DNA of 46,616 nucleotides from an uncultured Rubrobacteraceae bacterium. GTDB lineage: Bacteria; Actinomycetota; Rubrobacteria; Rubrobacterales; Rubrobacteraceae. The stretch spans positions 1-46,616 of the forward strand of contig CADCUT010000048.1 in assembly GCA_902805975.1 (NCBI GenBank). The letters are read 5' to 3'. The translations under genes were made by a program, and so were the position numbers. Shown one piece after another: positions 1 through 46,616 of this stretch (positions are counted from its first letter, which is position 1; the number at the start of each line of letters is the position of its first letter). The notes under the pieces were generated by a model. It made no database searches and was not told the DNA's origin. It saw only the letters and a program-made list of their open reading frames with translations.

Positions 1-2270
1 GTGAACTCGACCGTGACCTCGCGCTCGGCGAGCTGCTTGCGGAAGCGCTTGACCTGGACCTCGATGATCTCGCGCATCTGGGCGCGCTCGAGCTTGTGGA
101 AGACGATGATCTCGTCGATCCTGTTCAGGAGCTCCGGGCGGAAGATCTTGCGGAGCTCGCTCGTCACGCGGCCCTTCATCTCCTTGTAGGAGAGCCCCTC
201 CTCGCCCCCGCCAAAGCCCAGGGACTGCGTCTTGTTGATCGTCTGCGCCCCGACGTTTGAGGTCATGATGATCACAACGTTCTTGAAGTCCACGCTGCGC
301 CCTTGGGCGTCGGTGAGCTGGCCGTCCTCGAGAATCTGCAACATGATGTTGAAGACGTCCGGGTGGGCCTTCTCGATCTCGTCGAAGAGGACGACGCTGT
401 ACGGCCTACGCCTGACCTTCTCGGTGAGCTGCCCACCCTCATCGTAGCCGACGTATCCGGGCGGCGAACCGACCAGACGGCTGACCGTGTGGCGCTCCAT
501 GTACTCGGACATGTCGAGCCGGATCATGGACTCCTGGTCGCCGAAGAGGTACTCGGCGAGGGTCCTCGCGAGCTCCGTCTTACCGACGCCCGTGGGGCCG
601 AGGAAGACGAACGAGCCTGAGGGCCTGTTCGGGTCCTTGATGCCGGCGAAGGTGCGGCGGATGGAGCGGGAGACGGCCTTGATGGCCTCGTTCTGCCCGA
701 CCACGCGGCCGTGCAGGGCGTCCTCCATCTGCAGGAGCCTCGCGGACTCCTCCTCGGTCATCTTCTTGACCGGGATGCCCGTCCACATCGAGACGATCTC
801 GGCGATCTCGTTCTCACCGATGGAGACCCGCTTCTCCTCGACCTTGCCCTCGCGCCAGGCCTTCTCGAGCTCGCGCCGCTGGGCGACGAGCTTGCGCTCG
901 GAATCGCGGAAGCGGGCGGCCTTCTCGAACTCCTGGCCGTCTATGGCCGCTTCCTTCTCCGTGCGGACCTGGGTGAGCTCCTCGTCGATCTCGCGGTAGT
1001 ACGGCGGCGAGGACATGGTCTTGATCCTCATCTTGGAAGCCGCCTCATCCACGAGGTCTATGGCCTTGTCCGGCAGGAACCTGTCGGCTATGTACCGGTC
1101 GCCGAGCTGCGACGCGGCCTTCAAAGCCTCGTCGGTGATGTCGATGTTGTGGTGCTCCTCGTACTTCTCCCTGAGGCCCTTGAGGATAAGCTCCGTCTCC
1201 TCGACCGACGGCTCGCCGACCTGGATCGTCTGGAAGCGCCGCTCGAGCGCCTTGTCCTTCTCGACGTATTTGCGGTACTCGTCGATGGTCGTGGCGCCGA
1301 TGACCTGGATCTCACCTCGCGCCAGCGCCGGCTTCAGGATGGAAGCGGCGTCGATCGCGCCCTCGGCCGCACCCGCGCCGACGAGGTTGTGGATCTCATC
1401 GATGAAAAGGATGATGTCGCCGTGGTCGGTGATCTCCTTCATTATCTTCTTGAGCCGCTCCTCGAACTCGCCGCGGTACTTGGAGCCCGCGACCAGCGCG
1501 CCTAAGTCGAGCGTGTAGACCTCTTTGTTGGCGAGGATGTCAGGGACGCGGTCCTCGGCGATCTCCTCCGCGAGCCCCTCGACGATGGCGGTCTTGCCGA
1601 CGCCGGGCTCGCCGATGATGACGGGGTTGTTCTTGGTGCGGCGAACGAGGATCTGCATGATGCGCGCGATCTCATCACTCCGCCCGATGACCGGGTCGAG
1701 CTTCTCCTCCTCGGCGTACGCCGTGAGGTTCCGCCCGTACTGGTCGAGCTGGCGGGTCTTGGGCCGCTTGGCCTCGACCCCACCGCGGCCTCCGGCCGCC
1801 GCCTCGCCGCCGGCCCCACCCCGGCTCCTGCCGCGACCGCCGCCGAGACGCCTGACGACCTCGCGCCTGACCTTGTCCGGGTCCACATCGAGGTTGGAGA
1901 GCACGCGTGCGGCGACGCCCTCGGACTCGCGCACCAGCCCGAGCAGGATGTGCTCGGTGCCGATGTAGTTGTGGCCGAGCTGGAGGGCTTCCCTGAGCGC
2001 GAGCTCTAAGACTTTCTTGGAGCGCGGGGTGAACGGGGCCTGGGCGCCGGTCCCCTCCTCGCCGTACCCGACGATGCTCTCGACCTGCTCGCGCACCTCA
2101 TCGAGGGTCACGTTCAGGGAGGAGAGCGCCTGGGCGGCCACACCCTCGTCCTCGCGAAGGAGGCCGAGGAGCAGGTGCTCGGTGCCTATGTAGTTGTGGT
2201 TGAAGTGACGGGCTTCGTCCTGCGCGAGCACCACGACCTTACGGGCCCGCTCCGTGAATCGTTCGAACAT
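1..2270 (-). CDS. clpC: ATP-dependent Clp protease ATP-binding subunit ClpC (3' end outside window)
   Basis: Hsp100 unfoldase that feeds substrates to ClpP. About 756 residues are visible from the ATG at 2270; the window edge removes the C-terminal end. The N-domain (two Clp repeats, each with a GTEHLLLGL-type motif) spans about residues 1-137. It is followed by a Gly/Arg-rich linker at about 138-162, then AAA+ module D1 with Walker A GEPGVGKT near residue 220 and Walker B LFIDEIH. A coiled-coil middle domain follows, then module D2 with GPTGVGKT near residue 558 and [18 protein letters not shown] Shine-Dalgarno sits 9 nt before the ATG. No ctsR, mcsA or mcsB precedes it, unlike in Bacillus. 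One segment of the N-domain (2022-2138) is about 97% identical at DNA level to part of the gene at 6309-7649. Confidence 0.97.
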
Positions 2271-2320
2271 CAGCGGGATCCTCCTCCGCTCCGAGGGGCC
2301 TTCACGGCGTAGGGAATATG

Positions 2321-2349
2321 GACGGTCTGATCTTGTATACGACGGTCTG
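2321..2349 (-). promoter_or_regulatory. Direct-repeat operator candidate upstream of clpC
   Basis: The 9-mer GACGGTCTG occurs at 2321-2329 and again at 2341-2349, exactly 20 bp (about two helical turns) apart, and a GTATAC palindrome lies between the copies. The pair sits about 50-80 bp before the clpC start, where a stress regulator would be expected to bind. The regulator is unknown; I see no CtsR-type heptad repeat. The site call is inference from spacing and position. Confidence 0.4.
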
Positions 2350-2583
2350 AGATTTCCGGATTACACATCTTCTAAAATTCGCCTTTCGAAATGACGTTCT
2401 CCTCTTGCCGGCCTCCGCCCTTAAAGTATACAGCCGATGCCCCACGAATTCGGACGCCCGCCGTACTTTACGCTCCTAGCGCTATCCCTGGTGTCGTGCA
2501 GGTATCGACCATCCTTCCATCGTGCTCCCCAGAGCTTACTCCCGCCGCCCCCGCCAAGTGGTGTCCCGGGTTACACGGCTCAA
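2350..2583. other. Intergenic stretch between clpC and repeat element E, no gene seen
   Basis: No convincing coding frame, tRNA or rRNA is visible here. The minus strand from about 2390 to 2430 is locally A/T-rich for this genome and may hold the distal clpC promoter. I compared the 2400-2580 stretch by eye with 5S rRNA and tRNA signatures and found none. Confidence 0.4.
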
Positions 2584-2693
2584 GGCTTTGGGTTCGAGGT
2601 CGCCCGCTCCGCGGGCTTCGAGGTTTGAGGGGTGCGGTGCGCAGCGGGGTCCCGACTGCCCGCCCCTCGAACCTCGTGCCTAGAGCCTAAACC
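2584..2693. repeat. Heptad-arm inverted repeat element E (lysS stop to clpC leader)
   Basis: The left arm (2584-2632) holds TTCGAGG, TTTGAGG and TTTGGG-like units, interrupted by a 6-bp hairpin GCCCGC/GCGGGC at 2602-2616. The right arm (2663-2693) holds the complements of TTCGAGG, CACGAGG, CTCTAGG and TTTAGG. The innermost 14 bp of the two arms (2619-2632 and its partner beginning at 2663) are complementary with one mismatch and enclose a 30-nt loop. The right arm contains the lysS stop codon (TAG, 2680-2682) and runs into the last lysS codons. No U-tract follows, so a simple intrinsic terminator is not evident. It belongs to the same family as elements A to D. Confidence 0.7.
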
Positions 2694-4164
2694 TCCGTCT
2701 CACCTCTTCGGGCGGTAGGCCGGCAATGAAGGGACCAGCCTTCGGGCCGCTGGTCTTCCCGAGCAGGACCTTGTAGACGGCGGCGAACGCCCGCTTCGGC
2801 TTGAGCCCGCGTCCGACGGCCGTGGAGTAGAGGAGGTCCTGAACCCCGTCCCCGTCCAAGTCCGGCCCGATCTCCCCGGCGACGGCCGCCAGATAATCGC
2901 GCTGGTCATCGTCGAGCCCGGCGGCGAGCTCCCGCGACTCCTCGGGGGATAGGAGCCCGATCTTCATGCCCTCCGGGGCCCACTCCCTGGCCCAGTTGCG
3001 GGCGTAGGCGAGCCAGCGGGCCAGCTCTTCGGGGTTCCGCGCCGCCCGCTCGTAGCCGCCCCGCGACAACATCCCGGCGGCGGCGTCCACGTTCTCCCCG
3101 ACCGTCTGGGCGACGGTCACGAGGTGGATGAACGGGACGGGATGCTCCCAGCCCCCCTCCGCGCGGAACTCGTCCATAAAGCGCGGGAAGCCCTCGCCGA
3201 GGTCGAGGTCGAAGCGTCGGGCGGGATCGCGGCCGAGGATGATGCGGCGCACGGCGTCGGGGGGCATGATCCGGAGCAGGTCCTTCGGCAGCAGCACGAT
3301 GCCCCGCGAGCTGCTCATGTCCCCGCGGCCCTTCAGCCCGATCCACTCGTACTCGTACCGGCCCGGCACGGGGTAGCCGAACACCTCGCGGGCCATCCGG
3401 TCCGCCGTCTCCGTGGAGCCCCCGCTGGTGGTGTGGTCCTTGCCGAACGGCTCGAAGGTGACGCCGAGCGCCTTCCACCGCGCCGCGAGCTCCACCCGCC
3501 AGCCGAGCTTGCCCTCGCCCTTGGAGTAGTCGGCCGCCTCCTCGAAGCCGTCCTCGCCCGCGAAGACCACGCTCGTCCTCCCCGGCACGTGCTCCAGGAC
3601 GCGCATCCCCGTCAGCTTTCCCGAGGACGAGCGCGGGGAGAAAGGCGACCAGTGCCCCGGCATCTTCCTGTTGGTCACGTCCTGGAGTATCAGCCGCAGG
3701 TCCTCTGTGCGGTCCAGCGCCTCCCGCGTGACCTCCGTGTAGACGCCGCGCTCGTAGAGCTCGTGCGACCGGAGGACCTCGATGTCCATGTCCATCTCGC
3801 GCAAAGCCTCCTCAAACGGCGCGAGAAAGTGCTCGGCGTAGGAGACGTGGCAACCCTCGGGGTCAGGGACGCGCGAGAGGCTGTGGCCGATAAATTCCTC
3901 GTAGCTTTCGGGGATGCCGGGCGCGATCTTGCGCAAAGGATCGATGGTGTCGGCGTGGAAGATAAAACGGACCCTCTCACCGCGCTCCCTGAGCGCCTCC
4001 GCGACGGCCTCCGCTACGAGGACCTCGCGCAGGTTGCCGGCGTGGATGTTGCCGGAGACGCTGATGCCCGAGACGACCACGTGCGGTCCCCCGCCGAGTC
4101 CCTCTGCGACCTTGCGCGCCCACTCGGGCACGCGGGTGGGTATGCGGGTACCGGCTTCGGTCAT
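2680..4164 (-). CDS. lysS: Class I lysyl-tRNA synthetase
   Basis: Charges tRNA-Lys. This is the class I (LysK-type) enzyme with a Rossmann catalytic domain, not the usual bacterial class II enzyme. The HIGH-equivalent SGNIHAGN lies about 40 residues in and the KMSKS-equivalent is DMSSSRG; GKDHTTSGGS and YEYEWIGLKG match the conserved class I core. At about 494 residues it is slightly short for the family, and the cysteine-rich zinc insert of archaeal forms is absent. I chose the ATG at 4164 because GGAG lies 6 nt upstream; a GTG at 4176 is an alternative. It follows greA with a 64-nt gap and precedes clpC, the slot held by class II lysS in Bacillus. The stop codon lies inside repeat element E. 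Confidence 0.93.
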   Translation of the reverse strand: MTEAGTRIPTRVPEWARKVAEGLGGGPHVVVSGISVSGNIHAGNLREVLVAEAVAEALRERGERVRFIFHADTIDPLRKIAPGIPESYEEFIGHSLSRVPDPEGCHVSYAEHFLAPFEEALREMDMDIEVLRSHELYERGVYTEVTREALDRTEDLRLILQDVTNRKMPGHWSPFSPRSSSGKLTGMRVLEHVPGRTSVVFAGEDGFEEAADYSKGEGKLGWRVELAARWKALGVTFEPFGKDHTTSGGSTETADRMAREVFGYPVPGRYEYEWIGLKGRGDMSSSRGIVLLPKDLLRIMPPDAVRRIILGRDPARRFDLDLGEGFPRFMDEFRAEGGWEHPVPFIHLVTVAQTVGENVDAAAGMLSRGGYERAARNPEELARWLAYARNWAREWAPEGMKIGLLSPEESRELAAGLDDDQRDYLAAVAGEIGPDLDGDGVQDLLYSTAVGRGLKPKRAFAAVYKVLLGKTSGPKAGPFIAGLPPEEVRRRFRL

Positions 4165-4228
4165 GGGGTGCTCCACTTTAGTAGGGTCCTGGATTCGGAG
4201 GGGAGGTTCGAGCCGCGTCGGGCGGCGC

Positions 4229-4714
4229 CTAGCTGGCGGCCTCGACGTTGACGATCTCGTACTCCGTGGCGCCGCGCGGGGTGGAGACCATCACCTTCTC
4301 GCCGACCTTGCGCTTGAGCACGGCGCGGCCGACGGGCGAGGCGTGGGAGAGCTTGCCGCTCCCCGGGTCGGATTCGTTGGCGCCGACGATCTGGAAGGTC
4401 CGCTCCTGGCCCCCGTCCACGACCCGCAACGTGACGCGCGTCCCGAGATCCACGGCATCCGTGCCGACCTGGGAAGGATCGACGACCTTCGCGTTTCGGA
4501 CGCGGCGTTGGATCTCGCTGATCCTGCGCTCCAGAAGCCCCTGCTCGGCCTTCGCATCATCGTACTCGGAGTTCTCGGAGATGTCCCCGAACTCCCGCGC
4601 CTGCCGGATGCGGTCCGCGATCTCCTTGCGCCGCACGCCCGTCAGGTGGTCGAGCTCCTGTTGGAGCTTCTCCAACCCTTCCGGGGTAACGAGTTCTTGG
4701 TTCCTGTCAGTCAT
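4229..4714 (-). CDS. greA: Transcription elongation factor GreA
   Basis: Rescues backtracked RNA polymerase by stimulating transcript cleavage in the secondary channel. The 161-residue length is typical. The N-terminal coiled coil (about residues 8-75) carries the acidic tip region around GDISENSEYDDAK, and the C-terminal FKBP-like domain includes VGRAVLKRKVGEKV. The start is the ATG at 4714 (MTDRNQ), not the upstream in-frame codon at 4753, because the core promoter ends only about 10 nt before 4714. No Shine-Dalgarno is present, in keeping with a leaderless message. It lies downstream of coaX but is separated from it by repeat element A, and it probably leads the greA-lysS unit. Confidence 0.96.
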   Translation of the reverse strand: MTDRNQELVTPEGLEKLQQELDHLTGVRRKEIADRIRQAREFGDISENSEYDDAKAEQGLLERRISEIQRRVRNAKVVDPSQVGTDAVDLGTRVTLRVVDGGQERTFQIVGANESDPGSGKLSHASPVGRAVLKRKVGEKVMVSTPRGATEYEIVNVEAAS

Positions 4715-4724
4715 GAGCCGCGAG

Positions 4725-4753
4725 ATTATACGGTCGGGCCAGAGGGGTGTCAA
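4725..4753 (-). promoter_or_regulatory. Perfect consensus sigma-70-type promoter of greA
   Basis: On the minus strand TTGACA (4753-4748) is followed by a 17-bp spacer and TATAAT (4730-4725). Both hexamers and the spacer match consensus exactly. The greA ATG begins 11 nt after the -10 box, so a start 6-8 nt past the box gives a leader of only a few nucleotides. The -35 box lies 7 bp from the outer end of repeat element A, so the heptad arm occupies the UP-element position. Confidence 0.9.
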
Positions 4754-4760
4754 CGAAATA

Positions 4761-5054
4761 GGTTTCAGGTATCAGGCTTCAGGTTTCAGGTGCCCGCGTT
4801 CGTGCCTCTTGAGTGCTTCGATCGCAACCCCTCGCGCCCAACTGCGGCAGGTACGATGAGCCTACGCTAAAGACGAGACCGGACGGTGGAACCGCTGAAC
4901 GTGGCAGCGCTAATCATCTCTGTCTCTCCCGGTCCTGGCCGCCGCGCTCGAGATCTTCGGCCTGTTCCGCTTCGCCACCTACCCGCGTGTCCTGCCGAAA
5001 AGACGGCCACCAGACAGTCTTTCCTGATGCCTGAAACCTGAAGCCTAAAACCTA
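4761..5054. repeat. Heptad-arm inverted repeat element A (coaX stop to greA promoter)
   Basis: The left arm (4761-4790) is four 7-bp units of the form YWTCAGG (TTTCAGG, TATCAGG, CTTCAGG, TTTCAGG). The right arm (5023-5054) is the inverted complement of CATCAGG, TTTCAGG, CTTCAGG and TTTTAGG, and it includes the coaX stop codon TAG at 5054-5052. Two units in each arm (CTTCAGG then TTTCAGG) can pair perfectly over 14 bp if the register slips by one unit. The 232-nt spacer holds no convincing gene. A short plus-strand frame near 4939-5020 reads as a hydrophobic peptide (LAAALEIFGLF-like) and could be a coding relic. Confidence 0.8.
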
Positions 5055-5822
5055 CCTGTTCATCTCGTAGAGAATCCGGAGTCCCTTCAGCGTGAGGTCC
5101 GGGTCGAAGTACTGGATCTCCTCGCAGTACGGGACCACGGCGCCGGCGGGGCCGCCGGTGGCTACCACCCGCGCGTCCTCAGCACCCATCTCTTCGCGGC
5201 TGCGACGGATCAGGGCGTCCAGGGCGCCGGCGTAGCCGTAGATAAAGCCGCTCCTCAGGGAGTCAGGGGTGTTGGTCGCGATAACTTTTCGCGGCTTCTG
5301 CTCGAGATCCACGCTGGGAAGCTTTGCGGTCCGGGCGACGAGGGCTTCGAGGGAGACGTTGAGGCCGGTCAGGATGGCGCCGCCGAGGTAGTTGCTCTCG
5401 GAGTCCACCGCCTCGACGGTGGTCGCGGTTCCGATGTCCACGATGACCGCGGGGAACCCGTAGTGCCTGCCCGTGGCCACGGCGTTCACGATCCTGTCCG
5501 CCCCGACGGAGCCGGGGTCGTCGTAGCGGTTCGTAAGGCCCGTCTCCATCTCGGCGGTCACACTGTAGAACGGGGCCTCGAAAACCCCGGACGCGAGGTC
5601 CGTATACGAACGGGTAAGCGCCGGCACGACGCTGGAGACGATCATGGCGTCGACCTGTCTGGGCTTGAGACCCCGCATCTCCAGCAGGGCGGAGAAGACC
5701 ACGGCGAGCTCGTCAGCGGTCCGGTGCGCCTCCGTGGCGATCCGCCACTGCCCCAGCGCCTCCTCTCCGTCGGAAAGACCCAGCACCGTCTGCGTGTTCC
5801 CGATGTCCACCGCCATCAACAC
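5052..5822 (-). CDS. coaX: Type III pantothenate kinase
   Basis: First step of coenzyme A synthesis: ATP-dependent phosphorylation of pantothenate. The 256-residue length and ASKHA-fold motifs fit CoaX: DIGNT at residues 6-10, GADR at 107-110 and DIGTATT at 129-135, with a conserved GGAILTGLNVS loop after them. The start is GTG 5822 or ATG 5816. The first lies 1 nt after the folK stop codon, so translation is probably coupled to folK. Repeat element A begins at its stop codon. Confidence 0.96.
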   Translation of the reverse strand: MLMAVDIGNTQTVLGLSDGEEALGQWRIATEAHRTADELAVVFSALLEMRGLKPRQVDAMIVSSVVPALTRSYTDLASGVFEAPFYSVTAEMETGLTNRYDDPGSVGADRIVNAVATGRHYGFPAVIVDIGTATTVEAVDSESNYLGGAILTGLNVSLEALVARTAKLPSVDLEQKPRKVIATNTPDSLRSGFIYGYAGALDALIRRSREEMGAEDARVVATGGPAGAVVPYCEEIQYFDPDLTLKGLRILYEMNR

Positions 5823-5823
5823 C

Positions 5824-6312
5824 CTACAGGCCCTCCCCGTACTCCCGTATCCCCGTCAGGTCAGCGGACGCCAGCAGACCCGCCACCGCGCCGCGGCCCG
5901 GAATATACAGGTCCGGGTCGAGGTCCGCGAGGCCCCGCAGGTTGAAGGCGCGGCCCGTTCCCGGGTGCGGCACCTGAAAGTCCGGCGTCTCCAAGACCTC
6001 ATCCCCGAAGAGCAGCACGTCGACGTCTACGGTGCGGGGCGCCTTCTCCCCCTTGCGCTCCCGCCCGAGAGCCGCCTCCACTCCCTGGCAGTAACGCAAC
6101 AGTTCGACCGCCGGTACCCCGCACTCTAGCTCGACGGCGCAGTTCAGGTAATCTGGCTGCTCCCCCTCCACCTCGACCGGAGCCGTCTCGTAGACGTTGG
6201 ATACGTCTACGAGCGCCATCGCAGGTCCGCGCCCGAGTGCGTCGACGGCGTTCCGCAGGTACCCCAGGCGGTCGCCGAGGTTGCTGCCGAGGCTCAAGAA
6301 GGCGCGGGTCAC
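5824..6312 (-). CDS. folK: 2-amino-4-hydroxy-6-hydroxymethyldihydropteridine diphosphokinase
   Basis: Transfers pyrophosphate from ATP to 6-hydroxymethyl-7,8-dihydropterin, supplying FolP. The 162-residue length is normal. LSLGSNLGDR near the N-terminus is the pterin/ATP-site signature. PRTVDVDVLLFG carries the two Mg-binding aspartates (Asp96 and Asp98), and VPHPGTGRAF gives His116 and Arg121. The GTG start overlaps the stop codon of the preceding ClpN-FolB fusion gene in a GTGA junction, so the two are translationally coupled. Confidence 0.96.
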   Translation of the reverse strand: MTRAFLSLGSNLGDRLGYLRNAVDALGRGPAMALVDVSNVYETAPVEVEGEQPDYLNCAVELECGVPAVELLRYCQGVEAALGRERKGEKAPRTVDVDVLLFGDEVLETPDFQVPHPGTGRAFNLRGLADLDPDLYIPGRGAVAGLLASADLTGIREYGEGL

Positions 6313-7649
6313 CGGCGGAAGGTCGCCGACACGGACACGCTGGGCGACGGGACTTCCCGGGTCACCGTCACCGTGACCTCTTGTATGCTCGGGATCTCCC
6401 CCAGCAACAGGTCGCCCGTCAGCCCGACCACCGCCTCTGGCGGAGACGGCTCGCGGGCCTCAAGTAACCTCCCCACGAGGTCCGAGATCTCGTCGTGGCT
6501 CAAGGTCTCAAAGCCGTCCGGGCCCTCCCGCGCGACGTGGTACGCGTAGTCGAGGTCGACGACCACCGGCACCCGCATCCCCGGTTCCTCCACGCGGGGG
6601 TGCGAGGTCCCCGCCCTGATACCACGGACTCTCCCCCGGAATAGCTCTACTGACGACTCCCCTGTCCCCGGCTCGATCCCGGCCCTCTCGGGAAGCCCGC
6701 TTACGACCTCGCCCCGGATCCCGTCCGGATCTACGTCCAGGTTCAAGAAAACCCGGGCCGCAACACCCTCCGTCTCACGCGCGAGACCCAACAAAACGTG
6801 CTCGGCGCCTATAAAGTCGTCGCCGAGCTGCAGCGACTCCCGCTCGGCGAGTTGCAAGATCTTCTTGGCGCGCGGGGTGAACGGGGCCTGGACGACGGTC
6901 CCCTCCTCGCCGTACCCGACGATGCTCTCGACCTGCCCGCGCACCTCATCGAGGGTCACGTTCAGGGAGGAGAGCGCCCGGGCGGCAACGCCTTCTCTAT
7001 CGGCCAGCAGGCCCAACAAGAGGTGCTCGGTGCCCACGTAGTTGTGGTCGAAGCGGCGGGCCTCGTCCCGCGCGAGCGCCACGACCCTCCGCCCGTGCCC
7101 GGTCAACTTGTGTAGCGAGGTCTGGTCCTCGCGCGGTTGACGGCCGAAGGACCTCCGCAGCACCTCCCGCGTCCGTTCCAGGCGTCCCTGCCCCTCCCGC
7201 GTTTCGGGGCGCGACGTCTCCCCCAGCCGCCCGACGACCTCCCGGCGCACCGCCTCCGGGTCCGCGCCCAGGTTCGAAAGCGTCCTCGCGGCCACGCCTT
7301 CGGGCTCGCGCAGGAGGCCGAGCAGCAGGTGCTCGGTCCCGATGTGGTTGTGGCCCATGCCCATCGCCTCCTTGAGGGAGGCCTCGAGGACGGCCTTGGA
7401 GCGCTGCGTAAAGGGAACCTGTCCGCCCGCCTCCCTCTCCCCGTGGCCGACGATGCCCTCCACCTGCCCCCGTGCCCCATCCAGGGTGACGCCGGTAGCC
7501 GCCAGCGCCTGGGCCGCAACACCCTCTCCCTCACGGATCAAACCCAGCAGAAGGTGTTCCGTACCGACGTGATCGTGCCGGAGACGCCCGGACTCTTCCT
7601 GGGCCAGCACCATGACCTTGCGTGACCGTTCGGTGAACCGCTCGAACAT
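6309..7649 (-). CDS. ClpN-repeat protein fused to a FolB (dihydroneopterin aldolase)-like domain
   Basis: A 446-residue protein of two parts. Residues 1-320 contain four Clp repeats (two tandem Clp N-domains), each with a GTEHLLLGL or GAEHVLLGL motif, and no AAA+ module follows. Residues about 333-446 read like a FolB/DHNA domain: an RGIRAG strand, a VVVDLDYAY strand, a LSHDEISDLVGRLLE helix and a terminal QEVTVTVTRE strand. It sits between folP and folK, where folB normally lies. By alignment from memory, the four DHNA catalytic positions are replaced: the HGV-loop Glu, the Tyr of the YAEL-type motif (here His), the Glu of LIE-type motifs (here Gly) and the final Lys (here Arg). The ATG start resembles that of clpC. 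The gene starts 69 nt after folP and overlaps folK by 4 nt. The ClpN part is certain; the FolB part is a family assignment by eye. Confidence 0.75.
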   Translation of the reverse strand: MFERFTERSRKVMVLAQEESGRLRHDHVGTEHLLLGLIREGEGVAAQALAATGVTLDGARGQVEGIVGHGEREAGGQVPFTQRSKAVLEASLKEAMGMGHNHIGTEHLLLGLLREPEGVAARTLSNLGADPEAVRREVVGRLGETSRPETREGQGRLERTREVLRRSFGRQPREDQTSLHKLTGHGRRVVALARDEARRFDHNYVGTEHLLLGLLADREGVAARALSSLNVTLDEVRGQVESIVGYGEEGTVVQAPFTPRAKKILQLAERESLQLGDDFIGAEHVLLGLARETEGVAARVFLNLDVDPDGIRGEVVSGLPERAGIEPGTGESSVELFRGRVRGIRAGTSHPRVEEPGMRVPVVVDLDYAYHVAREGPDGFETLSHDEISDLVGRLLEAREPSPPEAVVGLTGDLLLGEIPSIQEVTVTVTREVPSPSVSVSATFRR

Positions 7650-7718
7650 CTCCGCCAGACCTCCTCCACGCCCCCGCGACGGGTTCAGTCTAACCCGTCA
7701 CGAAAAGCACCGATGGTT

Positions 7719-8576
7719 TCAGGCCGACAGGATCGACCCGGCCACGGCGAGCGCCTCCCGGTTGGCCCTGACGTCGTGGACCCTGAAGAGGCTGGCGCCC
7801 CGCTCGTAGCCGAGGACCGTGGTCGCCACCGTGCCGAAGACCCGATTCTTCGCCTCCTCTGCCCCCGTGATGGTGCCGATGAACCTCTTGCGCGAAGCCC
7901 CGAGGAGAACCGGAAACCCGAGATCCACGATAGCCTCCAGGTGCCGGATCAGCGCGAGGTTGTGCCCGAGAGTCTTGCCGAAGCCTATCCCGGGGTCGAG
8001 GATGATGTTCCCCGCGTCCACGCCCGCCGAGATCGCATGCTCCGCGCGTCCGGCGAGGAAGTCCCGAACCTCGCGCACCACGTCCTCGTAATGGGGCTCC
8101 CTCTGCATGGTCTTCGGCTCGCCGAGCATGTGCATCAGGACGACGGGGCAGCCGGCGTCGGCCACGAGCCGGGCCATGCGCGGGTCGCCCCGCAGCGCGG
8201 TAACGTCGTTGATGATGCGGGCCCCGGCTTCGAGGGCCGCTTCGGCGCTCCGGGCGCGGTAGGTGTCGACGGAGACGACAGTTTCGGGGCGGGCTTTCAG
8301 GATCTTCCGTACGACCGGGACGACCCGGCGAAGCTCCTCTTCTTCCGTTACAGGATCCGAGCCGGGACGCGTGGACTCGCCGCCGACGTCCACGACGTCC
8401 GCACCCTCATCGAGAAGGACCTCCGCGCGGCGGGCGGCTGTCTCGGGGTTGGGGTAGTCGCCGCCGTCGGAGAAGGAGTCGGGGGTTACGTTCAGGATGC
8501 CAAAGAGGAGAGGGCCGGGTCCCCGTAGCGGGTTCCCGGCCCTCTCCCGTAGTCGCGCCGCGGGTTCGCGGTCCAC
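7719..8576 (-). CDS. folP: Dihydropteroate synthase
   Basis: Condenses the FolK product with p-aminobenzoate to dihydropteroate; the target of sulfonamides. The 285-residue TIM-barrel protein shows NVTPDSFSDGG at residues 29-39, DVGGESTRPG, SVDTYRA, a pterin-site DPGIGFGKT and a sulfate/PABA-site GASRKRFIG. The GTG start at 8576 follows the ftsH stop codon by 1 nt (TAGCGTG), so coupling to ftsH is likely. The first 22 residues before the core strand look like a short, poorly conserved extension. Confidence 0.96.
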   Translation of the reverse strand: MDREPAARLRERAGNPLRGPGPLLFGILNVTPDSFSDGGDYPNPETAARRAEVLLDEGADVVDVGGESTRPGSDPVTEEEELRRVVPVVRKILKARPETVVSVDTYRARSAEAALEAGARIINDVTALRGDPRMARLVADAGCPVVLMHMLGEPKTMQREPHYEDVVREVRDFLAGRAEHAISAGVDAGNIILDPGIGFGKTLGHNLALIRHLEAIVDLGFPVLLGASRKRFIGTITGAEEAKNRVFGTVATTVLGYERGASLFRVHDVRANREALAVAGSILSA

Positions 8577-8577
8577 G

Positions 8578-10488
8578 CTAGTCCAGGAAGCGATTCCGAC
8601 CGTGGCCGTCGGCGTCCGGGACGGCGCCGTTAGGGGAGACCTTGTCCACGGCGTACTGCTCGACCAGTCGCTTGAGGTGTTTAGCGTCGACGGTCTCGTA
8701 CTCGATCAGGTCGGCCGAGAGCTTGTTGACGAGCTCGCGGTTGCGTATCAGGAGGTCCTCGGCCGTGTCGTAGGACTCGTCGACGATGCGCCGGATCTCC
8801 TTGTCTATCTGGAAGGCGATCTCGTCAGAGTAGTCGGGCTGGTTGTTGAAGTCCCGGCCCATAAAGACCTGGCCCTGCTGGTGCCCGAGCGCCATGGGAC
8901 CGAGCTTCTCGCTCATCCCGTACCTCGTGACCATCTGGCGGGCGGTCTGCGTTACCCGCTCGAGGTCGTTCGAGGCGCCGGTCGTGATCTCATCGAAAGT
9001 GACCCTCTCGGCGGCGCGTCCCCCGAGCATCATAGCGAGCTGGGCCATGAGCTGGCCGCGGCTCATCATGAAGCGGTCCTCCGTCGGCAGGCTCATCGTT
9101 ACGCCGAGCGCCATCCCGCGCGGGATTATGGAGATCTTGTGCACCGGGTCGGCCTCGGGCAGGAGCGCGCCGACGACGGCGTGCCCGGCCTCGTGGTAGG
9201 CCGTGATCTCCTTCTCCTTCTCGCTTATGAGCCTGGTCTTCCTCTCGGGGCCCGCGATGACCCTGTCTATGGCCTCCTCCATCTCGGCCATCTCGATCTG
9301 GTCCTTGTCGTGACGGGCCGCGAGCAGCGCCGCCTCGTTGACGAGGTTGGCAAGATCAGCGCCCGTGAAGCCGGGCGTGCCCCTGGCGAGCGTGCCGACC
9401 TCGACGTCCGGGCCGAGCGGCTTGCCGCGGGTGTGGACGGAGAGGATCTTCTCCCGCCCCGGAAGGTCGGGCCTGTCGACCACGATCTGCCGGTCGAAAC
9501 GCCCCGGCCGGAGGAGCGCCGGGTCGAGGATGTCGGCCCGGTTGGTCGCCGCGAGCATGATGATGCCGCTCTTGGAGTCGAACCCGTCCATCTCGACGAG
9601 CAACTGGTTGAGGGTCTGCTCGCGCTCGTCGTGCCCGCCGCCGAGGCCAGCACCCCTCTGCCGGCCGACGGCGTCGATCTCGTCCATAAAGATGATGCAC
9701 GGCGAGTTCTGCTTGGCCTGCTCGAAGAGGTCCCTCACCCTGGAGGCGCCCACGCCGACGAACATCTCGACAAAGTCAGAGCCCGAGATGCTGAAGAAAG
9801 GCACCCCGGCCTCGCCGGCCACGGCCCGCGCGAGCAGCGTCTTGCCGGTACCCGGAGGCCCGACGAGAAGGGCGCCCTTCGGAATCCTGGCGCCGAGCTT
9901 CTGGAACTTCTGGGGGGATTCGAGGAACTCCTTGATCTCGGTAAGCTCCTGCACGGCCTCGTCCGCCCCGGCAACATCCGAGAACGTAACCTTCGGCGAG
10001 TCCTTGGTCATCTTGCGGGCCCGGCTCTTGCCGAAGCTCATGACCCGGTTGCCGCCGCCCTGCATCGAGCTCATGAACAACACGAAGAAAAGCACGATGA
10101 GCAGGATGGGCGCGAGCGTGCCGAGGAGGGTAAGCCAGAAGCCCGTGTTCTGCGGGTCCACGGAGTAGGCGATGTTCTCCTCGTCGAGCTGGTTCGCCAC
10201 GTCGGTGAGCTGCGTGTAGGAGTGCTCGAAGTTGACGGCCTCGCCGCCGTCGGTCGGCTCTACGAGGCCCCTGACCGTCTGGTCCTCGTCGAAGACCGTC
10301 AGCCGGTCCTCGTTTGTCTCGCCCAGGTTGGTGACGAGGCGACCGTCTTGCACGGCCTGCTGCCACTCCTGAGAGTCGAGCTCCCGCACGTCCGGGTTGC
10401 CCCGGCTCAACATGTTCACGAGAACGACGGCCAAAACTATCAGGATGACGAAATAGAGAAGCCCGCCGCTTCTAAGGATTCTGCCCAA
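8578..10488 (-). CDS. ftsH: ATP-dependent zinc metalloprotease FtsH
   Basis: Membrane-anchored AAA+ protease for quality control of membrane proteins and short-lived regulators. The 636 residues hold TM helix 1 (about 9-27), an extracytoplasmic domain, TM helix 2 (about 117-137), Walker A GPPGTGKT near 210, Walker [12 protein letters not shown], an SRH region with [13 protein letters not shown], and the zinc motif HEAGH at about 432-436. The start codon is TTG at 10488. A GGAAGG lies about 10 nt before it, so the start is plausible but not certain. It is followed immediately by folP. Confidence 0.97.
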
Positions 10489-10527
10489 AACCTTTTTACC
10501 TTCCCTGAATGCCTCTAGGACAGGCGG

Positions 10528-10533
10528 ATTATA
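10528..10533 (-). promoter_or_regulatory. -10 box of a probable ftsH promoter
   Basis: TATAAT on the minus strand, 40 nt before the ftsH start codon, lies between ftsH and repeat element B. No good -35 hexamer is visible at 16-18 bp, so the promoter is weak or uses an activator. Confidence 0.45.
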
Positions 10534-10570
10534 CTACCTGCCGGCTTACGGGGACCCTGTACGTTCACAG

Positions 10571-10714
10571 AGGCATCAAGTTTCAGGTTCTCGGCATCAG
10601 GTCTTGCGGCGTCTCTCGGTCTCCATCGCGTTTGGACGCGTCCGGACGGGTCTTGTCCACGCAAACGCTTCTCCACCAATCTCTGAAGCCTGATGCCTGT
10701 GACCTGATGCCTTA
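10571..10714. repeat. Heptad-arm inverted repeat element B (hpt stop to ftsH leader)
   Basis: The left arm (10571-10601) contains CATCAAG, TTTCAGG, TTCTCGG and CATCAGG. The right arm (10684-10714) is the inverted complement of CTTCAG, CATCAGG, TCACAGG and CATCAGG and ends on the hpt stop codon (TAA, 10714-10712). The 82-nt spacer shares no visible sequence with the spacers of elements A, C or D. This is the shortest spacer of the CAGG-type copies. Confidence 0.75.
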
Positions 10715-11266
10715 AGAGGCGAAGACCTCCTCCTTCAAGACGCAGATATCCGGCAGGTTGCGGTAGGCGCCGGCGAAGTCCAGGCCGTAGCCGACGACGA
10801 ACTCGTCGGGAACCTCGAAGCCGAGGTACTTGACGTCGAGGTCGACCTTGCGGCGGGAGGGCTTGGTCAGGAGGGCGCAGATCTCTAAAGAGGCCGGTTT
10901 CCTGGCGCGCAGGGAGCGGATCAGGTACGAGAGCGTGAGGCCGGTGTCCACGATGTCCTCGACGATCAGGACGTGTCGCCCCGTCACGTCCTCTTCGAGG
11001 TCCTTGAGGATGCGGACGACGCCGCTTGAGGAGGTGCCGGTGCCGTAGGAGCTTATGTCCATAAAGTCGATCTCGCACGGCAGGTCTATGTTGCGCATGA
11101 GGTCGCTCATGACCACGACGGCGCCGCGAAGGATGCCGACGAGCAGCGGCCTCTCGCCCTCGTAGTCTTCGGTGATAAGGGCGCCCATCGCGCGCACCTT
11201 CTCCTGGATCTCTGAGGAGGGGATCAGGACCTCCTTCACGTCTGGCATCATGCTGGACATGTTCAT
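10712..11266 (-). CDS. hpt: Hypoxanthine phosphoribosyltransferase
   Basis: Purine salvage: converts hypoxanthine or guanine plus PRPP to IMP or GMP. The 184-residue length fits the family. The PRPP-binding signature VEDIVDTGLTLSYL covers residues 102-115, and LRGAVVVMSDL and the flexible-loop DISSYGTGTSSSG segment are present. The ATG overlaps the tilS stop in an ATGA junction, the conserved tilS-hpt arrangement. The stop codon is part of repeat element B. Confidence 0.96.
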   Translation of the reverse strand: MNMSSMMPDVKEVLIPSSEIQEKVRAMGALITEDYEGERPLLVGILRGAVVVMSDLMRNIDLPCEIDFMDISSYGTGTSSSGVVRILKDLEEDVTGRHVLIVEDIVDTGLTLSYLIRSLRARKPASLEICALLTKPSRRKVDLDVKYLGFEVPDEFVVGYGLDFAGAYRNLPDICVLKEEVFAS

Positions 11267-12597
11267 GGGGTCTCCGCCACCTCCACTTTGAGTATCCGCC
11301 CCGTCTCTGGTCCGACCTTGTGCTCCTCGCCGAGCTCGCCGAAGGGGACCCAGGCCACCTCGCCCGACCGGCCCACGATTACAGGCGTCCTGTGCCTGAG
11401 GTCAGAGGGCACCTTCCTGTCCATCATCGCCCGGAACACCTTCTTCCTCCCGCCGAGGCCCAACGGCCGGATCATATCCCCCTCCCGCGCCGTCCGCACG
11501 CGGTACGGCCCCAGGGAGAGGTCCAGGTACGCCACTCCCGGCCGCGCCGCCTCCCGCCCGTCGTACCGGCCGGTCTCCCCCACCCGGAACACCCACCCCC
11601 CGAAAGCGACCTCCCCCTCCCGCAACGGCTCCTCGCCGGAAGGGACTTCTTCCGGCACATAGAAGGAGATCTCCTCCCCCCCACGCCCGACGGCCACCAC
11701 CCCGCCCGGCAGGTCCAGCGAGCGCGTTCCCGGAGCGGCTTCGGCCAGCGCGAGGACGGCCTTCACGTGCTTTGACTCGGGCGGTGGCGCCCCCGGCAAC
11801 GCCCTCGCGTACGCCAGCCTCACCGCGTGGCGCCGCAGGGCGGGCGAAAGCGCCTGCAGGGCCTCGCGGGCCAGGACCACCTCGGTACCGCGCGTCTCGA
11901 GCGCAACGCCGGCCAGCGCTTCGAGCGCCTCCAGGTCCTCGCGGGCGAGGGAGGCCGCGCGGGCCAGGTTGGCCGCCGCCCCGGGGTGGATCTCTTCGAG
12001 CACCGGGAGCACCTCGAGCCTGACGCGGTTGCGGGCGTACTTTCCGGAGAGGTTCGTCGGGTCCGTCCGGTAGGGCTGACCGAGACCCGCGAGGTAACCG
12101 AGCACCTCCGGGCGCGTGCGCTCTATCAGGGGCCGGACCAGGCCGTCGCGGACCGGGGGGATGGAGGCGAGGCCGCGCAGCCCCGCACCGCGGGAGAGGT
12201 TCAGGAGCGCGGTCTCGGCCACGTCGTCGGCCGTATGCCCGGTCGCGACGACTTCGAGCCCGAGCCCCACCGAAACCTCCCGCGCGAGCCGGTACCTCGC
12301 CGCGCGCGCCCGCTCTTGCAGATTGGATTTCTCCCCAAGGTCAAGACCCTCCACCTCGCACCGGACGCCGAGCTCCCCGCAGAGCGCCATCACGAAGCCA
12401 GCGTCGGCCCCCGACTCGCCCCCGCGCAGGCCGTGGTCCACGTGTAGGACGGCCGGCCTCCCGCCGAGAGCCACGACCGCCCGCAGCAGGGCGACGGAGT
12501 CTGGCCCGCCGGAGACCAGGACGAGCGGGCGCGAGAGGTTCATCCCGTGCCGGTCCGCCGTCCGCCGCACGCCTTCCACAAAGTCCCAAGGGGCCAT
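11263..12597 (-). CDS. tilS: tRNA(Ile)-lysidine synthetase
   Basis: Modifies the wobble C of tRNA-Ile(CAU) to lysidine with ATP and lysine. The 444 residues include the N-type ATP pyrophosphatase P-loop SGGPDS at 29-34, HVDHGLRG after it, and GHTADDVAET, the family's metal/ATP contact motif. The C-terminal half holds the TilS substrate-binding and C-terminal domains (GLGGRKKVFRAMMDRKVP region). The start is ATG at 12597. It is followed by hpt with a 4-nt overlap. Confidence 0.95.
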   Translation of the reverse strand: MAPWDFVEGVRRTADRHGMNLSRPLVLVSGGPDSVALLRAVVALGGRPAVLHVDHGLRGGESGADAGFVMALCGELGVRCEVEGLDLGEKSNLQERARAARYRLAREVSVGLGLEVVATGHTADDVAETALLNLSRGAGLRGLASIPPVRDGLVRPLIERTRPEVLGYLAGLGQPYRTDPTNLSGKYARNRVRLEVLPVLEEIHPGAAANLARAASLAREDLEALEALAGVALETRGTEVVLAREALQALSPALRRHAVRLAYARALPGAPPPESKHVKAVLALAEAAPGTRSLDLPGGVVAVGRGGEEISFYVPEEVPSGEEPLREGEVAFGGWVFRVGETGRYDGREAARPGVAYLDLSLGPYRVRTAREGDMIRPLGLGGRKKVFRAMMDRKVPSDLRHRTPVIVGRSGEVAWVPFGELGEEHKVGPETGRILKVEVAETP

Positions 12598-12640
12598 GGG
12601 GCAAGTTTAGAGAGCGCCGCCGGTGAGTTCTACCGGCACG

Positions 12641-12668
12641 AAAAAGGCCGGGGCTTCGCGCCCCGGCC
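12641..12668 (-). terminator. Intrinsic terminator of the Asp23-family gene
   Basis: On the minus strand a perfect 9-bp GC stem (12668-12660 with 12654-12646), a 5-nt loop and a run of five T (12645-12641) follow the Asp23-family stop codon by 29 nt. This is a textbook rho-independent terminator, and it separates that gene from tilS. Confidence 0.9.
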
Positions 12669-12697
12669 CTGTGTTACGTAGAAAGTTGGAGAAAACC

Positions 12698-13165
12698 CTA
12701 GGCGCGCTGCTCCTGGCGCTCGGCCATATCCTCGGTCTGCTCCTGCTGCTGGAGCATCGGCCGCTCCTCGGGCACCTGCACGTCGTTGACGGTGATGTTC
12801 ACCTCTGTGACGTGTAGGCCGACCAGCGACTCGACCTTGTTGATGACGTTGCGGCGGGCGGCCTCGGTGAGCTGCGGGATGGACTGCCCGTACTCGATGG
12901 CCATCGTCAGGTCGATGGCGGCCTCCTGGGAGCCGACCTCGACGCTCACGCCCTTGGAGAAGTTGCTGCCGCCGGAACTACCGCCTACGGCACCGGTGAC
13001 GCTCTGGAGGAAGCCGCCGACGGCCGCGCTCGTGCCGCCGCCCATCTGGACCTTCTCGACCTCCTGCGCGGCGATGCCCGCGATCTGGCTGACCACCGCG
13101 TCGCCTATCTTGGTTACGCCCTTGTCGCTCTGCAGCGGACCCGCCTGCTCACCCTGCTCGCTCAT
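12698..13165 (-). CDS. Asp23/Gls24 family envelope stress protein
   Basis: A 155-residue protein of the Asp23/Gls24 family, associated with envelope stress in Gram-positive bacteria. The conserved part is split: KGVTKIGDAVVSQIAGIAAQEVEKV at the N-terminus, then a Gly/Ser-rich insert (about 42-68), then VSVEVGSQEAAIDLTMAIEYG and a strand-helix ending in VTEVNITVNDVQV. The C-terminal 20 residues are Gln/Glu-rich. It is transcribed alone: 100 nt with a terminator separate it from tilS. GGACGGAGC precedes the ATG. Confidence 0.88.
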   Translation of the reverse strand: MSEQGEQAGPLQSDKGVTKIGDAVVSQIAGIAAQEVEKVQMGGGTSAAVGGFLQSVTGAVGGSSGGSNFSKGVSVEVGSQEAAIDLTMAIEYGQSIPQLTEAARRNVINKVESLVGLHVTEVNITVNDVQVPEERPMLQQQEQTEDMAERQEQRA

Positions 13166-13393
13166 GCTCCGTCCTTTCCCGTGCTCTACAAAACTGCTCT
13201 CAAGCGCTACCGGTCCTGCCTACCCTCCCCCGTCCCTTCTTAAACTAGCCCGATCCCGTACAAGGCCGCGAAAAACCGGCCCGATCGGTTCGGCACGCTG
13301 TGACCCGTCTCGCGTGGCGCCGGACGAGGCGGGCGGGTAGAGTGGCGGGCGGCAAGATCCGGCCCGTCACGCGAAGCACCCGAGGGAGTCACC

Positions 13394-14464
13394 ATGGCAC
13401 AGGAACGTCTGCTCGAAGGGGTATCTTCGAGGACCGTAGATACCGGGAGGCTTCGCACCCACCTCCTAGAGAGCGGCCCCGGGGACGGCGCGCCGGTCCT
13501 CTTCGTCCACGGCAACGCCTCCAGCGGGCGTTTCTTCGAGGAGACCCTGGCGGCGCTGCCGGGCCACCGGGGGCTCGCGCCCGACCTCCGCGGCTTCGGC
13601 GGCTCCGAGACGAGGCCGCTCGACGCCACCAGGGGTGTAGCGGACTTCTCGGACGACCTGCGCGCGCTCGTCGAGGCTCTCGGCCTTGGCGGTCGTGCCG
13701 TCCACCTGGTCGGATGGTCGGCCGGCGGGCCGGTCGCGATGCAGTACGCCATAGACCATCCGGAAGCGGTTGCCTCGCTCGTTCTCGTAAACCCCATGAG
13801 CCCCTACGGCTTCGGCGGCACGAAGGACGATTCGGGGACGCCGTGCTGGCCGGACTTCGCCGGCTCGGGCGGCGGCACGGCGAACCCCGAGTTCGTCAGG
13901 CGGCTCGCGGCCGGAGACCGGACCGGGGACGACCCCAACTCGCCGAGGAACGTCATGAACAACTTCTACTTCGCCCCGCCCTTCAAGGCCCAGCCGGAGC
14001 GCGAGGAGGTCTTTCTCTCCTCCGTACTGTCCACGCAGACCGGCGATGACAACTACCCGGGCGACACGACCACCTCAAAGAACTGGCCCCGCGTGGCCCC
14101 GGGCCGGCGGGGCATGAACAACGCCATCTCGCCGAAATACTGTGACGTCTCCGGCTTCGCCCGCATAGACCCGAAGCCGCCCGTGCTCTGGGTCAGGGGC
14201 TCGGCCGACACGATAGTCTCGGATAACTCTTTCCTGGATTTTGGCACCCTGGGCAAGATGGGGTACGTGCCGGGCTGGCCGGGCGACGAGGCCTTCCCCT
14301 CCCAGCCGATGGTCTCGCAGACGCGGGCCGTGCTCGGGGAGTACGCCGCGGGCGGCGGCTCCTACCACGAGGAGGTGCTCAGGGGCTGCGGCCACACCCC
14401 GCACGTCGAGAGGCCCGAGAAGTTCCGGAGGCTCCTCCTCGAGTTTATCGGCGACCCGCACTGA
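13394..14464 (+). CDS. Alpha/beta hydrolase
   Basis: A 356-residue alpha/beta-hydrolase-fold protein. VLFVHGNASSG gives the oxyanion-hole HG motif near residue 39. The nucleophile elbow is GWSAGG with Ser109, an acidic residue sits in RGSADTIV, and the catalytic His is in GCGHTPHVERP near the C-terminus. A long cap insertion (about 140-250) is unlike small haloalkane or epoxide hydrolases, so the substrate cannot be named. GAGGGAG precedes the ATG by 5 nt. It is monocistronic and convergent with the DUF2585 gene. Confidence 0.85.
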   Translation: MAQERLLEGVSSRTVDTGRLRTHLLESGPGDGAPVLFVHGNASSGRFFEETLAALPGHRGLAPDLRGFGGSETRPLDATRGVADFSDDLRALVEALGLGGRAVHLVGWSAGGPVAMQYAIDHPEAVASLVLVNPMSPYGFGGTKDDSGTPCWPDFAGSGGGTANPEFVRRLAAGDRTGDDPNSPRNVMNNFYFAPPFKAQPEREEVFLSSVLSTQTGDDNYPGDTTTSKNWPRVAPGRRGMNNAISPKYCDVSGFARIDPKPPVLWVRGSADTIVSDNSFLDFGTLGKMGYVPGWPGDEAFPSQPMVSQTRAVLGEYAAGGGSYHEEVLRGCGHTPHVERPEKFRRLLLEFIGDPH

Positions 14465-14528
14465 CTGACCCGCGGGGCGGCCCCGGCCGGATCGGGATCT
14501 ATGCCGTTCCCGTAGCCTCCGCCCTTCA

Positions 14529-15089
14529 CTAGTGTCCCGCCGCCTGCCAGGCCTCTATCGCGTCTATCGGGTAGATCAGCATGAGGACGTTCAGGAGCAG
14601 CCCGTCCCTGATCCAGACCGCGAGCGCCACCTCCACCGCCACGAAGACCGCCAGTGCCCGGCGAAACCCGAGGCGTCGCGCCACCAGGAACCCCACCGCG
14701 CAGGACAGGACGTCGCCCGCCGAGTTCACGACCGTGTCGCCGTGGTAGCCGAACGCGGCCGTCCCCTCGCGGTAGCGCTGGATCACGAAGGGCGAGTTCT
14801 CGAGCACCTCCCACAAGACCTCGATGGAGACCGCCATCCACAGCCGCCACACCACTGAGACCCGCGGCACCGCCCACGCCAGCAGCCCGCAGAGCGCGAA
14901 CCCGTGGAGCAGGTGGGTAAAGCTTGCGGGGTCCAGAAAGTGCTGGGAGGTATTCCGCCCCCAGTACGCGTTGGTCCACAGCAGAACGTAGTCACACGAG
15001 CACCACCACAGGCGGCCCTGTTGGCGGAGTTGGTACACGCCGCCGGCCAGGACCGCGGCCATCGCGAGCCACGGCGGCGTCCTGCTCAC
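14529..15089 (-). CDS. DUF2585 (UPF0314) family membrane protein
   Basis: A 186-residue polytopic membrane protein. The family's core is clear: WGRNTSQHFLDPASFTHLLHGF, then EVLWEVLENSPFVIQRYRE, then GDTVVNSAGDVLSC and the final LMLIYPIDAIEAWQ. About five hydrophobic segments are visible. The function is unknown. I chose the GTG at 15089 because GGAGG lies 7 nt before it; longer in-frame extensions run antisense to nothing real and into the hydrolase gene upstream. It lies 29 nt downstream of the beta-lactamase-fold gene, so the two probably form an operon. Confidence 0.85.
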   Translation of the reverse strand: MSRTPPWLAMAAVLAGGVYQLRQQGRLWWCSCDYVLLWTNAYWGRNTSQHFLDPASFTHLLHGFALCGLLAWAVPRVSVVWRLWMAVSIEVLWEVLENSPFVIQRYREGTAAFGYHGDTVVNSAGDVLSCAVGFLVARRLGFRRALAVFVAVEVALAVWIRDGLLLNVLMLIYPIDAIEAWQAAGH

Positions 15090-15118
15090 TATCGGGCCTC
15101 CGGGAGGTGGCGCGGGGG

Positions 15119-16315
15119 TCAGACGGCGGCCGGGGCGCCGGACCTCAGGCCGCTGTACACGGCGGTCTCGAAGTCCATGAAGCCGCCGAACGAGACCGGG
15201 TCGGCGAACGGGAAGATCTGGGTCGCCCAGAACCCGCCGACGCCGTTTTTGCGGTCGATCCAGTAGTAGAGGTTGGCAAGCCCCGCCCAGCCGAGCTCGC
15301 CCGCGGGGCGGCCCGTGGGCGCGTCCTCGTCGTTGATCATGAACGTGTAGCCCCAGCACTTCGACATGCCGGGGAAGAACTCCGCGTCGTTGGAGAGGGT
15401 CGGTATGGCGCCGGGGAGGGCCTTGATCTTCATCCCGTCCAACCCGTCCTGCGTCATGCTCTCGACGGTCTCGGGCCGCAGCACCCCGGCCCCGTCGTTC
15501 AGGACCATGCGGATGAACTTCATGTAGTCGCCGACCGTGCCGTACAGGCCATGGCCGCCCATGTGCTGCTCCGGGTCCTGCGGCAGCTCGAAGCCCGGGT
15601 GCGGGGTCAGGGTCTCGTCCTCCTCGCGCTGGTGCATGGTCGCGCGCCTGGCGCGCATCGAGTCGGACATCGTGAAAGCGGTGTCCTCCATCCCGAGCGG
15701 CTCGAAAATCCGCTCGCGCATCACCCCGCCGAGGCGTTTGCCCCGCGCCCCCTCGACGACCTTTCCGACCCAGTCGATGTTGCTGCCGTACTCCCATCGC
15801 TCGCCCGGGTCGAAGAGCAGGACCGAGTTCAGCGAGGCCTGGGTGGCTGTGACGACGCTTGGTACGTCGCGCTTCTCGCCGTAACGGATCAGGTCGTGGT
15901 TGAAGAAGTCGTAGCCGAAGCCCGCGGTGTGGAGCATCAACTGCCCCACGGTGACGTCCAAGGCGGGCCGGCGAACGCGCGGCTCCCCGGCATCGTCGAA
16001 GCCTTCTAGCACCTGAATTTCTGAGATCTCCGGCGCGTACTCCTTCGCAGGGTCGTCGAGGCCGAGCACGCCCTCCTCGACCAGCTGCATGACCGCAACA
16101 CCCGTGATCGCCTTGGTGCACGAGAAGATGGCGAACACGGTGTCCGTCGTCATCTCCCGTCCACTGCCCAGCTCGCGCTCGCCCGCGACGCCCTCGTAGA
16201 AGTTCTCGTCCCGGTCGGTCGCCATGGCGACCACACCTGGCACGCCGTTCTCACCCTCCACAACGCCGCGCAGCACGCGATCCAGGCCTTCCACAGGTGC
16301 CTTTTCCACGATCAC
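15119..16315 (-). CDS. Beta-lactamase-fold serine hydrolase (class C / family VIII esterase type)
   Basis: A 398-residue member of the serine beta-lactamase/penicillin-binding superfamily, more probably an esterase or peptidase than a resistance enzyme. The SxxK motif is SCTK (Ser65, Lys68), the YxN motif is YGSN (Tyr176), and a GWAG segment near residue 355 stands where KTG/HxG is expected. There is no signal peptide, so it is probably cytoplasmic. The GTG at 16315 is used; a second GTG lies 2 codons later. It is followed by the DUF2585 gene. Confidence 0.85.
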
Positions 16316-16413
16316 CCCATTCCGGCAGCGCGATAGGCGCCGCCCACCCTTTGCCCCTTACAACAAATGCAGCATAGCAAAGGGTACAGTCTCGGCGCAT
16401 CGTGGGGTCAGGC

Positions 16414-16442
16414 AAAAGAGAAACCCCGGCGAAAAGCCGGGG
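16414..16442 (-). terminator. Intrinsic terminator after tRNA-fMet
   Basis: On the minus strand a 7-bp stem CCCCGGC/GCCGGGG with a 5-nt loop (16442-16424) is followed by a T-rich tract with seven T in ten bases (16423-16414). It begins 7 nt after the tRNA 3' end. Confidence 0.85.
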
Positions 16443-16449
16443 CCGGTAG

Positions 16450-16523
<74 letters not shown>

Positions 16524-16562
16524 TCGTGGAGGCGATTCTACCACCACCGGAAAGTTTGTAAA

Positions 16563-16979
16563 GTGTCGTTTGGGCGTGGTACGGTGGCGGTTGTGGCGTA
16601 CCTCATTTTGTTTGTTTTGATCGGGGTCGGGGCCGTGCTGGCGCTCGCGGCGGCGGTGGCGGCTCTCGGCGCGTACCTGAGGTTTCGGCGGGCCAGGATC
16701 GAGCTCCAGGAAGGGCTCGCTTCTGAGGTCGAGAGGCTCTCCCAACGCACCGGGGAGCTGGAGAGGGGACTGCTCGCGCTCCAGGAAAGATCGGCCCGGC
16801 TCCCGATCAGCATCTCCGGTCTGCAGCAGAACCTCTCGACCCTGCAGCTCCTGACGGGCGCCCTCGCGGCGTCGCTGGCCCAGGCCCGGACGCTCCTCTC
16901 CTACAGCGTTCGGGAGACCGTGGACGCCACTCCGTTGGGCCGGCTGTTGCCCCGGCGGGAAGCCCGGCGAACCTCGTGA
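16563..16979 (+). CDS. Membrane-anchored coiled-coil protein, unknown function
   Basis: 138 residues. One N-terminal TM helix (about residues 8-37, rich in Val, Leu and Ala) is followed by a basic stretch and a heptad-type coiled coil (about 45-80, LASEVERLSQRTGELERGL). A hydrophobic helix lies at about 90-115 and the tail is basic. It resembles DUF948-like anchored coiled coils but I cannot assign a family. The start is GTG with no clear Shine-Dalgarno. It overlaps the next gene by 4 nt (GTGA), so the two are co-expressed. Confidence 0.7.
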   Translation: MSFGRGTVAVVAYLILFVLIGVGAVLALAAAVAALGAYLRFRRARIELQEGLASEVERLSQRTGELERGLLALQERSARLPISISGLQQNLSTLQLLTGALAASLAQARTLLSYSVRETVDATPLGRLLPRREARRTS

Positions 16980-17167
16980 AGCCTCCGGTCCCGGAGGCCG
17001 CGCGCCCTGACGGGCGCCGGCCGTTGGAAGATGCGCGCAGACAGGGGCGTTCGCCCGACGTCCGCGACAGTCAAGAGTGCGAGGCGTGCGGCACGAAGAT
17101 GTACGGGCTGCACTGCAAGATCGTCTGCCCCAACTGCGGCTACAAGCGGGACTGCTCGGACCCCTAG
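16976..17167 (+). CDS. Small zinc-ribbon protein
   Basis: 63 residues with a low-complexity N-terminus and a C-terminal zinc ribbon. The pattern is CEACG, then HCKIVCPNCGYKRDCSD, giving two CxxC knuckles plus extra cysteines. Similar tiny proteins ending in CPNCGYxxDCSD occur widely in bacteria with no known role. It overlaps the coiled-coil gene upstream. Its stop codon shares the palindrome CTAG with the stop codon of the convergent Nudix gene. Confidence 0.75.
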   Translation: MKPPVPEAARPDGRRPLEDARRQGRSPDVRDSQECEACGTKMYGLHCKIVCPNCGYKRDCSDP

Positions 17168-17616
17168 GCGGTCTCCGGGGAGGCGAGCGCCCTCTCGCAC
17201 CAGCCGCGGACCTCGGCGTTGACGGCCATGCCGTCCCAGTCCTCGGGGGCGTACCAGCCGACCCTCTCGGCGGAGAACTCGTCCCGAATCTCCGTCGAGC
17301 CTTTCGGCTTCGCGAAGTAGATCAGGTCTATGTGCTGGTGTCCGGGCCCGATGTCCTCTAGCTGCACCCCGGCCGGGCGGTGCAACTGAACCGGGTCCCC
17401 GACGTCTTCCCGCCTCTCCCCCATGAGCTCCACCTCGATGCCCGTCTCCTCAACCACCTCGCGCACGGCGGCCTCGTCTGGCAGCTCGTCGTGTTCGATG
17501 TGTCCGCCGGGCGGGAGCCACATGCCGAGCTTGCGGTGCCAGTGGAGGAGGACTTTGCCGTCCCGCACCACGAAGACCGCCACCGTGAAATGCCTGCCGT
17601 GTTCCCGCCAATCCAT
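17164..17616 (-). CDS. Nudix hydrolase
   Basis: A 150-residue Nudix-fold protein with the full Nudix box: GHIEHDE, then seven residues, then REVVEETGI. The box supplies the metal-binding glutamates for hydrolysis of a nucleoside-diphosphate-X substrate. The preceding WLPPGGH strand and a C-terminal WYAPEDWDG segment are typical. The substrate is not predictable. The gene is monocistronic and convergent with the zinc-ribbon gene. Confidence 0.9.
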   Translation of the reverse strand: MDWREHGRHFTVAVFVVRDGKVLLHWHRKLGMWLPPGGHIEHDELPDEAAVREVVEETGIEVELMGERREDVGDPVQLHRPAGVQLEDIGPGHQHIDLIYFAKPKGSTEIRDEFSAERVGWYAPEDWDGMAVNAEVRGWCERALASPETA

Positions 17617-17727
17617 CCCCGCAGGTTACACCAACCGTTCCGTCACGCCCGGTAGGACCCATCACACGATAGAGTGACGCCATCGGGTAGTTTGAGACTT
17701 GGAAGTATCCGCCAGAGGAGGTCGCGG

Positions 17728-18354
17728 TTGCCTGAGCTACCCAGGGGCGCTTTCGGGCGCATGGACGATACGCCGGACGAGGAGTTCTACAGGACGCCGA
17801 GGCTCGTCACCCACATAGACGATGGGGCCATAGCCGCCGTCACCCAGCTCTACCGGGAGCTGTTTCCGGCCGGTGGGGAGATCCTCGACCTCATGAGCAG
17901 TTGGATCAGCCACCTCCCACCCGAGGTCGAGTACGGCCGCGTGGTCGGCCTCGGCATGAACGAGACGGAGCTTCGCCGCAACGAGAGGCTCGACTCCCAC
18001 GTCGTCCAGAACCTGAACGAGAACCCGAGACTACCCTTCGGCGACGCGGAGTTCGACGGGTGCGGCATCTGCGTCTCCATCGACTACTTGACGCGGCCCG
18101 TCGAGGTCTTGCGCGAGGTCGGTAGGGTGCTCAAAGCGGGGTCTCCGGTCGTTATCTCCTTCTCGAATCGTTGCTTTCCGACCAAGGCGGTGGCCGTCTG
18201 GCATCAACTCGATGATCAGGGGCACATGCGCCTGGTCGAGGACTACCTCCGCGAGGCGGGCAACTGGGAAGGAATCCAGAGCCTTGACCGCAGCCCCCGC
18301 CGCCTGTTCAGCGACCCGCTCTACGCCGTCATCGGCAGGAAGACGGGATCGTAA
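17728..18354 (+). CDS. Class I SAM-dependent methyltransferase-like protein
   Basis: 208 residues from the TTG at 17728, chosen because GAGGAGGT lies 6 nt upstream. Motif I is divergent (EILDLMSSWISHLP, lacking GxGxG). VVGLGMNETELRRN fits the second strand with its acidic/polar ribose contact. DAEFDGCGICVSIDYLTRP is motif II and the VGRVLKAGSPVVISFSNRCFP region is motif III. Proteins of this type are annotated as methyltransferase type 11, with unknown substrate. A degenerate second copy of its C-terminus lies at 20833-20961, beyond the BCCT gene. Confidence 0.8.
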   Translation: MPELPRGAFGRMDDTPDEEFYRTPRLVTHIDDGAIAAVTQLYRELFPAGGEILDLMSSWISHLPPEVEYGRVVGLGMNETELRRNERLDSHVVQNLNENPRLPFGDAEFDGCGICVSIDYLTRPVEVLREVGRVLKAGSPVVISFSNRCFPTKAVAVWHQLDDQGHMRLVEDYLREAGNWEGIQSLDRSPRRLFSDPLYAVIGRKTGS

Positions 18355-18365
18355 GCGGGAGGTGA

Positions 18366-18397
18366 GGGAGCGGCCCGCGCCTGATCCGGCCGCTCCC
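18366..18397. terminator. Bidirectional stem-loop between convergent genes
   Basis: A perfect 10-bp stem (18366-18375 with 18388-18397) has a 12-nt loop. It lies between the convergent methyltransferase and BCCT transporter genes. No T-run flanks either side, so the terminator role is inferred from position. Confidence 0.55.
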
Positions 18398-18441
18398 ACC
18401 GGAGCCCGAGGGAACGATCCCGCGGCTCCGCCGGTTCCCGT

Positions 18442-20493
18442 CTAGCGGGTCGCTTCCGCGTTCAGGCGCATGAACTCCGCGTGCTGCTCGTACTGGTCCA
18501 GGACGTCGTCGATCAGCTGGCTGTGGGTGTAACCCATCACGTCGTAGCCCTGGCCGCCCTCCCGCAGGTGGACGTCCAGCCGGTAGTACCGGTCTCCCTC
18601 GCGCAGGGACGTGTCCCCGTACACCGGCATCAGGGCCTCGTGGGGCACGATCCGGTACTGGAACGGGGTCTCCTCGCCCATGTCCGCCAGGAGCTCCACG
18701 TAGGGGAGGCCGGTGCCGTCGTGGCCGTCTTCGTCCTGGCGCACCTCCGCCTCGATGCCGTGCCCGCGCAGCTCTTCGGCAACCTCGGCCATGGCCGGAT
18801 ACGCGACCCCGGAGAGAAACTCCGTGACGCGGTCCCGATCCGGGAAGCTCAAGCTGCGTCTCAGGCGCTGCTGCCAGGTCAGGGCGACCGTCCGGCCGCC
18901 TTGCGGGTGGTTGTGGCGTCCGGACAACTGCGCCGGCAGGCTGTAACGCTGGCTGTCCTCGCGGATGGCCTCCACGCGCAGGGCCTTGTACAGGCCGAAC
19001 ACCAGCAGGATCATCACGAACGCGAAGGGGAGGCCGAAGATGATCGTGGCGTTCTGGAGCGCCGTGATCCCGCCGACGATGAGCATGGCGAGGGTGAGCA
19101 GGCCGGTGGCGACGGCCCAGAAGATCCGGGTCCAGCTGGAGGCGTCGTCGCGCGGGGTCTTGCGGTAGGAGGTGAGGTTGCCCATCACCAGCGCGCCCGA
19201 GTCGGCCGAGGTGATGTAGAAGAGCAGCCCGATGACGGTGGCAAGGGAGGCGATCACCGGGAACGCCGGGTACTGCTGGAGCAGGGTGTAGAAGCCCTCC
19301 TGGGGCTGGTTCATCGCGATCTCGCCGAACCGCTCGTTCCCGCCCCTGATGAGCCCGATCGCGCTGTTGCCGAAGATGGAGACCCACATAAGCACGTACA
19401 GGAACGGGATGATGAGCGTCCCCGCGACGAACTGCCGGATCGTGCGCCCGCGCGAGATCCGGGCCAGGAACAGACCGACGAACGAGGCCCAGGCTATCCA
19501 CCACGCCCAGAAGAACAGCGTCCAGGCGTTCAGCCACGCCGTGGGCTGCTCGAAGGCGAACGTCTGCATGGTGAGCCCCGGGAAGCTGCCCACGTAGTCG
19601 CCGACGTTGAGCACGAACGCGTTCAGCAGGAAGGAGGTATCGCCGGTGACCAGGATAAAGCCCGCCAGCCCGAGCGCGAGCAGGACCGTAAGCTCGGACA
19701 ACCGGCGGATGCCCTTGTCAACGCCGGTGACCGCCGAGATCGTCGCCACGCCGACGGCGACCACCACGAGGCCGATCTGCGCGGCCAGGCCCTCGGGGAT
19801 TCCGAAGAGGAGCTTCAGCCCGAAGTTGAGCTGGACCACCCCGATACCAAGCGAGGTCGCGATGCCGAAGATCGTTCCGAGGACCGCGGCGAGGTCGACC
19901 GCGTGACCCAGGGGCCCGTAGATGCGATTGCCGAAGATGGGATACAGCGCCGACCGGATGCTCAAGGGCAGGTTCATCCTGAACGCGAAGTACGCCAGGG
20001 CTATCCCCATCAGCGAGTACATCCCCCAGCCGGTGATGCCGTAGTGAAAGAGGGTCCATACGGTCGCCTCTCTTGCCGCGTCCACCGTCTCGCCCCTGCC
20101 GACCGGCGGGGCGAGGTACTGGGTCACGGGCTCGGCCACCGCGAAGAACATAAGGTCCGTGCCGATGCCGGCGGCGAACAGCATCGCCGCCCAGGAGAAG
20201 ACGCTGAACTCGGGCTCGGAGTGCTCCGGCCCGAGCTTTACCTTGCCGTACCTGGAGAGCGCGAGAAAGACCACGAACACCAGAAAGGCCGTCGCGATCA
20301 GGATGTAGAACCAGCCGAACCACTCGGAGATCCAGCCGACCAGGATGCCGATCGTGGCGGCGGCGCCCTCCGGGGAGATCATCGCCCACACCGCGATCGC
20401 GAGGATGCACACCGAGGAGCCGTAGAAGACTACCGGGTTGATGCGGGTACCCGGCTCAGCCCTCTCCGGCTCGGTCTCTCTCGTTTCGGTCAT
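18442..20493 (-). CDS. betT: BCCT family betaine/choline transporter, BetT type
   Basis: Uptake of quaternary ammonium osmolytes such as choline or glycine betaine. The 683 residues contain 12 hydrophobic helices (about 20-520) and a long hydrophilic C-terminal domain (about 520-683), as in BetT rather than BetP. FAAGIGTDLMFFAVAEP matches the BetT-type glycine motif, in which an Asp follows the glycines. FFWAWWIAWASFVGLFLARISRGRT is the BCCT signature with the Trp-rich substrate box. Three acidic clusters in the tail could sense osmolarity. The substrate is not settled by sequence alone. No choline oxidase genes are adjacent. Confidence 0.92.
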   Translation of the reverse strand: MTETRETEPERAEPGTRINPVVFYGSSVCILAIAVWAMISPEGAAATIGILVGWISEWFGWFYILIATAFLVFVVFLALSRYGKVKLGPEHSEPEFSVFSWAAMLFAAGIGTDLMFFAVAEPVTQYLAPPVGRGETVDAAREATVWTLFHYGITGWGMYSLMGIALAYFAFRMNLPLSIRSALYPIFGNRIYGPLGHAVDLAAVLGTIFGIATSLGIGVVQLNFGLKLLFGIPEGLAAQIGLVVVAVGVATISAVTGVDKGIRRLSELTVLLALGLAGFILVTGDTSFLLNAFVLNVGDYVGSFPGLTMQTFAFEQPTAWLNAWTLFFWAWWIAWASFVGLFLARISRGRTIRQFVAGTLIIPFLYVLMWVSIFGNSAIGLIRGGNERFGEIAMNQPQEGFYTLLQQYPAFPVIASLATVIGLLFYITSADSGALVMGNLTSYRKTPRDDASSWTRIFWAVATGLLTLAMLIVGGITALQNATIIFGLPFAFVMILLVFGLYKALRVEAIREDSQRYSLPAQLSGRHNHPQGGRTVALTWQQRLRRSLSFPDRDRVTEFLSGVAYPAMAEVAEELRGHGIEAEVRQDEDGHDGTGLPYVELLADMGEETPFQYRIVPHEALMPVYGDTSLREGDRYYRLDVHLREGGQGYDVMGYTHSQLIDDVLDQYEQHAEFMRLNAEATR

Positions 20494-20832
20494 TCGGTCG
20501 TCCCCCTGTCGCTCCGTTGCCCCAGGTTACCCAATAAACCCAGCGAGTGGTCGTCGAGATTGGGTAGTTAAGCACATCTAGCCTCACGGCGGCAGTCCTG
20601 GCGACGCACGCAGCCTCGACCGCAGCCAACGTCGCCGCTTCTCCGAATCGCTCTACTTCGCGTCTCTGTCCGAGAGTGCCGGTCCGTGCGAGGACAGCCT
20701 GACCCGCGAGGTCTAGCCTTAAGGTTAGTTCCGCCGTCGGCCCGCGGGCCAACCCTGCGGCCAGCGAGACGCCCAACGACAACCTGCCGGCCTCGTCGGG
20801 TGGAGTGGCATTGAAACTGCTGCTTCCGGATC
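20494..20832. other. Stretch upstream of the BCCT gene with no intact gene
   Basis: Only short open frames are present. A minus-strand frame (about 20560-20780) is Ala/Leu/Arg-rich and could be a coding relic, but I recognise no family. Together with the methyltransferase relic that follows, this looks like a decayed segment. The BCCT promoter should lie just upstream of 20493 but no clear hexamers stand out. Confidence 0.4.
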
Positions 20833-20961
20833 ATGGCGGTCGATGTCTGGCACCGGCTGGGCGACGAGGGCTACGTGCGCCTGGTCGAGGGTTGCCCGGA
20901 GGGCGCGGGCAACTTCCGCGACCCGCTCTATGCGGAGGTCGGGGAGGCCGCCGGGTCGTAA
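20833..20961 (+). pseudogene. Methyltransferase C-terminal fragment (duplicate of 17728-18354)
   Basis: 42 codons reading AVDVWHRLGDEGYVRLVEG and ending RDPLYAEVGEAAGS. This aligns with the last part of the intact methyltransferase (AVAVWHQLDDQGHMRLVED ... SDPLYAVIGRKTGS), with an internal deletion of about 13 residues. No upstream part of the domain is present. It is a decayed second copy on the far side of the BCCT transporter. Confidence 0.7.
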
Positions 20962-21013
20962 CGGGAGGGGCTGCCGGGGTAGACTTGTTCGGCAGGCTGA
21001 GATAGGAGCAAGA

Positions 21014-21184
21014 GTGAACATCAAACAGGCCAACGGCATCGGCCGCATCCACGTCGCCAAACCCGGGTTCAAGGAGACGTACTGCCGCAGGCCCATAAAT
21101 GAAGAGGACTGGGTCACAACCTCCAAGGAGGCCAACTGTACCGGCTGCGCCCGGGCCGGGGCGCCGCGGCCGGACCAGAAGTAG
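21014..21184 (+). CDS. Small cysteine-containing protein, unknown function
   Basis: 56 residues from a GTG at 21014 with AGGAG 4 nt upstream. The composition RIHVAKPG, then TYCRRP, then ANCTGCARAG is a His-Cys-CxxC pattern that could bind a metal, as in other tiny His/Cys proteins of high-GC bacteria. The longer in-frame extension upstream is antisense-like filler and is rejected because of the Shine-Dalgarno. No partner is evident. Confidence 0.6.
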   Translation: MNIKQANGIGRIHVAKPGFKETYCRRPINEEDWVTTSKEANCTGCARAGAPRPDQK

Positions 21185-21300
21185 GGCCCGCCGCGCCTGT
21201 AAGGGCCCGGCTACGTGAACTGTAAGACAGGACGGAACCCCTCCACCGGGCAATATTGGGGCGGTAATCTGCAACGAGCGCTTACAGGAGGCGTACGACG

Positions 21301-21864
21301 ATGGCGAAGCAGGACTACGAGGAGAAATACACGCACCCGGATCTTCGAGAGAAGATCAAAGAAGAGATCAAAGCTTCAGACAAGGGCGGCGAGAAGGGCC
21401 AGTGGAGCGCCCGCAAGTCCCAGCTGCTGACCCAGGAATACGAGAAGCAGGGCGGCGGCTACAAGGGCGAGAAAGGCCAGTCCCAGAAGGACCTCCAGAA
21501 GTGGACCGAGGAGGAGTGGCAGACCAAAGAGGGCGACGCCAACGCCCGCAAGGACGGCGAGACCCAGCGCTACCTCCCGAAGAAGGCCTGGGAGAACATG
21601 AGCGAGGAGGAGAAGGAGCAGACGGACAAGAAGAAGCGCGAGGGCTCCAAGAAAGGCCGGCAGCACGTCTCCAACACAGACGAGGCCAAGCAGGCGCGCA
21701 AAGACGCCGAGGTGCCCCTCAACAACTACGACGACCTCAACGTCGATGAGATCGAGAAGAAGATTCAGGGCCTCTCGAAGGACGACATCCAGGCCGTCCG
21801 CGACTACGAGAAGAACAACAAGAACCGCAAGACCTTGCTCGAGACGCTCGAGGCCAGGTCCTAA
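21301..21864 (+). CDS. DUF5872-type protein with a C-terminal YDDL helical module
   Basis: 187 residues, extremely rich in Lys and Glu and probably soluble or DNA-associated. The N-terminal part (about 1-125) follows the DUF5872 pattern (KYTHPDLREKIKEEIKASDKG, QWSARKSQLL, YLPKKAWENMS, GSKKGRQHVSNT). The C-terminal part (about 138-187) is an actinobacterial helical module, PLNNYDDLNVDEIEKKI to VRDYEKNNKNRKTLLE, usually found in other contexts. AGGAGG precedes the ATG by 9 nt. The function is unknown; the small, charged character resembles stress or nucleoid proteins. Confidence 0.75.
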   Translation: MAKQDYEEKYTHPDLREKIKEEIKASDKGGEKGQWSARKSQLLTQEYEKQGGGYKGEKGQSQKDLQKWTEEEWQTKEGDANARKDGETQRYLPKKAWENMSEEEKEQTDKKKREGSKKGRQHVSNTDEAKQARKDAEVPLNNYDDLNVDEIEKKIQGLSKDDIQAVRDYEKNNKNRKTLLETLEARS

Positions 21865-21946
21865 GGGCCTTCCTCCAAACCGTTACCATCCCCTCGTCCC
21901 CGGGTAAACTGGGGGGGGCTGACGTGCGCGGCGGGAGGACGATGAC

Positions 21947-22945
21947 GTGCAGATTCCAGGCAAGAAGCTAATCGAGAAGGCCGAAGCGAAGGGCAACGAG
22001 GTCGCTATCCCGAAGACGGAGCGGCTCGGGCTCGTCGAGTTCTTCAAGCTGACCTTCAAGGAGGTCGGCGAGGACCACGTCGCCGCGTTCGCGGGCAACC
22101 TCACCTACAAGGCGCTCTTCGCCCTCTTCCCGTTCTTCACCCTCGTGCTCTCGCTGCTCGGGCTCTTCAACGCCACGAACCTCGTAACCGACATGATCGA
22201 CTATCTCGAAGGCGTGCTCTCGGGACCGGCCGTAAGGCTCATCGAACAGCAACTCATCCCGCTCACCAAGAGCCAGGCCGGGAGCGCGTTCACGTTCGGG
22301 GCGATCATCTCCATCGCGCTCGCCCTCTGGGGCGTCTCCGGGGCGTTCCGCTCCATCATGGAGGCTATGAACGTGATGTACGAGGTCGAGGAGGACCGGC
22401 CGGCCTGGAAGATGTACGGTATCTCGATCTTTATCTCGCTCGCGGTCGTCGTTCTGATGCTGACGGCCTTCGGTATCGTCATCTTCGGGGGGTCCGTCGG
22501 CGGCGGTATAGCGGGGTTTATTGGGCTCGAGGGCGCCTTTACGACCGTCTGGACCATCGTGCAGTGGCCCATAGTCGCGTGCATCGTGCTGTTCACGTTC
22601 GCGATCATCTACTTTTTCGCGCCGGCGGCCAAGCAGAAGTTCCGCTGGATCAGCCCCGGCGCCTTCCTCGCGTTCGCTTTCTGGTTGCTGTTCTCGCTCC
22701 TCTTCTCGTTCTACGTCGGCGCGTCGGGCTCTTTCGCCACGTACGGCTCGCTGGCGGGCGTCATCATCCTGATGCTCTACATCTACTACACGTCTTTCAT
22801 AATGCTGCTCGGGGCGGAGATGAACCAGGTGATCGAATGGCACATCCCGGGCGGCAAGGACGAGGGCGAGAAGATCCCGGAGGAGGACCGCAAACCGGAC
22901 GCCCGCCGACTCGCCCGCGCCAAGAACGAGGAGGAGGGCGCCTGA
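21947..22945 (+). CDS. YihY/virulence factor BrkB family membrane protein
   Basis: A 332-residue inner-membrane protein with six hydrophobic segments between about residues 50 and 300. It has the family motifs LTYKALFALFPFFTLVLSLLG, ALWGVSGAFRSIMEAMNVMYEVEEDRP and YIYYTSFIMLLGAEMNQV. Older annotations call it RNase BN, which is wrong for this fold; the role is unknown, possibly transport. The GTG start has GGAGGA 7 nt upstream. The acidic C-terminal tail is cytoplasmic by prediction. It is followed by the DUF429 gene after 16 nt, so the two are likely an operon. Confidence 0.9.
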   Translation: MQIPGKKLIEKAEAKGNEVAIPKTERLGLVEFFKLTFKEVGEDHVAAFAGNLTYKALFALFPFFTLVLSLLGLFNATNLVTDMIDYLEGVLSGPAVRLIEQQLIPLTKSQAGSAFTFGAIISIALALWGVSGAFRSIMEAMNVMYEVEEDRPAWKMYGISIFISLAVVVLMLTAFGIVIFGGSVGGGIAGFIGLEGAFTTVWTIVQWPIVACIVLFTFAIIYFFAPAAKQKFRWISPGAFLAFAFWLLFSLLFSFYVGASGSFATYGSLAGVIILMLYIYYTSFIMLLGAEMNQVIEWHIPGGKDEGEKIPEEDRKPDARRLARAKNEEEGA

Positions 22946-22961
22946 AGCCAGCCCCTTCGGC

Positions 22962-23789
22962 TTGAAGGTCTACGGCCTGGACTTCACCAGCGCCCCCGCC
23001 CGCCGCAAACCCCTCGTCGCCCTCCGCTGCACCCTGGAAGAAGGTACGCTCCGGTTGGAAGACGCCGATACGCTAACGAACTTCGAGGAGTTCGAGGCCT
23101 GGCTGGAGACCCCGGGTCCGTGGGTGTGCGGGATGGACTTCCCGTTCGGCCAGCCGCGAGACTTGGTCAAGGCCATGGGATGGCGCGGAGACTGGTCCGG
23201 CTACGTCGATGAGGTCGCCAGGCTCGGCAAGGAGGGGTTCGAGGGGGCCGTAAAGGCGGACATGGCGTCGCGGCCCTACGGGGAGAAGTGGCGCTACCGG
23301 CTGGCGGACCGGCGCAGCGGCTCGAGCAGCGCGATGATGCTCTTCCGGGTGCCGGTCGGCAAGATGTTCTTCCAGGGCGCCCCGCGCCTCCTCCGCTCCG
23401 GCGTCGCCGTCGAGCCTTGCCGACCGAACGGGGACCCCCGCGTCGCCGTCGAGGCCTACCCCGCCGTCGTCGCCCGCCGTTTCCTGGGCCGCGAACCCTA
23501 CAAGCGCGACGCGGTTCCCGACACGCCCGGGAGGATGGCCGCGCGAGAAAAGCTCGTCGCGGGGCTCCGCTCGGATGCCGTGCGCGGGGCGTACGGCTTC
23601 GGGGTGAGCATGGGCCGCCGGTGGCGGGAGCGGTTCGTCGAGGAGCCAGGGGCCGACGCGCTCGACTCGCTCCTCTGCGCGATCCAGGCCGCCTGGGCGT
23701 ACACGCGGCGGGAAGACGGCTGGGGCGTGCCGCCGGAGTGCGACCGGAACGAGGGTTGGATCGTGGACCCGGCCCTCCTGGAGTCGTAG
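22962..23789 (+). CDS. DUF429 domain protein (RNase H-like fold)
   Basis: 275 residues. The DUF429 signature is visible: VYGLDFTSAP at the N-terminus (acidic catalytic-type residue after the first strand), GMDFPFGQP in the second motif and VEAYPAVVARRFLG followed by the late ADALDSLLCAIQAAWAY helix carrying a further Asp. The family is predicted to have an RNase H-like nuclease fold, but no substrate is known. The TTG start at 22962 is used. The stop codon is the first base triplet of repeat element C. Confidence 0.85.
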   Translation: MKVYGLDFTSAPARRKPLVALRCTLEEGTLRLEDADTLTNFEEFEAWLETPGPWVCGMDFPFGQPRDLVKAMGWRGDWSGYVDEVARLGKEGFEGAVKADMASRPYGEKWRYRLADRRSGSSSAMMLFRVPVGKMFFQGAPRLLRSGVAVEPCRPNGDPRVAVEAYPAVVARRFLGREPYKRDAVPDTPGRMAAREKLVAGLRSDAVRGAYGFGVSMGRRWRERFVEEPGADALDSLLCAIQAAWAYTRREDGWGVPPECDRNEGWIVDPALLES

Positions 23790-24020
23790 GTTTCAGGCAT
23801 CAGGTTTCAGGGGTGATCGGCTCCAGCTCATGGCCCAAACCTATCGGCGCGGCCTATCGGCGCCACAACCGCCCATAAAGGCTTCAGGAGAGACTCCCCG
23901 CAAGCGCGATGGTCGCCGCCCCGAGGTCCTCTGGCGAGGGGAACCTGCACCCGCAAACCCCGCTGTAAAACCTCAAAACCTGTAGCCTGATGCCTGATAC
24001 CTGTGGCCTGAAACCTCACA
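23787..24020. repeat. Heptad-arm inverted repeat element C (DUF429 stop to HD-domain gene)
   Basis: The left arm begins at the DUF429 stop codon (TAG, 23787-23789) and continues with TTTCAGG, CATCAGG and TTTCAGG to 23811. The right arm (23971-24020) is longer, about seven units, the inverted complement of TTTTGAGG, CTACAGG, CATCAGG, TATCAGG, CCACAGG, TTTCAGG and TGTGAGG. It ends right before the GGAG Shine-Dalgarno of the next gene. The arms differ in length, so several pairing registers are possible. The spacer has no gene. Confidence 0.8.
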
Positions 24021-24033
24021 CCTGGAGACCACA

Positions 24034-24609
24034 TTGCCCTACACAGAGAGATTCGAGGACGCCTTCCTCTACGCGGCCCGCCTGCACCGGGACCAGACCC
24101 GCAAGGGCACCGGCGTACCCTACGTCACCCACCTGCTCGCGGTCGCCGCCATCGTCGGCGAGAACGGCGGGACGGAGGACGAGATCATAGCCGCCCTCCT
24201 CCACGACGCCCCGGAGGACGCGGGGGGCGAGGCGCGTCTCGACGAGATCCGGGCGCGTTACGGGGATGCGGTGGCCGACATCGTCGCCGGCTGCACGGAC
24301 ACCTACGAGGACCCGAAGCCGCCCTGGCGCGCCCGCAAGGAGGCGTACCTCGACCACCTCGCCGGGGCCTCGGCCCCCGTGCGCCTCGTCTCCGCGGCCG
24401 ACAAGCTCCACAACGCCCGCTCCGTCCTCGCCGACTACAGAACCCTCGGGGAAGACCTCTGGGGCCGCTTCAACGGCGGCAGGGACGGCACACTCTGGTA
24501 CTACCGGGCCTTCGCTGACGCGCTGTCGGGTGACGGCCCGGTCGCGGACGAACTCGACCGCGTGGTCGCCGAACTCGAACGCCTCGCGGACGGCCATCGG
24601 GTCCCGTAA
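24034..24609 (+). CDS. HD-domain hydrolase resembling a small alarmone hydrolase
   Basis: 191 residues with the HD phosphohydrolase layout of the RelA/SpoT hydrolase domain. Metal ligands appear as His33 (THLLAV), His57-Asp58 with Glu61-Asp62 (LLHDAPED, the HDxxED motif) and Asp123 (SAADKLHNARSV). The length matches stand-alone MESH1-type enzymes that hydrolyse (p)ppGpp or NADPH; no synthetase or regulatory domain is attached. The TTG start has GGAG 7 nt upstream, touching the end of repeat element C. The substrate is inferred from motifs only. Confidence 0.85.
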   Translation: MPYTERFEDAFLYAARLHRDQTRKGTGVPYVTHLLAVAAIVGENGGTEDEIIAALLHDAPEDAGGEARLDEIRARYGDAVADIVAGCTDTYEDPKPPWRARKEAYLDHLAGASAPVRLVSAADKLHNARSVLADYRTLGEDLWGRFNGGRDGTLWYYRAFADALSGDGPVADELDRVVAELERLADGHRVP

Positions 24610-24722
24610 CGGGCCCGCGCGAACCGGCGCCGCGCTCGGCATCGGCGAGAGACGCCCCGATGAGGATGAAGGTTCGTCGGGAGCGGGTTTGAGGCCCGCC
24701 CCAGCGGCTCGGCGGGCGGCGG

Positions 24723-26096
24723 TTAGATGGCGCTCTGGATGTCTTCCGCGAGGGTTGGGTGGATGTAGACGGCTTCGCGCACGACGGAGAGGGGCAGGTC
24801 CGCGTTCATGAGGTCCTCGTAGATGTGGACGAGCTCGGCGCCTTCCGCGGTCAAGACCGCCGCGCCGAGAACGCGGTCGTTCGAGGCGTCGGCGACGACC
24901 TTTATGAAGCCCTTGTTCTCCCCGAGCTCGAAAGCCTTGCCCTTCTCTTCTTCCATGTTCAGGTAGTGGATCCCGACCTCGTAGCCGGCCTCGCGGGCCT
25001 CGCGCTCGGTCATGCCGACGCGCCCGAGCTCGGGGTCGGTAAAGACGGCGTACGGCACGGTGCGGTTGGTGGTGCGCGAACCGTCGCCGGCCATCTGGGA
25101 GAGGAGCACGCGGTGGTCGTCGTAGGAAGTATGGGTGAACATCGGGCCGCCCCTGATGTCCCCCGCGGCCCAGATGCCTTCCACGTCCGTCGCCAGACGC
25201 TCGTCGGTCCGGACGAAGCCCCTCTTGTCCGTCTCGACACCCACGCTCTCGAGGCCGAGGTCGTCGGTGTTCGGCCGGCGGCCGGTCGCAAGGAACAGGT
25301 GTGACGCCCCGATCTCCGCCGGGTCGCCGCCGTCGAGCGTCAGGGTAAGGCCGTCCCCGTCCCGGACGACGCCCCGGGCGCGCTCGCAGAAGACGAACTC
25401 GATTCCCTCTTCGGCCAGGAGGCCGCGCATGGCCTCGGCGACATCCTCGTCCTCGCCCGGGGTGACGTGGTCCGAGGAGCCGACGACGACCGTCACCTCG
25501 CTGCCCATGCGGCGGTAGAATTGGGCCATCTCGAGCCCGATGTAGCTGCCGCCGACGAGGACCAGGTGCGACGGGAGATCCTCCCTGTTCATCCAGTTGC
25601 CGGCGTCGATATAGTCAACTGCGTCGAGGCCGTCTACCGGGGGGATGAGGGTGCGCGTGCCGGTGTTAAGTACCACCTCGCCCACAAGGAGCGAGCGGTC
25701 GCCGACCCGCACCCGGAAGCCCCCCTCCTCCCGGCCTTCGAGGCGGGCGTGGCCCCGGATCAGGACGGGGTTCTCGGAGTCTTCCAGGCCTTTATCCAGA
25801 CCGGCGCGCTTGGTCTCGGCAACACCCCTGGCGCGCCGGAGCACGGCGGGGAAGTCCACGCGAACTTCGGGTATGTCGATCCCGTACTCGGCCGCCCGCC
25901 TCGCCTGAAAAGCGACCTTCGCTGAGGCGATGGCGGCCTTGGTCGGGCTGCAGCCGAAGTTCACGCACGACCCGCCGAGGTACTTGCGCTCGGCCAGGGC
26001 GACCGTGCGGCCCCTGCCCGCCAGCTTGTAGGCCAGCGGGATGCCGGCCTGCCCCCCGCCGATCATCAGGACGTCGTAATCCGTTGCGTTGTGCAA
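24723..26096 (-). CDS. FAD-dependent pyridine nucleotide-disulfide oxidoreductase
   Basis: 457-residue dihydrolipoamide dehydrogenase/mercuric reductase superfamily protein. The FAD motif GGGQAG lies at residues 13-18, redox cysteines in GGSCVNFGC at Cys44 and Cys49, the NAD motif VGGSYIGLE mid-protein, the second FAD motif GIWAAGDIRGG, and the catalytic-type HPTLAE near the C-terminus. The C-terminal cysteine pair of true mercuric reductase is missing, and no lipoamide complex genes are near, so the disulfide substrate is unknown. The start is TTG at 26096 with an AAGGGA upstream. Confidence 0.88.
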   Translation of the reverse strand: MHNATDYDVLMIGGGQAGIPLAYKLAGRGRTVALAERKYLGGSCVNFGCSPTKAAIASAKVAFQARRAAEYGIDIPEVRVDFPAVLRRARGVAETKRAGLDKGLEDSENPVLIRGHARLEGREEGGFRVRVGDRSLLVGEVVLNTGTRTLIPPVDGLDAVDYIDAGNWMNREDLPSHLVLVGGSYIGLEMAQFYRRMGSEVTVVVGSSDHVTPGEDEDVAEAMRGLLAEEGIEFVFCERARGVVRDGDGLTLTLDGGDPAEIGASHLFLATGRRPNTDDLGLESVGVETDKRGFVRTDERLATDVEGIWAAGDIRGGPMFTHTSYDDHRVLLSQMAGDGSRTTNRTVPYAVFTDPELGRVGMTEREAREAGYEVGIHYLNMEEEKGKAFELGENKGFIKVVADASNDRVLGAAVLTAEGAELVHIYEDLMNADLPLSVVREAVYIHPTLAEDIQSAI

Positions 26097-26129
26097 GGCT
26101 GGTCCCTTCTAGTCCGGGTTGACCGTGTC

Positions 26130-26567
26130 TCAGGAAGAGCCGACGCCGGCCATCTCGCAGCCGCGCGGCTTCTCGCCGTCGTTGGCGTCCATGAGGACCT
26201 CGTCGCGGCCGGGGCCGCAGGAGATCTCATCCCTCCCCGCGGCCCCCACGGAACCCGGGTCCTGGGCGTCGATGACGTCGTTTCCCGGCCCGCCGTCCAG
26301 CCGGTCCTTGCCTTCTCCCCCGTAGACCTCGTCGTTCCCGCCGAGGCCCCGCACCACCTCGTCGCCGTCCCCCCCCCGGAGCTTGTCGTCGCCGGCCGTG
26401 CCGACTAGCGGCCCCTCTTCCGACGCGGACCGCGATGCCGTAGACGAGGTAGTCTCTGGAGGGGCGCTCACGCCGTTTGGTCCCTCCCCCGCGACCCCGA
26501 CGCACCCGGAGAAGGCCAGGCACCCAAACACCAGGCAGAGGGTCAGGATCGGCCGGGGACGGGCCAA
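26130..26567 (-). CDS. Lipoprotein with RTX-type calcium-binding repeats
   Basis: 145 residues. The N-terminal signal has a lipobox LAFSGC with Cys22 as the lipid-modified residue, followed by a Ser/Thr-rich linker. Residues about 55-105 hold four or more nonapeptide repeats (GTAGDDKLRGGDGDEVV, GGNDEVYGGEGKDRL, GGPGNDVID), which form Ca-binding beta rolls. A short Cys-containing tail follows. The start is TTG without a strong Shine-Dalgarno; the 11-nt gap from the DUF6391 gene suggests coupled translation. Confidence 0.75.
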   Translation of the reverse strand: MARPRPILTLCLVFGCLAFSGCVGVAGEGPNGVSAPPETTSSTASRSASEEGPLVGTAGDDKLRGGDGDEVVRGLGGNDEVYGGEGKDRLDGGPGNDVIDAQDPGSVGAAGRDEISCGPGRDEVLMDANDGEKPRGCEMAGVGSS

Positions 26568-26578
26568 GAGGGGTGCCG

Positions 26579-27271
26579 CTACCGGACGACCGCGCCGTCG
26601 TCGCGCAGGATCTCGACGGCGTCGGGGTCGGTGTGGAAGACGCGCACCCTGACGGTGGAGGCCGCCAGCAGCATCCCGAAGACGCCGCCGCGCAGGTCCT
26701 GGGGGTTGGCCGGCTCTACCCAGCCGACCTCGGCGTTGGAGAGGTCGGAGTCCGTGGTGACGAAGCGCTGGAGCACGAGGCTCAGCGGCACCCTGAGCAA
26801 AAGGGCGAGCGCCACGGAGCCGACGATCAGGAGGTAGAGCGGCCAGCCCCCCATGTAGATCCCGAACCCAAGCGCCGCCAGAAAGAATATAGCCGCGAGC
26901 AGGTTCGCCGCCACGATGGTCGTGCCGCAGTTGCGGTGTATGGCGAGCCGCCGCTGTCCGCGCCTGAGCCTGCGAAGCGCCTCCCTGGCGGCGCTATCCA
27001 CCTCCTCCAACGAGCGGACGCCCTGCACGAAGAACCCGTCGTCGGTCGAGAACCCGCTCAACCTGCGGCCGGGCTCCCGCTCCATCATCACCACGATTGT
27101 CGCGTGCTCCAGCGCGTGGTTGCGGCGTAACATCCTGTTCCCGAGCACGGCCTTTAGCTGCTTCGGATACACGAACAAGCTCCCGACCGCCTGCAACGAG
27201 AACAGGATCGGCAGCAAGAACAGGAAGAGGACCACGAAAAACGCCACGAACAGGACTAGCACCAGGGCCAC
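26579..27271 (-). CDS. DUF6391 family membrane protein
   Basis: A 230-residue membrane protein. The family marker NHALEHATI (residues 51-59) follows an N-terminal TM segment, and two further TM helices lie at about 120-160. A histidine-containing IHRNCGTTIVAANLL stretch precedes the second helix. The function is unknown; the HxxEH-like arrangement (His52, His56) hints at metal binding but this is speculation. The GTG start at 27271 is used. It precedes the RTX lipoprotein gene. Confidence 0.75.
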   Translation of the reverse strand: MALVLVLFVAFFVVLFLFLLPILFSLQAVGSLFVYPKQLKAVLGNRMLRRNHALEHATIVVMMEREPGRRLSGFSTDDGFFVQGVRSLEEVDSAAREALRRLRRGQRRLAIHRNCGTTIVAANLLAAIFFLAALGFGIYMGGWPLYLLIVGSVALALLLRVPLSLVLQRFVTTDSDLSNAEVGWVEPANPQDLRGGVFGMLLAASTVRVRVFHTDPDAVEILRDDGAVVR

Positions 27272-27585
27272 GTGCAGCTACTTTCCTCGACGGGGATACA
27301 TCCTGGAAGGGATTATATCTTAGGATTCCCCCCGCTTCGCCCCTCGGCTCACGCCCCCGGCGCGACGCTTCACGTCCCCCGGTACAGCGGCGAAGGGCTC
27401 GCCCCGGGCCGTTCCCCTAGAGAAGAGAACCCGGCCCTCCGGGACCTCCGAGAACCATACGAAAACACGAAACGGCCAGCCCACGATAACCCACCCCAGC
27501 CTTAGGGACGAACTTCAAACCCGCCCGCGTACGAGGCGAGATAAACAGAGAGCCCCCCGACCATCGCGAAAGACCGCCCGTCCGG
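27272..27585. other. Intergenic stretch with a promoter -10 box, no gene seen
   Basis: A TATAAT on the minus strand (27317-27312) lies 40 nt before the DUF6391 start and probably drives it; no good -35 hexamer is visible. The rest, next to the 3' end of the selenoprotein-like gene, has no recognisable coding or RNA feature. Short minus-strand frames near 27480-27560 are not convincing. Confidence 0.5.
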
Positions 27586-28215
27586 TTAGATCTCCACCTC
27601 GGCCGGCCCTTCGAGGTCATGCAGCAGCCGCAGCGCCGCCCTGGCGACACGCCCGTGTCCCCCGTTGTCCCCCGGCTCTCCCATCGGCAGGTTGTATGGG
27701 AAGGGGACGAAGGCTACCCGGGGGGCCATCACCCCGCGCTCCATCGCGAGCGTCACGGTCGGTATCCCCCGGCCCTCGATAGCCTCGCAGACCAGGCCCA
27801 CGGCCCGGTGGCAGAGCGGTCAGGACGGCGTCAGCAGGACGGCGTCGACGCCGTCCTCGACGAGTTTGCCCGCGACCTCGGGGGCCGTCCTCTCCGAAAG
27901 GGGACCCGTGTCGTGGACGGCGCCCATAAAAGAGAAGTGGCGGTGGTTGAGGGCCCCGATCTCACCCGAAGAGACAAGACCTCGCAGGGTCCACAGGGGG
28001 AAGACGGCGTCGAGGTCGGAGCCTTCGTCGGGACGGTGGTAGGCGTGGGTCCAGGTCAGGTTTTCGGCGTCGGTGGGGATCTCACGATACGAGCAGTCGC
28101 CGGCCGGGTCGTCTATGTCGAAGCGCGGCTGGCCCGGCAGGTGCACGCCGCCGGTCGTGACGAGCGCGAGCCGGCTCTCGGAGAGCGGTCTCTTCGGCCG
28201 GACGAAATGTAACAC
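27586..28215 (-). CDS. Selenoprotein B (GrdB/PrdB-like) reductase family protein with in-frame TGA
   Basis: 209 codons in one frame, apart from TGA at 27822-27820 (position 132). The surrounding motif is LLTPS-U-PLCHR, a UxxC pair (position 132 and Cys135) exactly where family members have CxxC or UxxC. The N-terminal part reads LALVTTGGVHLPGQ, then a FPLWTLRGL-like stretch and RHFSFMGAV, as in the glycine/betaine/D-proline reductase selenoprotein B family. The C-terminal part reads RVAFVPFPYNLPMGEPGDNGGHGR, also family-typical. It probably has a redox (thiol or selenol) role. The GTG start overlaps the ychF stop codon (TAGTG). A nonsense mutation or a sequencing error is the alternative to selenocysteine. 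Confidence 0.8.
27791..27822 (-). promoter_or_regulatory. SECIS-like hairpin after the in-frame TGA
   Basis: On the minus strand, after the TGA (27822-27820) and ten unpaired bases, an 8-bp stem ACCGGGCC/GGCCTGGT (27809-27802 with 27798-27791, one G-U pair) is closed by the loop GTG (27801-27799). The loop G is the 19th base after the TGA, within the 16-37-nt window known for bacterial SECIS elements, and the GU in the apical loop fits the SelB-binding pattern. The hairpin is short, so experimental or covariation support is needed. Confidence 0.6.
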
Positions 28216-29297
28216 TAGACGTTGAAGCGAATAAGCGCGGTGTCGCCGTCTTTCACGACGTAGTGGCGGCCTTCGAGGCGGATGCTGGCCGCCTCCTTTG
28301 CCTTGGACCACGAGCCCGCGGCGACGATGTCCTCCCAGTCCCCGACCTCGGCGGCTATAAAGCCGCGCTCCATGTCCGAGTGGATGCGCCCGGCGGCCGT
28401 CCGCGCCGTCGAGCCCTCGCGCACGGTCCAGGCCCGGCTCTCCTTCTCCCCGGCCGTGAAGAACGTGACAAGACCTAGCAGCCGGTAGGCCGCCCGCACG
28501 AACTCCTGGAAACCCGTGGTCTCCAGGCCGAGCATCTCGAGGTACTCCCTCGCCTCGTCCTCCCCGAGATCGACGACCTCCGCCTCGAGCTTCGCGGAGA
28601 GGCGCACGACCTCCGCACCCTCGCGCGCGGCAAGCTTCTCGACCCTCGCGCTGTACTCGTTTCCCTCCGCGACGGACTCCTCGTCCACGTTCGCCACGTA
28701 GAGGGTAGGCTTGGCCGTGATGAGCGTACCCAAAGCCTCGGCGAGGGCGTCGGTCTTCGGGTAGGAGCGGGCCGGGTTCCCGTCGGAGAGGTGGCCGAGC
28801 AACTTCTCGAGCTCGGCGGCCTCGGCCCTGAGCTTCGCGTCCCCACCCTTGGCCGCCCTCCCAACCCGGTCGAGCCTCCGTTCCACGGTCGCGAGGTCGG
28901 CGAGCAGCAGCTCCGTATTAATGGTCTCGGCGTCGCCCTCGGGGTCCACCTTACCCTCGACGTGGACCACGTCCTCGTCCACAAAGCACCGGACGACGTG
29001 GGCGATGGCGTCGCACTCCCGGATGTGGCCGAGAAACTGGTTGCCCAGGCCCTCCCCAGCACTCGCCCCACGCACCAGCCCGGCGATGTCCACGAAGTCC
29101 ACCGTAGCCGGCACGACCCGCCGGCTCTTCATGACCTCCGACAAGGCGTCCAGACGCCCGTCGGGGACCGCAGCGACCCCCAGGTTCGGGTCGATGGTCG
29201 TAAACGGGTAGTTCTGCGCCTCGGCCCCAGCCTTCGTGAGGCTGTTAAAGACCGTGGACTTCCCCACGTTCGGCAGACCGACGATTCCTACTCTCAT
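28215..29297 (-). CDS. ychF: Redox-regulated ATPase YchF (Obg-family P-loop NTPase)
   Basis: A 360-residue OLA1/YchF protein, an ATP-preferring translational NTPase linked to stress. G1 is GLPNVGKST near residue 7, G3 is DIAGLVRGASAGEGLGN, and the base-recognition motif is NVDEES instead of NKxD, which explains ATP over GTP. The C-terminal TGS-like domain is present. No Shine-Dalgarno precedes the ATG, but TGATACACT (extended -10 type) lies just upstream, so a near-leaderless message is possible. It overlaps the downstream selenoprotein-like gene by 1 nt. Confidence 0.95.
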   Translation of the reverse strand: MRVGIVGLPNVGKSTVFNSLTKAGAEAQNYPFTTIDPNLGVAAVPDGRLDALSEVMKSRRVVPATVDFVDIAGLVRGASAGEGLGNQFLGHIRECDAIAHVVRCFVDEDVVHVEGKVDPEGDAETINTELLLADLATVERRLDRVGRAAKGGDAKLRAEAAELEKLLGHLSDGNPARSYPKTDALAEALGTLITAKPTLYVANVDEESVAEGNEYSARVEKLAAREGAEVVRLSAKLEAEVVDLGEDEAREYLEMLGLETTGFQEFVRAAYRLLGLVTFFTAGEKESRAWTVREGSTARTAAGRIHSDMERGFIAAEVGDWEDIVAAGSWSKAKEAASIRLEGRHYVVKDGDTALIRFNV

Positions 29298-29325
29298 GAG
29301 GAGAGTGTATCAAATGGTAGCAAAT

Positions 29326-29513
29326 AGGCATTAGGTTATAGGCACAAGGTTCGAGGCACTAGGTTCGAGGTTTTGGATTCCTAGTAGGGGCCGTCAAGAT
29401 GGGTCCGAAGTCGTGTATTTCCAATCGGACGGTTGCTCGTGCGAGATAGATCTGCCAGTTAATAGGTAACACCTCAAACCTAGAACCTAGAACCTGAAAC
29501 CTAGCACCTTAAG
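29326..29513. repeat. Heptad-arm inverted repeat element D (membrane-protein stop to ychF)
   Basis: The left arm (29326-29376) holds CATTAGG, TTATAGG, CACAAGG, TTCGAGG, CACTAGG and TTCGAGG in strict 7-bp phase. The right arm (29468-29511) is the inverted complement of TTTGAGG, TTCTAGG twice, TTTCAGG and TGCTAGG. It ends on the TAA stop codon (29511-29509) of the gene at 29509-29952. The spacer is about 90 nt. ychF promoter elements must lie in or beside the left arm. Confidence 0.8.
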
Positions 29514-29952
29514 CCTTCTGCCTCTTCGCCAGCGCCCCGGCGATGGTGGCGGCGCCGACGAAGACGGCGATCTGCAGGACGGCGGCGAGGACGATGCTGA
29601 GAAGGAAGAGCGTCCAGGCTTCGTCGGGGGAGATAGTCGTCCCCATGACGTCCGAGAGGGTGGCGGCTATGCGGGGGGAGCCGATGCCGTGGGCGGCGAC
29701 GAGGGCGCCCGCGGAGGCCCCGACCGCGTAAACGGGGGCGGCGACAGCGCCCCCTATGAGGCCCGAGAGCGCCCCCGGGCGTTCGGCTTCCGCCCCGGCC
29801 GCCCGTCTCCCGCAGGAGTAGCCGATGAAGAGCCCGACCAGCAGCCCGGCCAGGGACCCCAAAAGGGACGCGAAGAAGCCGGCGATACCACCGATCCCGC
29901 CCCAGACCATCCCGACCCTTAGGGCGCCGCCGCGCCCGTCTTCTTTCTCCAT
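29509..29952 (-). CDS. Small integral membrane protein, unknown family
   Basis: 147 residues. Three hydrophobic segments (about 13-45, 68-90 and 110-140) are separated by Gly/Ala-rich turns, and a short acidic N-terminus precedes them. The first helix is GxxxG-rich (GGIGGIAGFFASLLG), favouring helix packing. No catalytic motif is visible and I do not recognise a family. The start is ATG at 29952. It is probably transcribed alone; repeat element D begins at its stop codon. Confidence 0.65.
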   Translation of the reverse strand: MEKEDGRGGALRVGMVWGGIGGIAGFFASLLGSLAGLLVGLFIGYSCGRRAAGAEAERPGALSGLIGGAVAAPVYAVGASAGALVAAHGIGSPRIAATLSDVMGTTISPDEAWTLFLLSIVLAAVLQIAVFVGAATIAGALAKRQKA

Positions 29953-29989
29953 GGCCGCATTCTAGCGGCCCGCGGGGATCTCGCCCGGT

Positions 29990-30211
29990 CTACACGCCGC
30001 GCAAGAGACCCATGGGGAAGCGACGGACCGTGGTCACGACCTCCCTCTCGCGTTCGGGGACGGTGCCGACGTCCTCCACCAGCCGGCCGCCGCAGGAACA
30101 CGCCTTCGAGGTCCCGTCGTCGAGCAGGAGCGCCAGGCTCTCCCCGTCGTAGACCGCTGGACATCCCGAGCAACGCCACACAAAAGTTACGTCTCTCACT
30201 TCGGAGATCAT
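29990..30211 (-). CDS. Small zinc-ribbon protein, unknown function
   Basis: 73 residues from the ATG at 30211. The N-terminal half carries CSGC followed about 20 residues later by CSCGG, a plausible four-Cys zinc site, and the C-terminal half is charged. The longer upstream extension to 30286 is rejected because it has no ribosome binding site and a different composition; GGTGG precedes the chosen ATG. It lies 38 nt from the membrane-protein gene, so a loose operon is possible. Confidence 0.55.
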   Translation of the reverse strand: MISEVRDVTFVWRCSGCPAVYDGESLALLLDDGTSKACSCGGRLVEDVGTVPEREREVVTTVRRFPMGLLRGV

Positions 30212-30327
30212 GACCACCCCACCGTTTCTCCGCCGGCACTTCTCTTCGGCCGACCCCACCCTACACCCACCTCCGCACCACCCCAAGAAAGAAGCGTTAA
30301 GGTCGGGTTAAGAAGTTCGTGCCACGC

Positions 30328-30349
30328 GGCGCGCGGAGCGACGCGCGCC
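30328..30349. terminator. GC hairpin after the prepilin operon
   Basis: A perfect 8-bp stem GGCGCGCG/CGCGCGCC with a 6-nt loop lies 12 nt beyond the stop codon of the PilX-type gene. There is no U-run, so it may act with Rho or merely stabilise the 3' end. Confidence 0.5.
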
Positions 30350-30361
30350 GATGGCAACGGT

Positions 30362-30916
30362 CTACTCGTAGACCTCCCGCCAGCTCCACTGGACGACCTC
30401 CTTGCCGGAACCTCCGGATGCCTCCAGGATGACCTCCACCTTGCGCCGCGTACCGCCGACGGTCCCCTCGGAGACGACCAGGAAGAAGTCCCTGTCGGGG
30501 TAGTCGGGGAGGCCGGCGGGGACCCGCTCCGGCGCGTAGCGACCGTCCCTCTGCTGCGCGGCGGTCCGGGCGGGGATCAGGTACCGGACCGTCACCCTCG
30601 CGGCGCCTCCGCCAGGGGCCAGCGTTACGCCGGGCGCGCCTCCGTCGGGTGAGACGTAGGCCCAGCCGGAGTTGTCCGGGCCTTCGGCGTCGTAGTGGTC
30701 CGGGTTCGCGTCGGTTCGTAGTCGCGTGGCGGCGGCCTGGGCGCCGGCGTCGGCGAGGTGCAGCGCCCTCTGGCCCCGGTTAGTCTGGATCGTGCCTTCG
30801 AGGTCGCCCCGCACGACCGCGAGGAGGCCGGCGGCAAGCACCCCGATAAGGACCACCACGATCACGGCCAGCCCAAGCGCCACCCCGGACTCATCCCGCC
30901 GGAAACGACGGATCAT
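30362..30916 (-). CDS. PilX-type pilus assembly protein
   Basis: 184 residues. A short charged N-terminus (RRFRRDESG) precedes a long hydrophobic helix (about 11-35), as in PilX_N proteins, which are minor pilin-like components. A Glu-type cleavage signal is weak (SGVALGLAV), so processing is uncertain. The rest is a beta-rich domain with an IPARTAAQQRDGRYAPE segment. It overlaps the PilW-type gene by 4 nt (ATGA) and is last in the operon. Confidence 0.75.
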   Translation of the reverse strand: MIRRFRRDESGVALGLAVIVVVLIGVLAAGLLAVVRGDLEGTIQTNRGQRALHLADAGAQAAATRLRTDANPDHYDAEGPDNSGWAYVSPDGGAPGVTLAPGGGAARVTVRYLIPARTAAQQRDGRYAPERVPAGLPDYPDRDFFLVVSEGTVGGTRRKVEVILEASGGSGKEVVQWSWREVYE

Positions 30917-31506
30917 CTGTTCCTCAAGGCCACGACCGTCCGGAGGACCCGCTCGACGGGCTCCCTGCCCGACTCGTTGTCAACGGAGACCTCAAGCACC
31001 ACACGCACCAGGCTGACGCTCTCTTCGTCTCCTACCTGGTCCCCGTTCGCGTCGAGGTACTCGAAGGTCAGCGCCCTGCCGTCCCCGTCCACGTCCCCGG
31101 CGGACTCGACCAGCAGCCTGCCGTTGCGCAGCGGAGCGCCGCTGGGGTCGAGCGTGTAGGAGATCCCCTCCCCAGCCTCCGCGAGCCCGGTTGCCGGGTC
31201 GACCGTCCTGCGGTTGCCGTTCAGGTCGTTGCCGAAGGCGAGCCGGTCCTCTCCGAAATCCGCGAGCAGCGTCGTGTCTCCGTCGGCCCTGGCCCGCGGG
31301 TACGCCGCGCGGATCTCTCGCTCCATCCTCGCCAGGCCGAGGCGTGCCGCCTGTACCGCCTCCGCCCTGTCGCGCCCCGCCCCGAAGACCCTCACGCCCG
31401 CGTCGAAGACCGCGTAGAGCGCGAACAGCACGGCGGCCGTGATCACGAGGGCCACGAGCGCCTCTGGGAGCGTGAAGCCGTCCTCCCCCGCCAGCCTACG
31501 CCTCAC
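30913..31506 (-). CDS. PilW/GspJ-type prepilin
   Basis: 197 residues from the GTG at 31506, whose codon overlaps the PilV stop in a GTGA junction. The leader VRRRLAGEDG is followed by the cleavage site G/FTLPEALVALVITAAVLFALY, with Glu at position 5 of the mature helix. The C-terminal domain carries a DGDGRALTFEYLDANGDQVGDEE segment. It is expected to be a minor pseudopilin at the pilus tip. The longer ORF start at 31557 is rejected because it lies inside the PilV gene. Confidence 0.8.
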   Translation of the reverse strand: MRRRLAGEDGFTLPEALVALVITAAVLFALYAVFDAGVRVFGAGRDRAEAVQAARLGLARMEREIRAAYPRARADGDTTLLADFGEDRLAFGNDLNGNRRTVDPATGLAEAGEGISYTLDPSGAPLRNGRLLVESAGDVDGDGRALTFEYLDANGDQVGDEESVSLVRVVLEVSVDNESGREPVERVLRTVVALRNR

Positions 31507-31940
31507 GGCGGTTCCCCGGATACGACCCCGACGGCCGCGTAAGAGCCCTCGTCCCACCGCACGAGAACCTCGACCCGCATCTGCCCGGTGGGTGGCGAGC
31601 CCGCGGGGTTGGAGAGCCGCCCGTCCACGAATGCGGTCCTGACGGTGACGCTGAGGTCGCCCTCGGTGGCGTCCGGAGCCCCGGGCGGCGCGTACCTCTC
31701 GACGGCGCTGTCCGCGGCGCCGCCGGGCCTGCTGTAGGGGAGCGCCCGCGCCTCCTCCAGCTTCTCGCTCGCGAGCGCGCGGGCCGCGTCGTACTCGCCG
31801 GAGGCCGTGGCGGCGCGCAGGCCGGCCTCCAGCACGCCGACCATCGGGACGACGGCGAGGGTGAGGACGACCATCGCAACCGATACCTCGACGAGCGAGG
31901 AGCCGGTCCCGTCAGCCCACCTACTCGTAGACGATCCCAC
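31503..31940 (-). CDS. PilV-type prepilin
   Basis: 145 residues from the GTG at 31940. The 13-residue leader ends DGTG, and cleavage before SSLVEVSVAMVVLTLAVVPM places Glu at position 5, the PilV/GspI pattern. The C-terminal domain is short. Its start lies 20 nt inside the end of the GspH-type gene and its stop overlaps the PilW-type start. Confidence 0.78.
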   Translation of the reverse strand: MGSSTSRWADGTGSSLVEVSVAMVVLTLAVVPMVGVLEAGLRAATASGEYDAARALASEKLEEARALPYSRPGGAADSAVERYAPPGAPDATEGDLSVTVRTAFVDGRLSNPAGSPPTGQMRVEVLVRWDEGSYAAVGVVSGEPP

Positions 31941-32544
31941 CGACCCGAATCCTCGCCGTGGCCGCCTGGAAGATGAGGCCGCACGACGGGCTGCCGTCAT
32001 CGGAGCTGACCCTGACCGTGCCGCTCGTCCCAGGGCGCAGGGTTCTGACGGTCCCGTTGGAGTTGAACTCGATGGTCCGCGTGGCCCCTGGCCCGCAACG
32101 GCTCGGGGGGACGACGGCGTCCGGGTCGCCGCCGGAGCAGTCGGGGTCGAAGGTTACGTCCTTTACCTTCGTGCCCTCCGGCAACTCTTTGGGCGCTGGA
32201 GGGGCCCCGGGCGCCAGGGCGGGGGATGCGTCGCCGGCGTCGTAGGCGGTCTTCAGCTTGACGAGGCAGTAGTCCGCCCCGGAGCAGGCCGCGAGCGGCG
32301 TGCCGTCGTGCGTGAGCACCAGGCGCCAGTCCGTCAGCTGCTGGGTGGCGTTTGTGTGCGCCAGCCGCATGTCCGCGGCGAGTTGGGCCGCGGCGGCCTC
32401 GACCCGCCAGCGCTCCAACAAGGCGAGGAAGATTATCACGGAGATCGCGGCAAGGAGCCCCGCGATGGCGAGGGCTGTCAGGACCTCGGGCAGCGTGTAG
32501 CCCCGCCGGTCCTTCCATACTCTTTTGAGACCCGCCCCGAGCAC
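31921..32544 (-). CDS. GspH/FimT-type prepilin
   Basis: 207 residues. After a 15-residue leader ending DRRG, the mature N-terminus YTLPEVLTALAIAGLLAAISVIIF is a classic prepilin helix with Glu5. The globular domain has RVEAAAAQLAADMRLAHTNATQQ (GspH-like) and four cysteines that could form disulfides. It is first in a four-gene overlapping operon of minor prepilins. No pilus motor, prepilin peptidase or PilM/N/O genes are in the window. Confidence 0.85.
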   Translation of the reverse strand: MLGAGLKRVWKDRRGYTLPEVLTALAIAGLLAAISVIIFLALLERWRVEAAAAQLAADMRLAHTNATQQLTDWRLVLTHDGTPLAACSGADYCLVKLKTAYDAGDASPALAPGAPPAPKELPEGTKVKDVTFDPDCSGGDPDAVVPPSRCGPGATRTIEFNSNGTVRTLRPGTSGTVRVSSDDGSPSCGLIFQAATARIRVGGIVYE

Positions 32545-32577
32545 GACACCGTTATCGGCGCGGGGCGGCGGCGGTTT

Positions 32578-32596
32578 TAGCTAGCGGCGCTAGCTA
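32578..32596. repeat. Perfect short inverted repeat at the gloA stop codon
   Basis: TAGCTAGC and its complement flank a 3-nt centre (32578-32596). The gloA stop codon (TAG, 32596-32594) is the outer part of the stem, and the sequence carries TAG codons in several frames. It may act as a terminator or be a degenerate insertion target. Confidence 0.5.
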
Positions 32597-32974
32597 GGGG
32601 CGCTCGATAAACTCGATGCGGTAGCCATCCGGGTCGCGGACAAAGAAGATGCGCGTGCCGCTGCCCATGGCGTGGGGCTTGCTCTCGAACTCCACGCCGC
32701 CGGCCGACTCCAGCTTGTCTGACAGGGCGTCGAGGTCCTCGACGGCGAAGGCGACGTGGCTGTAGCCCGTCCCGAGCTCGTAGGGCTCTTCCTGGTCGTG
32801 GTTGAGGGTGAGTTCCAGCCGGGGCTCGGGGTCGCCCGGGACGGCGAAGAAGGCGTTGGTCGCGTCGTCGCCTATGGGCACCCGGCGGGCGAGCTCGAGC
32901 CCGATCTTGTTGGTGTAGAAGTCTATGGACTTCTCGAGGTCGAGGACCCTGTAGCAGGTGTGGACGTACTGCAT
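32594..32974 (-). CDS. gloA: Lactoylglutathione lyase / glyoxalase I (VOC superfamily)
   Basis: Converts the hemithioacetal of methylglyoxal and a thiol to the lactoyl-thioester. 126 residues from the ATG at 32974, with GGAG 6 nt upstream. Metal ligands match GloA: His5 (MQYVHTCY), Glu in RLELTLNH, His in GYSHVAFAV and Glu in YRIEFIE. Actinobacteria often lack glutathione, so the thiol may be a different cofactor. The gene is separate from the prepilin operon. Confidence 0.9.
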   Translation of the reverse strand: MQYVHTCYRVLDLEKSIDFYTNKIGLELARRVPIGDDATNAFFAVPGDPEPRLELTLNHDQEEPYELGTGYSHVAFAVEDLDALSDKLESAGGVEFESKPHAMGSGTRIFFVRDPDGYRIEFIERP

Positions 32975-33044
32975 CGCTCGCTCCTTTATCGCTCGGTGGC
33001 TACCAACCCCTGGTGACATGAGCATTGTAGCGACTGGAGGGGGG

Positions 33045-35144
33045 TTACCGCGGAGGGGGCGGGGTCCCGACCCTTTCGAGGTCCACCCTGTAAAGGTCGT
33101 AGCGGTCGCTCGGCTCGTCCCGCGGCACAAAGCCGGGCAGCCTCCCGAGCGCGGCGTCGAGGTTGGAGCCGGCCTCGACCATCACGAGGTCCACGTCGTG
33201 GCGGCGCAGGATCTGGACCCCCCGTCCGAGGGTCGTCCCGCTGAAGAAGTCCCTGACGTCCACAGCACCCTGGGGGACTTCGATCCTGCCCGGCACCCGC
33301 TCCTCCAGCCTGGGGAGGGCGTTCAGGACGAGACCACCCCTCCGGCTCACCACGTTGGCCTCAGGGGAATAGGCCGGGATGCGGGCGCCGAGAAGATCCG
33401 AGGCGAGCACGACCGTCGGCGAGTCGATCTCGTCCCGGAACCAGGGGTACAAGGGGTCCACCGGGTAGAAGCCCCCCTCCCTGGAGGACTCCTTGTGGGC
33501 CAGGATGGTCTGCAGACCATCCTGGGCCAACGGCACGGCCGCCAGGGACAGAGCGACCACCAGCAGGGGCGGCAGGACCAGACGCAGGAGGTTGATCCGA
33601 GCCCCGATCCACACAAGCGCCCACCACGCGAGCCAGCCGAAGGCCAGGAGCGCTGCGAGCGGGATGGGCCAGGCGAGGCGCCAGATCTGGCCGGGCAGGA
33701 CGAGCTCATCCCCGAGAAGGGTGGTCAAAGGGGGAACGTAGACGGCGAAGGTGGTGAGGAGCATGGTCCCGAGGAGTAGCTGGGCTGCGATGCTCCGCTC
33801 CACGCGCCAGAGCAGGAACGGCACGCTCGCGAGGAAAGCCACGGCGAGGACCGGGTCGAGCAGCAACGATGGGTGCATCATGTACGAGCCGTCGGCGAAC
33901 TCGAAGATGCGGGCCCTCTCCGGGCTGACGAAGACCATGTTCCTGAGGACGTCCGGGTCGCCGGAGTTGATGTCCGAGTCGGCGAGCACGTCGGTCAGCG
34001 GCCTCCCGGTGAAGGTCGGGATCAGGACGGCCGGAAGGACCATGACGACCACGCCCGTGAGGCCCATCGCCGAGACCCTCGTCCAGGCGGCGCGGCTTCT
34101 CGGGTTCGCCGCCAGGTGCAGGATGCCGAAACCCGCCATCGCCAGCCCGATTATGGCGAAGCCTATGGGATGGATGGTCAACACCGCGCACAACATGAAC
34201 GCGAAGCAGCCGAAGTAGCGCTTCCCGCCTCCATCCAGAAACGCCGCCGCGAAGGCGAGCGCTAGCGGAAGGAAGAGGAACTTGGTCGCGAGCTTGTCCT
34301 CCGGCAGGCGCTGGACGAACTCGCCCCCGAAGGTGAAGCGCGACTGGCCGAGGTGGACGAGAAAGAACAGGGCGTAGAGGCAGCCGCAGAAGAGCGCCGC
34401 CCTCTCGCTCCTGAGCAAGACCCGCGCCAGGGCGTAGAAGGCGAGAAGCGCCACGGCCACCAGAACCGGGTTCAGGTAGGAGAAGACGAAGTCTATAGGG
34501 TCGACGCCGGAGACCTTCGAGAGGGCGGCCTGCTCCACGAGCCAGCCGTTGATCTTGGCCCGCGAGAGCCCGACCTCACCCCCGAAGAACGGCTCGGCGG
34601 CACCCAGCCCGCCGGGACCCAGATACGCCCGGACCCACGCCAGGTAGACCCATATATCCCCGTAGGAACTTGGCGCGGTGATCCTGGCGACGTAAGCCAG
34701 CGCCCCGACCAGTAAGACGAACGGCGCCCACATCACCCCACCGCGATCGGTGACGAGAGATTCCGCCTCGCCCCCGGGACGGAACCCGGCGAAGGCGACG
34801 ATGGCCGCCGCGAGCAGGGAGACGATGACGAGCGTGCCGGAAACCCACAGGTAGGCGTCAAGGCTGGCGTCGAGGATGAGCAGGGGTACGGCTAAGAGCG
34901 CGAAAGCCCCGACGCCGAGCACGGACCCCACCGGCACCAGCGCGACCCCGGAGAAGTACCCGTTCAGGAACCAGCGGGCCACCAGCAACCCCGGCGCGAG
35001 TAGCAGGAGCATGGCCGCCGCGACCATGACGCCCGGCAGGGCTTCAAAGGCCCCCCGCAAAGGCCCGACCGCCGCGATAGACGCCCCGCCCAACAGGGCG
35101 ACGCCGGCCTCGAAGGGGCGGAAGCGTGTCCTAGTCTCGCCCAT
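33045..35144 (-). CDS. Polytopic membrane protein, GT-C glycosyltransferase-like
   Basis: 699 residues with at least 12 hydrophobic helices (about 15-570) and a soluble C-terminal domain (about 580-699). An early loop (YGDIWVYLAWVRAYLGPGG) with an acidic residue after the first helices is a GT-C hallmark, but no exact family can be named; it resembles DUF6077-type proteins. It probably transfers sugars from a lipid carrier to an extracytoplasmic acceptor. It lies 52 nt downstream of the arylsulfotransferase-like gene on the same strand, so the two are likely an operon for surface glycan decoration. A perfect 26-bp palindrome lies inside it (33500-33525). Confidence 0.65.
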   Translation of the reverse strand: MGETRTRFRPFEAGVALLGGASIAAVGPLRGAFEALPGVMVAAAMLLLLAPGLLVARWFLNGYFSGVALVPVGSVLGVGAFALLAVPLLILDASLDAYLWVSGTLVIVSLLAAAIVAFAGFRPGGEAESLVTDRGGVMWAPFVLLVGALAYVARITAPSSYGDIWVYLAWVRAYLGPGGLGAAEPFFGGEVGLSRAKINGWLVEQAALSKVSGVDPIDFVFSYLNPVLVAVALLAFYALARVLLRSERAALFCGCLYALFFLVHLGQSRFTFGGEFVQRLPEDKLATKFLFLPLALAFAAAFLDGGGKRYFGCFAFMLCAVLTIHPIGFAIIGLAMAGFGILHLAANPRSRAAWTRVSAMGLTGVVVMVLPAVLIPTFTGRPLTDVLADSDINSGDPDVLRNMVFVSPERARIFEFADGSYMMHPSLLLDPVLAVAFLASVPFLLWRVERSIAAQLLLGTMLLTTFAVYVPPLTTLLGDELVLPGQIWRLAWPIPLAALLAFGWLAWWALVWIGARINLLRLVLPPLLVVALSLAAVPLAQDGLQTILAHKESSREGGFYPVDPLYPWFRDEIDSPTVVLASDLLGARIPAYSPEANVVSRRGGLVLNALPRLEERVPGRIEVPQGAVDVRDFFSGTTLGRGVQILRRHDVDLVMVEAGSNLDAALGRLPGFVPRDEPSDRYDLYRVDLERVGTPPPPR
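33500..33525. repeat. Perfect 26-bp palindrome inside a coding region
   Basis: The sequence reads the same on both strands (centre between 33512 and 33513, core TGGTCTGCAGACCA). It encodes AQDGLQTIL in the membrane-protein gene. A palindrome this long is not expected by chance in a coding sequence and may be a protein-binding site or a regulatory RNA hairpin. No related copy is visible elsewhere in the window. Confidence 0.8.
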
Positions 35145-35196
35145 TACCCCCTCGAACGGGACGGCGTTACGCCGACCTTACGGGGACGCGGGGACG

Positions 35197-36720
35197 TCAA
35201 GAATCGTCCCCCCGGCTTTCTATCTCGGTCGTCATGATCCGGCCCAGAGCCTTCCCCGAACGGTCCTCCGCCTGCACGCCGACGTAGGGCTCCGGGGTCT
35301 TTACCTCGATGACGGTCTCGAACCCGCGCCGGGGTACGGAGTCGATGGGCTCCAGCTCGTCCGGCCCCGGACCGGCGAAGACCTGCCAGGCCGCCACCTC
35401 GGTGGCGCCGTTCCAGCTCGCGTAGAGCGTTACCCTGTCCCCCCGCCCACCCTCGGTCGTCACGGTGGGCTCGTCGTCGGGCCGCCCGCTCCACGGCATG
35501 CGGAAGGCCCGGTAGGACTCACCCCAGGGCGCGAAGGCGGCGTGGAAGAGCAGCTCGCCGTCCCTGGTGAACTCGGAGAAGTACGGCTCGCTGCCCCACC
35601 CGACAAAGACGTTGCCGTTCGGCAGCACCTGCACGTTGCCCTGGGTGTCCGCGATGGGCATTCCCTCAGGCGCGAAGTACTCGCGCACCAGGTCAGCCCG
35701 CATCGCCTCCTCGTCCACGTCGAGCACTACCGCGCGCGAACGGTCCTCCTCGCCGTTCGGGCCGTAGTTGTCGAAGAGGGTGATGGTGCCGTCCGGCTGG
35801 CGGCGGGCGTCGTGCTGGTAGGCGAAGGCGGTACCCTCCCCCATCGTAAAGTCGTTTTGCTCCCCCCCGAGGCGCCAGATCACCCCGCCGCTCTCGCGGT
35901 CGATCTTGTAGACGGTCGAGGTCCTGCGGGCCGAGACGAGCAGGTTGTCGTCGGTGTCCACATCCACGGAGTTGATGTGGAAGTAGTCGAAGCGGTTGTC
36001 GGGGTTATCGACGGGCTCGTAGTAGGACTCCCCGACGTCCACGTGCTCCAAGCTGCGCCACTCGAAGAGGACCTCGCCCGACGCTATGTCTATCTCCTGG
36101 ACGATCCCATCCAGGACGAAGCCGTCCACCGGACCGCCGTAGGGAGAGAGATCCCAGGGGGTCTCGGCGTAGATGGTCACGAGGGCGGTATCTCTGTCGG
36201 TGATGTGAAACTCGTGGTGGTCCCCCTCGCGGCCGTTGCCGGCCTTGAGACGCTTCACCTCCCTGTAGGACTCGTCGAAGATGACGTACTCTCCGTCGCC
36301 GTACCCGCCGTGGATGCCCCCCCACCAGGTGAGGACGGGCCGTCCCCGGTAGGTCTGCGCCTTGAAGTCCATCACGTCGGGCTCGCCGGGCGGGGCTGGA
36401 CGGAACCAGACCGGCTGGCCTTCGTCGTCGACGATCATCGGCCCGTCCTGGCCGGGGCCGGTCTCGTCAGGGTCTTTTTTCGGGGCGAGGAAGATGTAGC
36501 CCGGGGCGGTCCCGCGCCGGCTCTCCAGCACGCGCACGGCGGGCGGCCTCAGGTCCGGGCGCGAGCGGAAGAGCCACGCCTCCGGCGGTCTTCTGAGGGA
36601 CGCGGCCGCCGCCCGGCCGGGGTCGGTCGACCCGCAGCCCGCGACGCCCATCAGCGCCAGCCCCGCGGCGCCGGCGGTCGCCGCCACGAGAAACCCGCGC
36701 CGCGTGGTCTTCTGCCCCAA
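35197..36720 (-). CDS. Tat-exported arylsulfotransferase-like lipoprotein (ASST family)
   Basis: 507 residues. The N-terminus has a twin-arginine signal (TTRRGFLVAA, Arg7-Arg8) and a lipobox VAGC with Cys29, so a Tat-exported lipoprotein. The beta-propeller part resembles the arylsulfotransferase family; the conserved region is YQHDARRQPDGTITLFDN, where the family's sulfo-accepting histidine is found. Repeated WRLGG/FDYFHINSVDVD blades support a six-bladed propeller. The substrate is unknown and the sulfotransferase activity is inferred. It precedes the GT-C-like gene. Confidence 0.78.
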   Translation of the reverse strand: MGQKTTRRGFLVAATAGAAGLALMGVAGCGSTDPGRAAAASLRRPPEAWLFRSRPDLRPPAVRVLESRRGTAPGYIFLAPKKDPDETGPGQDGPMIVDDEGQPVWFRPAPPGEPDVMDFKAQTYRGRPVLTWWGGIHGGYGDGEYVIFDESYREVKRLKAGNGREGDHHEFHITDRDTALVTIYAETPWDLSPYGGPVDGFVLDGIVQEIDIASGEVLFEWRSLEHVDVGESYYEPVDNPDNRFDYFHINSVDVDTDDNLLVSARRTSTVYKIDRESGGVIWRLGGEQNDFTMGEGTAFAYQHDARRQPDGTITLFDNYGPNGEEDRSRAVVLDVDEEAMRADLVREYFAPEGMPIADTQGNVQVLPNGNVFVGWGSEPYFSEFTRDGELLFHAAFAPWGESYRAFRMPWSGRPDDEPTVTTEGGRGDRVTLYASWNGATEVAAWQVFAGPGPDELEPIDSVPRRGFETVIEVKTPEPYVGVQAEDRSGKALGRIMTTEIESRGDDS

Positions 36721-36857
36721 CTACCCACCCCTCTGCGTCGTCTGAAAGCGCCTCGCCCGTCTCGGCATCCCGAAACTATACGCCAACACCGGCCCGACGG
36801 GTTGGGAGCCCGGCCGTTCTCCCGCCTCCCACGGCCTCCGGATGCTAATCTTGCACC

Positions 36858-38432
36858 ATGGAGAAGGCTACAGGCGGCCCGCCGGAGAGCCCGACCCGCA
36901 GGGCGGCCACGATCGCGCGGGTCGGGGCCCGCTACGGGTTCGGGTTCGTCTTTGGTGGCCGCCTCTCCCGCCGCGGACCGGCGGACACGGGGCGGATCGG
37001 ACCCCGGCTCCGCCTCTCTTTAGAGGAACTGGGCCCGACCTTCGCGGAGTTCGGACGGTTTCTCTCCGCCCGGGGCGACCTGATCCCCCCCGACGTGGCC
37101 GCGGAGCTCGCCCGCGCCGCAGCCCCCGCCAAGCCGGTCCCCTTCGCCGAGACGAGGGGCATCGTGGAGCGGGAGCTCGGCAACACGCTCGAGCGGCTCT
37201 TCGTCTCTTTCGAGGAGGCGCCGGTGAGGACAGGAGCGCTCACCCAGGCCCACCGGGCGACGCTGCCCGGGGGGAGGCCCGCGCTCGTCGTCGTGGACCG
37301 GCCAGGCATCCGCCGCGACCTCCTGGCGATGCGCCCGGTGGCGGACCTCACGCGGCGCAGGATCGGCGCGCAGCTCCCGCTCGACCCGAATCTCTCGGTC
37401 TCCGAGTTCACAGCCCACGTCAACCACCGCAGGGACATGTTCTTTGCCGCCAGGATCTCCCACCAACTACGCGAGATGGACGGCTTCGCCCTCCGAGTCC
37501 CCGAGCTCTACCGGAGCCTCTCCACCGGCCGCTGCGCCACCTTCGAGGCTCCAGCCGCCCAGGAGGCCGTGGACGGGACCGGACACCGCAAGGTCGCCGG
37601 CGCCCTCGCACGGCTCGCGCTCCTTGACGGCATCTTTTTCGCCGACCCGTCCCCGGAGCGCTTCGCGGTAGACGGGCTCACCGGGGAGGTCTGGCTTCTG
37701 GACCCGACGGAGGTCTTCTCGCTCGACCCGGAGAGGCTGCGCGGGGTTGCCGAGGTGCTGGCGGCCGTCCGCCGGGGGGACGTGGACGGGATGGTGCGGA
37801 CCCTTCCCCTCGCCGGGGGCACCGTCCCCCGCGACGACGCCGACCTCAGGCGCGAGCTGCGGGAGGCTCTAGGCTCCCTCGGGGGCCCGCTCTGGGAGGA
37901 GCACACCCTGGCGGTGATGCGGACGCGGGCTCTTGAGGCCCTGCGCCGCGGCGGCGCGAAGCTGCACGACGAAGTGGCGCAGGCGGCCCACTCCCTGGTG
38001 GCCGCGGAAGCCCTCTCCGGCAAGGAGACGCATACGGCCGCAGAGGCTGCCCGGGCGCTCGTCGCCCGCCACAGGGACCCGGCCTACGTGGCCGCCCGGA
38101 CGGCGCGCAGGCTCGCCCAGCCCGACACCTTCGCCGACTACCCGCGCCAGATCCACGCCCTGCTCGACGAGCTCAAGGACGGCGAGGTCGAGGTCCGGTT
38201 CCGTCACGCGGGCCTCGACGACCTGATCGGACGCGTAGACATCCTCGCCAACCGCCTGGTCTTCGCCCTCCTGATCGCCGCCCTCATCATCGGCTCCTCG
38301 ATGCTCGGCATCTTCGTCGAGGGCGGACTCCAGATCCTCGGCGTCAGCGTCTTCGGCCTGATCGGCTTCGTCTTTGCCGCAGTCCTGGGCTTGCTTCTTC
38401 TCATCGGAATCATCCGCTCAGGACGGCTGTAG
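36858..38432 (+). CDS. UbiB/AarF-like protein with degenerate kinase motifs (pseudokinase)
   Basis: 524 residues that follow the UbiB/ABC1 plan: GPTFAEFGRFLSARGDLIPP (normally GPTFxKxGQxxSxRxDxxP), a TQAHRATLPGG loop, a RPGIRRDLL helix and two C-terminal TM helices (about 465-520). Catalytic positions are lost: the Lys of KxGQ becomes Glu (EFGR, 64-67), the VAVK Lys becomes Val145, HPGN becomes SPER (266-268 region), and DFG becomes DPT (Asp282). So it probably does not phosphorylate; a structural or lipid-binding role is inferred. No quinone genes are adjacent. The ATG is 36858. Confidence 0.75.
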   Translation: MEKATGGPPESPTRRAATIARVGARYGFGFVFGGRLSRRGPADTGRIGPRLRLSLEELGPTFAEFGRFLSARGDLIPPDVAAELARAAAPAKPVPFAETRGIVERELGNTLERLFVSFEEAPVRTGALTQAHRATLPGGRPALVVVDRPGIRRDLLAMRPVADLTRRRIGAQLPLDPNLSVSEFTAHVNHRRDMFFAARISHQLREMDGFALRVPELYRSLSTGRCATFEAPAAQEAVDGTGHRKVAGALARLALLDGIFFADPSPERFAVDGLTGEVWLLDPTEVFSLDPERLRGVAEVLAAVRRGDVDGMVRTLPLAGGTVPRDDADLRRELREALGSLGGPLWEEHTLAVMRTRALEALRRGGAKLHDEVAQAAHSLVAAEALSGKETHTAAEAARALVARHRDPAYVAARTARRLAQPDTFADYPRQIHALLDELKDGEVEVRFRHAGLDDLIGRVDILANRLVFALLIAALIIGSSMLGIFVEGGLQILGVSVFGLIGFVFAAVLGLLLLIGIIRSGRL

Positions 38433-38444
38433 GCTCCTCCCTCC

Positions 38445-38583
38445 GGGCGCTTTCAGCCCGGCGCTCCGCGCCCCTCGGCTTGTTGCTCGTGGTGTGAGAT
38501 CGGGCGCTCTGAGAGAATGCCCGGGTTCGGCGAACGGTTTACGGACGGCGGTTTCGCGGAAGACCTGGTAGCTGAAAGCGCCC
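38445..38583. repeat. 13-bp perfect inverted repeat between UbiB-like and flavin reductase genes
   Basis: GGGCGCTTTCAGC (38445-38457) and its exact complement (38571-38583) are 113 nt apart. The left copy starts 13 nt after the UbiB-like stop codon, so its layout echoes the heptad elements (arm at a stop, arm before the next start), but the sequence is not made of 7-bp units. It could fold as a long transcript hairpin. Confidence 0.55.
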
Positions 38584-38619
38584 GTCAGGGCGCGTGCTAC
38601 GAGCGGCGAAGGAGCGAGC

Positions 38620-39096
38620 ATGGAACAGACGCGCAGTGAGATCTTGAAGACCATTCCCTACGGCTTCTACATCACGGGCGTGGTGGGAGCGGATGGGGAG
38701 GCGAACGGGTTTACGACCTGCTGGGTCTCGCAGGTCTCCTTCGAGCCGCAGCAGGTCGTGATCGCCGTCCGGAGGGACCAGCGCACCCACGAGCTCATGG
38801 AGCAGGGCGGTGTCTTCTCCCTGAACTTCCTCGACACGGAGCAGGAGGACCTGGCCAACCGCTTCACCCAGCCCCTCGAGCCGGAGAACGGCACGGTCGG
38901 CGGCGCGGCCTACGTCAAGGGAGAGACCGGGGCCCCGCTCTTCGAGGACGCCTTCGCCCATCTCGAATGCCGCGTGGTTGGAAAGATGGAGGCCGGGGAC
39001 CACACCGTCTACCTCGGCGAGGTCGCCTCGGCGAACCTGCGACGCCCCGCCGACATCCTAACCGACCTCGACACCCCCATGGAGTACGGGGGCTGA
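38620..39096 (+). CDS. Flavin reductase family protein
   Basis: A 158-residue FMN-binding split-barrel protein of the flavin reductase-like family. The N-terminal part (IPYGFYITGVVGADGEANGFTTCWVSQVSF) is the flavin-binding signature, and RRDQRTHELMEQGGVFSLNFL follows the typical NTHxLI region. It supplies reduced flavin to a partner monooxygenase or reduces a flavin-linked substrate; no partner is nearby. AAGGAG precedes the ATG by 7 nt. Confidence 0.88.
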   Translation: MEQTRSEILKTIPYGFYITGVVGADGEANGFTTCWVSQVSFEPQQVVIAVRRDQRTHELMEQGGVFSLNFLDTEQEDLANRFTQPLEPENGTVGGAAYVKGETGAPLFEDAFAHLECRVVGKMEAGDHTVYLGEVASANLRRPADILTDLDTPMEYGG

Positions 39097-39173
39097 ACGG
39101 CCCCGCCTAAAGCCCCCCGCCGCGACGGCCGAGAAACAAGAGGACCGAAGGCGGCTACGAAAGCGGGGCGAAC

Positions 39174-39293
39174 GTGGGCGATGGCATCGCGACGGGTGGC
39201 TTGCCCGACGGGACCACCGGGCAGGAGGGCCAGCTCCCGCGGCTTCTTACGGACGGGCGGGGTTTCACGCTCGTGGAGTTGCTCGTCGTGGTA
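39174..39293 (+). pseudogene. Truncated type IV prepilin (PilA-like), interrupted by an integrase
   Basis: 40 codons from the GTG at 39174: a 30-residue leader ending DGRG, then the mature helix FTLVELLVVV. Prepilin helices normally continue with a conserved hydrophobic stretch such as ILGILAAIAIP; here the frame breaks after VVV into the reverse of the serine integrase. The rest of the gene is not found in the window. The break position matches an integration site in the most conserved codons. Confidence 0.75.
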
Positions 39294-41007
39294 ACGTTGC
39301 CGTTTCGCAAACGGCCGTTCCCTGGGGCGCACCTGCCCAGCTCACCTCGACGGTACCGTCGGTCCCGATGGCGGCCTGGAGGCGCAGCAGCTTGTACCAT
39401 TGCTGCCTCTCCTCTGGCATGAGTGAGTCGAGGACCTCGGGCGCCATGGCCTCCAAGGAATCGATGAGTGCATCCCGGTCGCGCTCCAAGTCCCTGACGC
39501 GCTCCTCCTGTCCGCGCACGGCGGCGAGTTCGCGCTCCGCGATCCCGCGTGTTTCCTCAAGTTCTGCCAGCCTTGCGCGCAACTCGTCGAGGGTTATTAG
39601 GTCGCCAGCGGCCATCTCCTGATAGCGGGCGCGCTTACGGTCAACCTCCGCGAGCTTCTCCGCCCATCGCCCGGCTTCCTTGCCCGGGTCTCCCCGGGTC
39701 CCCTTCTCCAGCTCGATCATGCGGTCGATGTCGGCGCGTAGATCCTCGGGGTTCTTCATCACGCCCGAGACGTACTCCCAGACGAGCGGCTCCACGCGGT
39801 CCACGCGGTGGACCTTGCGGTTGGGGCACGGGTTGTGCTCGTAGCCTACGCTGACCCTGGAGCAGTGATAATAGAAGCTGATCTTCTTACCCTCGGTGCG
39901 CCGCCCGCCGCCGTGCGAGGTGAGACAGCGCATTGCCCAGCCGCACTCCGCGCAGCGGGCGAGGCCGCCGGAGAGCTGCCACTCCCGCTTGCCGGCCTGC
40001 GAGGCCTTCTTGTTGTCCTTGATAGCCGCCCGCGCCAAATCCACCCACTCGCGGGGAACGCCGGAGTCGGGGATGGGGACGGCGATCCACTCGGTCTCAG
40101 GCCTCGGCGTTATCTTGGCGCGCTTCTTGTAGGTCTTCCCTTCGGGGCCGTTGACGGCCACCTGGTACCTCTTCGTCCGCCGCCTGTTGAACCACCAGAT
40201 CCCGTAGCGCTTCTTGGGGTCGAGCCGGTCGGCCACCTCTCGCGCCATCTGACCCTTGGCGACGAGGGCCTCTATCTCTTCCCAGGTGTGCGGCCGGTAG
40301 GCGTCGTCGTTCACCGCTTCCCGGATAAAGAATTGGCCCCAAATGCACTTTCCCTCGGGAGTGGGCAGTCCCTCCCGCTCGAAGATCTTCTTCACGCCTC
40401 GGATGGCGACGCCCTCGGTGCCGATCATGCGGAAGACGCGCCCCACGACGTACATCGACTCCTCTTCGACCTCGTAGCCGTCCCTAGTAGCGTTGTAGCG
40501 GAAACCGAAGTGTGGGCGCTTGGTCGCGATCACCTTGCCCTCCCGCGCCTTCCTGAGCTTCCCCCGGCGGCTGCGCTCCGCGATCTTGAGTCGCTCGTAG
40601 CGCGCGATCTGGTCGAGGATGCCGGTAGTCAACTCGCCTTCGGGGCTCCCGTCTGCGCGGTCGTTAAGCGCTCTCAGCTCAGTCCCGCACTCGGAGAACT
40701 CCTCCCGCAGGTAGAAGAGGTAGGCGGGCTCGCGGGCGAAGCGGTCGCGGTCCTGCGCCAGCACGATGGAGACGCCGCCGGCCGCTACGAGGTCCCGCAC
40801 CCGGTCCATGCCGGGCCTCTCCAGGGAAGCCCCGCTCTGCCCCGGGTCCACTACCTCTTCCAAGACCTCGTAGCCTTCGGCGGCGGCGTAGGCCCTGAGG
40901 GCTTCTATCTGTTGGGCCAGGGAGTAGCCGCTGCGGGCCTGCTCGTCGGTGGAGACGCGGGCGTAGAGGACGGCTGTCTTCGGGCCGTGGCCGCTGAAGT
41001 TGGGCAT
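39265..41007 (-). CDS. Large serine recombinase (site-specific integrase)
   Basis: 580 residues. The N-terminal catalytic domain has the nucleophile Ser19 in ARVSTDEQ, and the RFAREPAYLFYLRE and GILDQIARYERLKIAERSRRG segments typical of the large serine integrases. A recombinase domain follows, then a zinc-ribbon with CAECGW and a YYHC/CPNRK pair near residues 355-400, and a coiled-coil C-terminal region (about 440-545). The last dozen codons read through the prepilin gene remnant, so the integrase 3' end lies at the attachment site. It is intact and could be active. The XRE gene lies 2 nt upstream. Confidence 0.93.
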   Translation of the reverse strand: MPNFSGHGPKTAVLYARVSTDEQARSGYSLAQQIEALRAYAAAEGYEVLEEVVDPGQSGASLERPGMDRVRDLVAAGGVSIVLAQDRDRFAREPAYLFYLREEFSECGTELRALNDRADGSPEGELTTGILDQIARYERLKIAERSRRGKLRKAREGKVIATKRPHFGFRYNATRDGYEVEEESMYVVGRVFRMIGTEGVAIRGVKKIFEREGLPTPEGKCIWGQFFIREAVNDDAYRPHTWEEIEALVAKGQMAREVADRLDPKKRYGIWWFNRRRTKRYQVAVNGPEGKTYKKRAKITPRPETEWIAVPIPDSGVPREWVDLARAAIKDNKKASQAGKREWQLSGGLARCAECGWAMRCLTSHGGGRRTEGKKISFYYHCSRVSVGYEHNPCPNRKVHRVDRVEPLVWEYVSGVMKNPEDLRADIDRMIELEKGTRGDPGKEAGRWAEKLAEVDRKRARYQEMAAGDLITLDELRARLAELEETRGIAERELAAVRGQEERVRDLERDRDALIDSLEAMAPEVLDSLMPEERQQWYKLLRLQAAIGTDGTVEVSWAGAPQGTAVCETATLPRRATPRA

Positions 41008-41009
41008 AG

Positions 41010-41225
41010 CTACTGCCCGGGGGTGAGGGACGCGGGATCTACGGAGAGGGCTTCCGCTAACTTGCGGATGGTGCGCGGGTGGACCTCGATGGAGTCGCCG
41101 CCCTCTATCCGCCAGACCGTGTTGTGGTTGATGCCGGCCTTGTCGGCCAACTCGCGCTGGGAGAAGAAATTCTCTTCCCTTGCAGTCCTGACTTTTACTC
41201 CGTCTATTTTCACGTCGGTGAGCAT
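41010..41225 (-). CDS. XRE-family helix-turn-helix regulator
   Basis: 71 residues from the ATG at 41225 (GGAGG 6 nt upstream); the longer ORF from 41273 runs through the operator and is rejected. SQRELADKAGINHNTVWRIE is a typical HTH_3 fold with the recognition helix around NTVWRIE. It is expected to repress or control the adjacent integrase: the stop is 2 nt before the integrase ATG, so both are co-transcribed. The 71-aa length is short but complete for the domain. Confidence 0.85.
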   Translation of the reverse strand: MLTDVKIDGVKVRTAREENFFSQRELADKAGINHNTVWRIEGGDSIEVHPRTIRKLAEALSVDPASLTPGQ

Positions 41226-41275
41226 CCTACGCCTCCTGTCTTCGCGCGCCAATTTATAGATGATTTTAGACAATA

Positions 41276-41297
41276 TATAGACAAAAACAAGTCTATA
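41276..41297. promoter_or_regulatory. Palindromic operator and A/T-rich promoter of the XRE-integrase unit
   Basis: TATAGAC and its complement GTCTATA flank an 8-nt A-rich centre (41276-41297); a third TAGAC lies at 41267-41271. On the minus strand TTGTTT overlaps it and TAAAAT follows 16 bp later, a plausible promoter for the XRE-integrase mRNA. Binding of the XRE protein here would give autoregulation. The 41255-41320 stretch is far more A/T-rich than the rest of the window, a sign of transfer. Confidence 0.6.
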
Positions 41298-41382
41298 GTG
41301 TACAATTAGGTCGTTGCATAAAGAGATGGCCCCGGCGAGTGCGCCAACACTCCCGAGGCCCGGCCCACTACCTTAAGGAGGA

Positions 41383-42390
41383 CTAGGGCCTGTCTGCAAA
41401 ATCAACATGGATTCTATCGTCGCCGACGCTGCTCGGAGGCTCCGTTACTTGCCAACGTAGACCCTCGACGAGCCAGCCGTAGGCCTGCGCCATGGTGGCA
41501 TCGTACTCCCATTGCTTCAGGGTAGCGATCAGCTCCCAATAGCGTTCCATGCGCGGATCGTACGTTCGCTCGTGATGGGAGAGCATCCGCTCAGCGAAGC
41601 GCGCATCGTCCCGTTTGCCTGCGGCACGCGCAGAGGCATCTACCCAGTCCGCGACAACGCCCTGCCCGTACTCTCCGGTCGGGGGACGTCCCTCTCGAAT
41701 GGCCGACTTGGCTCTACCGATCGCGGTATTCACGGCCTCGTTCCAGCCGGTGGTGTCGAGGTTTTCCTCGGCCGTCTCCGAGACGGGTTTCGTTTGGTTC
41801 TTGAGGGCTGCGACGAAGCTATCGTCCGAGGCCAGCTTCGCGAGCTCCGTCCAAGCCGCGAGCTGCTCCTCGTCGAACTCCTCGGGCATGCCGGACACGA
41901 TCGCTCGCCAGAATCCGGCTTTCGCCTCGGGATCCACGGGGGCACCTTGGAGGCCTCTTTCCAGATGTTCGGCGAGGAAGGCCTCCCGTTCCTTCGCCTC
42001 GAGCACCCCGAGCGCCTGTGCCCGGTCGGGGTAGCGCTGCTCGTCTTCCGCGCCGCTTTCGAGAGCGGATTCGAGCAGCTTACGGCGCCTGCGCAAGGTC
42101 CGTATCTGGAGGTCCAAGGTCTCCATCTGTAACCTGAGCGCGTCCGACGCCTCGCTCTCCTCTTCGAGGATGGCACCTATCTCCGAGAGTCCGAAGCCGG
42201 CGGCCCTCAGCGTGCGGATCAGTTGGAGACGCGAGCGGTCCGTCTCGGAGTACATGCGGTAGCCGGCCTCGGTGATCCCCGAAGGGGGCAAAACACCCAC
42301 GTCCGAGTAGTGTCGAATGGCCTTCACCGTCACCCCGCTCATGCGGGCCAGTCTACCGATGCTGTACGGCGCTTCTTTTCCCGAATCCAC
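41383..42390 (-). CDS. MerR-family transcriptional regulator
   Basis: 335 residues. The N-terminal MerR domain (YSIGRLARMSGVTVKAIRHYSDVGVLPP, then RMYSETDRSRLQLIRTLRAAGFGLSEI) is followed by a coiled-coil dimerisation helix (about 85-112). A long all-helical C-terminal domain (about 125-335) of unknown ligand follows, as in TipA-type regulators. GTG start at 42390. It is divergent from the DUF2268 gene and its binding site is the MerR-type promoter between them. It probably activates that gene. Confidence 0.88.
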   Translation of the reverse strand: MDSGKEAPYSIGRLARMSGVTVKAIRHYSDVGVLPPSGITEAGYRMYSETDRSRLQLIRTLRAAGFGLSEIGAILEEESEASDALRLQMETLDLQIRTLRRRRKLLESALESGAEDEQRYPDRAQALGVLEAKEREAFLAEHLERGLQGAPVDPEAKAGFWRAIVSGMPEEFDEEQLAAWTELAKLASDDSFVAALKNQTKPVSETAEENLDTTGWNEAVNTAIGRAKSAIREGRPPTGEYGQGVVADWVDASARAAGKRDDARFAERMLSHHERTYDPRMERYWELIATLKQWEYDATMAQAYGWLVEGLRWQVTEPPSSVGDDRIHVDFADRP

Positions 42391-42400
42391 GGGCTCTCCC

Positions 42401-42431
42401 TTGACTCTCCACCGACAGGAGACCTTATGTT
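42401..42431 (+). promoter_or_regulatory. MerR-type promoter with 19-bp spacer
   Basis: TTGACT (42401-42406) is followed by exactly 19 bp and TATGTT (42426-42431). The spacer holds CTCTCC near the -35 and GGAGAC near the -10, an imperfect inverted repeat (5 of 6). A 19-bp spacer is the hallmark of promoters that MerR proteins untwist. It reads into the DUF2268 gene, 55 nt ahead of its ATG, and lies between the divergent genes. Confidence 0.75.
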
Positions 42432-42485
42432 ATCCGACGAACCGTCTAAAGCCGGACGGGTACGCGAACACGGGAGGTAAAAGAT

Positions 42486-43406
42486 ATGCCGGAGGTAAAG
42501 ACCATTGACGTTTTGGAAGGGCAGCGCAGCGCGCTCCTCGCTCCAGCCACCGGCAGACGAGCCCTTTACAGCGAGCGGGTGATGGAGCCCTTGAGGCCGT
42601 TGTGGGAGCACATAATGAGCTTCATGCCCGCGGGGGCGGCCTCGGGATCGGGCGAGGGAGGCGATCCCGCCCTGGCGGCGGCGCGTCTCATCGGCCTCTA
42701 CGATCCCGACTCCGATGCCGGGGAGGGCATCGACGCCCTGGCCGAGCTAGACAAGAGAGACTCCTTTGCTGGGTGCGTGCGGGCACAGGAGTCGGCCTTG
42801 GAGGCGCTCAGCCCGCAAGAGCATGGAGTGGACTTCGAGGGCGTGACCTTTGCCCTGGCGCTGGCCGATCCCCGGACGCCCGACCTGATGGAGCGCCATG
42901 CAGGGTACATGGGCGGGGCGTCCTTCTCCGACTGGATACTGGCTTACGTGTGGCCCACGGACTACAACCTGCCGCGTCTGCCGGCCCTGGCCGTTCACGA
43001 GTTGCACCACAAAGTGCGCTTGGCCTTCGAGCCTTGGGACGAGACGACCACCGTCGGGCAGTACTTGGTTCTGGAAGGACTCGCCGAGGCGTTCGCCGCG
43101 GAGAGGTTCGGCGAGGAGTTGCTCGGACCGTGGACGAAGGCGCTTACCGAGGACGAGCTGGAAACGGCGCGGCCGGGCATGCGAGACGCCCTGGAGGTAA
43201 GCGGCTTCAACGAGATTCGCGGCTACATATTCGGGGACTGGGCGGCTCCGCAATTCGGCTATGATCCCCGCGGGTTGCCGGACTTCGTCGGCTATTCGAT
43301 GGGCTACCGGCTGGTGCGAGAGTACCTGCAGCGCACGGCGCGCTCGGCGGTGGAGGCCTCCTACGTCCCCTGGGGGGAGATCGTCGAAGGGTCGCGCTAC
43401 TTCTAG
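42486..43406 (+). CDS. DUF2268 (YjaZ-type) putative zinc protease
   Basis: 306 residues. The HExxH motif is HELHH at residues 171-175, followed by a family-typical EGLAEAFAAERFG segment that supplies a third glutamate ligand. DUF2268 includes Bacillus YjaZ; a peptidase role is inferred. The gene is divergently paired with the MerR regulator and transcribed from the 19-bp-spacer promoter. It starts at ATG 42486. Confidence 0.82.
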   Translation: MPEVKTIDVLEGQRSALLAPATGRRALYSERVMEPLRPLWEHIMSFMPAGAASGSGEGGDPALAAARLIGLYDPDSDAGEGIDALAELDKRDSFAGCVRAQESALEALSPQEHGVDFEGVTFALALADPRTPDLMERHAGYMGGASFSDWILAYVWPTDYNLPRLPALAVHELHHKVRLAFEPWDETTTVGQYLVLEGLAEAFAAERFGEELLGPWTKALTEDELETARPGMRDALEVSGFNEIRGYIFGDWAAPQFGYDPRGLPDFVGYSMGYRLVREYLQRTARSAVEASYVPWGEIVEGSRYF

Positions 43407-43440
43407 CCGCGCCAACGGCAACCCGAAGAGGCGCGCGGCC

Positions 43441-43746
43441 ATGAAGGACGAGCTTGCGGACGGGCAGTGGGCGCAGCTCTTGCCGCTGCTTCCTCCACAG
43501 AGGCCGATGCGGGGGCGACCGGCCAAAGATCATCGTGTGGTCGTAAACGCCATCCTGTGGCTGCTGCGCACCGGCGCACCGTGGCGGGACCTGCCGGCCG
43601 ACGCGGGGGTGTGCTGGAAGACGGCCGCCAGCCGCTTCTACTGGTGGACCGCTTCCGGCGTGTGGCAGAAGGTGCCCCATGCGCTGCAGGAAGATGCCGA
43701 CGGGCGCGGAAACCTCGACCGGTCCAGGCACTTCGTGGACGGCAGC
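43441..43746 (+). mobile_element. IS5-family transposase fragment
   Basis: The first about 100 codons of an IS5-type transposase (DGQWAQLLPLLPPQRPMRGRPAKDH, then AILWLLRTGAPWRDLP and HFVDGSS). The frame is lost at about 43746, where sequence homologous to a serine recombinase C-terminus begins in reverse. The DDE catalytic core and both inverted ends are missing. It is a dead insertion sequence remnant. Confidence 0.85.
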
Positions 43747-44220
43747 TCAGAGTCCTCTACATCAAGCGCACTTTCCCGCGCCGCTTGGCCCGGCCCGGGC
43801 TCGGGTGGCCCGAACCGGTAGGTGATCTCGACCCTCGGGCGGCCGTCCTCGCCCCGGCTCACGGTGATCCCTTCCACCAGCAGCGTCGCTAGCTCGCGGC
43901 GGGCCCCGAACGCCCCCTCTGTGTCCTGCTCAACGTCCGCGAGGTTCTCCCTCAGCGTGAGTAGCCACGCCTCGGTGGTCCGGGCTACGAGCGCTCGCTC
44001 GTCCTTGGCCGCCAGGTCGACCTCGACGGCGGCGACCAGCATCTTGAGGTTCTCAACCTGGTTCTTGAGGTCGGCCAGGTGGCCCTCGAGCTCCTCGTCG
44101 TCAACGAGCCCCTGAGCGTAGAGCTTGACGTAGCGATCCTTCTCGCCCCGCTTGGACGCCAGTCGCCTCGTGAGGGACGCGTGACGCTCTTCTAGGCCCT
44201 CGCCCTCTGGGTCGCGCCGG
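43747..44220 (-). pseudogene. Serine recombinase C-terminal fragment
   Basis: About 155 codons of a large serine recombinase C-terminal half: a coiled coil (LTRRLASKRGEKDRY to VDDEELEGHLADLK), then LRENLADVEQDTEGAFG and the terminal VEGITVSRGEDGRPRVEITYRF motif, a common integrase ending. The N-terminal catalytic domain is absent, and the C-terminus runs into antisense transposase sequence. It is distinct in sequence from the intact integrase at 39265-41007, so a second, older element was here. Confidence 0.75.
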
Positions 44221-44224
44221 CGGG

Positions 44225-44610
44225 TCGCACCAAACGCACGCGGAGACGAAAGAGCCCCAGTCGGGACGGAACTTATTGCCGATGTATCGTTCGGGGATGA
44301 CGCTGCGTGCGATCGACTCCAGGTCTTTGCTCCAGGCCTCCGACGTGTCGAGCCACTCTTCTAGCTCCTTCTGCGGGTCGGGTAGCCCGGGCGGCGACAA
44401 CGTCCAGTGTACGGGGTGTGGGGGCAATTGGGCACTGGCCTCGACCCCCCAACGGTCGCGGACGTCCCTCACCGCCTCCCAGAACGGGCCGTCCTGTGTG
44501 AACAGTTGGACCACGAGTTCGCGCTTAAGGGCCACTATCTTAGTGTCCGCGCTCGACTGGATAAACCGAAGGTCGTCGGCCCGTTCTTCGTTGCCTGCTA
44601 GACTCCCCAT
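44225..44610 (-). pseudogene. Hypothetical protein truncated at the recombinase remnant
   Basis: The 5' part of a gene (about 127 codons) reads MGSLAGNEERADDLRF to RYIGNKFRPDWGSFVSACVWCDPP and then shifts out of frame into the serine recombinase fragment. I do not recognise a family; it is mostly helical, charged and soluble. Its 3' end is lost. It probably was cut off when the second element recombined or decayed. Confidence 0.5.
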
Positions 44611-44671
44611 GAGCTGTGACGCGGACCCCGATCCTCAATGACCGTCAGGCCCGCGCCGCGCCTCCTTTTTG

Positions 44672-44989
44672 TCAGCTCTGCGGTAGCCCCGGCTCGCGCA
44701 CTACGACGACTTCGTAGGTGCCCATCTGAGGGTGCCCTCGCAGCATCCCCGTGCCGCCCCCCCTGCCGTGCGCCGTCTTGAATTCATCGCTACGGACCCA
44801 GGAATCGAAGGCATTCTTGTCTTCCCAGCGCGTGATCCCCATGACCTCGTCCGCTTCCTCGGAGCGCAGGACCTCCATCGAAACGAAGCCCGGAAAGTCC
44901 TGCACGAACCCCCGACCATTCGCGAACCGCTCGACGACCTGGTCGGCCAGGCCTTCTTTCACTGGTAACCGGTTAATGACAGCGATCAT
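44672..44989 (-). CDS. Antibiotic biosynthesis monooxygenase (ABM) domain protein, IsdG/HmoB-like
   Basis: 105 residues with a ferredoxin-like ABM fold. The IsdG-type heme oxygenase triad is present: Asn6, Trp64 and His74, the last two 10 residues apart as in IsdG. The MGITRWEDKNAFDSWVRSDEF segment matches the conserved core. Heme degradation and iron release is thus plausible but the triad alone does not prove it. The gene is monocistronic. Confidence 0.8.
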   Translation of the reverse strand: MIAVINRLPVKEGLADQVVERFANGRGFVQDFPGFVSMEVLRSEEADEVMGITRWEDKNAFDSWVRSDEFKTAHGRGGGTGMLRGHPQMGTYEVVVVREPGLPQS

Positions 44990-45120
44990 CCAGAACCTCT
45001 CGTCGTCGATAAGCCATCGAGGCGGTCAAGCCTCGTTCTTATGTTAGCAACAAGCGTCAGCCTCGGAGCGGGTGGAGAAGGTGCAGATGGTTGACATAGC
45101 TCTTCCCCACCGGCTCCAGC

Positions 45121-46122
45121 TCAACCCCCGCGTCGGCTCTGCTCCTTGCGAAGCAAGAGCCAGGTCAGGATGCCCGGGCCGAGCACGGAGGCCCCAATGG
45201 CGGCTGCGCGTCGCGCCTTGAGCGCGGCCCGACGTTTAGCTCCCTGGTTGAACCCGCCGTCCGCCGAAGCCCATTCCGCGGAAGACTCGTAGAGGTTTCC
45301 GGGGGAGGACTCCGCCGGCTCCTGGCGCAAGAGACCGCGCTCGACCGTCCGCGCCGCGGCGCGCTCGACGATCCGCGGCGCGAGGGCGTGCGCGAGTCTC
45401 AGGGTTCTCACGGAGTTGCCAACGACCACCTCAGGCCGCGGCCTCTCGGCGCACCGCACGACCACGCGGGCGATCTTCTCGGGGCTCGCGAGGAACCCAT
45501 CGAACCCCATCGCCCGCCCCGAGTAGTTCGCGGCGAGCCGGTAGGCGGGGGTGTCCACGCCGCCAGGCATGATGGTGCACACATGGATGCCGGTGCCGCG
45601 CAGCTCGCCCCTCAGGGCCTGGGCGAGGCCGCGCTGGGCGAACTTGGTGGCCGTGTAGGCGCCCGCGTAGGGCGCCCCCACGAGCCCGAAGCCAGACGAC
45701 ATGTTGATGAGCACGCCGGAGCCCTGCTCCCTGAAGCGCGGAAGCGCGGCCTGCGCCCCGTAGACGTACCCCAGCAGGTTTGCCTCGACGACCCGCCGGT
45801 TCGCCTCGGGCGGGACCTCCTCGAGCCTGCCGACCGCCGCGAGTACCGCGTTGTTGACCCACACGTCGATGCGGCCGAACCGCTCGACGGCCCGACGCAC
45901 CAGTTCCTCGACGCTCCCCCACTCCGCCACGTCCGTCGGCACGGCGAGGGCCTCCCCGCCACGGGCCTCGCACTCGGCGGCGGCCTCGAGCAGCGCCCCC
46001 TCCGAGCGTGCCGCGAGGACCACCGAGGCGCCACGCTCGGCGAAGCGCCTCGCCGTTGCCCGCCCGATGCCGCGGGACGCCCCGGTGATCACCACGACCA
46101 TTTCCTCAGCACGAGGTCGCAT
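45121..46122 (-). CDS. Short-chain dehydrogenase/reductase with C-terminal extension
   Basis: 333 residues from the ATG at 46122 (preceded by a G-run). The classical SDR core shows VITGASRGIGRAT (cofactor loop), WVNNAVL (modified NNAG), a mid-protein MSSGFG serine and the YTATK catalytic Tyr-Lys. A C-terminal extension (about 250-333) ends in a hydrophobic helix, so it may be membrane-anchored. The substrate is unknown. Confidence 0.88.
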   Translation of the reverse strand: MRPRAEEMVVVITGASRGIGRATARRFAERGASVVLAARSEGALLEAAAECEARGGEALAVPTDVAEWGSVEELVRRAVERFGRIDVWVNNAVLAAVGRLEEVPPEANRRVVEANLLGYVYGAQAALPRFREQGSGVLINMSSGFGLVGAPYAGAYTATKFAQRGLAQALRGELRGTGIHVCTIMPGGVDTPAYRLAANYSGRAMGFDGFLASPEKIARVVVRCAERPRPEVVVGNSVRTLRLAHALAPRIVERAAARTVERGLLRQEPAESSPGNLYESSAEWASADGGFNQGAKRRAALKARRAAAIGASVLGPGILTWLLLRKEQSRRGG

Positions 46123-46146
46123 CCATGCACCCCCCGGCGAAGCCAC

Positions 46147-46360
46147 GCTCGATCATATCCTTGCTCCCACGATCCGTTGAAGACTAAATCCTTACTGCGC
46201 GTTCTAGTAGCCGCGTGGACCCTACACCGTGAGCCCCCACACACCCGTACGCTGGGGAGACGAAGGCGCCCTTGCGACACGAGCGAGCGCCAACGAGACG
46301 GGCACAGCGTGTGGTGACACTGAAGGGTCCTCCTAACCCGCCGTCAACGCCTTTAATTGC
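46147..46360. other. Intergenic stretch, no gene seen
   Basis: Between the SDR start and the end of the MFS gene I see no convincing frame, tRNA or hairpin. The SDR promoter should lie just above 46122. Confidence 0.4.
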
Positions 46361-46616
46361 TCAGTAAACGCGTCCGCGGCCCGCGCCCAGCGCCAGGGCG
46401 ACGGCTGCCAGCAGCATGGGCGCGACGACCCCGAACGCGGTCCCTATGCCGACCCGGTCGGCCAGCGCCCCTAGCGCGAACGGTGCTATGAGGACCGCGC
46501 CGCCCCCGCCGACCGCGAGCCTGGCCGCGGCGGCGTCGGCGTTGCCTGGGGCCGCGGCCAGGGCCGCCGAGACGCCCAGTGGGTAGACGCTGCCGATGCC
46601 GAACCCGGTGAGAAAG
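46361..46616 (-). CDS. MFS transporter, C-terminal end (5' end outside window)
   Basis: About 84 codons before the TGA at 46363-46361. The fragment shows two or three C-terminal TM helices with an ALGALADRVGIGTAFGVVAP loop (the MFS A-type GxxxDR pattern of the last half) and a short cytoplasmic tail GAGRGRVY. The substrate cannot be predicted from this part. Confidence 0.75.
   Translation of the reverse strand, partial: FLTGFGIGSVYPLGVSAALAAAPGNADAAAARLAVGGGGAVLIAPFALGALADRVGIGTAFGVVAPMLLAAVALALGAGRGRVY

Follow-up and report, generated by a model that had tools for sequence, protein, structure and literature searches.

What is encoded between folP and folK in an uncultured member of the Rubrobacteraceae, and does the product still act as a FolB aldolase (DHNA)? 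The gene lies in a stretch of 46,616 nucleotides, here called the window (GenBank assembly GCA_902805975.1, contig CADCUT010000048.1). A first-pass annotation, made from the sequence alone, had described a single frame joining four Clp repeats to a FolB-like domain, flanked by folP and folK and overlapping the latter, in which the catalytic residues of the aldolase were apparently lost.

Architecture of the ClpN-FolB fusion

The frame runs uninterrupted from ATG to TGA at 6309-7649 of the minus strand and encodes a protein of 446 aa, with a Shine-Dalgarno sequence, GGAGGAGG (7660..7667, minus strand), 10 nt 5' of the ATG. Upstream, at a distance of 69 nt, lies folP (7719..8576, minus strand; Pterin_bind match of 291 bits), and on the other side the gene shares a 4-bp GTGA stop/start overlap (6309..6312, minus strand) with folK (5824..6312, minus strand; HPPK match of 106 bits). 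It thus takes the FolB position of the order folP-folB-folK, within a cluster that reads hpt-ftsH-folP-X-folK-coaX-greA-lysS-clpC, X being the fusion gene. A Pfam search with the full protein returned four Clp_N matches (213.4 bits, E 3e-64) and a weak FolB match (15 bits, E 0.037), and the C-terminus alone reached 18.6 bits (E 0.0028), both below the 31.8-bit cut-off of the FolB family. No other domain was detected by Pfam, neither an AAA+ motor nor a MecA or ClpS-like adaptor domain. The single frame and its flanks were therefore as first described. The same ClpN-ClpN-FolB architecture occurs in G008, a nearly closed sister genome of two contigs (L107:7999-9360, 453 aa, 56% identity to the window protein across the full length), and an assembly artefact was ruled out on this ground.

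The four Clp_N repeats, which belong to PF02861, correspond to two whole ClpC-type N-terminal domains (NTDs) and not to four separate units. NTD 1, with two of the repeats, covers residues 1-145 (7215..7649, minus strand), and NTD 2 residues 179-323 (6681..7115, minus strand). Both retain the pArg-site glutamates E31 and E106 together with F80, T81 and K85, and of the residues that contact CymA (F2, F80 and E89) NTD 1 keeps all three and NTD 2 only F80, with F2 changed to L and E89 to Q. These position labels follow the Mtb ClpC1 NTD, which served for numbering and for nothing else. The roles of the residues in the pArg site and in the hydrophobic groove follow published work on the ClpC NTD (PMC12583610, PMC10030653).

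The C-terminal domain (residues 336-446; 6312..6644, minus strand) was modelled with AF2 from an alignment with 18 relatives (pLDDT 83). Used as query against the PDB, the model found DHNA in 29 of the 30 best matches, with a TM-score of about 0.76 (8evk, 7su6, 1sql), the remaining one being the related dihydroneopterin triphosphate epimerase. A profile built from six degenerate domains, canonical FolB left out, likewise retrieved uricase and DHNA from the PDB, both of them T-fold proteins. The structure thus confirms the DHNA assignment, for which the first-pass annotation had cited the gene's position in support. In the full-length model the domains are confident and the linkers are of low confidence (pTM 0.42), so that the domain arrangement cannot be read from it.

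In the numbering used for S. aureus and M. tuberculosis, the active site of FolB comprises Glu22, Tyr54, Glu74 and Lys100/99, and the M. tuberculosis enzyme cannot do without Tyr54 and Lys99 (PMC11328599). The window domain does not carry all four. Tyr54 is replaced by His and Lys100 by Arg; Glu74 is kept, as it is in every relative aligned, the column being invariant; and position 22 is ambiguous because its loop has been remodelled, although one alignment places a Glu there. In the other dead relatives this loop is deleted. The earlier statement that all four positions differ therefore goes too far, as it holds for Tyr54 and Lys100 and fails for Glu74. Judged by these replacements, the domain has very probably lost its aldolase activity, as had been proposed. 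It resembles DHNA FolB (PF02152, TIGR00525) in its T-fold, in its position between folP and folK and in Glu74, and orthologous proteins of the same slot keep all four residues, but it differs from that family in its score below the Pfam cut-off, in matching none of the NCBIfam folB models and in the loss of Tyr54 and Lys100.

The folP-folK slot and the canonical FolB

We read the slot in 31 fol loci of Rubrobacteraceae, taken mostly from fragmented MAGs. Two NTDs followed by a dead FolB were present in the window genome (G000) and G008, and one NTD with a dead FolB in G007, G017, G015, G010 and G003, in which the G010 frame is broken within the NTD, G015 ends at a contig end and G003 is partly masked. 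One NTD joined to a FolB with all four catalytic residues was found in G024, G033, G034 and G036, and an intact FolB without attached NTD in G028, G031 and G035. The slot gene is frameshifted in G030, is cut by the contig in G002, and is missing from the remaining 15 loci (G005, G006, G009, G011, G013, G018-G023, G025-G027 and G038). The unfused FolB of G031 exceeds the TIGR00525 cut-off. The reverse of what the window shows is seen in G035 (L167:2736-3589), where the ClpN frame is broken and the FolB downstream of it starts from a separate ATG and retains every catalytic residue.

Orthologues with the catalytic residues, which the first-pass annotation had named as evidence against its own reading, thus exist both as fusions (four genomes) and unfused (three genomes). 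The loss is therefore secondary and lineage-specific, and the claim stands for the window genome and not for the slot as a whole. ClpN and FolB decay independently of each other along the series. In the locus tree empty and filled slots are near sisters, so loss must have been repeated.

The search for a second, intact folB that had been suggested was successful: a canonical folB (117.9 bits) is present elsewhere in the window genome, and also in most other genomes of the series. None was found in G028, G031, G033, G035 and G036, all five of which have an intact slot FolB, and the assembly of G028 consists of only two contigs. In G003 and G026, both fragmented assemblies, neither a canonical folB nor an intact slot FolB was detected. 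An intact slot FolB therefore occurs in 5 of the 7 genomes without the canonical gene vs 2 of the 23 with it (Fisher test, kinship ignored; p-value: 0.003). The slot FolB is intact where it is the sole FolB found; in genomes with a canonical FolB it is, with few exceptions, dead or absent.

FolB trees separate the slot FolBs from the canonical ones, each group being a clade by itself, and the intact slot FolBs join the FolB of family f15, which is located in the order folP-folB-folK without ClpN. From this topology the canonical copy would be a replacement for the FolB originally resident in the slot. ClpN was absent from the slot-type FolB of f15 in the two nearest relatives, and in a sample of the phylum it was found beside none of 46 FolB loci of other families (20 of them picked mostly for long FolB frames). 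Weak FolB matches in G034 (C529) and G012 (C179) were considered as further fusions and rejected, as they were read as urate oxidases, which are T-fold proteins. Such weak matches of urate oxidases to the FolB family (L105:4037-4942(-) and L106:3980-4921(-), in reverse-complement coordinates) reflect the common T-fold and can mislead a search for FolB.

Gene conversion with clpC and selection on the two parts

The NTDs of the fusion share 68-73% identity with that of the resident clpC (1854..2270, minus strand), which lies 4-5 kb away in the same cluster and on the same strand and is the presumed donor, so that the ClpN module probably derives from it. NTD trees, in which resolution is poor and gene conversion interferes, did not support a single origin of the module (0% of bootstrap trees). 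A stretch of about 110 bp in NTD 2 (6867..6978, minus strand) is a gene-conversion tract with clpC (counterpart at 2019..2130, minus strand). It includes an exact match of 41 bp (6938-6978, corresponding to 2090-2130), shows 97-98% nucleotide identity to clpC in its core windows with flanks of about 70%, and matches its own clpC at 40 consecutive polymorphic third positions (permutation test; p-value: 5e-5). Over this stretch NTD 2 resembles the resident clpC more closely than does clpC from the sister G008. NTD 2 of G008 may carry a similar tract (p-value: 0.0004 for all sites, 0.011 for third positions). NTD 1 of the window gave no conversion signal (p-value: 0.64), and its conservation is therefore its own.

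The slot NTD of G034 is also unusually near its own clpC (pS 0.16, over only 56 codons). The clpC NTD of this genome (L215:4280-4538, contig C220) lacks residues of about 36-83, with a frame change there, and the slot NTD is almost identical to the remainder of this adjoining broken copy; either recombination between both copies or an assembly collapse would account for the defect.

Selection on the two parts was compared by pN/pS ratios, which are rough because identity between the FolB domains is as low as 27-34% and synonymous sites approach saturation. For the FolB domain the ratio was 0.82 (G000-G008) and 1.01 (G008-G007) in the window clade, 0.26-0.29 between closely related intact pairs in g12 and 0.40 in the more distant pair G033-G034. 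The dead pair G007-G015 gave 0.42, so some dead FolBs remain constrained. Between G000 and G008 the ratio was 0.22 for folK, 0.44 for the last NTD and about 0.35 for NTD 1 (pN 0.20, pS 0.57), and in most pairs the NTDs and folK fell at about 0.2-0.45. In NTD 2, conversion from a constrained clpC can mimic purifying selection.

Competing readings and known relatives

We see an even chance that the gene is a replaced FolB in decay whose ClpC-like domains are still retained, possibly as a decoy of the ClpC2 type. An ancestral folB in the fol locus of Rubrobacteraceae would have gained a copy of the clpC NTD at its 5' end, as sequence and position suggest. The early fused protein would have been a working DHNA, of the form that persists as the sole FolB found in several genomes, and the second, canonical folB, whose presence here is observed, may then have made the fusion redundant. 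In the window lineage the FolB part has lost Tyr54 and Lys100 and drifts near neutrality, and the ClpC-like NTD has been doubled, retained by purifying selection and partly refreshed by conversion from clpC. With a drifting FolB part and retained, doubled NTDs, the present product would most likely act, if at all, through its two motorless ClpC NTDs, in which the pArg site and most of the groove are conserved, binding some ClpC clients, adaptors or toxins without degrading them, as a ClpC2-like sponge. The T-fold remnant may serve at most as a multimerisation tag. A stronger version, in which the dead T-fold assembles the protein into oligomers and presents the tandem ClpC NTDs as a multivalent decoy or sensor of ClpC from the folate operon, with NTDs matched to ClpC by gene conversion, we consider improbable. 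Any function of the fusion is dispensable, because the near sister G005 has lost the gene.

The absence from G005 also keeps another explanation not far behind the sponge: a non-functional relic, replaced by the canonical FolB, in which only an open frame for translational coupling to folK is selected and the likeness to ClpN is maintained by conversion from clpC. Possible, if doubtful, this account fits the near-neutral drift of the FolB domain, the GTGA overlap, the tract in NTD 2, the absence of the whole gene from the sisters G005, G006 and G011, and the frameshifts of the slot genes in G010, G030 and G035, although these breaks, like that in clpC of G034, may be assembly errors. It does not explain why NTD 1 should be constrained without conversion, why the NTD was duplicated and retained in both G000 and G008, or why the Shine-Dalgarno sequence is strong. 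The six dead FolB domains are moreover free of stop codons, for which the neutral probability is about 2e-4; for the window genome, however, the open frame is weak evidence, as the probability for the window pair alone is about 0.06.

Adaptors and substrates bind ClpC at its NTDs (PMC12583610), and clpC and the fol genes share one cluster, so the NTDs or the FolB remnant might deliver certain substrates to ClpCP, possibly folate enzymes. Against such a ClpC adaptor stand the Pfam result, with Clp_N and FolB only, and the independent loss of FolB and ClpN. From established biology, moreover, an isolated ClpC NTD should compete with ClpC, not recruit it. We regard recruitment, which corresponds to the Clp adaptor first suggested, as possible but quite unlikely. 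The other initial suggestion, a pseudo-enzyme that regulates or scaffolds FolP and FolK, would suit the location between their genes and the retention of Glu74 and of the fold. However, the FolB domain is nearly unconstrained in the window clade, the slot is empty in many relatives, FolB survives without ClpN and ClpN with a dead FolB, and near sisters have lost the whole gene; this proposal finds no support beyond position and is very unlikely. Least credible of all is that the domain still works as a DHNA or epimerase despite its altered residues: Glu74 and a possible Glu near position 22 would favour it, but both residues essential in M. tuberculosis FolB are replaced and the genome has a canonical FolB.

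The nearest known parallel to a decoy is mycobacterial ClpC2, which binds CymA (cyclomarin A) and slows casein degradation by ClpC1P (PMC10030653). Like ClpC2, the fusion has a motorless domain resembling the ClpC1 NTD, with F2, F80 and E89 kept in NTD 1. ClpC2 represses its own promoter and has a dimerisation domain at its N-terminus (PMC10030653); no such domain was found in the fusion, where NTD 1 begins at residue 1, and nothing in it corresponds to the part of ClpC2 for DNA binding and autorepression, the partner being a C-terminal dead FolB within a folate operon. From ClpC itself the fusion differs by the missing AAA+ motor, the tandem NTDs and the junction to FolB. FolB is likewise joined to other domains in the eukaryotic FolB-FolK-FolP protein (PMC4224340), which unites folate enzymes, whereas the window protein brings in a domain of proteolysis. 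No ClpN-FolB fusion turned up in the literature searched, and we consider the architecture new, assembled from known parts.

The locus provides, within one bacterial family, a natural series in which a receptor for protease substrates was fused to a metabolic enzyme, the enzyme was replaced and the parts met separate fates. Should the ClpC NTDs prove functional, decoys of ClpC that lack a motor would be more widespread and more varied than mycobacterial ClpC2, with a bearing on antibiotics and BacPROTACs directed against the ClpC1 NTD. For annotation, the gene between folP and folK in Rubrobacteraceae genomes should not be named folB by position.

In Actinobacteria, fusion of ClpN pairs to DNA-binding domains seems to be a recurrent event. 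Three motorless ClpN pairs (L067:1625-2305, L068:520-1233 and L072:4628-5545) have N-termini that, by eye, resemble small DNA-binding domains of the ribbon-helix-helix type, and proteins at four other loci (L070, L074, L076 and L077) resemble those of the ClpC2 type with an HTH-like N-terminus. The window genome encodes another motorless ClpN protein, in a frame of 202 aa (G000:C105:16661-17134; L029).

Follow-up and report, generated by a model that had tools for sequence, protein, structure and literature searches.

A putative UbiB-family pseudokinase, lacking the nucleotide-binding motifs and maintained by selection, in the class Rubrobacteria

The open reading frame studied here lies on contig C48 of a 3.5-Mb genome (82% complete) of an uncultured member of the Rubrobacteraceae, and the whole stretch of 46,616 nucleotides that was analyzed is called the window. 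When recomputed, its limits, strand and length were exactly those given in a preliminary description made from the DNA letters (Table 1). The frame is a genuine gene and its product a true homologue of the UbiB/ABC1 proteins.

Table 1. Features of the locus, with positions in the window and residue numbers of the 524-aa protein
Feature	Position	Strand	Description
Glyoxalase-I-like (VOC) gene	32594..33130	-	divergent partner of the putative pseudokinase gene
Putative UbiB-family pseudokinase gene	36858..38432	+	524-aa ORF
KxGQ equivalent	37047..37058	+	E64-F65-G66-R67
A-rich-loop equivalent	37227..37256	+	residues 124-133
VAVK equivalent	37281..37292	+	residues 142-145, ALVV
ExD and alpha-C-Glu equivalents	37428..37448	+	residues 191-197
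HxDPHPGN equivalent	37638..37661	+	residues 261-268
DFG equivalent	37701..37712	+	D282-P283-T284-E285
C-terminal membrane module	38133..38429	+	residues 426-524; amphipathic stretch and two hydrophobic helices; best conserved part
Flavin-reductase-like gene	38620..39096	+	co-directional, downstream; also found in 10 of 20 neighbourhoods, in one of them by a weak match (47%)

The glyoxalase-I-like gene is divergent from the putative pseudokinase gene in all 20 neighbourhoods, as it is in the window. It directly adjoins that gene except in the window and at loci L086 and L087, each of which has two intervening genes. In the window (33045-36720) these are an arylsulfotransferase-like gene (PF14269) and a gene for a DUF6077 membrane protein, an arrangement found among the 20 neighbourhoods at L086 and L087 only. 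Positions 30362-32544 hold a series of genes resembling pilins or pseudopilins, two of them with N-methylation motif matches, and pilin-like genes beside the glyoxalase gene are kept in many relatives. On the downstream side, genes for flavin reductase or ClpS are often present and are followed by CruF-like, UbiA-type prenyltransferase and CrtI/D-like genes. A gene for a large serine recombinase (39265-41007) is located where homology to the closest relative ends: the match to that relative (G020:C306, L151) covers 38352-39292 at 89% and breaks in a pilin-like frame, at the stretch coding for FTLVELLVVV. A mobile element appears to have been inserted into a pilin-like gene near position 39292; its second end was not found within the window.

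The 524-aa protein matched PF03109 (ABC1/UbiB) with an E-value of 1.1e-14 and 54.6 bits (curated cut-off 22.9), and scored 121.8 bits against TIGR01982, far under the equivalog cut-off of 487.55, so that it is not assigned as a UbiB equivalog. A match to 30S S7 (E 0.0038) was dismissed as chance. When 26 orthologues were aligned with eight canonical UbiBs by hhalign, the probability was 100; the match, 35% identical across 520 columns, kept the motifs in register and extended to the final C-terminal residues. The general plan of UbiB that had been recognized previously, with LGPTF, SxR, DLIPP, RPGI and two C-terminal hydrophobic segments, was found in full. Kyte-Doolittle windows of 19 residues above 1.6 begin at residues 456-476 and 482-506, and none of those starting before residue 440 exceeded 1.3. 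The PF03109 score above the cut-off, the kinase-like fold with an N-terminal extension and the C-terminal helices place the protein within UbiB/ABC1 by descent.

To read the state of the motifs, 30 orthologues were aligned with 20 canonical paralogues from Rubrobacteria (group A), three further UbiBs and 13 UbiBs of the C19 type, with 28 to 30 readable orthologue rows depending on the motif position. Positions were assigned from this alignment and from residues K358, E405, E411 and D488 of ADCK3 (PMC4718504). The canonical paralogues had the canonical residue at every position listed, with KxGQ, ASIGQ, VAVK, the ExD and alpha-C glutamates, HGDPHPxN and DFG intact in 20/20 rows. By comparison, the orthologues retain only three aspartates, the glycine of KxGQ and the glutamine of the A-rich loop. 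The KxGQ lysine is replaced by Glu64 in all 28 readable rows and the glutamine by Arg, His or Tyr. In the A-rich loop, the canonical A-S-I-G-Q has given way to R124-x-G126-x-x-T129-Q130, of which only Q130 is a canonical residue; R124, T129 and Q130 are fixed in 29/29 readable rows and G126 in 28 of them. The VAVK lysine is Val145 in 29/29 readable rows. The ExD glutamate is Arg191 in all 30 orthologues (R-R-D), with Asp193 kept in every row, and the alpha-C glutamate is Ala197 in 26 and Ser or Thr in the other four. In the HxDPHPxN block neither histidine column holds a histidine, and the asparagine, a column that we take to be N493 of ADCK3, is Arg268 in 30/30; the aspartate D263 persists in 26 of the 30 rows. 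DFG has become Asp282-Pro-Thr-Glu285 in 30/30, the aspartate being kept. None of the invariant columns among the 26 aligned orthologues contains a lysine.

These results partly bear out the preliminary description, which had proposed that KxGQ, HPGN and DFG were altered to EFGR, SPER and DPT; all three replacements do fall at the positions of the canonical motifs. For VAVK it had read VVVD: the lysine is truly gone, but that register was two residues off, and the lysine column corresponds to V145 and not to D147. Its statement that all the signature residues had been replaced was too strong, as D193, D263 and D282 remain. The ExD, alpha-C and A-rich-loop changes, and the conservation of the replacements themselves, had gone unmentioned. 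The pseudokinase reading that it advanced is supported, since hhalign placed the true motifs nowhere else in the sequence and no readable orthologue row retained the KxGQ lysine, the VAVK lysine, the alpha-C glutamate, the HPxN asparagine or the Phe-Gly of DFG.

An orthologue with 59-93% identity was detected in 33 of the 39 Rubrobacteria genomes searched, and was absent from G003, G005, G013, G018, G032 and G033; among the 33, copies are cut by contig ends in G004, G007, G023, G029 and G037. When the protein alone was used to scan 84,980 species genomes, a search that can detect only close relatives, seven loci were returned, all of them in Rubrobacteraceae. A profile built from 26 orthologues was run against 396 genomes of the phylum; the highest-scoring matches were confined to the class Rubrobacteria, and the best match outside the class (316 bits) fell within the range of the canonical paralogues of Rubrobacteria themselves; the same profile found no match in viral contigs. 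From the 58 outside genomes matching at an E-value of 1e-30, 20 stretches from 18 genomes were read. Both the KxGQ and the VAVK lysines were present in the 19 stretches covering them, as was the HPxN asparagine in 19/19, and DFG was intact in 18/19, the remaining one having DVG. Because the outside stretches read are canonical, the pseudokinase state was found, in this sample, only in Rubrobacteria.

The genome of the window also contains two strong ABC1 matches, on contigs C68 and C19, both with canonical motifs. The canonical UbiB of C68 (G000:C68:17020-18645) is 38% identical to the putative pseudokinase end to end, a likeness that covers the N-terminal extension, the kinase-like domain and the C-terminal membrane module. 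A canonical paralogue with all motifs intact occurs in most of the genomes that carry the pseudokinase gene: among the 22 genomes with a completeness of 90% or more and a contamination of 5% or less, both were present in 20 (in pieces in G023, and with a broken orthologue in G028), the paralogue alone in G005 and neither in G013. The orthologue without the paralogue was found in G007, G009 and G037, which are 75-86% complete. The co-occurrence is consistent with a possible partner link between the two proteins, but the exceptions are too few to weigh for or against it.

In the phylogenetic tree, which was built by a quick method after the removal of six partial rows (four orthologues and two from outside the class), the putative pseudokinases formed one clade (SH-aLRT 100) on a stem of 1.74 changes per column, the long-branch warning of the method falling on other rows. 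The fork between this clade, the Rubrobacteria paralogue and the outside canonical group was left open as to the sister order. Omega was 0.15-0.28 in five pairs of orthologues, which indicates purifying selection; for the paralogue, four matched pairs of genomes gave 0.09-0.18. These values were computed on stop-to-stop open frames, where upstream in-frame codons can inflate omega in some pairs, probably most in G015/G014 (0.275), and dS was high in the pair G011/G010.

The distribution of conservation along the protein was compared as mean pairwise identities within orthologues, within paralogues and between the two groups, using 26 of the 30 orthologue rows and excluding the partial ones. 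The values were 67, 84 and 46% for the N-terminal extension (residues 48-90), 63, 86 and 21% for the catalytic block with DFG (259-300), 78, 71 and 56% for residues 426-460, and 78, 70 and 53% for residues 461-524, where the hydrophobic helices match those of the canonical paralogue. Conservation therefore peaks in the catalytic block in the paralogue and in the C-terminal membrane module in the pseudokinase clade. This shift is the clearest sign that the function has moved off the nucleotide pocket.

A structure was predicted with AlphaFold2. Eight close sequences gave a mean pLDDT of 39, and a usable model was obtained only after the addition of a single canonical UbiB, taken from a viral contig; the best model reached a pLDDT of 70.4 and a pTM of 0.67, with four sibling models at 42-54 and low confidence at residues 191-194 and in most of 420-524. 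Foldseek returned 12 matches with an E-value below 0.001, all of them UbiB-family entries. By VIA, human COQ8A (5i35) was the nearest fold (Z 18.9, rmsd 4.8, 345 residues, corresponding to model residues 46-411), other UbiB entries followed down to Z 13.8, and RIO kinases came next, from Z 10.2. The prediction thus agrees with the assignment to UbiB, although the canonical row may bias the model toward the family fold, so that it counts in favor of homology but does not prove it independently.

The nearest known systems differ from the protein in informative ways. COQ8A/ADCK3 (4ped, 5i35) is inhibited as a kinase by its own KxGQ, ExD and A-rich loop, and keeps all the traditional catalytic residues and binds nucleotide, according to PMC4718504; the Rubrobacteria protein shares its fold but has neither the lysine, the alpha-C glutamate nor the asparagine, and its hydrophobic helices are C-terminal. 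The mycobacterial ABC1 proteins Rv3197 and MSMEG_1954 (5yjz, 7cy2) are actinobacterial UbiB-family members with the same fold as the model, and their structures contain ADP or AMPPNP according to the entry titles. In yeast, Coq8, Cqd1 and Cqd2 are described as acting on quinone lipids, and UbiB relatives, whose substrates are hydrophobic quinone intermediates, have been proposed to couple ATPase activity with lipid extraction or distribution (PMC8346625). Cqd1 and Cqd2 are likewise UbiB paralogues with roles in the distribution of a quinone lipid, and they require their kinase-like residues (PMC8346625), unlike the present protein, which has lost them. In a study of COQ8B, the whole CoQ pathway was stimulated in an ATP-dependent manner and COQ3 was phosphorylated (PMC7615680), and the way in which UbiB/COQ8 proteins use ATP at the membrane has been termed mysterious (PMC7263595). 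A literature search covering mostly open-access papers found no paper on a UbiB-type pseudokinase like this one, and the main text of a paper on bacterial pseudokinases (PMC12599244) contains none of the terms UbiB, ABC1, AarF, ADCK and Rubrobacter.

Pseudokinases are defined by missing motifs (PMC4718504), and here the nucleotide-binding and catalytic motifs are missing in a gene that selection maintains. We conclude from the aligned sequences that the gene very probably encodes an ancient, selected UbiB pseudokinase. It would have had a single origin at or before the base of Rubrobacteria, where a canonical UbiB was duplicated and one copy then lost its nucleotide pocket. With no beta-3 lysine, alpha-C glutamate or Mg-binding asparagine left, the protein would neither bind nor hydrolyse Mg-ATP. 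On the other hand, the retention of D263 and D282 speaks for possible residual binding of a nucleotide or a metal, and among pseudokinases there are some with predicted ATP binding and some with known catalysis of other reactions (PMC12599244, PMC9758233).

The residues left could not run the known ATP cycle of UbiB, and for this reason an ATP-independent lipid-binder, or a partner of the paralogue, is proposed. The function in lipid handling or scaffolding that the preliminary description suggested is plausible, given the retained membrane module and the biology of UbiB, and we consider the chances of an ATP-independent membrane role of this kind, with lipid or with a partner, to be about even. 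Taken as a whole, the explanation that we somewhat favor is a pseudokinase that acts at the membrane, without ATP, as a lipid-binder or as a partner. It would be seated in the membrane by the module that it has in common with the canonical UbiB, and might either bind isoprenoid lipids, such as menaquinone precursors or C50 carotenoids, or pair with the canonical paralogue and regulate it. The requirement for kinase-like residues in known UbiB function (PMC8346625) counts against a function without them. More tentatively, the whole class may harbor a lineage that dropped the ATP cycle and became a locked lipid-binder or obligate partner, with a charge-reversed latch and a metal site sealed by arginine. 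The alignment would place E64 opposite R191, so that the latch between KxGQ and ExD would be kept with its charges reversed (canonically, a lysine faces a glutamate) and could hold the protein in a single constitutive conformation; likewise, R268 would lie beside the kept D282 and may plug the metal site.

Several other explanations were weighed against this one. WNK-type kinases are a precedent for activity with a relocated lysine, and a divergent UbiB that is still active as an ATPase or kinase, using the remaining aspartates and a lysine placed elsewhere, would agree with the conserved D263 and D282 and with the kept UbiB fold; we regard it as very unlikely, as the beta-3 lysine, the Mg-binding asparagine and the alpha-C glutamate are replaced in every readable row and no invariant column supplies a substitute lysine. 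A rebuilt pocket (E64, R124, T129, R191, R268, D282, T284, E285) that catalyzes another reaction would account better for the charged or polar replacements, most of which are invariant, since a simple scaffold would demand less, and SidJ is an example of a pseudokinase fold acting as a polyglutamylase (title cited in PMC9758233). Nevertheless, nothing points to a substrate or a cofactor, and the membrane module is more conserved (78%) than the catalytic block (63%), so that a new enzyme of this type appears unlikely. A decaying pseudogene is scarcely credible: in G028, a two-contig assembly (L083/L103), the orthologue is split among several reading frames, by sequencing error or decay, and one copy in G035 shifts frame, but these breaks affect two of 39 genomes and are possibly assembly errors, whereas the orthologues are open and conserved class-wide under the low omega values given above.

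The neighbourhood brings in a further candidate function, in which the protein would hold or shuttle a C50 carotenoid between a UbiA-type elongase, CruF and CrtD during the formation of bacterioruberin. In 22 of 39 genomes a CruF-like gene (PF04240) shares the contig of the orthologue at a distance of less than 5 kb, and UbiA-type prenyltransferase and CrtI/D-like genes come after it in most of the neighbourhoods that hold it. Clusters of CruF-like, UbiA-type prenyltransferase, CrtI/D-like and class-V aminotransferase genes are seen at L086 (2777-7011), L094 (3754-6787) and L100 (2655-7543), the prenyltransferase matching PRK13595 with 421 bits (cut-off 248), and are probably bacterioruberin genes. 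Most relatives have such a cluster close to the pseudokinase gene, but none was seen in the window, whose genome has a single, weak and distant CruF match. Moreover, the conserved synteny also includes pilin-like genes and YchF, so the proximity of CruF says little. The orthologue occurs without CruF in G002, G026 and G027 (92-99% complete), and CruF without the orthologue in G005 and G013 (98-100% complete); as each occurs alone in near-complete genomes, the carotenoid link was set aside as the main explanation. We consider it improbable, and a carotenoid role of the pseudokinase is a lead only.

If the favored reading of an ATP-independent pseudokinase is true, the membrane function of UbiB would be separable from ATP hydrolysis. 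A selected paralogue without a pocket, beside a canonical copy, would offer a natural test separating ATP-dependent from ATP-independent functions, and its fixed substitutions would reveal the contacts that are important without nucleotide. As for the distribution of the family within single genera, G013, which is listed as 100% complete, has none of the three types of UbiB save a short fragment (C116), and G012, of the same genus, carries both the pseudokinase and the canonical paralogue.

Follow-up and report, generated by a model that had tools for sequence, protein, structure and literature searches.

An integrative element whose large serine integrase appears to use the helix codons of a type IV prepilin as its attachment site in a desert-soil Rubrobacteraceae bacterium

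The window, by which we mean the whole stretch of DNA that was analysed (46,616 nucleotides), is all of contig C48 of G000, the metagenome-assembled genome (MAG) of a Rubrobacteraceae bacterium of desert soil, with an assembly of 3.53 Mb in 238 contigs and a completeness of 82%. Its left part is ordinary chromosome, with genes for lysyl-tRNA synthetase, pantothenate kinase, HPPK, FtsH-like and TilS homologues, tRNA-Met, a BCCT transporter and YchF. Two minor prepilin genes form a small cluster there (30.9-32.5 kb), about 7 kb from a further prepilin gene that is interrupted (Table 1). Foreign DNA starts at 39293 and leaves the window at the contig end, 46616.

Table 1. Features of the window and repeat arrays on other contigs (G, C and L numbers are our handles for genomes, contigs and loci; positions without a handle are those of the window)
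Feature	Position	Strand	Basis or remark
Minor prepilin-like gene	30913..31557	-	Pfam N_methyl; same arrangement in complete genome G006
Minor prepilin, N_methyl + GspH	31921..32544	-	Pfam
Flavin reductase, left chromosomal neighbour of prepilin	38620..39096	+	Pfam Flavin_Reduct 2.2e-33; synteny with G004 at 89%
Interrupted type IV prepilin, 5' fragment (leader, GFTLVELLV, to V9 codon)	39174..39292	+	Frame, Pfam, empty-allele comparison
attL	39248..39332		B half-site 39248-39287, core GTGGT 39288-39292, P arm AACGTTGCCGTTTCGCAAACGG from 39293
Crossover overlap GTGGT (core dinucleotide GT, 39288-39289)	39288..39292		attP dyad centre
Large serine integrase, 580 aa	39265..41007	-	Last 8 residues and stop in prepilin DNA
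Inserted element, left 7.3 kb	39293..46616		Runs off contig; continues 6.4 kb on G004:C453 (L067)
XRE-type HTH protein directly upstream of integrase	41010..41225	-	Pfam HTH_31; ATG at 41225, open frame to 41273
MerR-family regulator, element DNA	41383..42390	-	Pfam
DUF2268 putative Zn protease, element DNA	42486..43406	+	Pfam
ABM monooxygenase, element DNA	44672..44989	-	Pfam
Short-chain dehydrogenase, element DNA	45121..46146	-	Pfam
Repeat arrays (~65-bp repeat)	L067:7255-11639; L123:5589-10529; L138 (G000:C147); L139 (G000:C199); L140 (G004:C143); L141; L142 (G005:C5)		

The interrupted gene has the leader, the GFTLxE class III signal and the hydrophobic N-terminal helix of a type IV prepilin. 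Its GTG-started frame reads VGDGIATGG...TDGRGFTLVELLVVV, that is, a long leader followed by RGFTLVELLVVV, after which the sequence is no longer that of a prepilin; the fragment matches Pfam N_methyl with 21.6 bits and breaks in the mature N-terminal helix, at codon V9. The nearest relative of the leader among 40 related genomes lies on contig C306 of a congener, AVDCRST_MAG01 (G004), where the prepilin is intact (142 aa, reading GFTLVELLVVVVIIGILAAISIPTYIGQQ..); N_methyl scores above its cut-off in both copies. Window and G004 DNA are 89% identical over 38351-39292, and the identity ends exactly at 39292, which bears out the proposal of a first-pass annotation, made from the letters of the window, that the prepilin frame breaks within the conserved helix codons, through the comparison with empty sites of related strains that it had suggested. 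The order of flavin reductase, prepilin and prenyltransferase-desaturase genes is uninterrupted in most other members of the genus, with only parts of the locus sharing one contig in some fragmented congener genomes. The empty G004 allele and these uninterrupted loci identify the fragment as the scar of an insertion rather than a divergent gene. A second intact copy of the prepilin, which would have spoken against this as the original locus, was not found in G000; besides the interrupted gene, that assembly yielded no N_methyl genes but the window's two minor prepilins. As a separate observation, a prepilin frame on G050:C150 (L206), reading GGFTLQEVLTVIAILGILVAIAIII up to a stop, ends after about 46 codons with no integrase nearby and may represent a nonsense mutation or a pseudogene.

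The gene overlapping the break on the other strand encodes an N-terminal resolvase domain (PF00239, 6.5e-32) and a C-terminal zinc-ribbon domain (PF13408, 2.2e-8) in a protein within the 450-700 aa range of large serine recombinases, and the TP901-1 integrase is among its relatives with a solved structure. Its stop codon (39265-39267) does lie within the prepilin sequence, as had been noticed at first pass; in the circular form of the element the integrase frame would run on into a different tail. The HTH gene ends 2 bp before the integrase gene and is kept beside most sister integrases (at least 20 by tblastn), making its product a plausible regulator or directionality factor of the integrase. 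A scan of viral contigs returned no close integrase, and relatives in plasmid and phage records reached at most about 32% identity among the matches listed.

A search for the right half of the prepilin found it neither in the window nor in the assembled G000 genome. The first-pass annotation had looked to the same genome for this half and for the right junction; both exist, on a contig binned in another MAG (G003:C99, L123), and the prepilin sequence thus does not lack its downstream part. This contig shares 4,461 bp with the right flank in G004 at 99.7% identity, beginning at the same point with the overlap GTGGT, and the prepilin half is preceded by unrelated DNA, as expected of attR. Since G003 already has a more distant, intact prepilin copy of its own on C11, C99 should come from a G004-like strain, and the G004-like species then has both an empty (G004:C306) and an occupied (G003:C99) allele. 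attL and attR belong to separate MAG bins, with two species-level backgrounds, and each contig covers one end only.

With attL delimited by the empty-site comparison, by attR on G003:C99 and by the symmetry of attP, the latter was rebuilt by joining both element sides via GTGGT (..GCAAGAATACG-GTGGT-AACGTTGCCG..). In the rebuilt site 15 of 25 positions are dyad-symmetric about the boundary between G and T of GTGGT (39288/39289), a score reached by 0.02% of 20,000 shuffles (p=0.0002), while the best score at other centres inside the overlap is 8, and outer GCAAACG blocks stand at equal distances from the centre on both arms. The dyad centre fixes the core as GT, bases 1 and 2 of the V9 codon in the mature pilin. 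The near-palindrome GGTAACGTTGCC (39291-39302), earlier offered as the core, is ruled out by this centre and falls in the P arm. An attP beside the integrase gene, dyad-symmetric and with a short shared core, hybrid attL and attR sites, and an attL 3' of the integrase gene are what a serine-integrase attachment system presents, and the symmetry, being the layout expected of such a site, ties both junctions to one integrase. The empty site, the two junctions and the symmetric attP agree that the end of the element is the attachment site, as had been supposed, and establish at the level of sequence that a serine-integrase element is inserted in the prepilin helix codons. We propose, with a probability of about 0.92, that the window holds the attL of an integrative element whose large serine integrase uses prepilin helix codons as attB, and that the prepilin is thereby split. 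The integrase would recognise as attB the DNA encoding GFTLVELLVV/VVIIGILAA and recombine attP into it at the GT core, so that the signal peptide, with the first helical turns, is parted from the remaining pilin. Both the activity of the integrase and its regulation by the HTH neighbour are presumed in this scheme, in which excision by conservative recombination would restore the prepilin gene exactly.

The element DNA from 40438 to 46616 is 100% identical to G004:C453 (6,179 bp), against 89% for the chromosomal flank, a difference to be expected after recent movement of the element or from a misbinned contig; G004:C453 may have entered the G004 species by recent transfer or been binned with it in error. 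The cargo of the left 13.7 kb comprises MerR, DUF2268, ABM, SDR, MFS and RibD-like genes, followed by aminoglycoside acetyltransferase-like, GNAT, DUF5946, hydrolase and sigma factor genes; the right 5.7 kb carries a sigma factor, a PD40/Ig-domain protein and a probable anti-sigma protein, so named for its position beside the sigma gene. No virion structural, packaging, lysis or conjugation genes were found in these end segments of 13.7 kb and 5.7 kb, the middle of the element lying outside the contigs. The acetyltransferase-like gene (L067:8343-9092) is predicted to encode an aminoglycoside 3-N-acetyltransferase (Antibiotic_NAT, 3.9e-62). An element end at 41382, considered for the 77-91% homologues of MerR-DUF2268 elsewhere in the family, was rejected: these homologues have different left neighbours, and the true right end is on G003:C99. 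The pair itself (window 41383-43748; L098:2126-4492) has a 91% copy in G004:C332, which adjoins ParA-like and DNA-binding-like genes and whose identity begins exactly at the MerR stop; it appears to travel between contexts.

Several contigs, chosen for their multiple repeat copies, carry a ~65-bp repeat (core CGAAGTTCGGAGAATnACCCTTCCACGCACTCCGGTGAATAGG) in arrays between genes (Table 1), among them both contigs with the cargo ends of the element (L067, L123); none were found in the window. Neighbouring copies share the same orientation in 39 of 40 cases, 31 of the 35 gene-bearing intervals contain a single gene, and gene directions are mixed (17:22). Rfam, plasmids and viral contigs yielded no match to the repeat. 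The arrays resemble those of integron cassettes, but an integron was rejected as the explanation: the integron integrase IntI (TIGR02249) is above its cut-off in 0 of 36 Rubrobacteraceae genomes, G000 included, and in only three genomes of other families. A gene-cassette system that lacks an integron integrase and is carried on serine-integrase elements disabling host DNA uptake is a rather doubtful reading of the arrays.

Relatives of the integrase occur in 29 of the 148 related genomes searched, and target genes were named by reading past the 3' end of about 41 sister integrases into the abutting DNA. Eight of these Rubrobacteraceae integrases sit in DNA-uptake genes: two in prepilins, three in comEC (G010:C97, G003:C83, G020:C270) and one each in pilC, pilB and comEA. 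The window prepilin and pilC were checked base by base against an intact relative; the other uptake-gene assignments rest on profile coverage and broken frames. The second prepilin (G010:C77, signal reading FTLQE) is interrupted at the same codon as in the window; the P arm matches, and the integrase there is decayed by stops and a frameshift. The pilC case (G000:C174, L158, 2847-4529 and 4450-5691) comes from the MAG that also contains the window: another serine integrase of this family is inserted in the pilC 3' end with the last pilC codons replaced, and identity to the intact pilC locus of the complete genome G006 stops at 4523. pilB (G003:C55) is cut at TGHLVLATL; an earlier placement at Walker A was wrong. 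The comEA target (G051:C270, L163) had likewise been taken for a comEC 5' region, and there (1-205) the integrase frame is in phase with the comEA C-terminal helix-hairpin-helix codons and uses the comEA stop. With 20-40 such genes per 3,500, at least 7 of 41 in uptake genes corresponds to p values of 4e-9 to 4e-7, which are approximate, a few sister insertions being orthologous pairs and the genes having been named after looking. The repeated use of pilus and DNA-uptake codons by sister integrases makes the prepilin target no one-off. The tree pairs the two prepilin integrases as sisters (support 98/93), and the users of pilC, pilB, comEC and comEA fall on other, separate branches, so that uptake-gene targeting probably arose several times.

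What draws these integrases to such genes is less certain. Conserved sites and dispensable genes are likely reasons, and blocked DNA uptake, protecting the element, is possibly a further one. That the use of uptake genes is incidental, the integrases picking conserved coding sequence with no gain from the loss of uptake, is a serious contender to which we would give somewhat less than even odds: about 33 of some 41 sisters have unrelated genes as targets or neighbours (Mn catalase, tenA, radC, ymdB, bchB-like), whereas eight insertions in a set of perhaps 20-40 genes are far above expectation, and uptake targets recur in several separate branches of the tree although equally conserved core genes abound.

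Whatever the reason, a prepilin split in this way would not be made while the element is present, and carriers have probably lost pili or DNA uptake. The minor prepilins in the window, together with a second set in G006, whose eight N_methyl genes form two groups, each with one prepilin like the interrupted one, leave room for redundancy between prepilin groups and make loss of the pilus uncertain; provided that both contigs are from one strain, the additional hit in pilC raises the likelihood of a pilus-negative lineage. It is unlikely, though well within reason, that the element is a decayed, immobile remnant and the prepilin permanently lost instead of switched: the G010:C77 sister is decayed and neither MAG spans an intact element, but the window integrase keeps both domains in an intact frame of 580 aa, the element is present in some alleles and absent from others, and two bins carry it without a difference over 6.2 kb. 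Very improbable is a junction produced by metagenome assembly or binning, fusing integrase and prepilin contigs at conserved sequence: the MAG is in 238 contigs and contigs of one species do appear in the bins of another (G003:C99, G004:C453), yet the element has no prepilin-like repeat at which to mis-join, an independent contig has the reciprocal junction, also at GTGGT, the two foreign sides give a dyad-symmetric attP centred in this 5-bp overlap, and in G010 the sister integrase interrupts another prepilin at that same codon.

An integrase-mediated insertion into the prepilin attB remains our reading, and it provides a complete attB/attP/attL/attR set for a new integrase whose natural target is prepilin helix codons. 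It also shows integrases of one bacterial family settling repeatedly on pilus and DNA-uptake genes, a natural series of related enzymes with different targets that makes it testable whether mobile elements profit from a closed transformation route. No report of a prepilin as a serine-integrase attB was found in a literature search that covered few subscription papers. A close parallel is with the Listeria comK prophages (A118 type), in which a serine integrase has its attB in a DNA-uptake gene and precise excision restores that gene. The likeness to comK drawn by the first-pass annotation holds in kind, given a large serine integrase with attB inside a gene of the uptake system and sister insertions at the same codon of a second prepilin and in pilC, pilB, comEC and comEA; unlike comK, the target here is a structural prepilin and not a regulator, the visible cargo is not that of a phage, and only allelic polymorphism is seen. 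Prophage SpST71A of Staphylococcus pseudintermedius is similar in that it inserts site-specifically and interrupts a gene from the operon for the competence pseudopilus, but it is a phage in the ATPase gene comGA, whereas the present element is in a prepilin (PMC7029219). The comM-disrupting elements of Acinetobacter and others also reduce transformation by interrupting a transformation gene; in contrast to the element described here, these are Tn7-like AbaR and other elements in a helicase gene and leave uptake intact (PMC11472951). Durrant et al. found DNA competence genes strongly enriched among the targets of large serine recombinases, and conserved sites shared by diverse recombinases, with no pilin target named in their main text (PMC10083194). 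Judged by the predicted targets, that published enrichment is seen here within a single bacterial family, where one family of integrases has reached several independent pilus and DNA-uptake genes.
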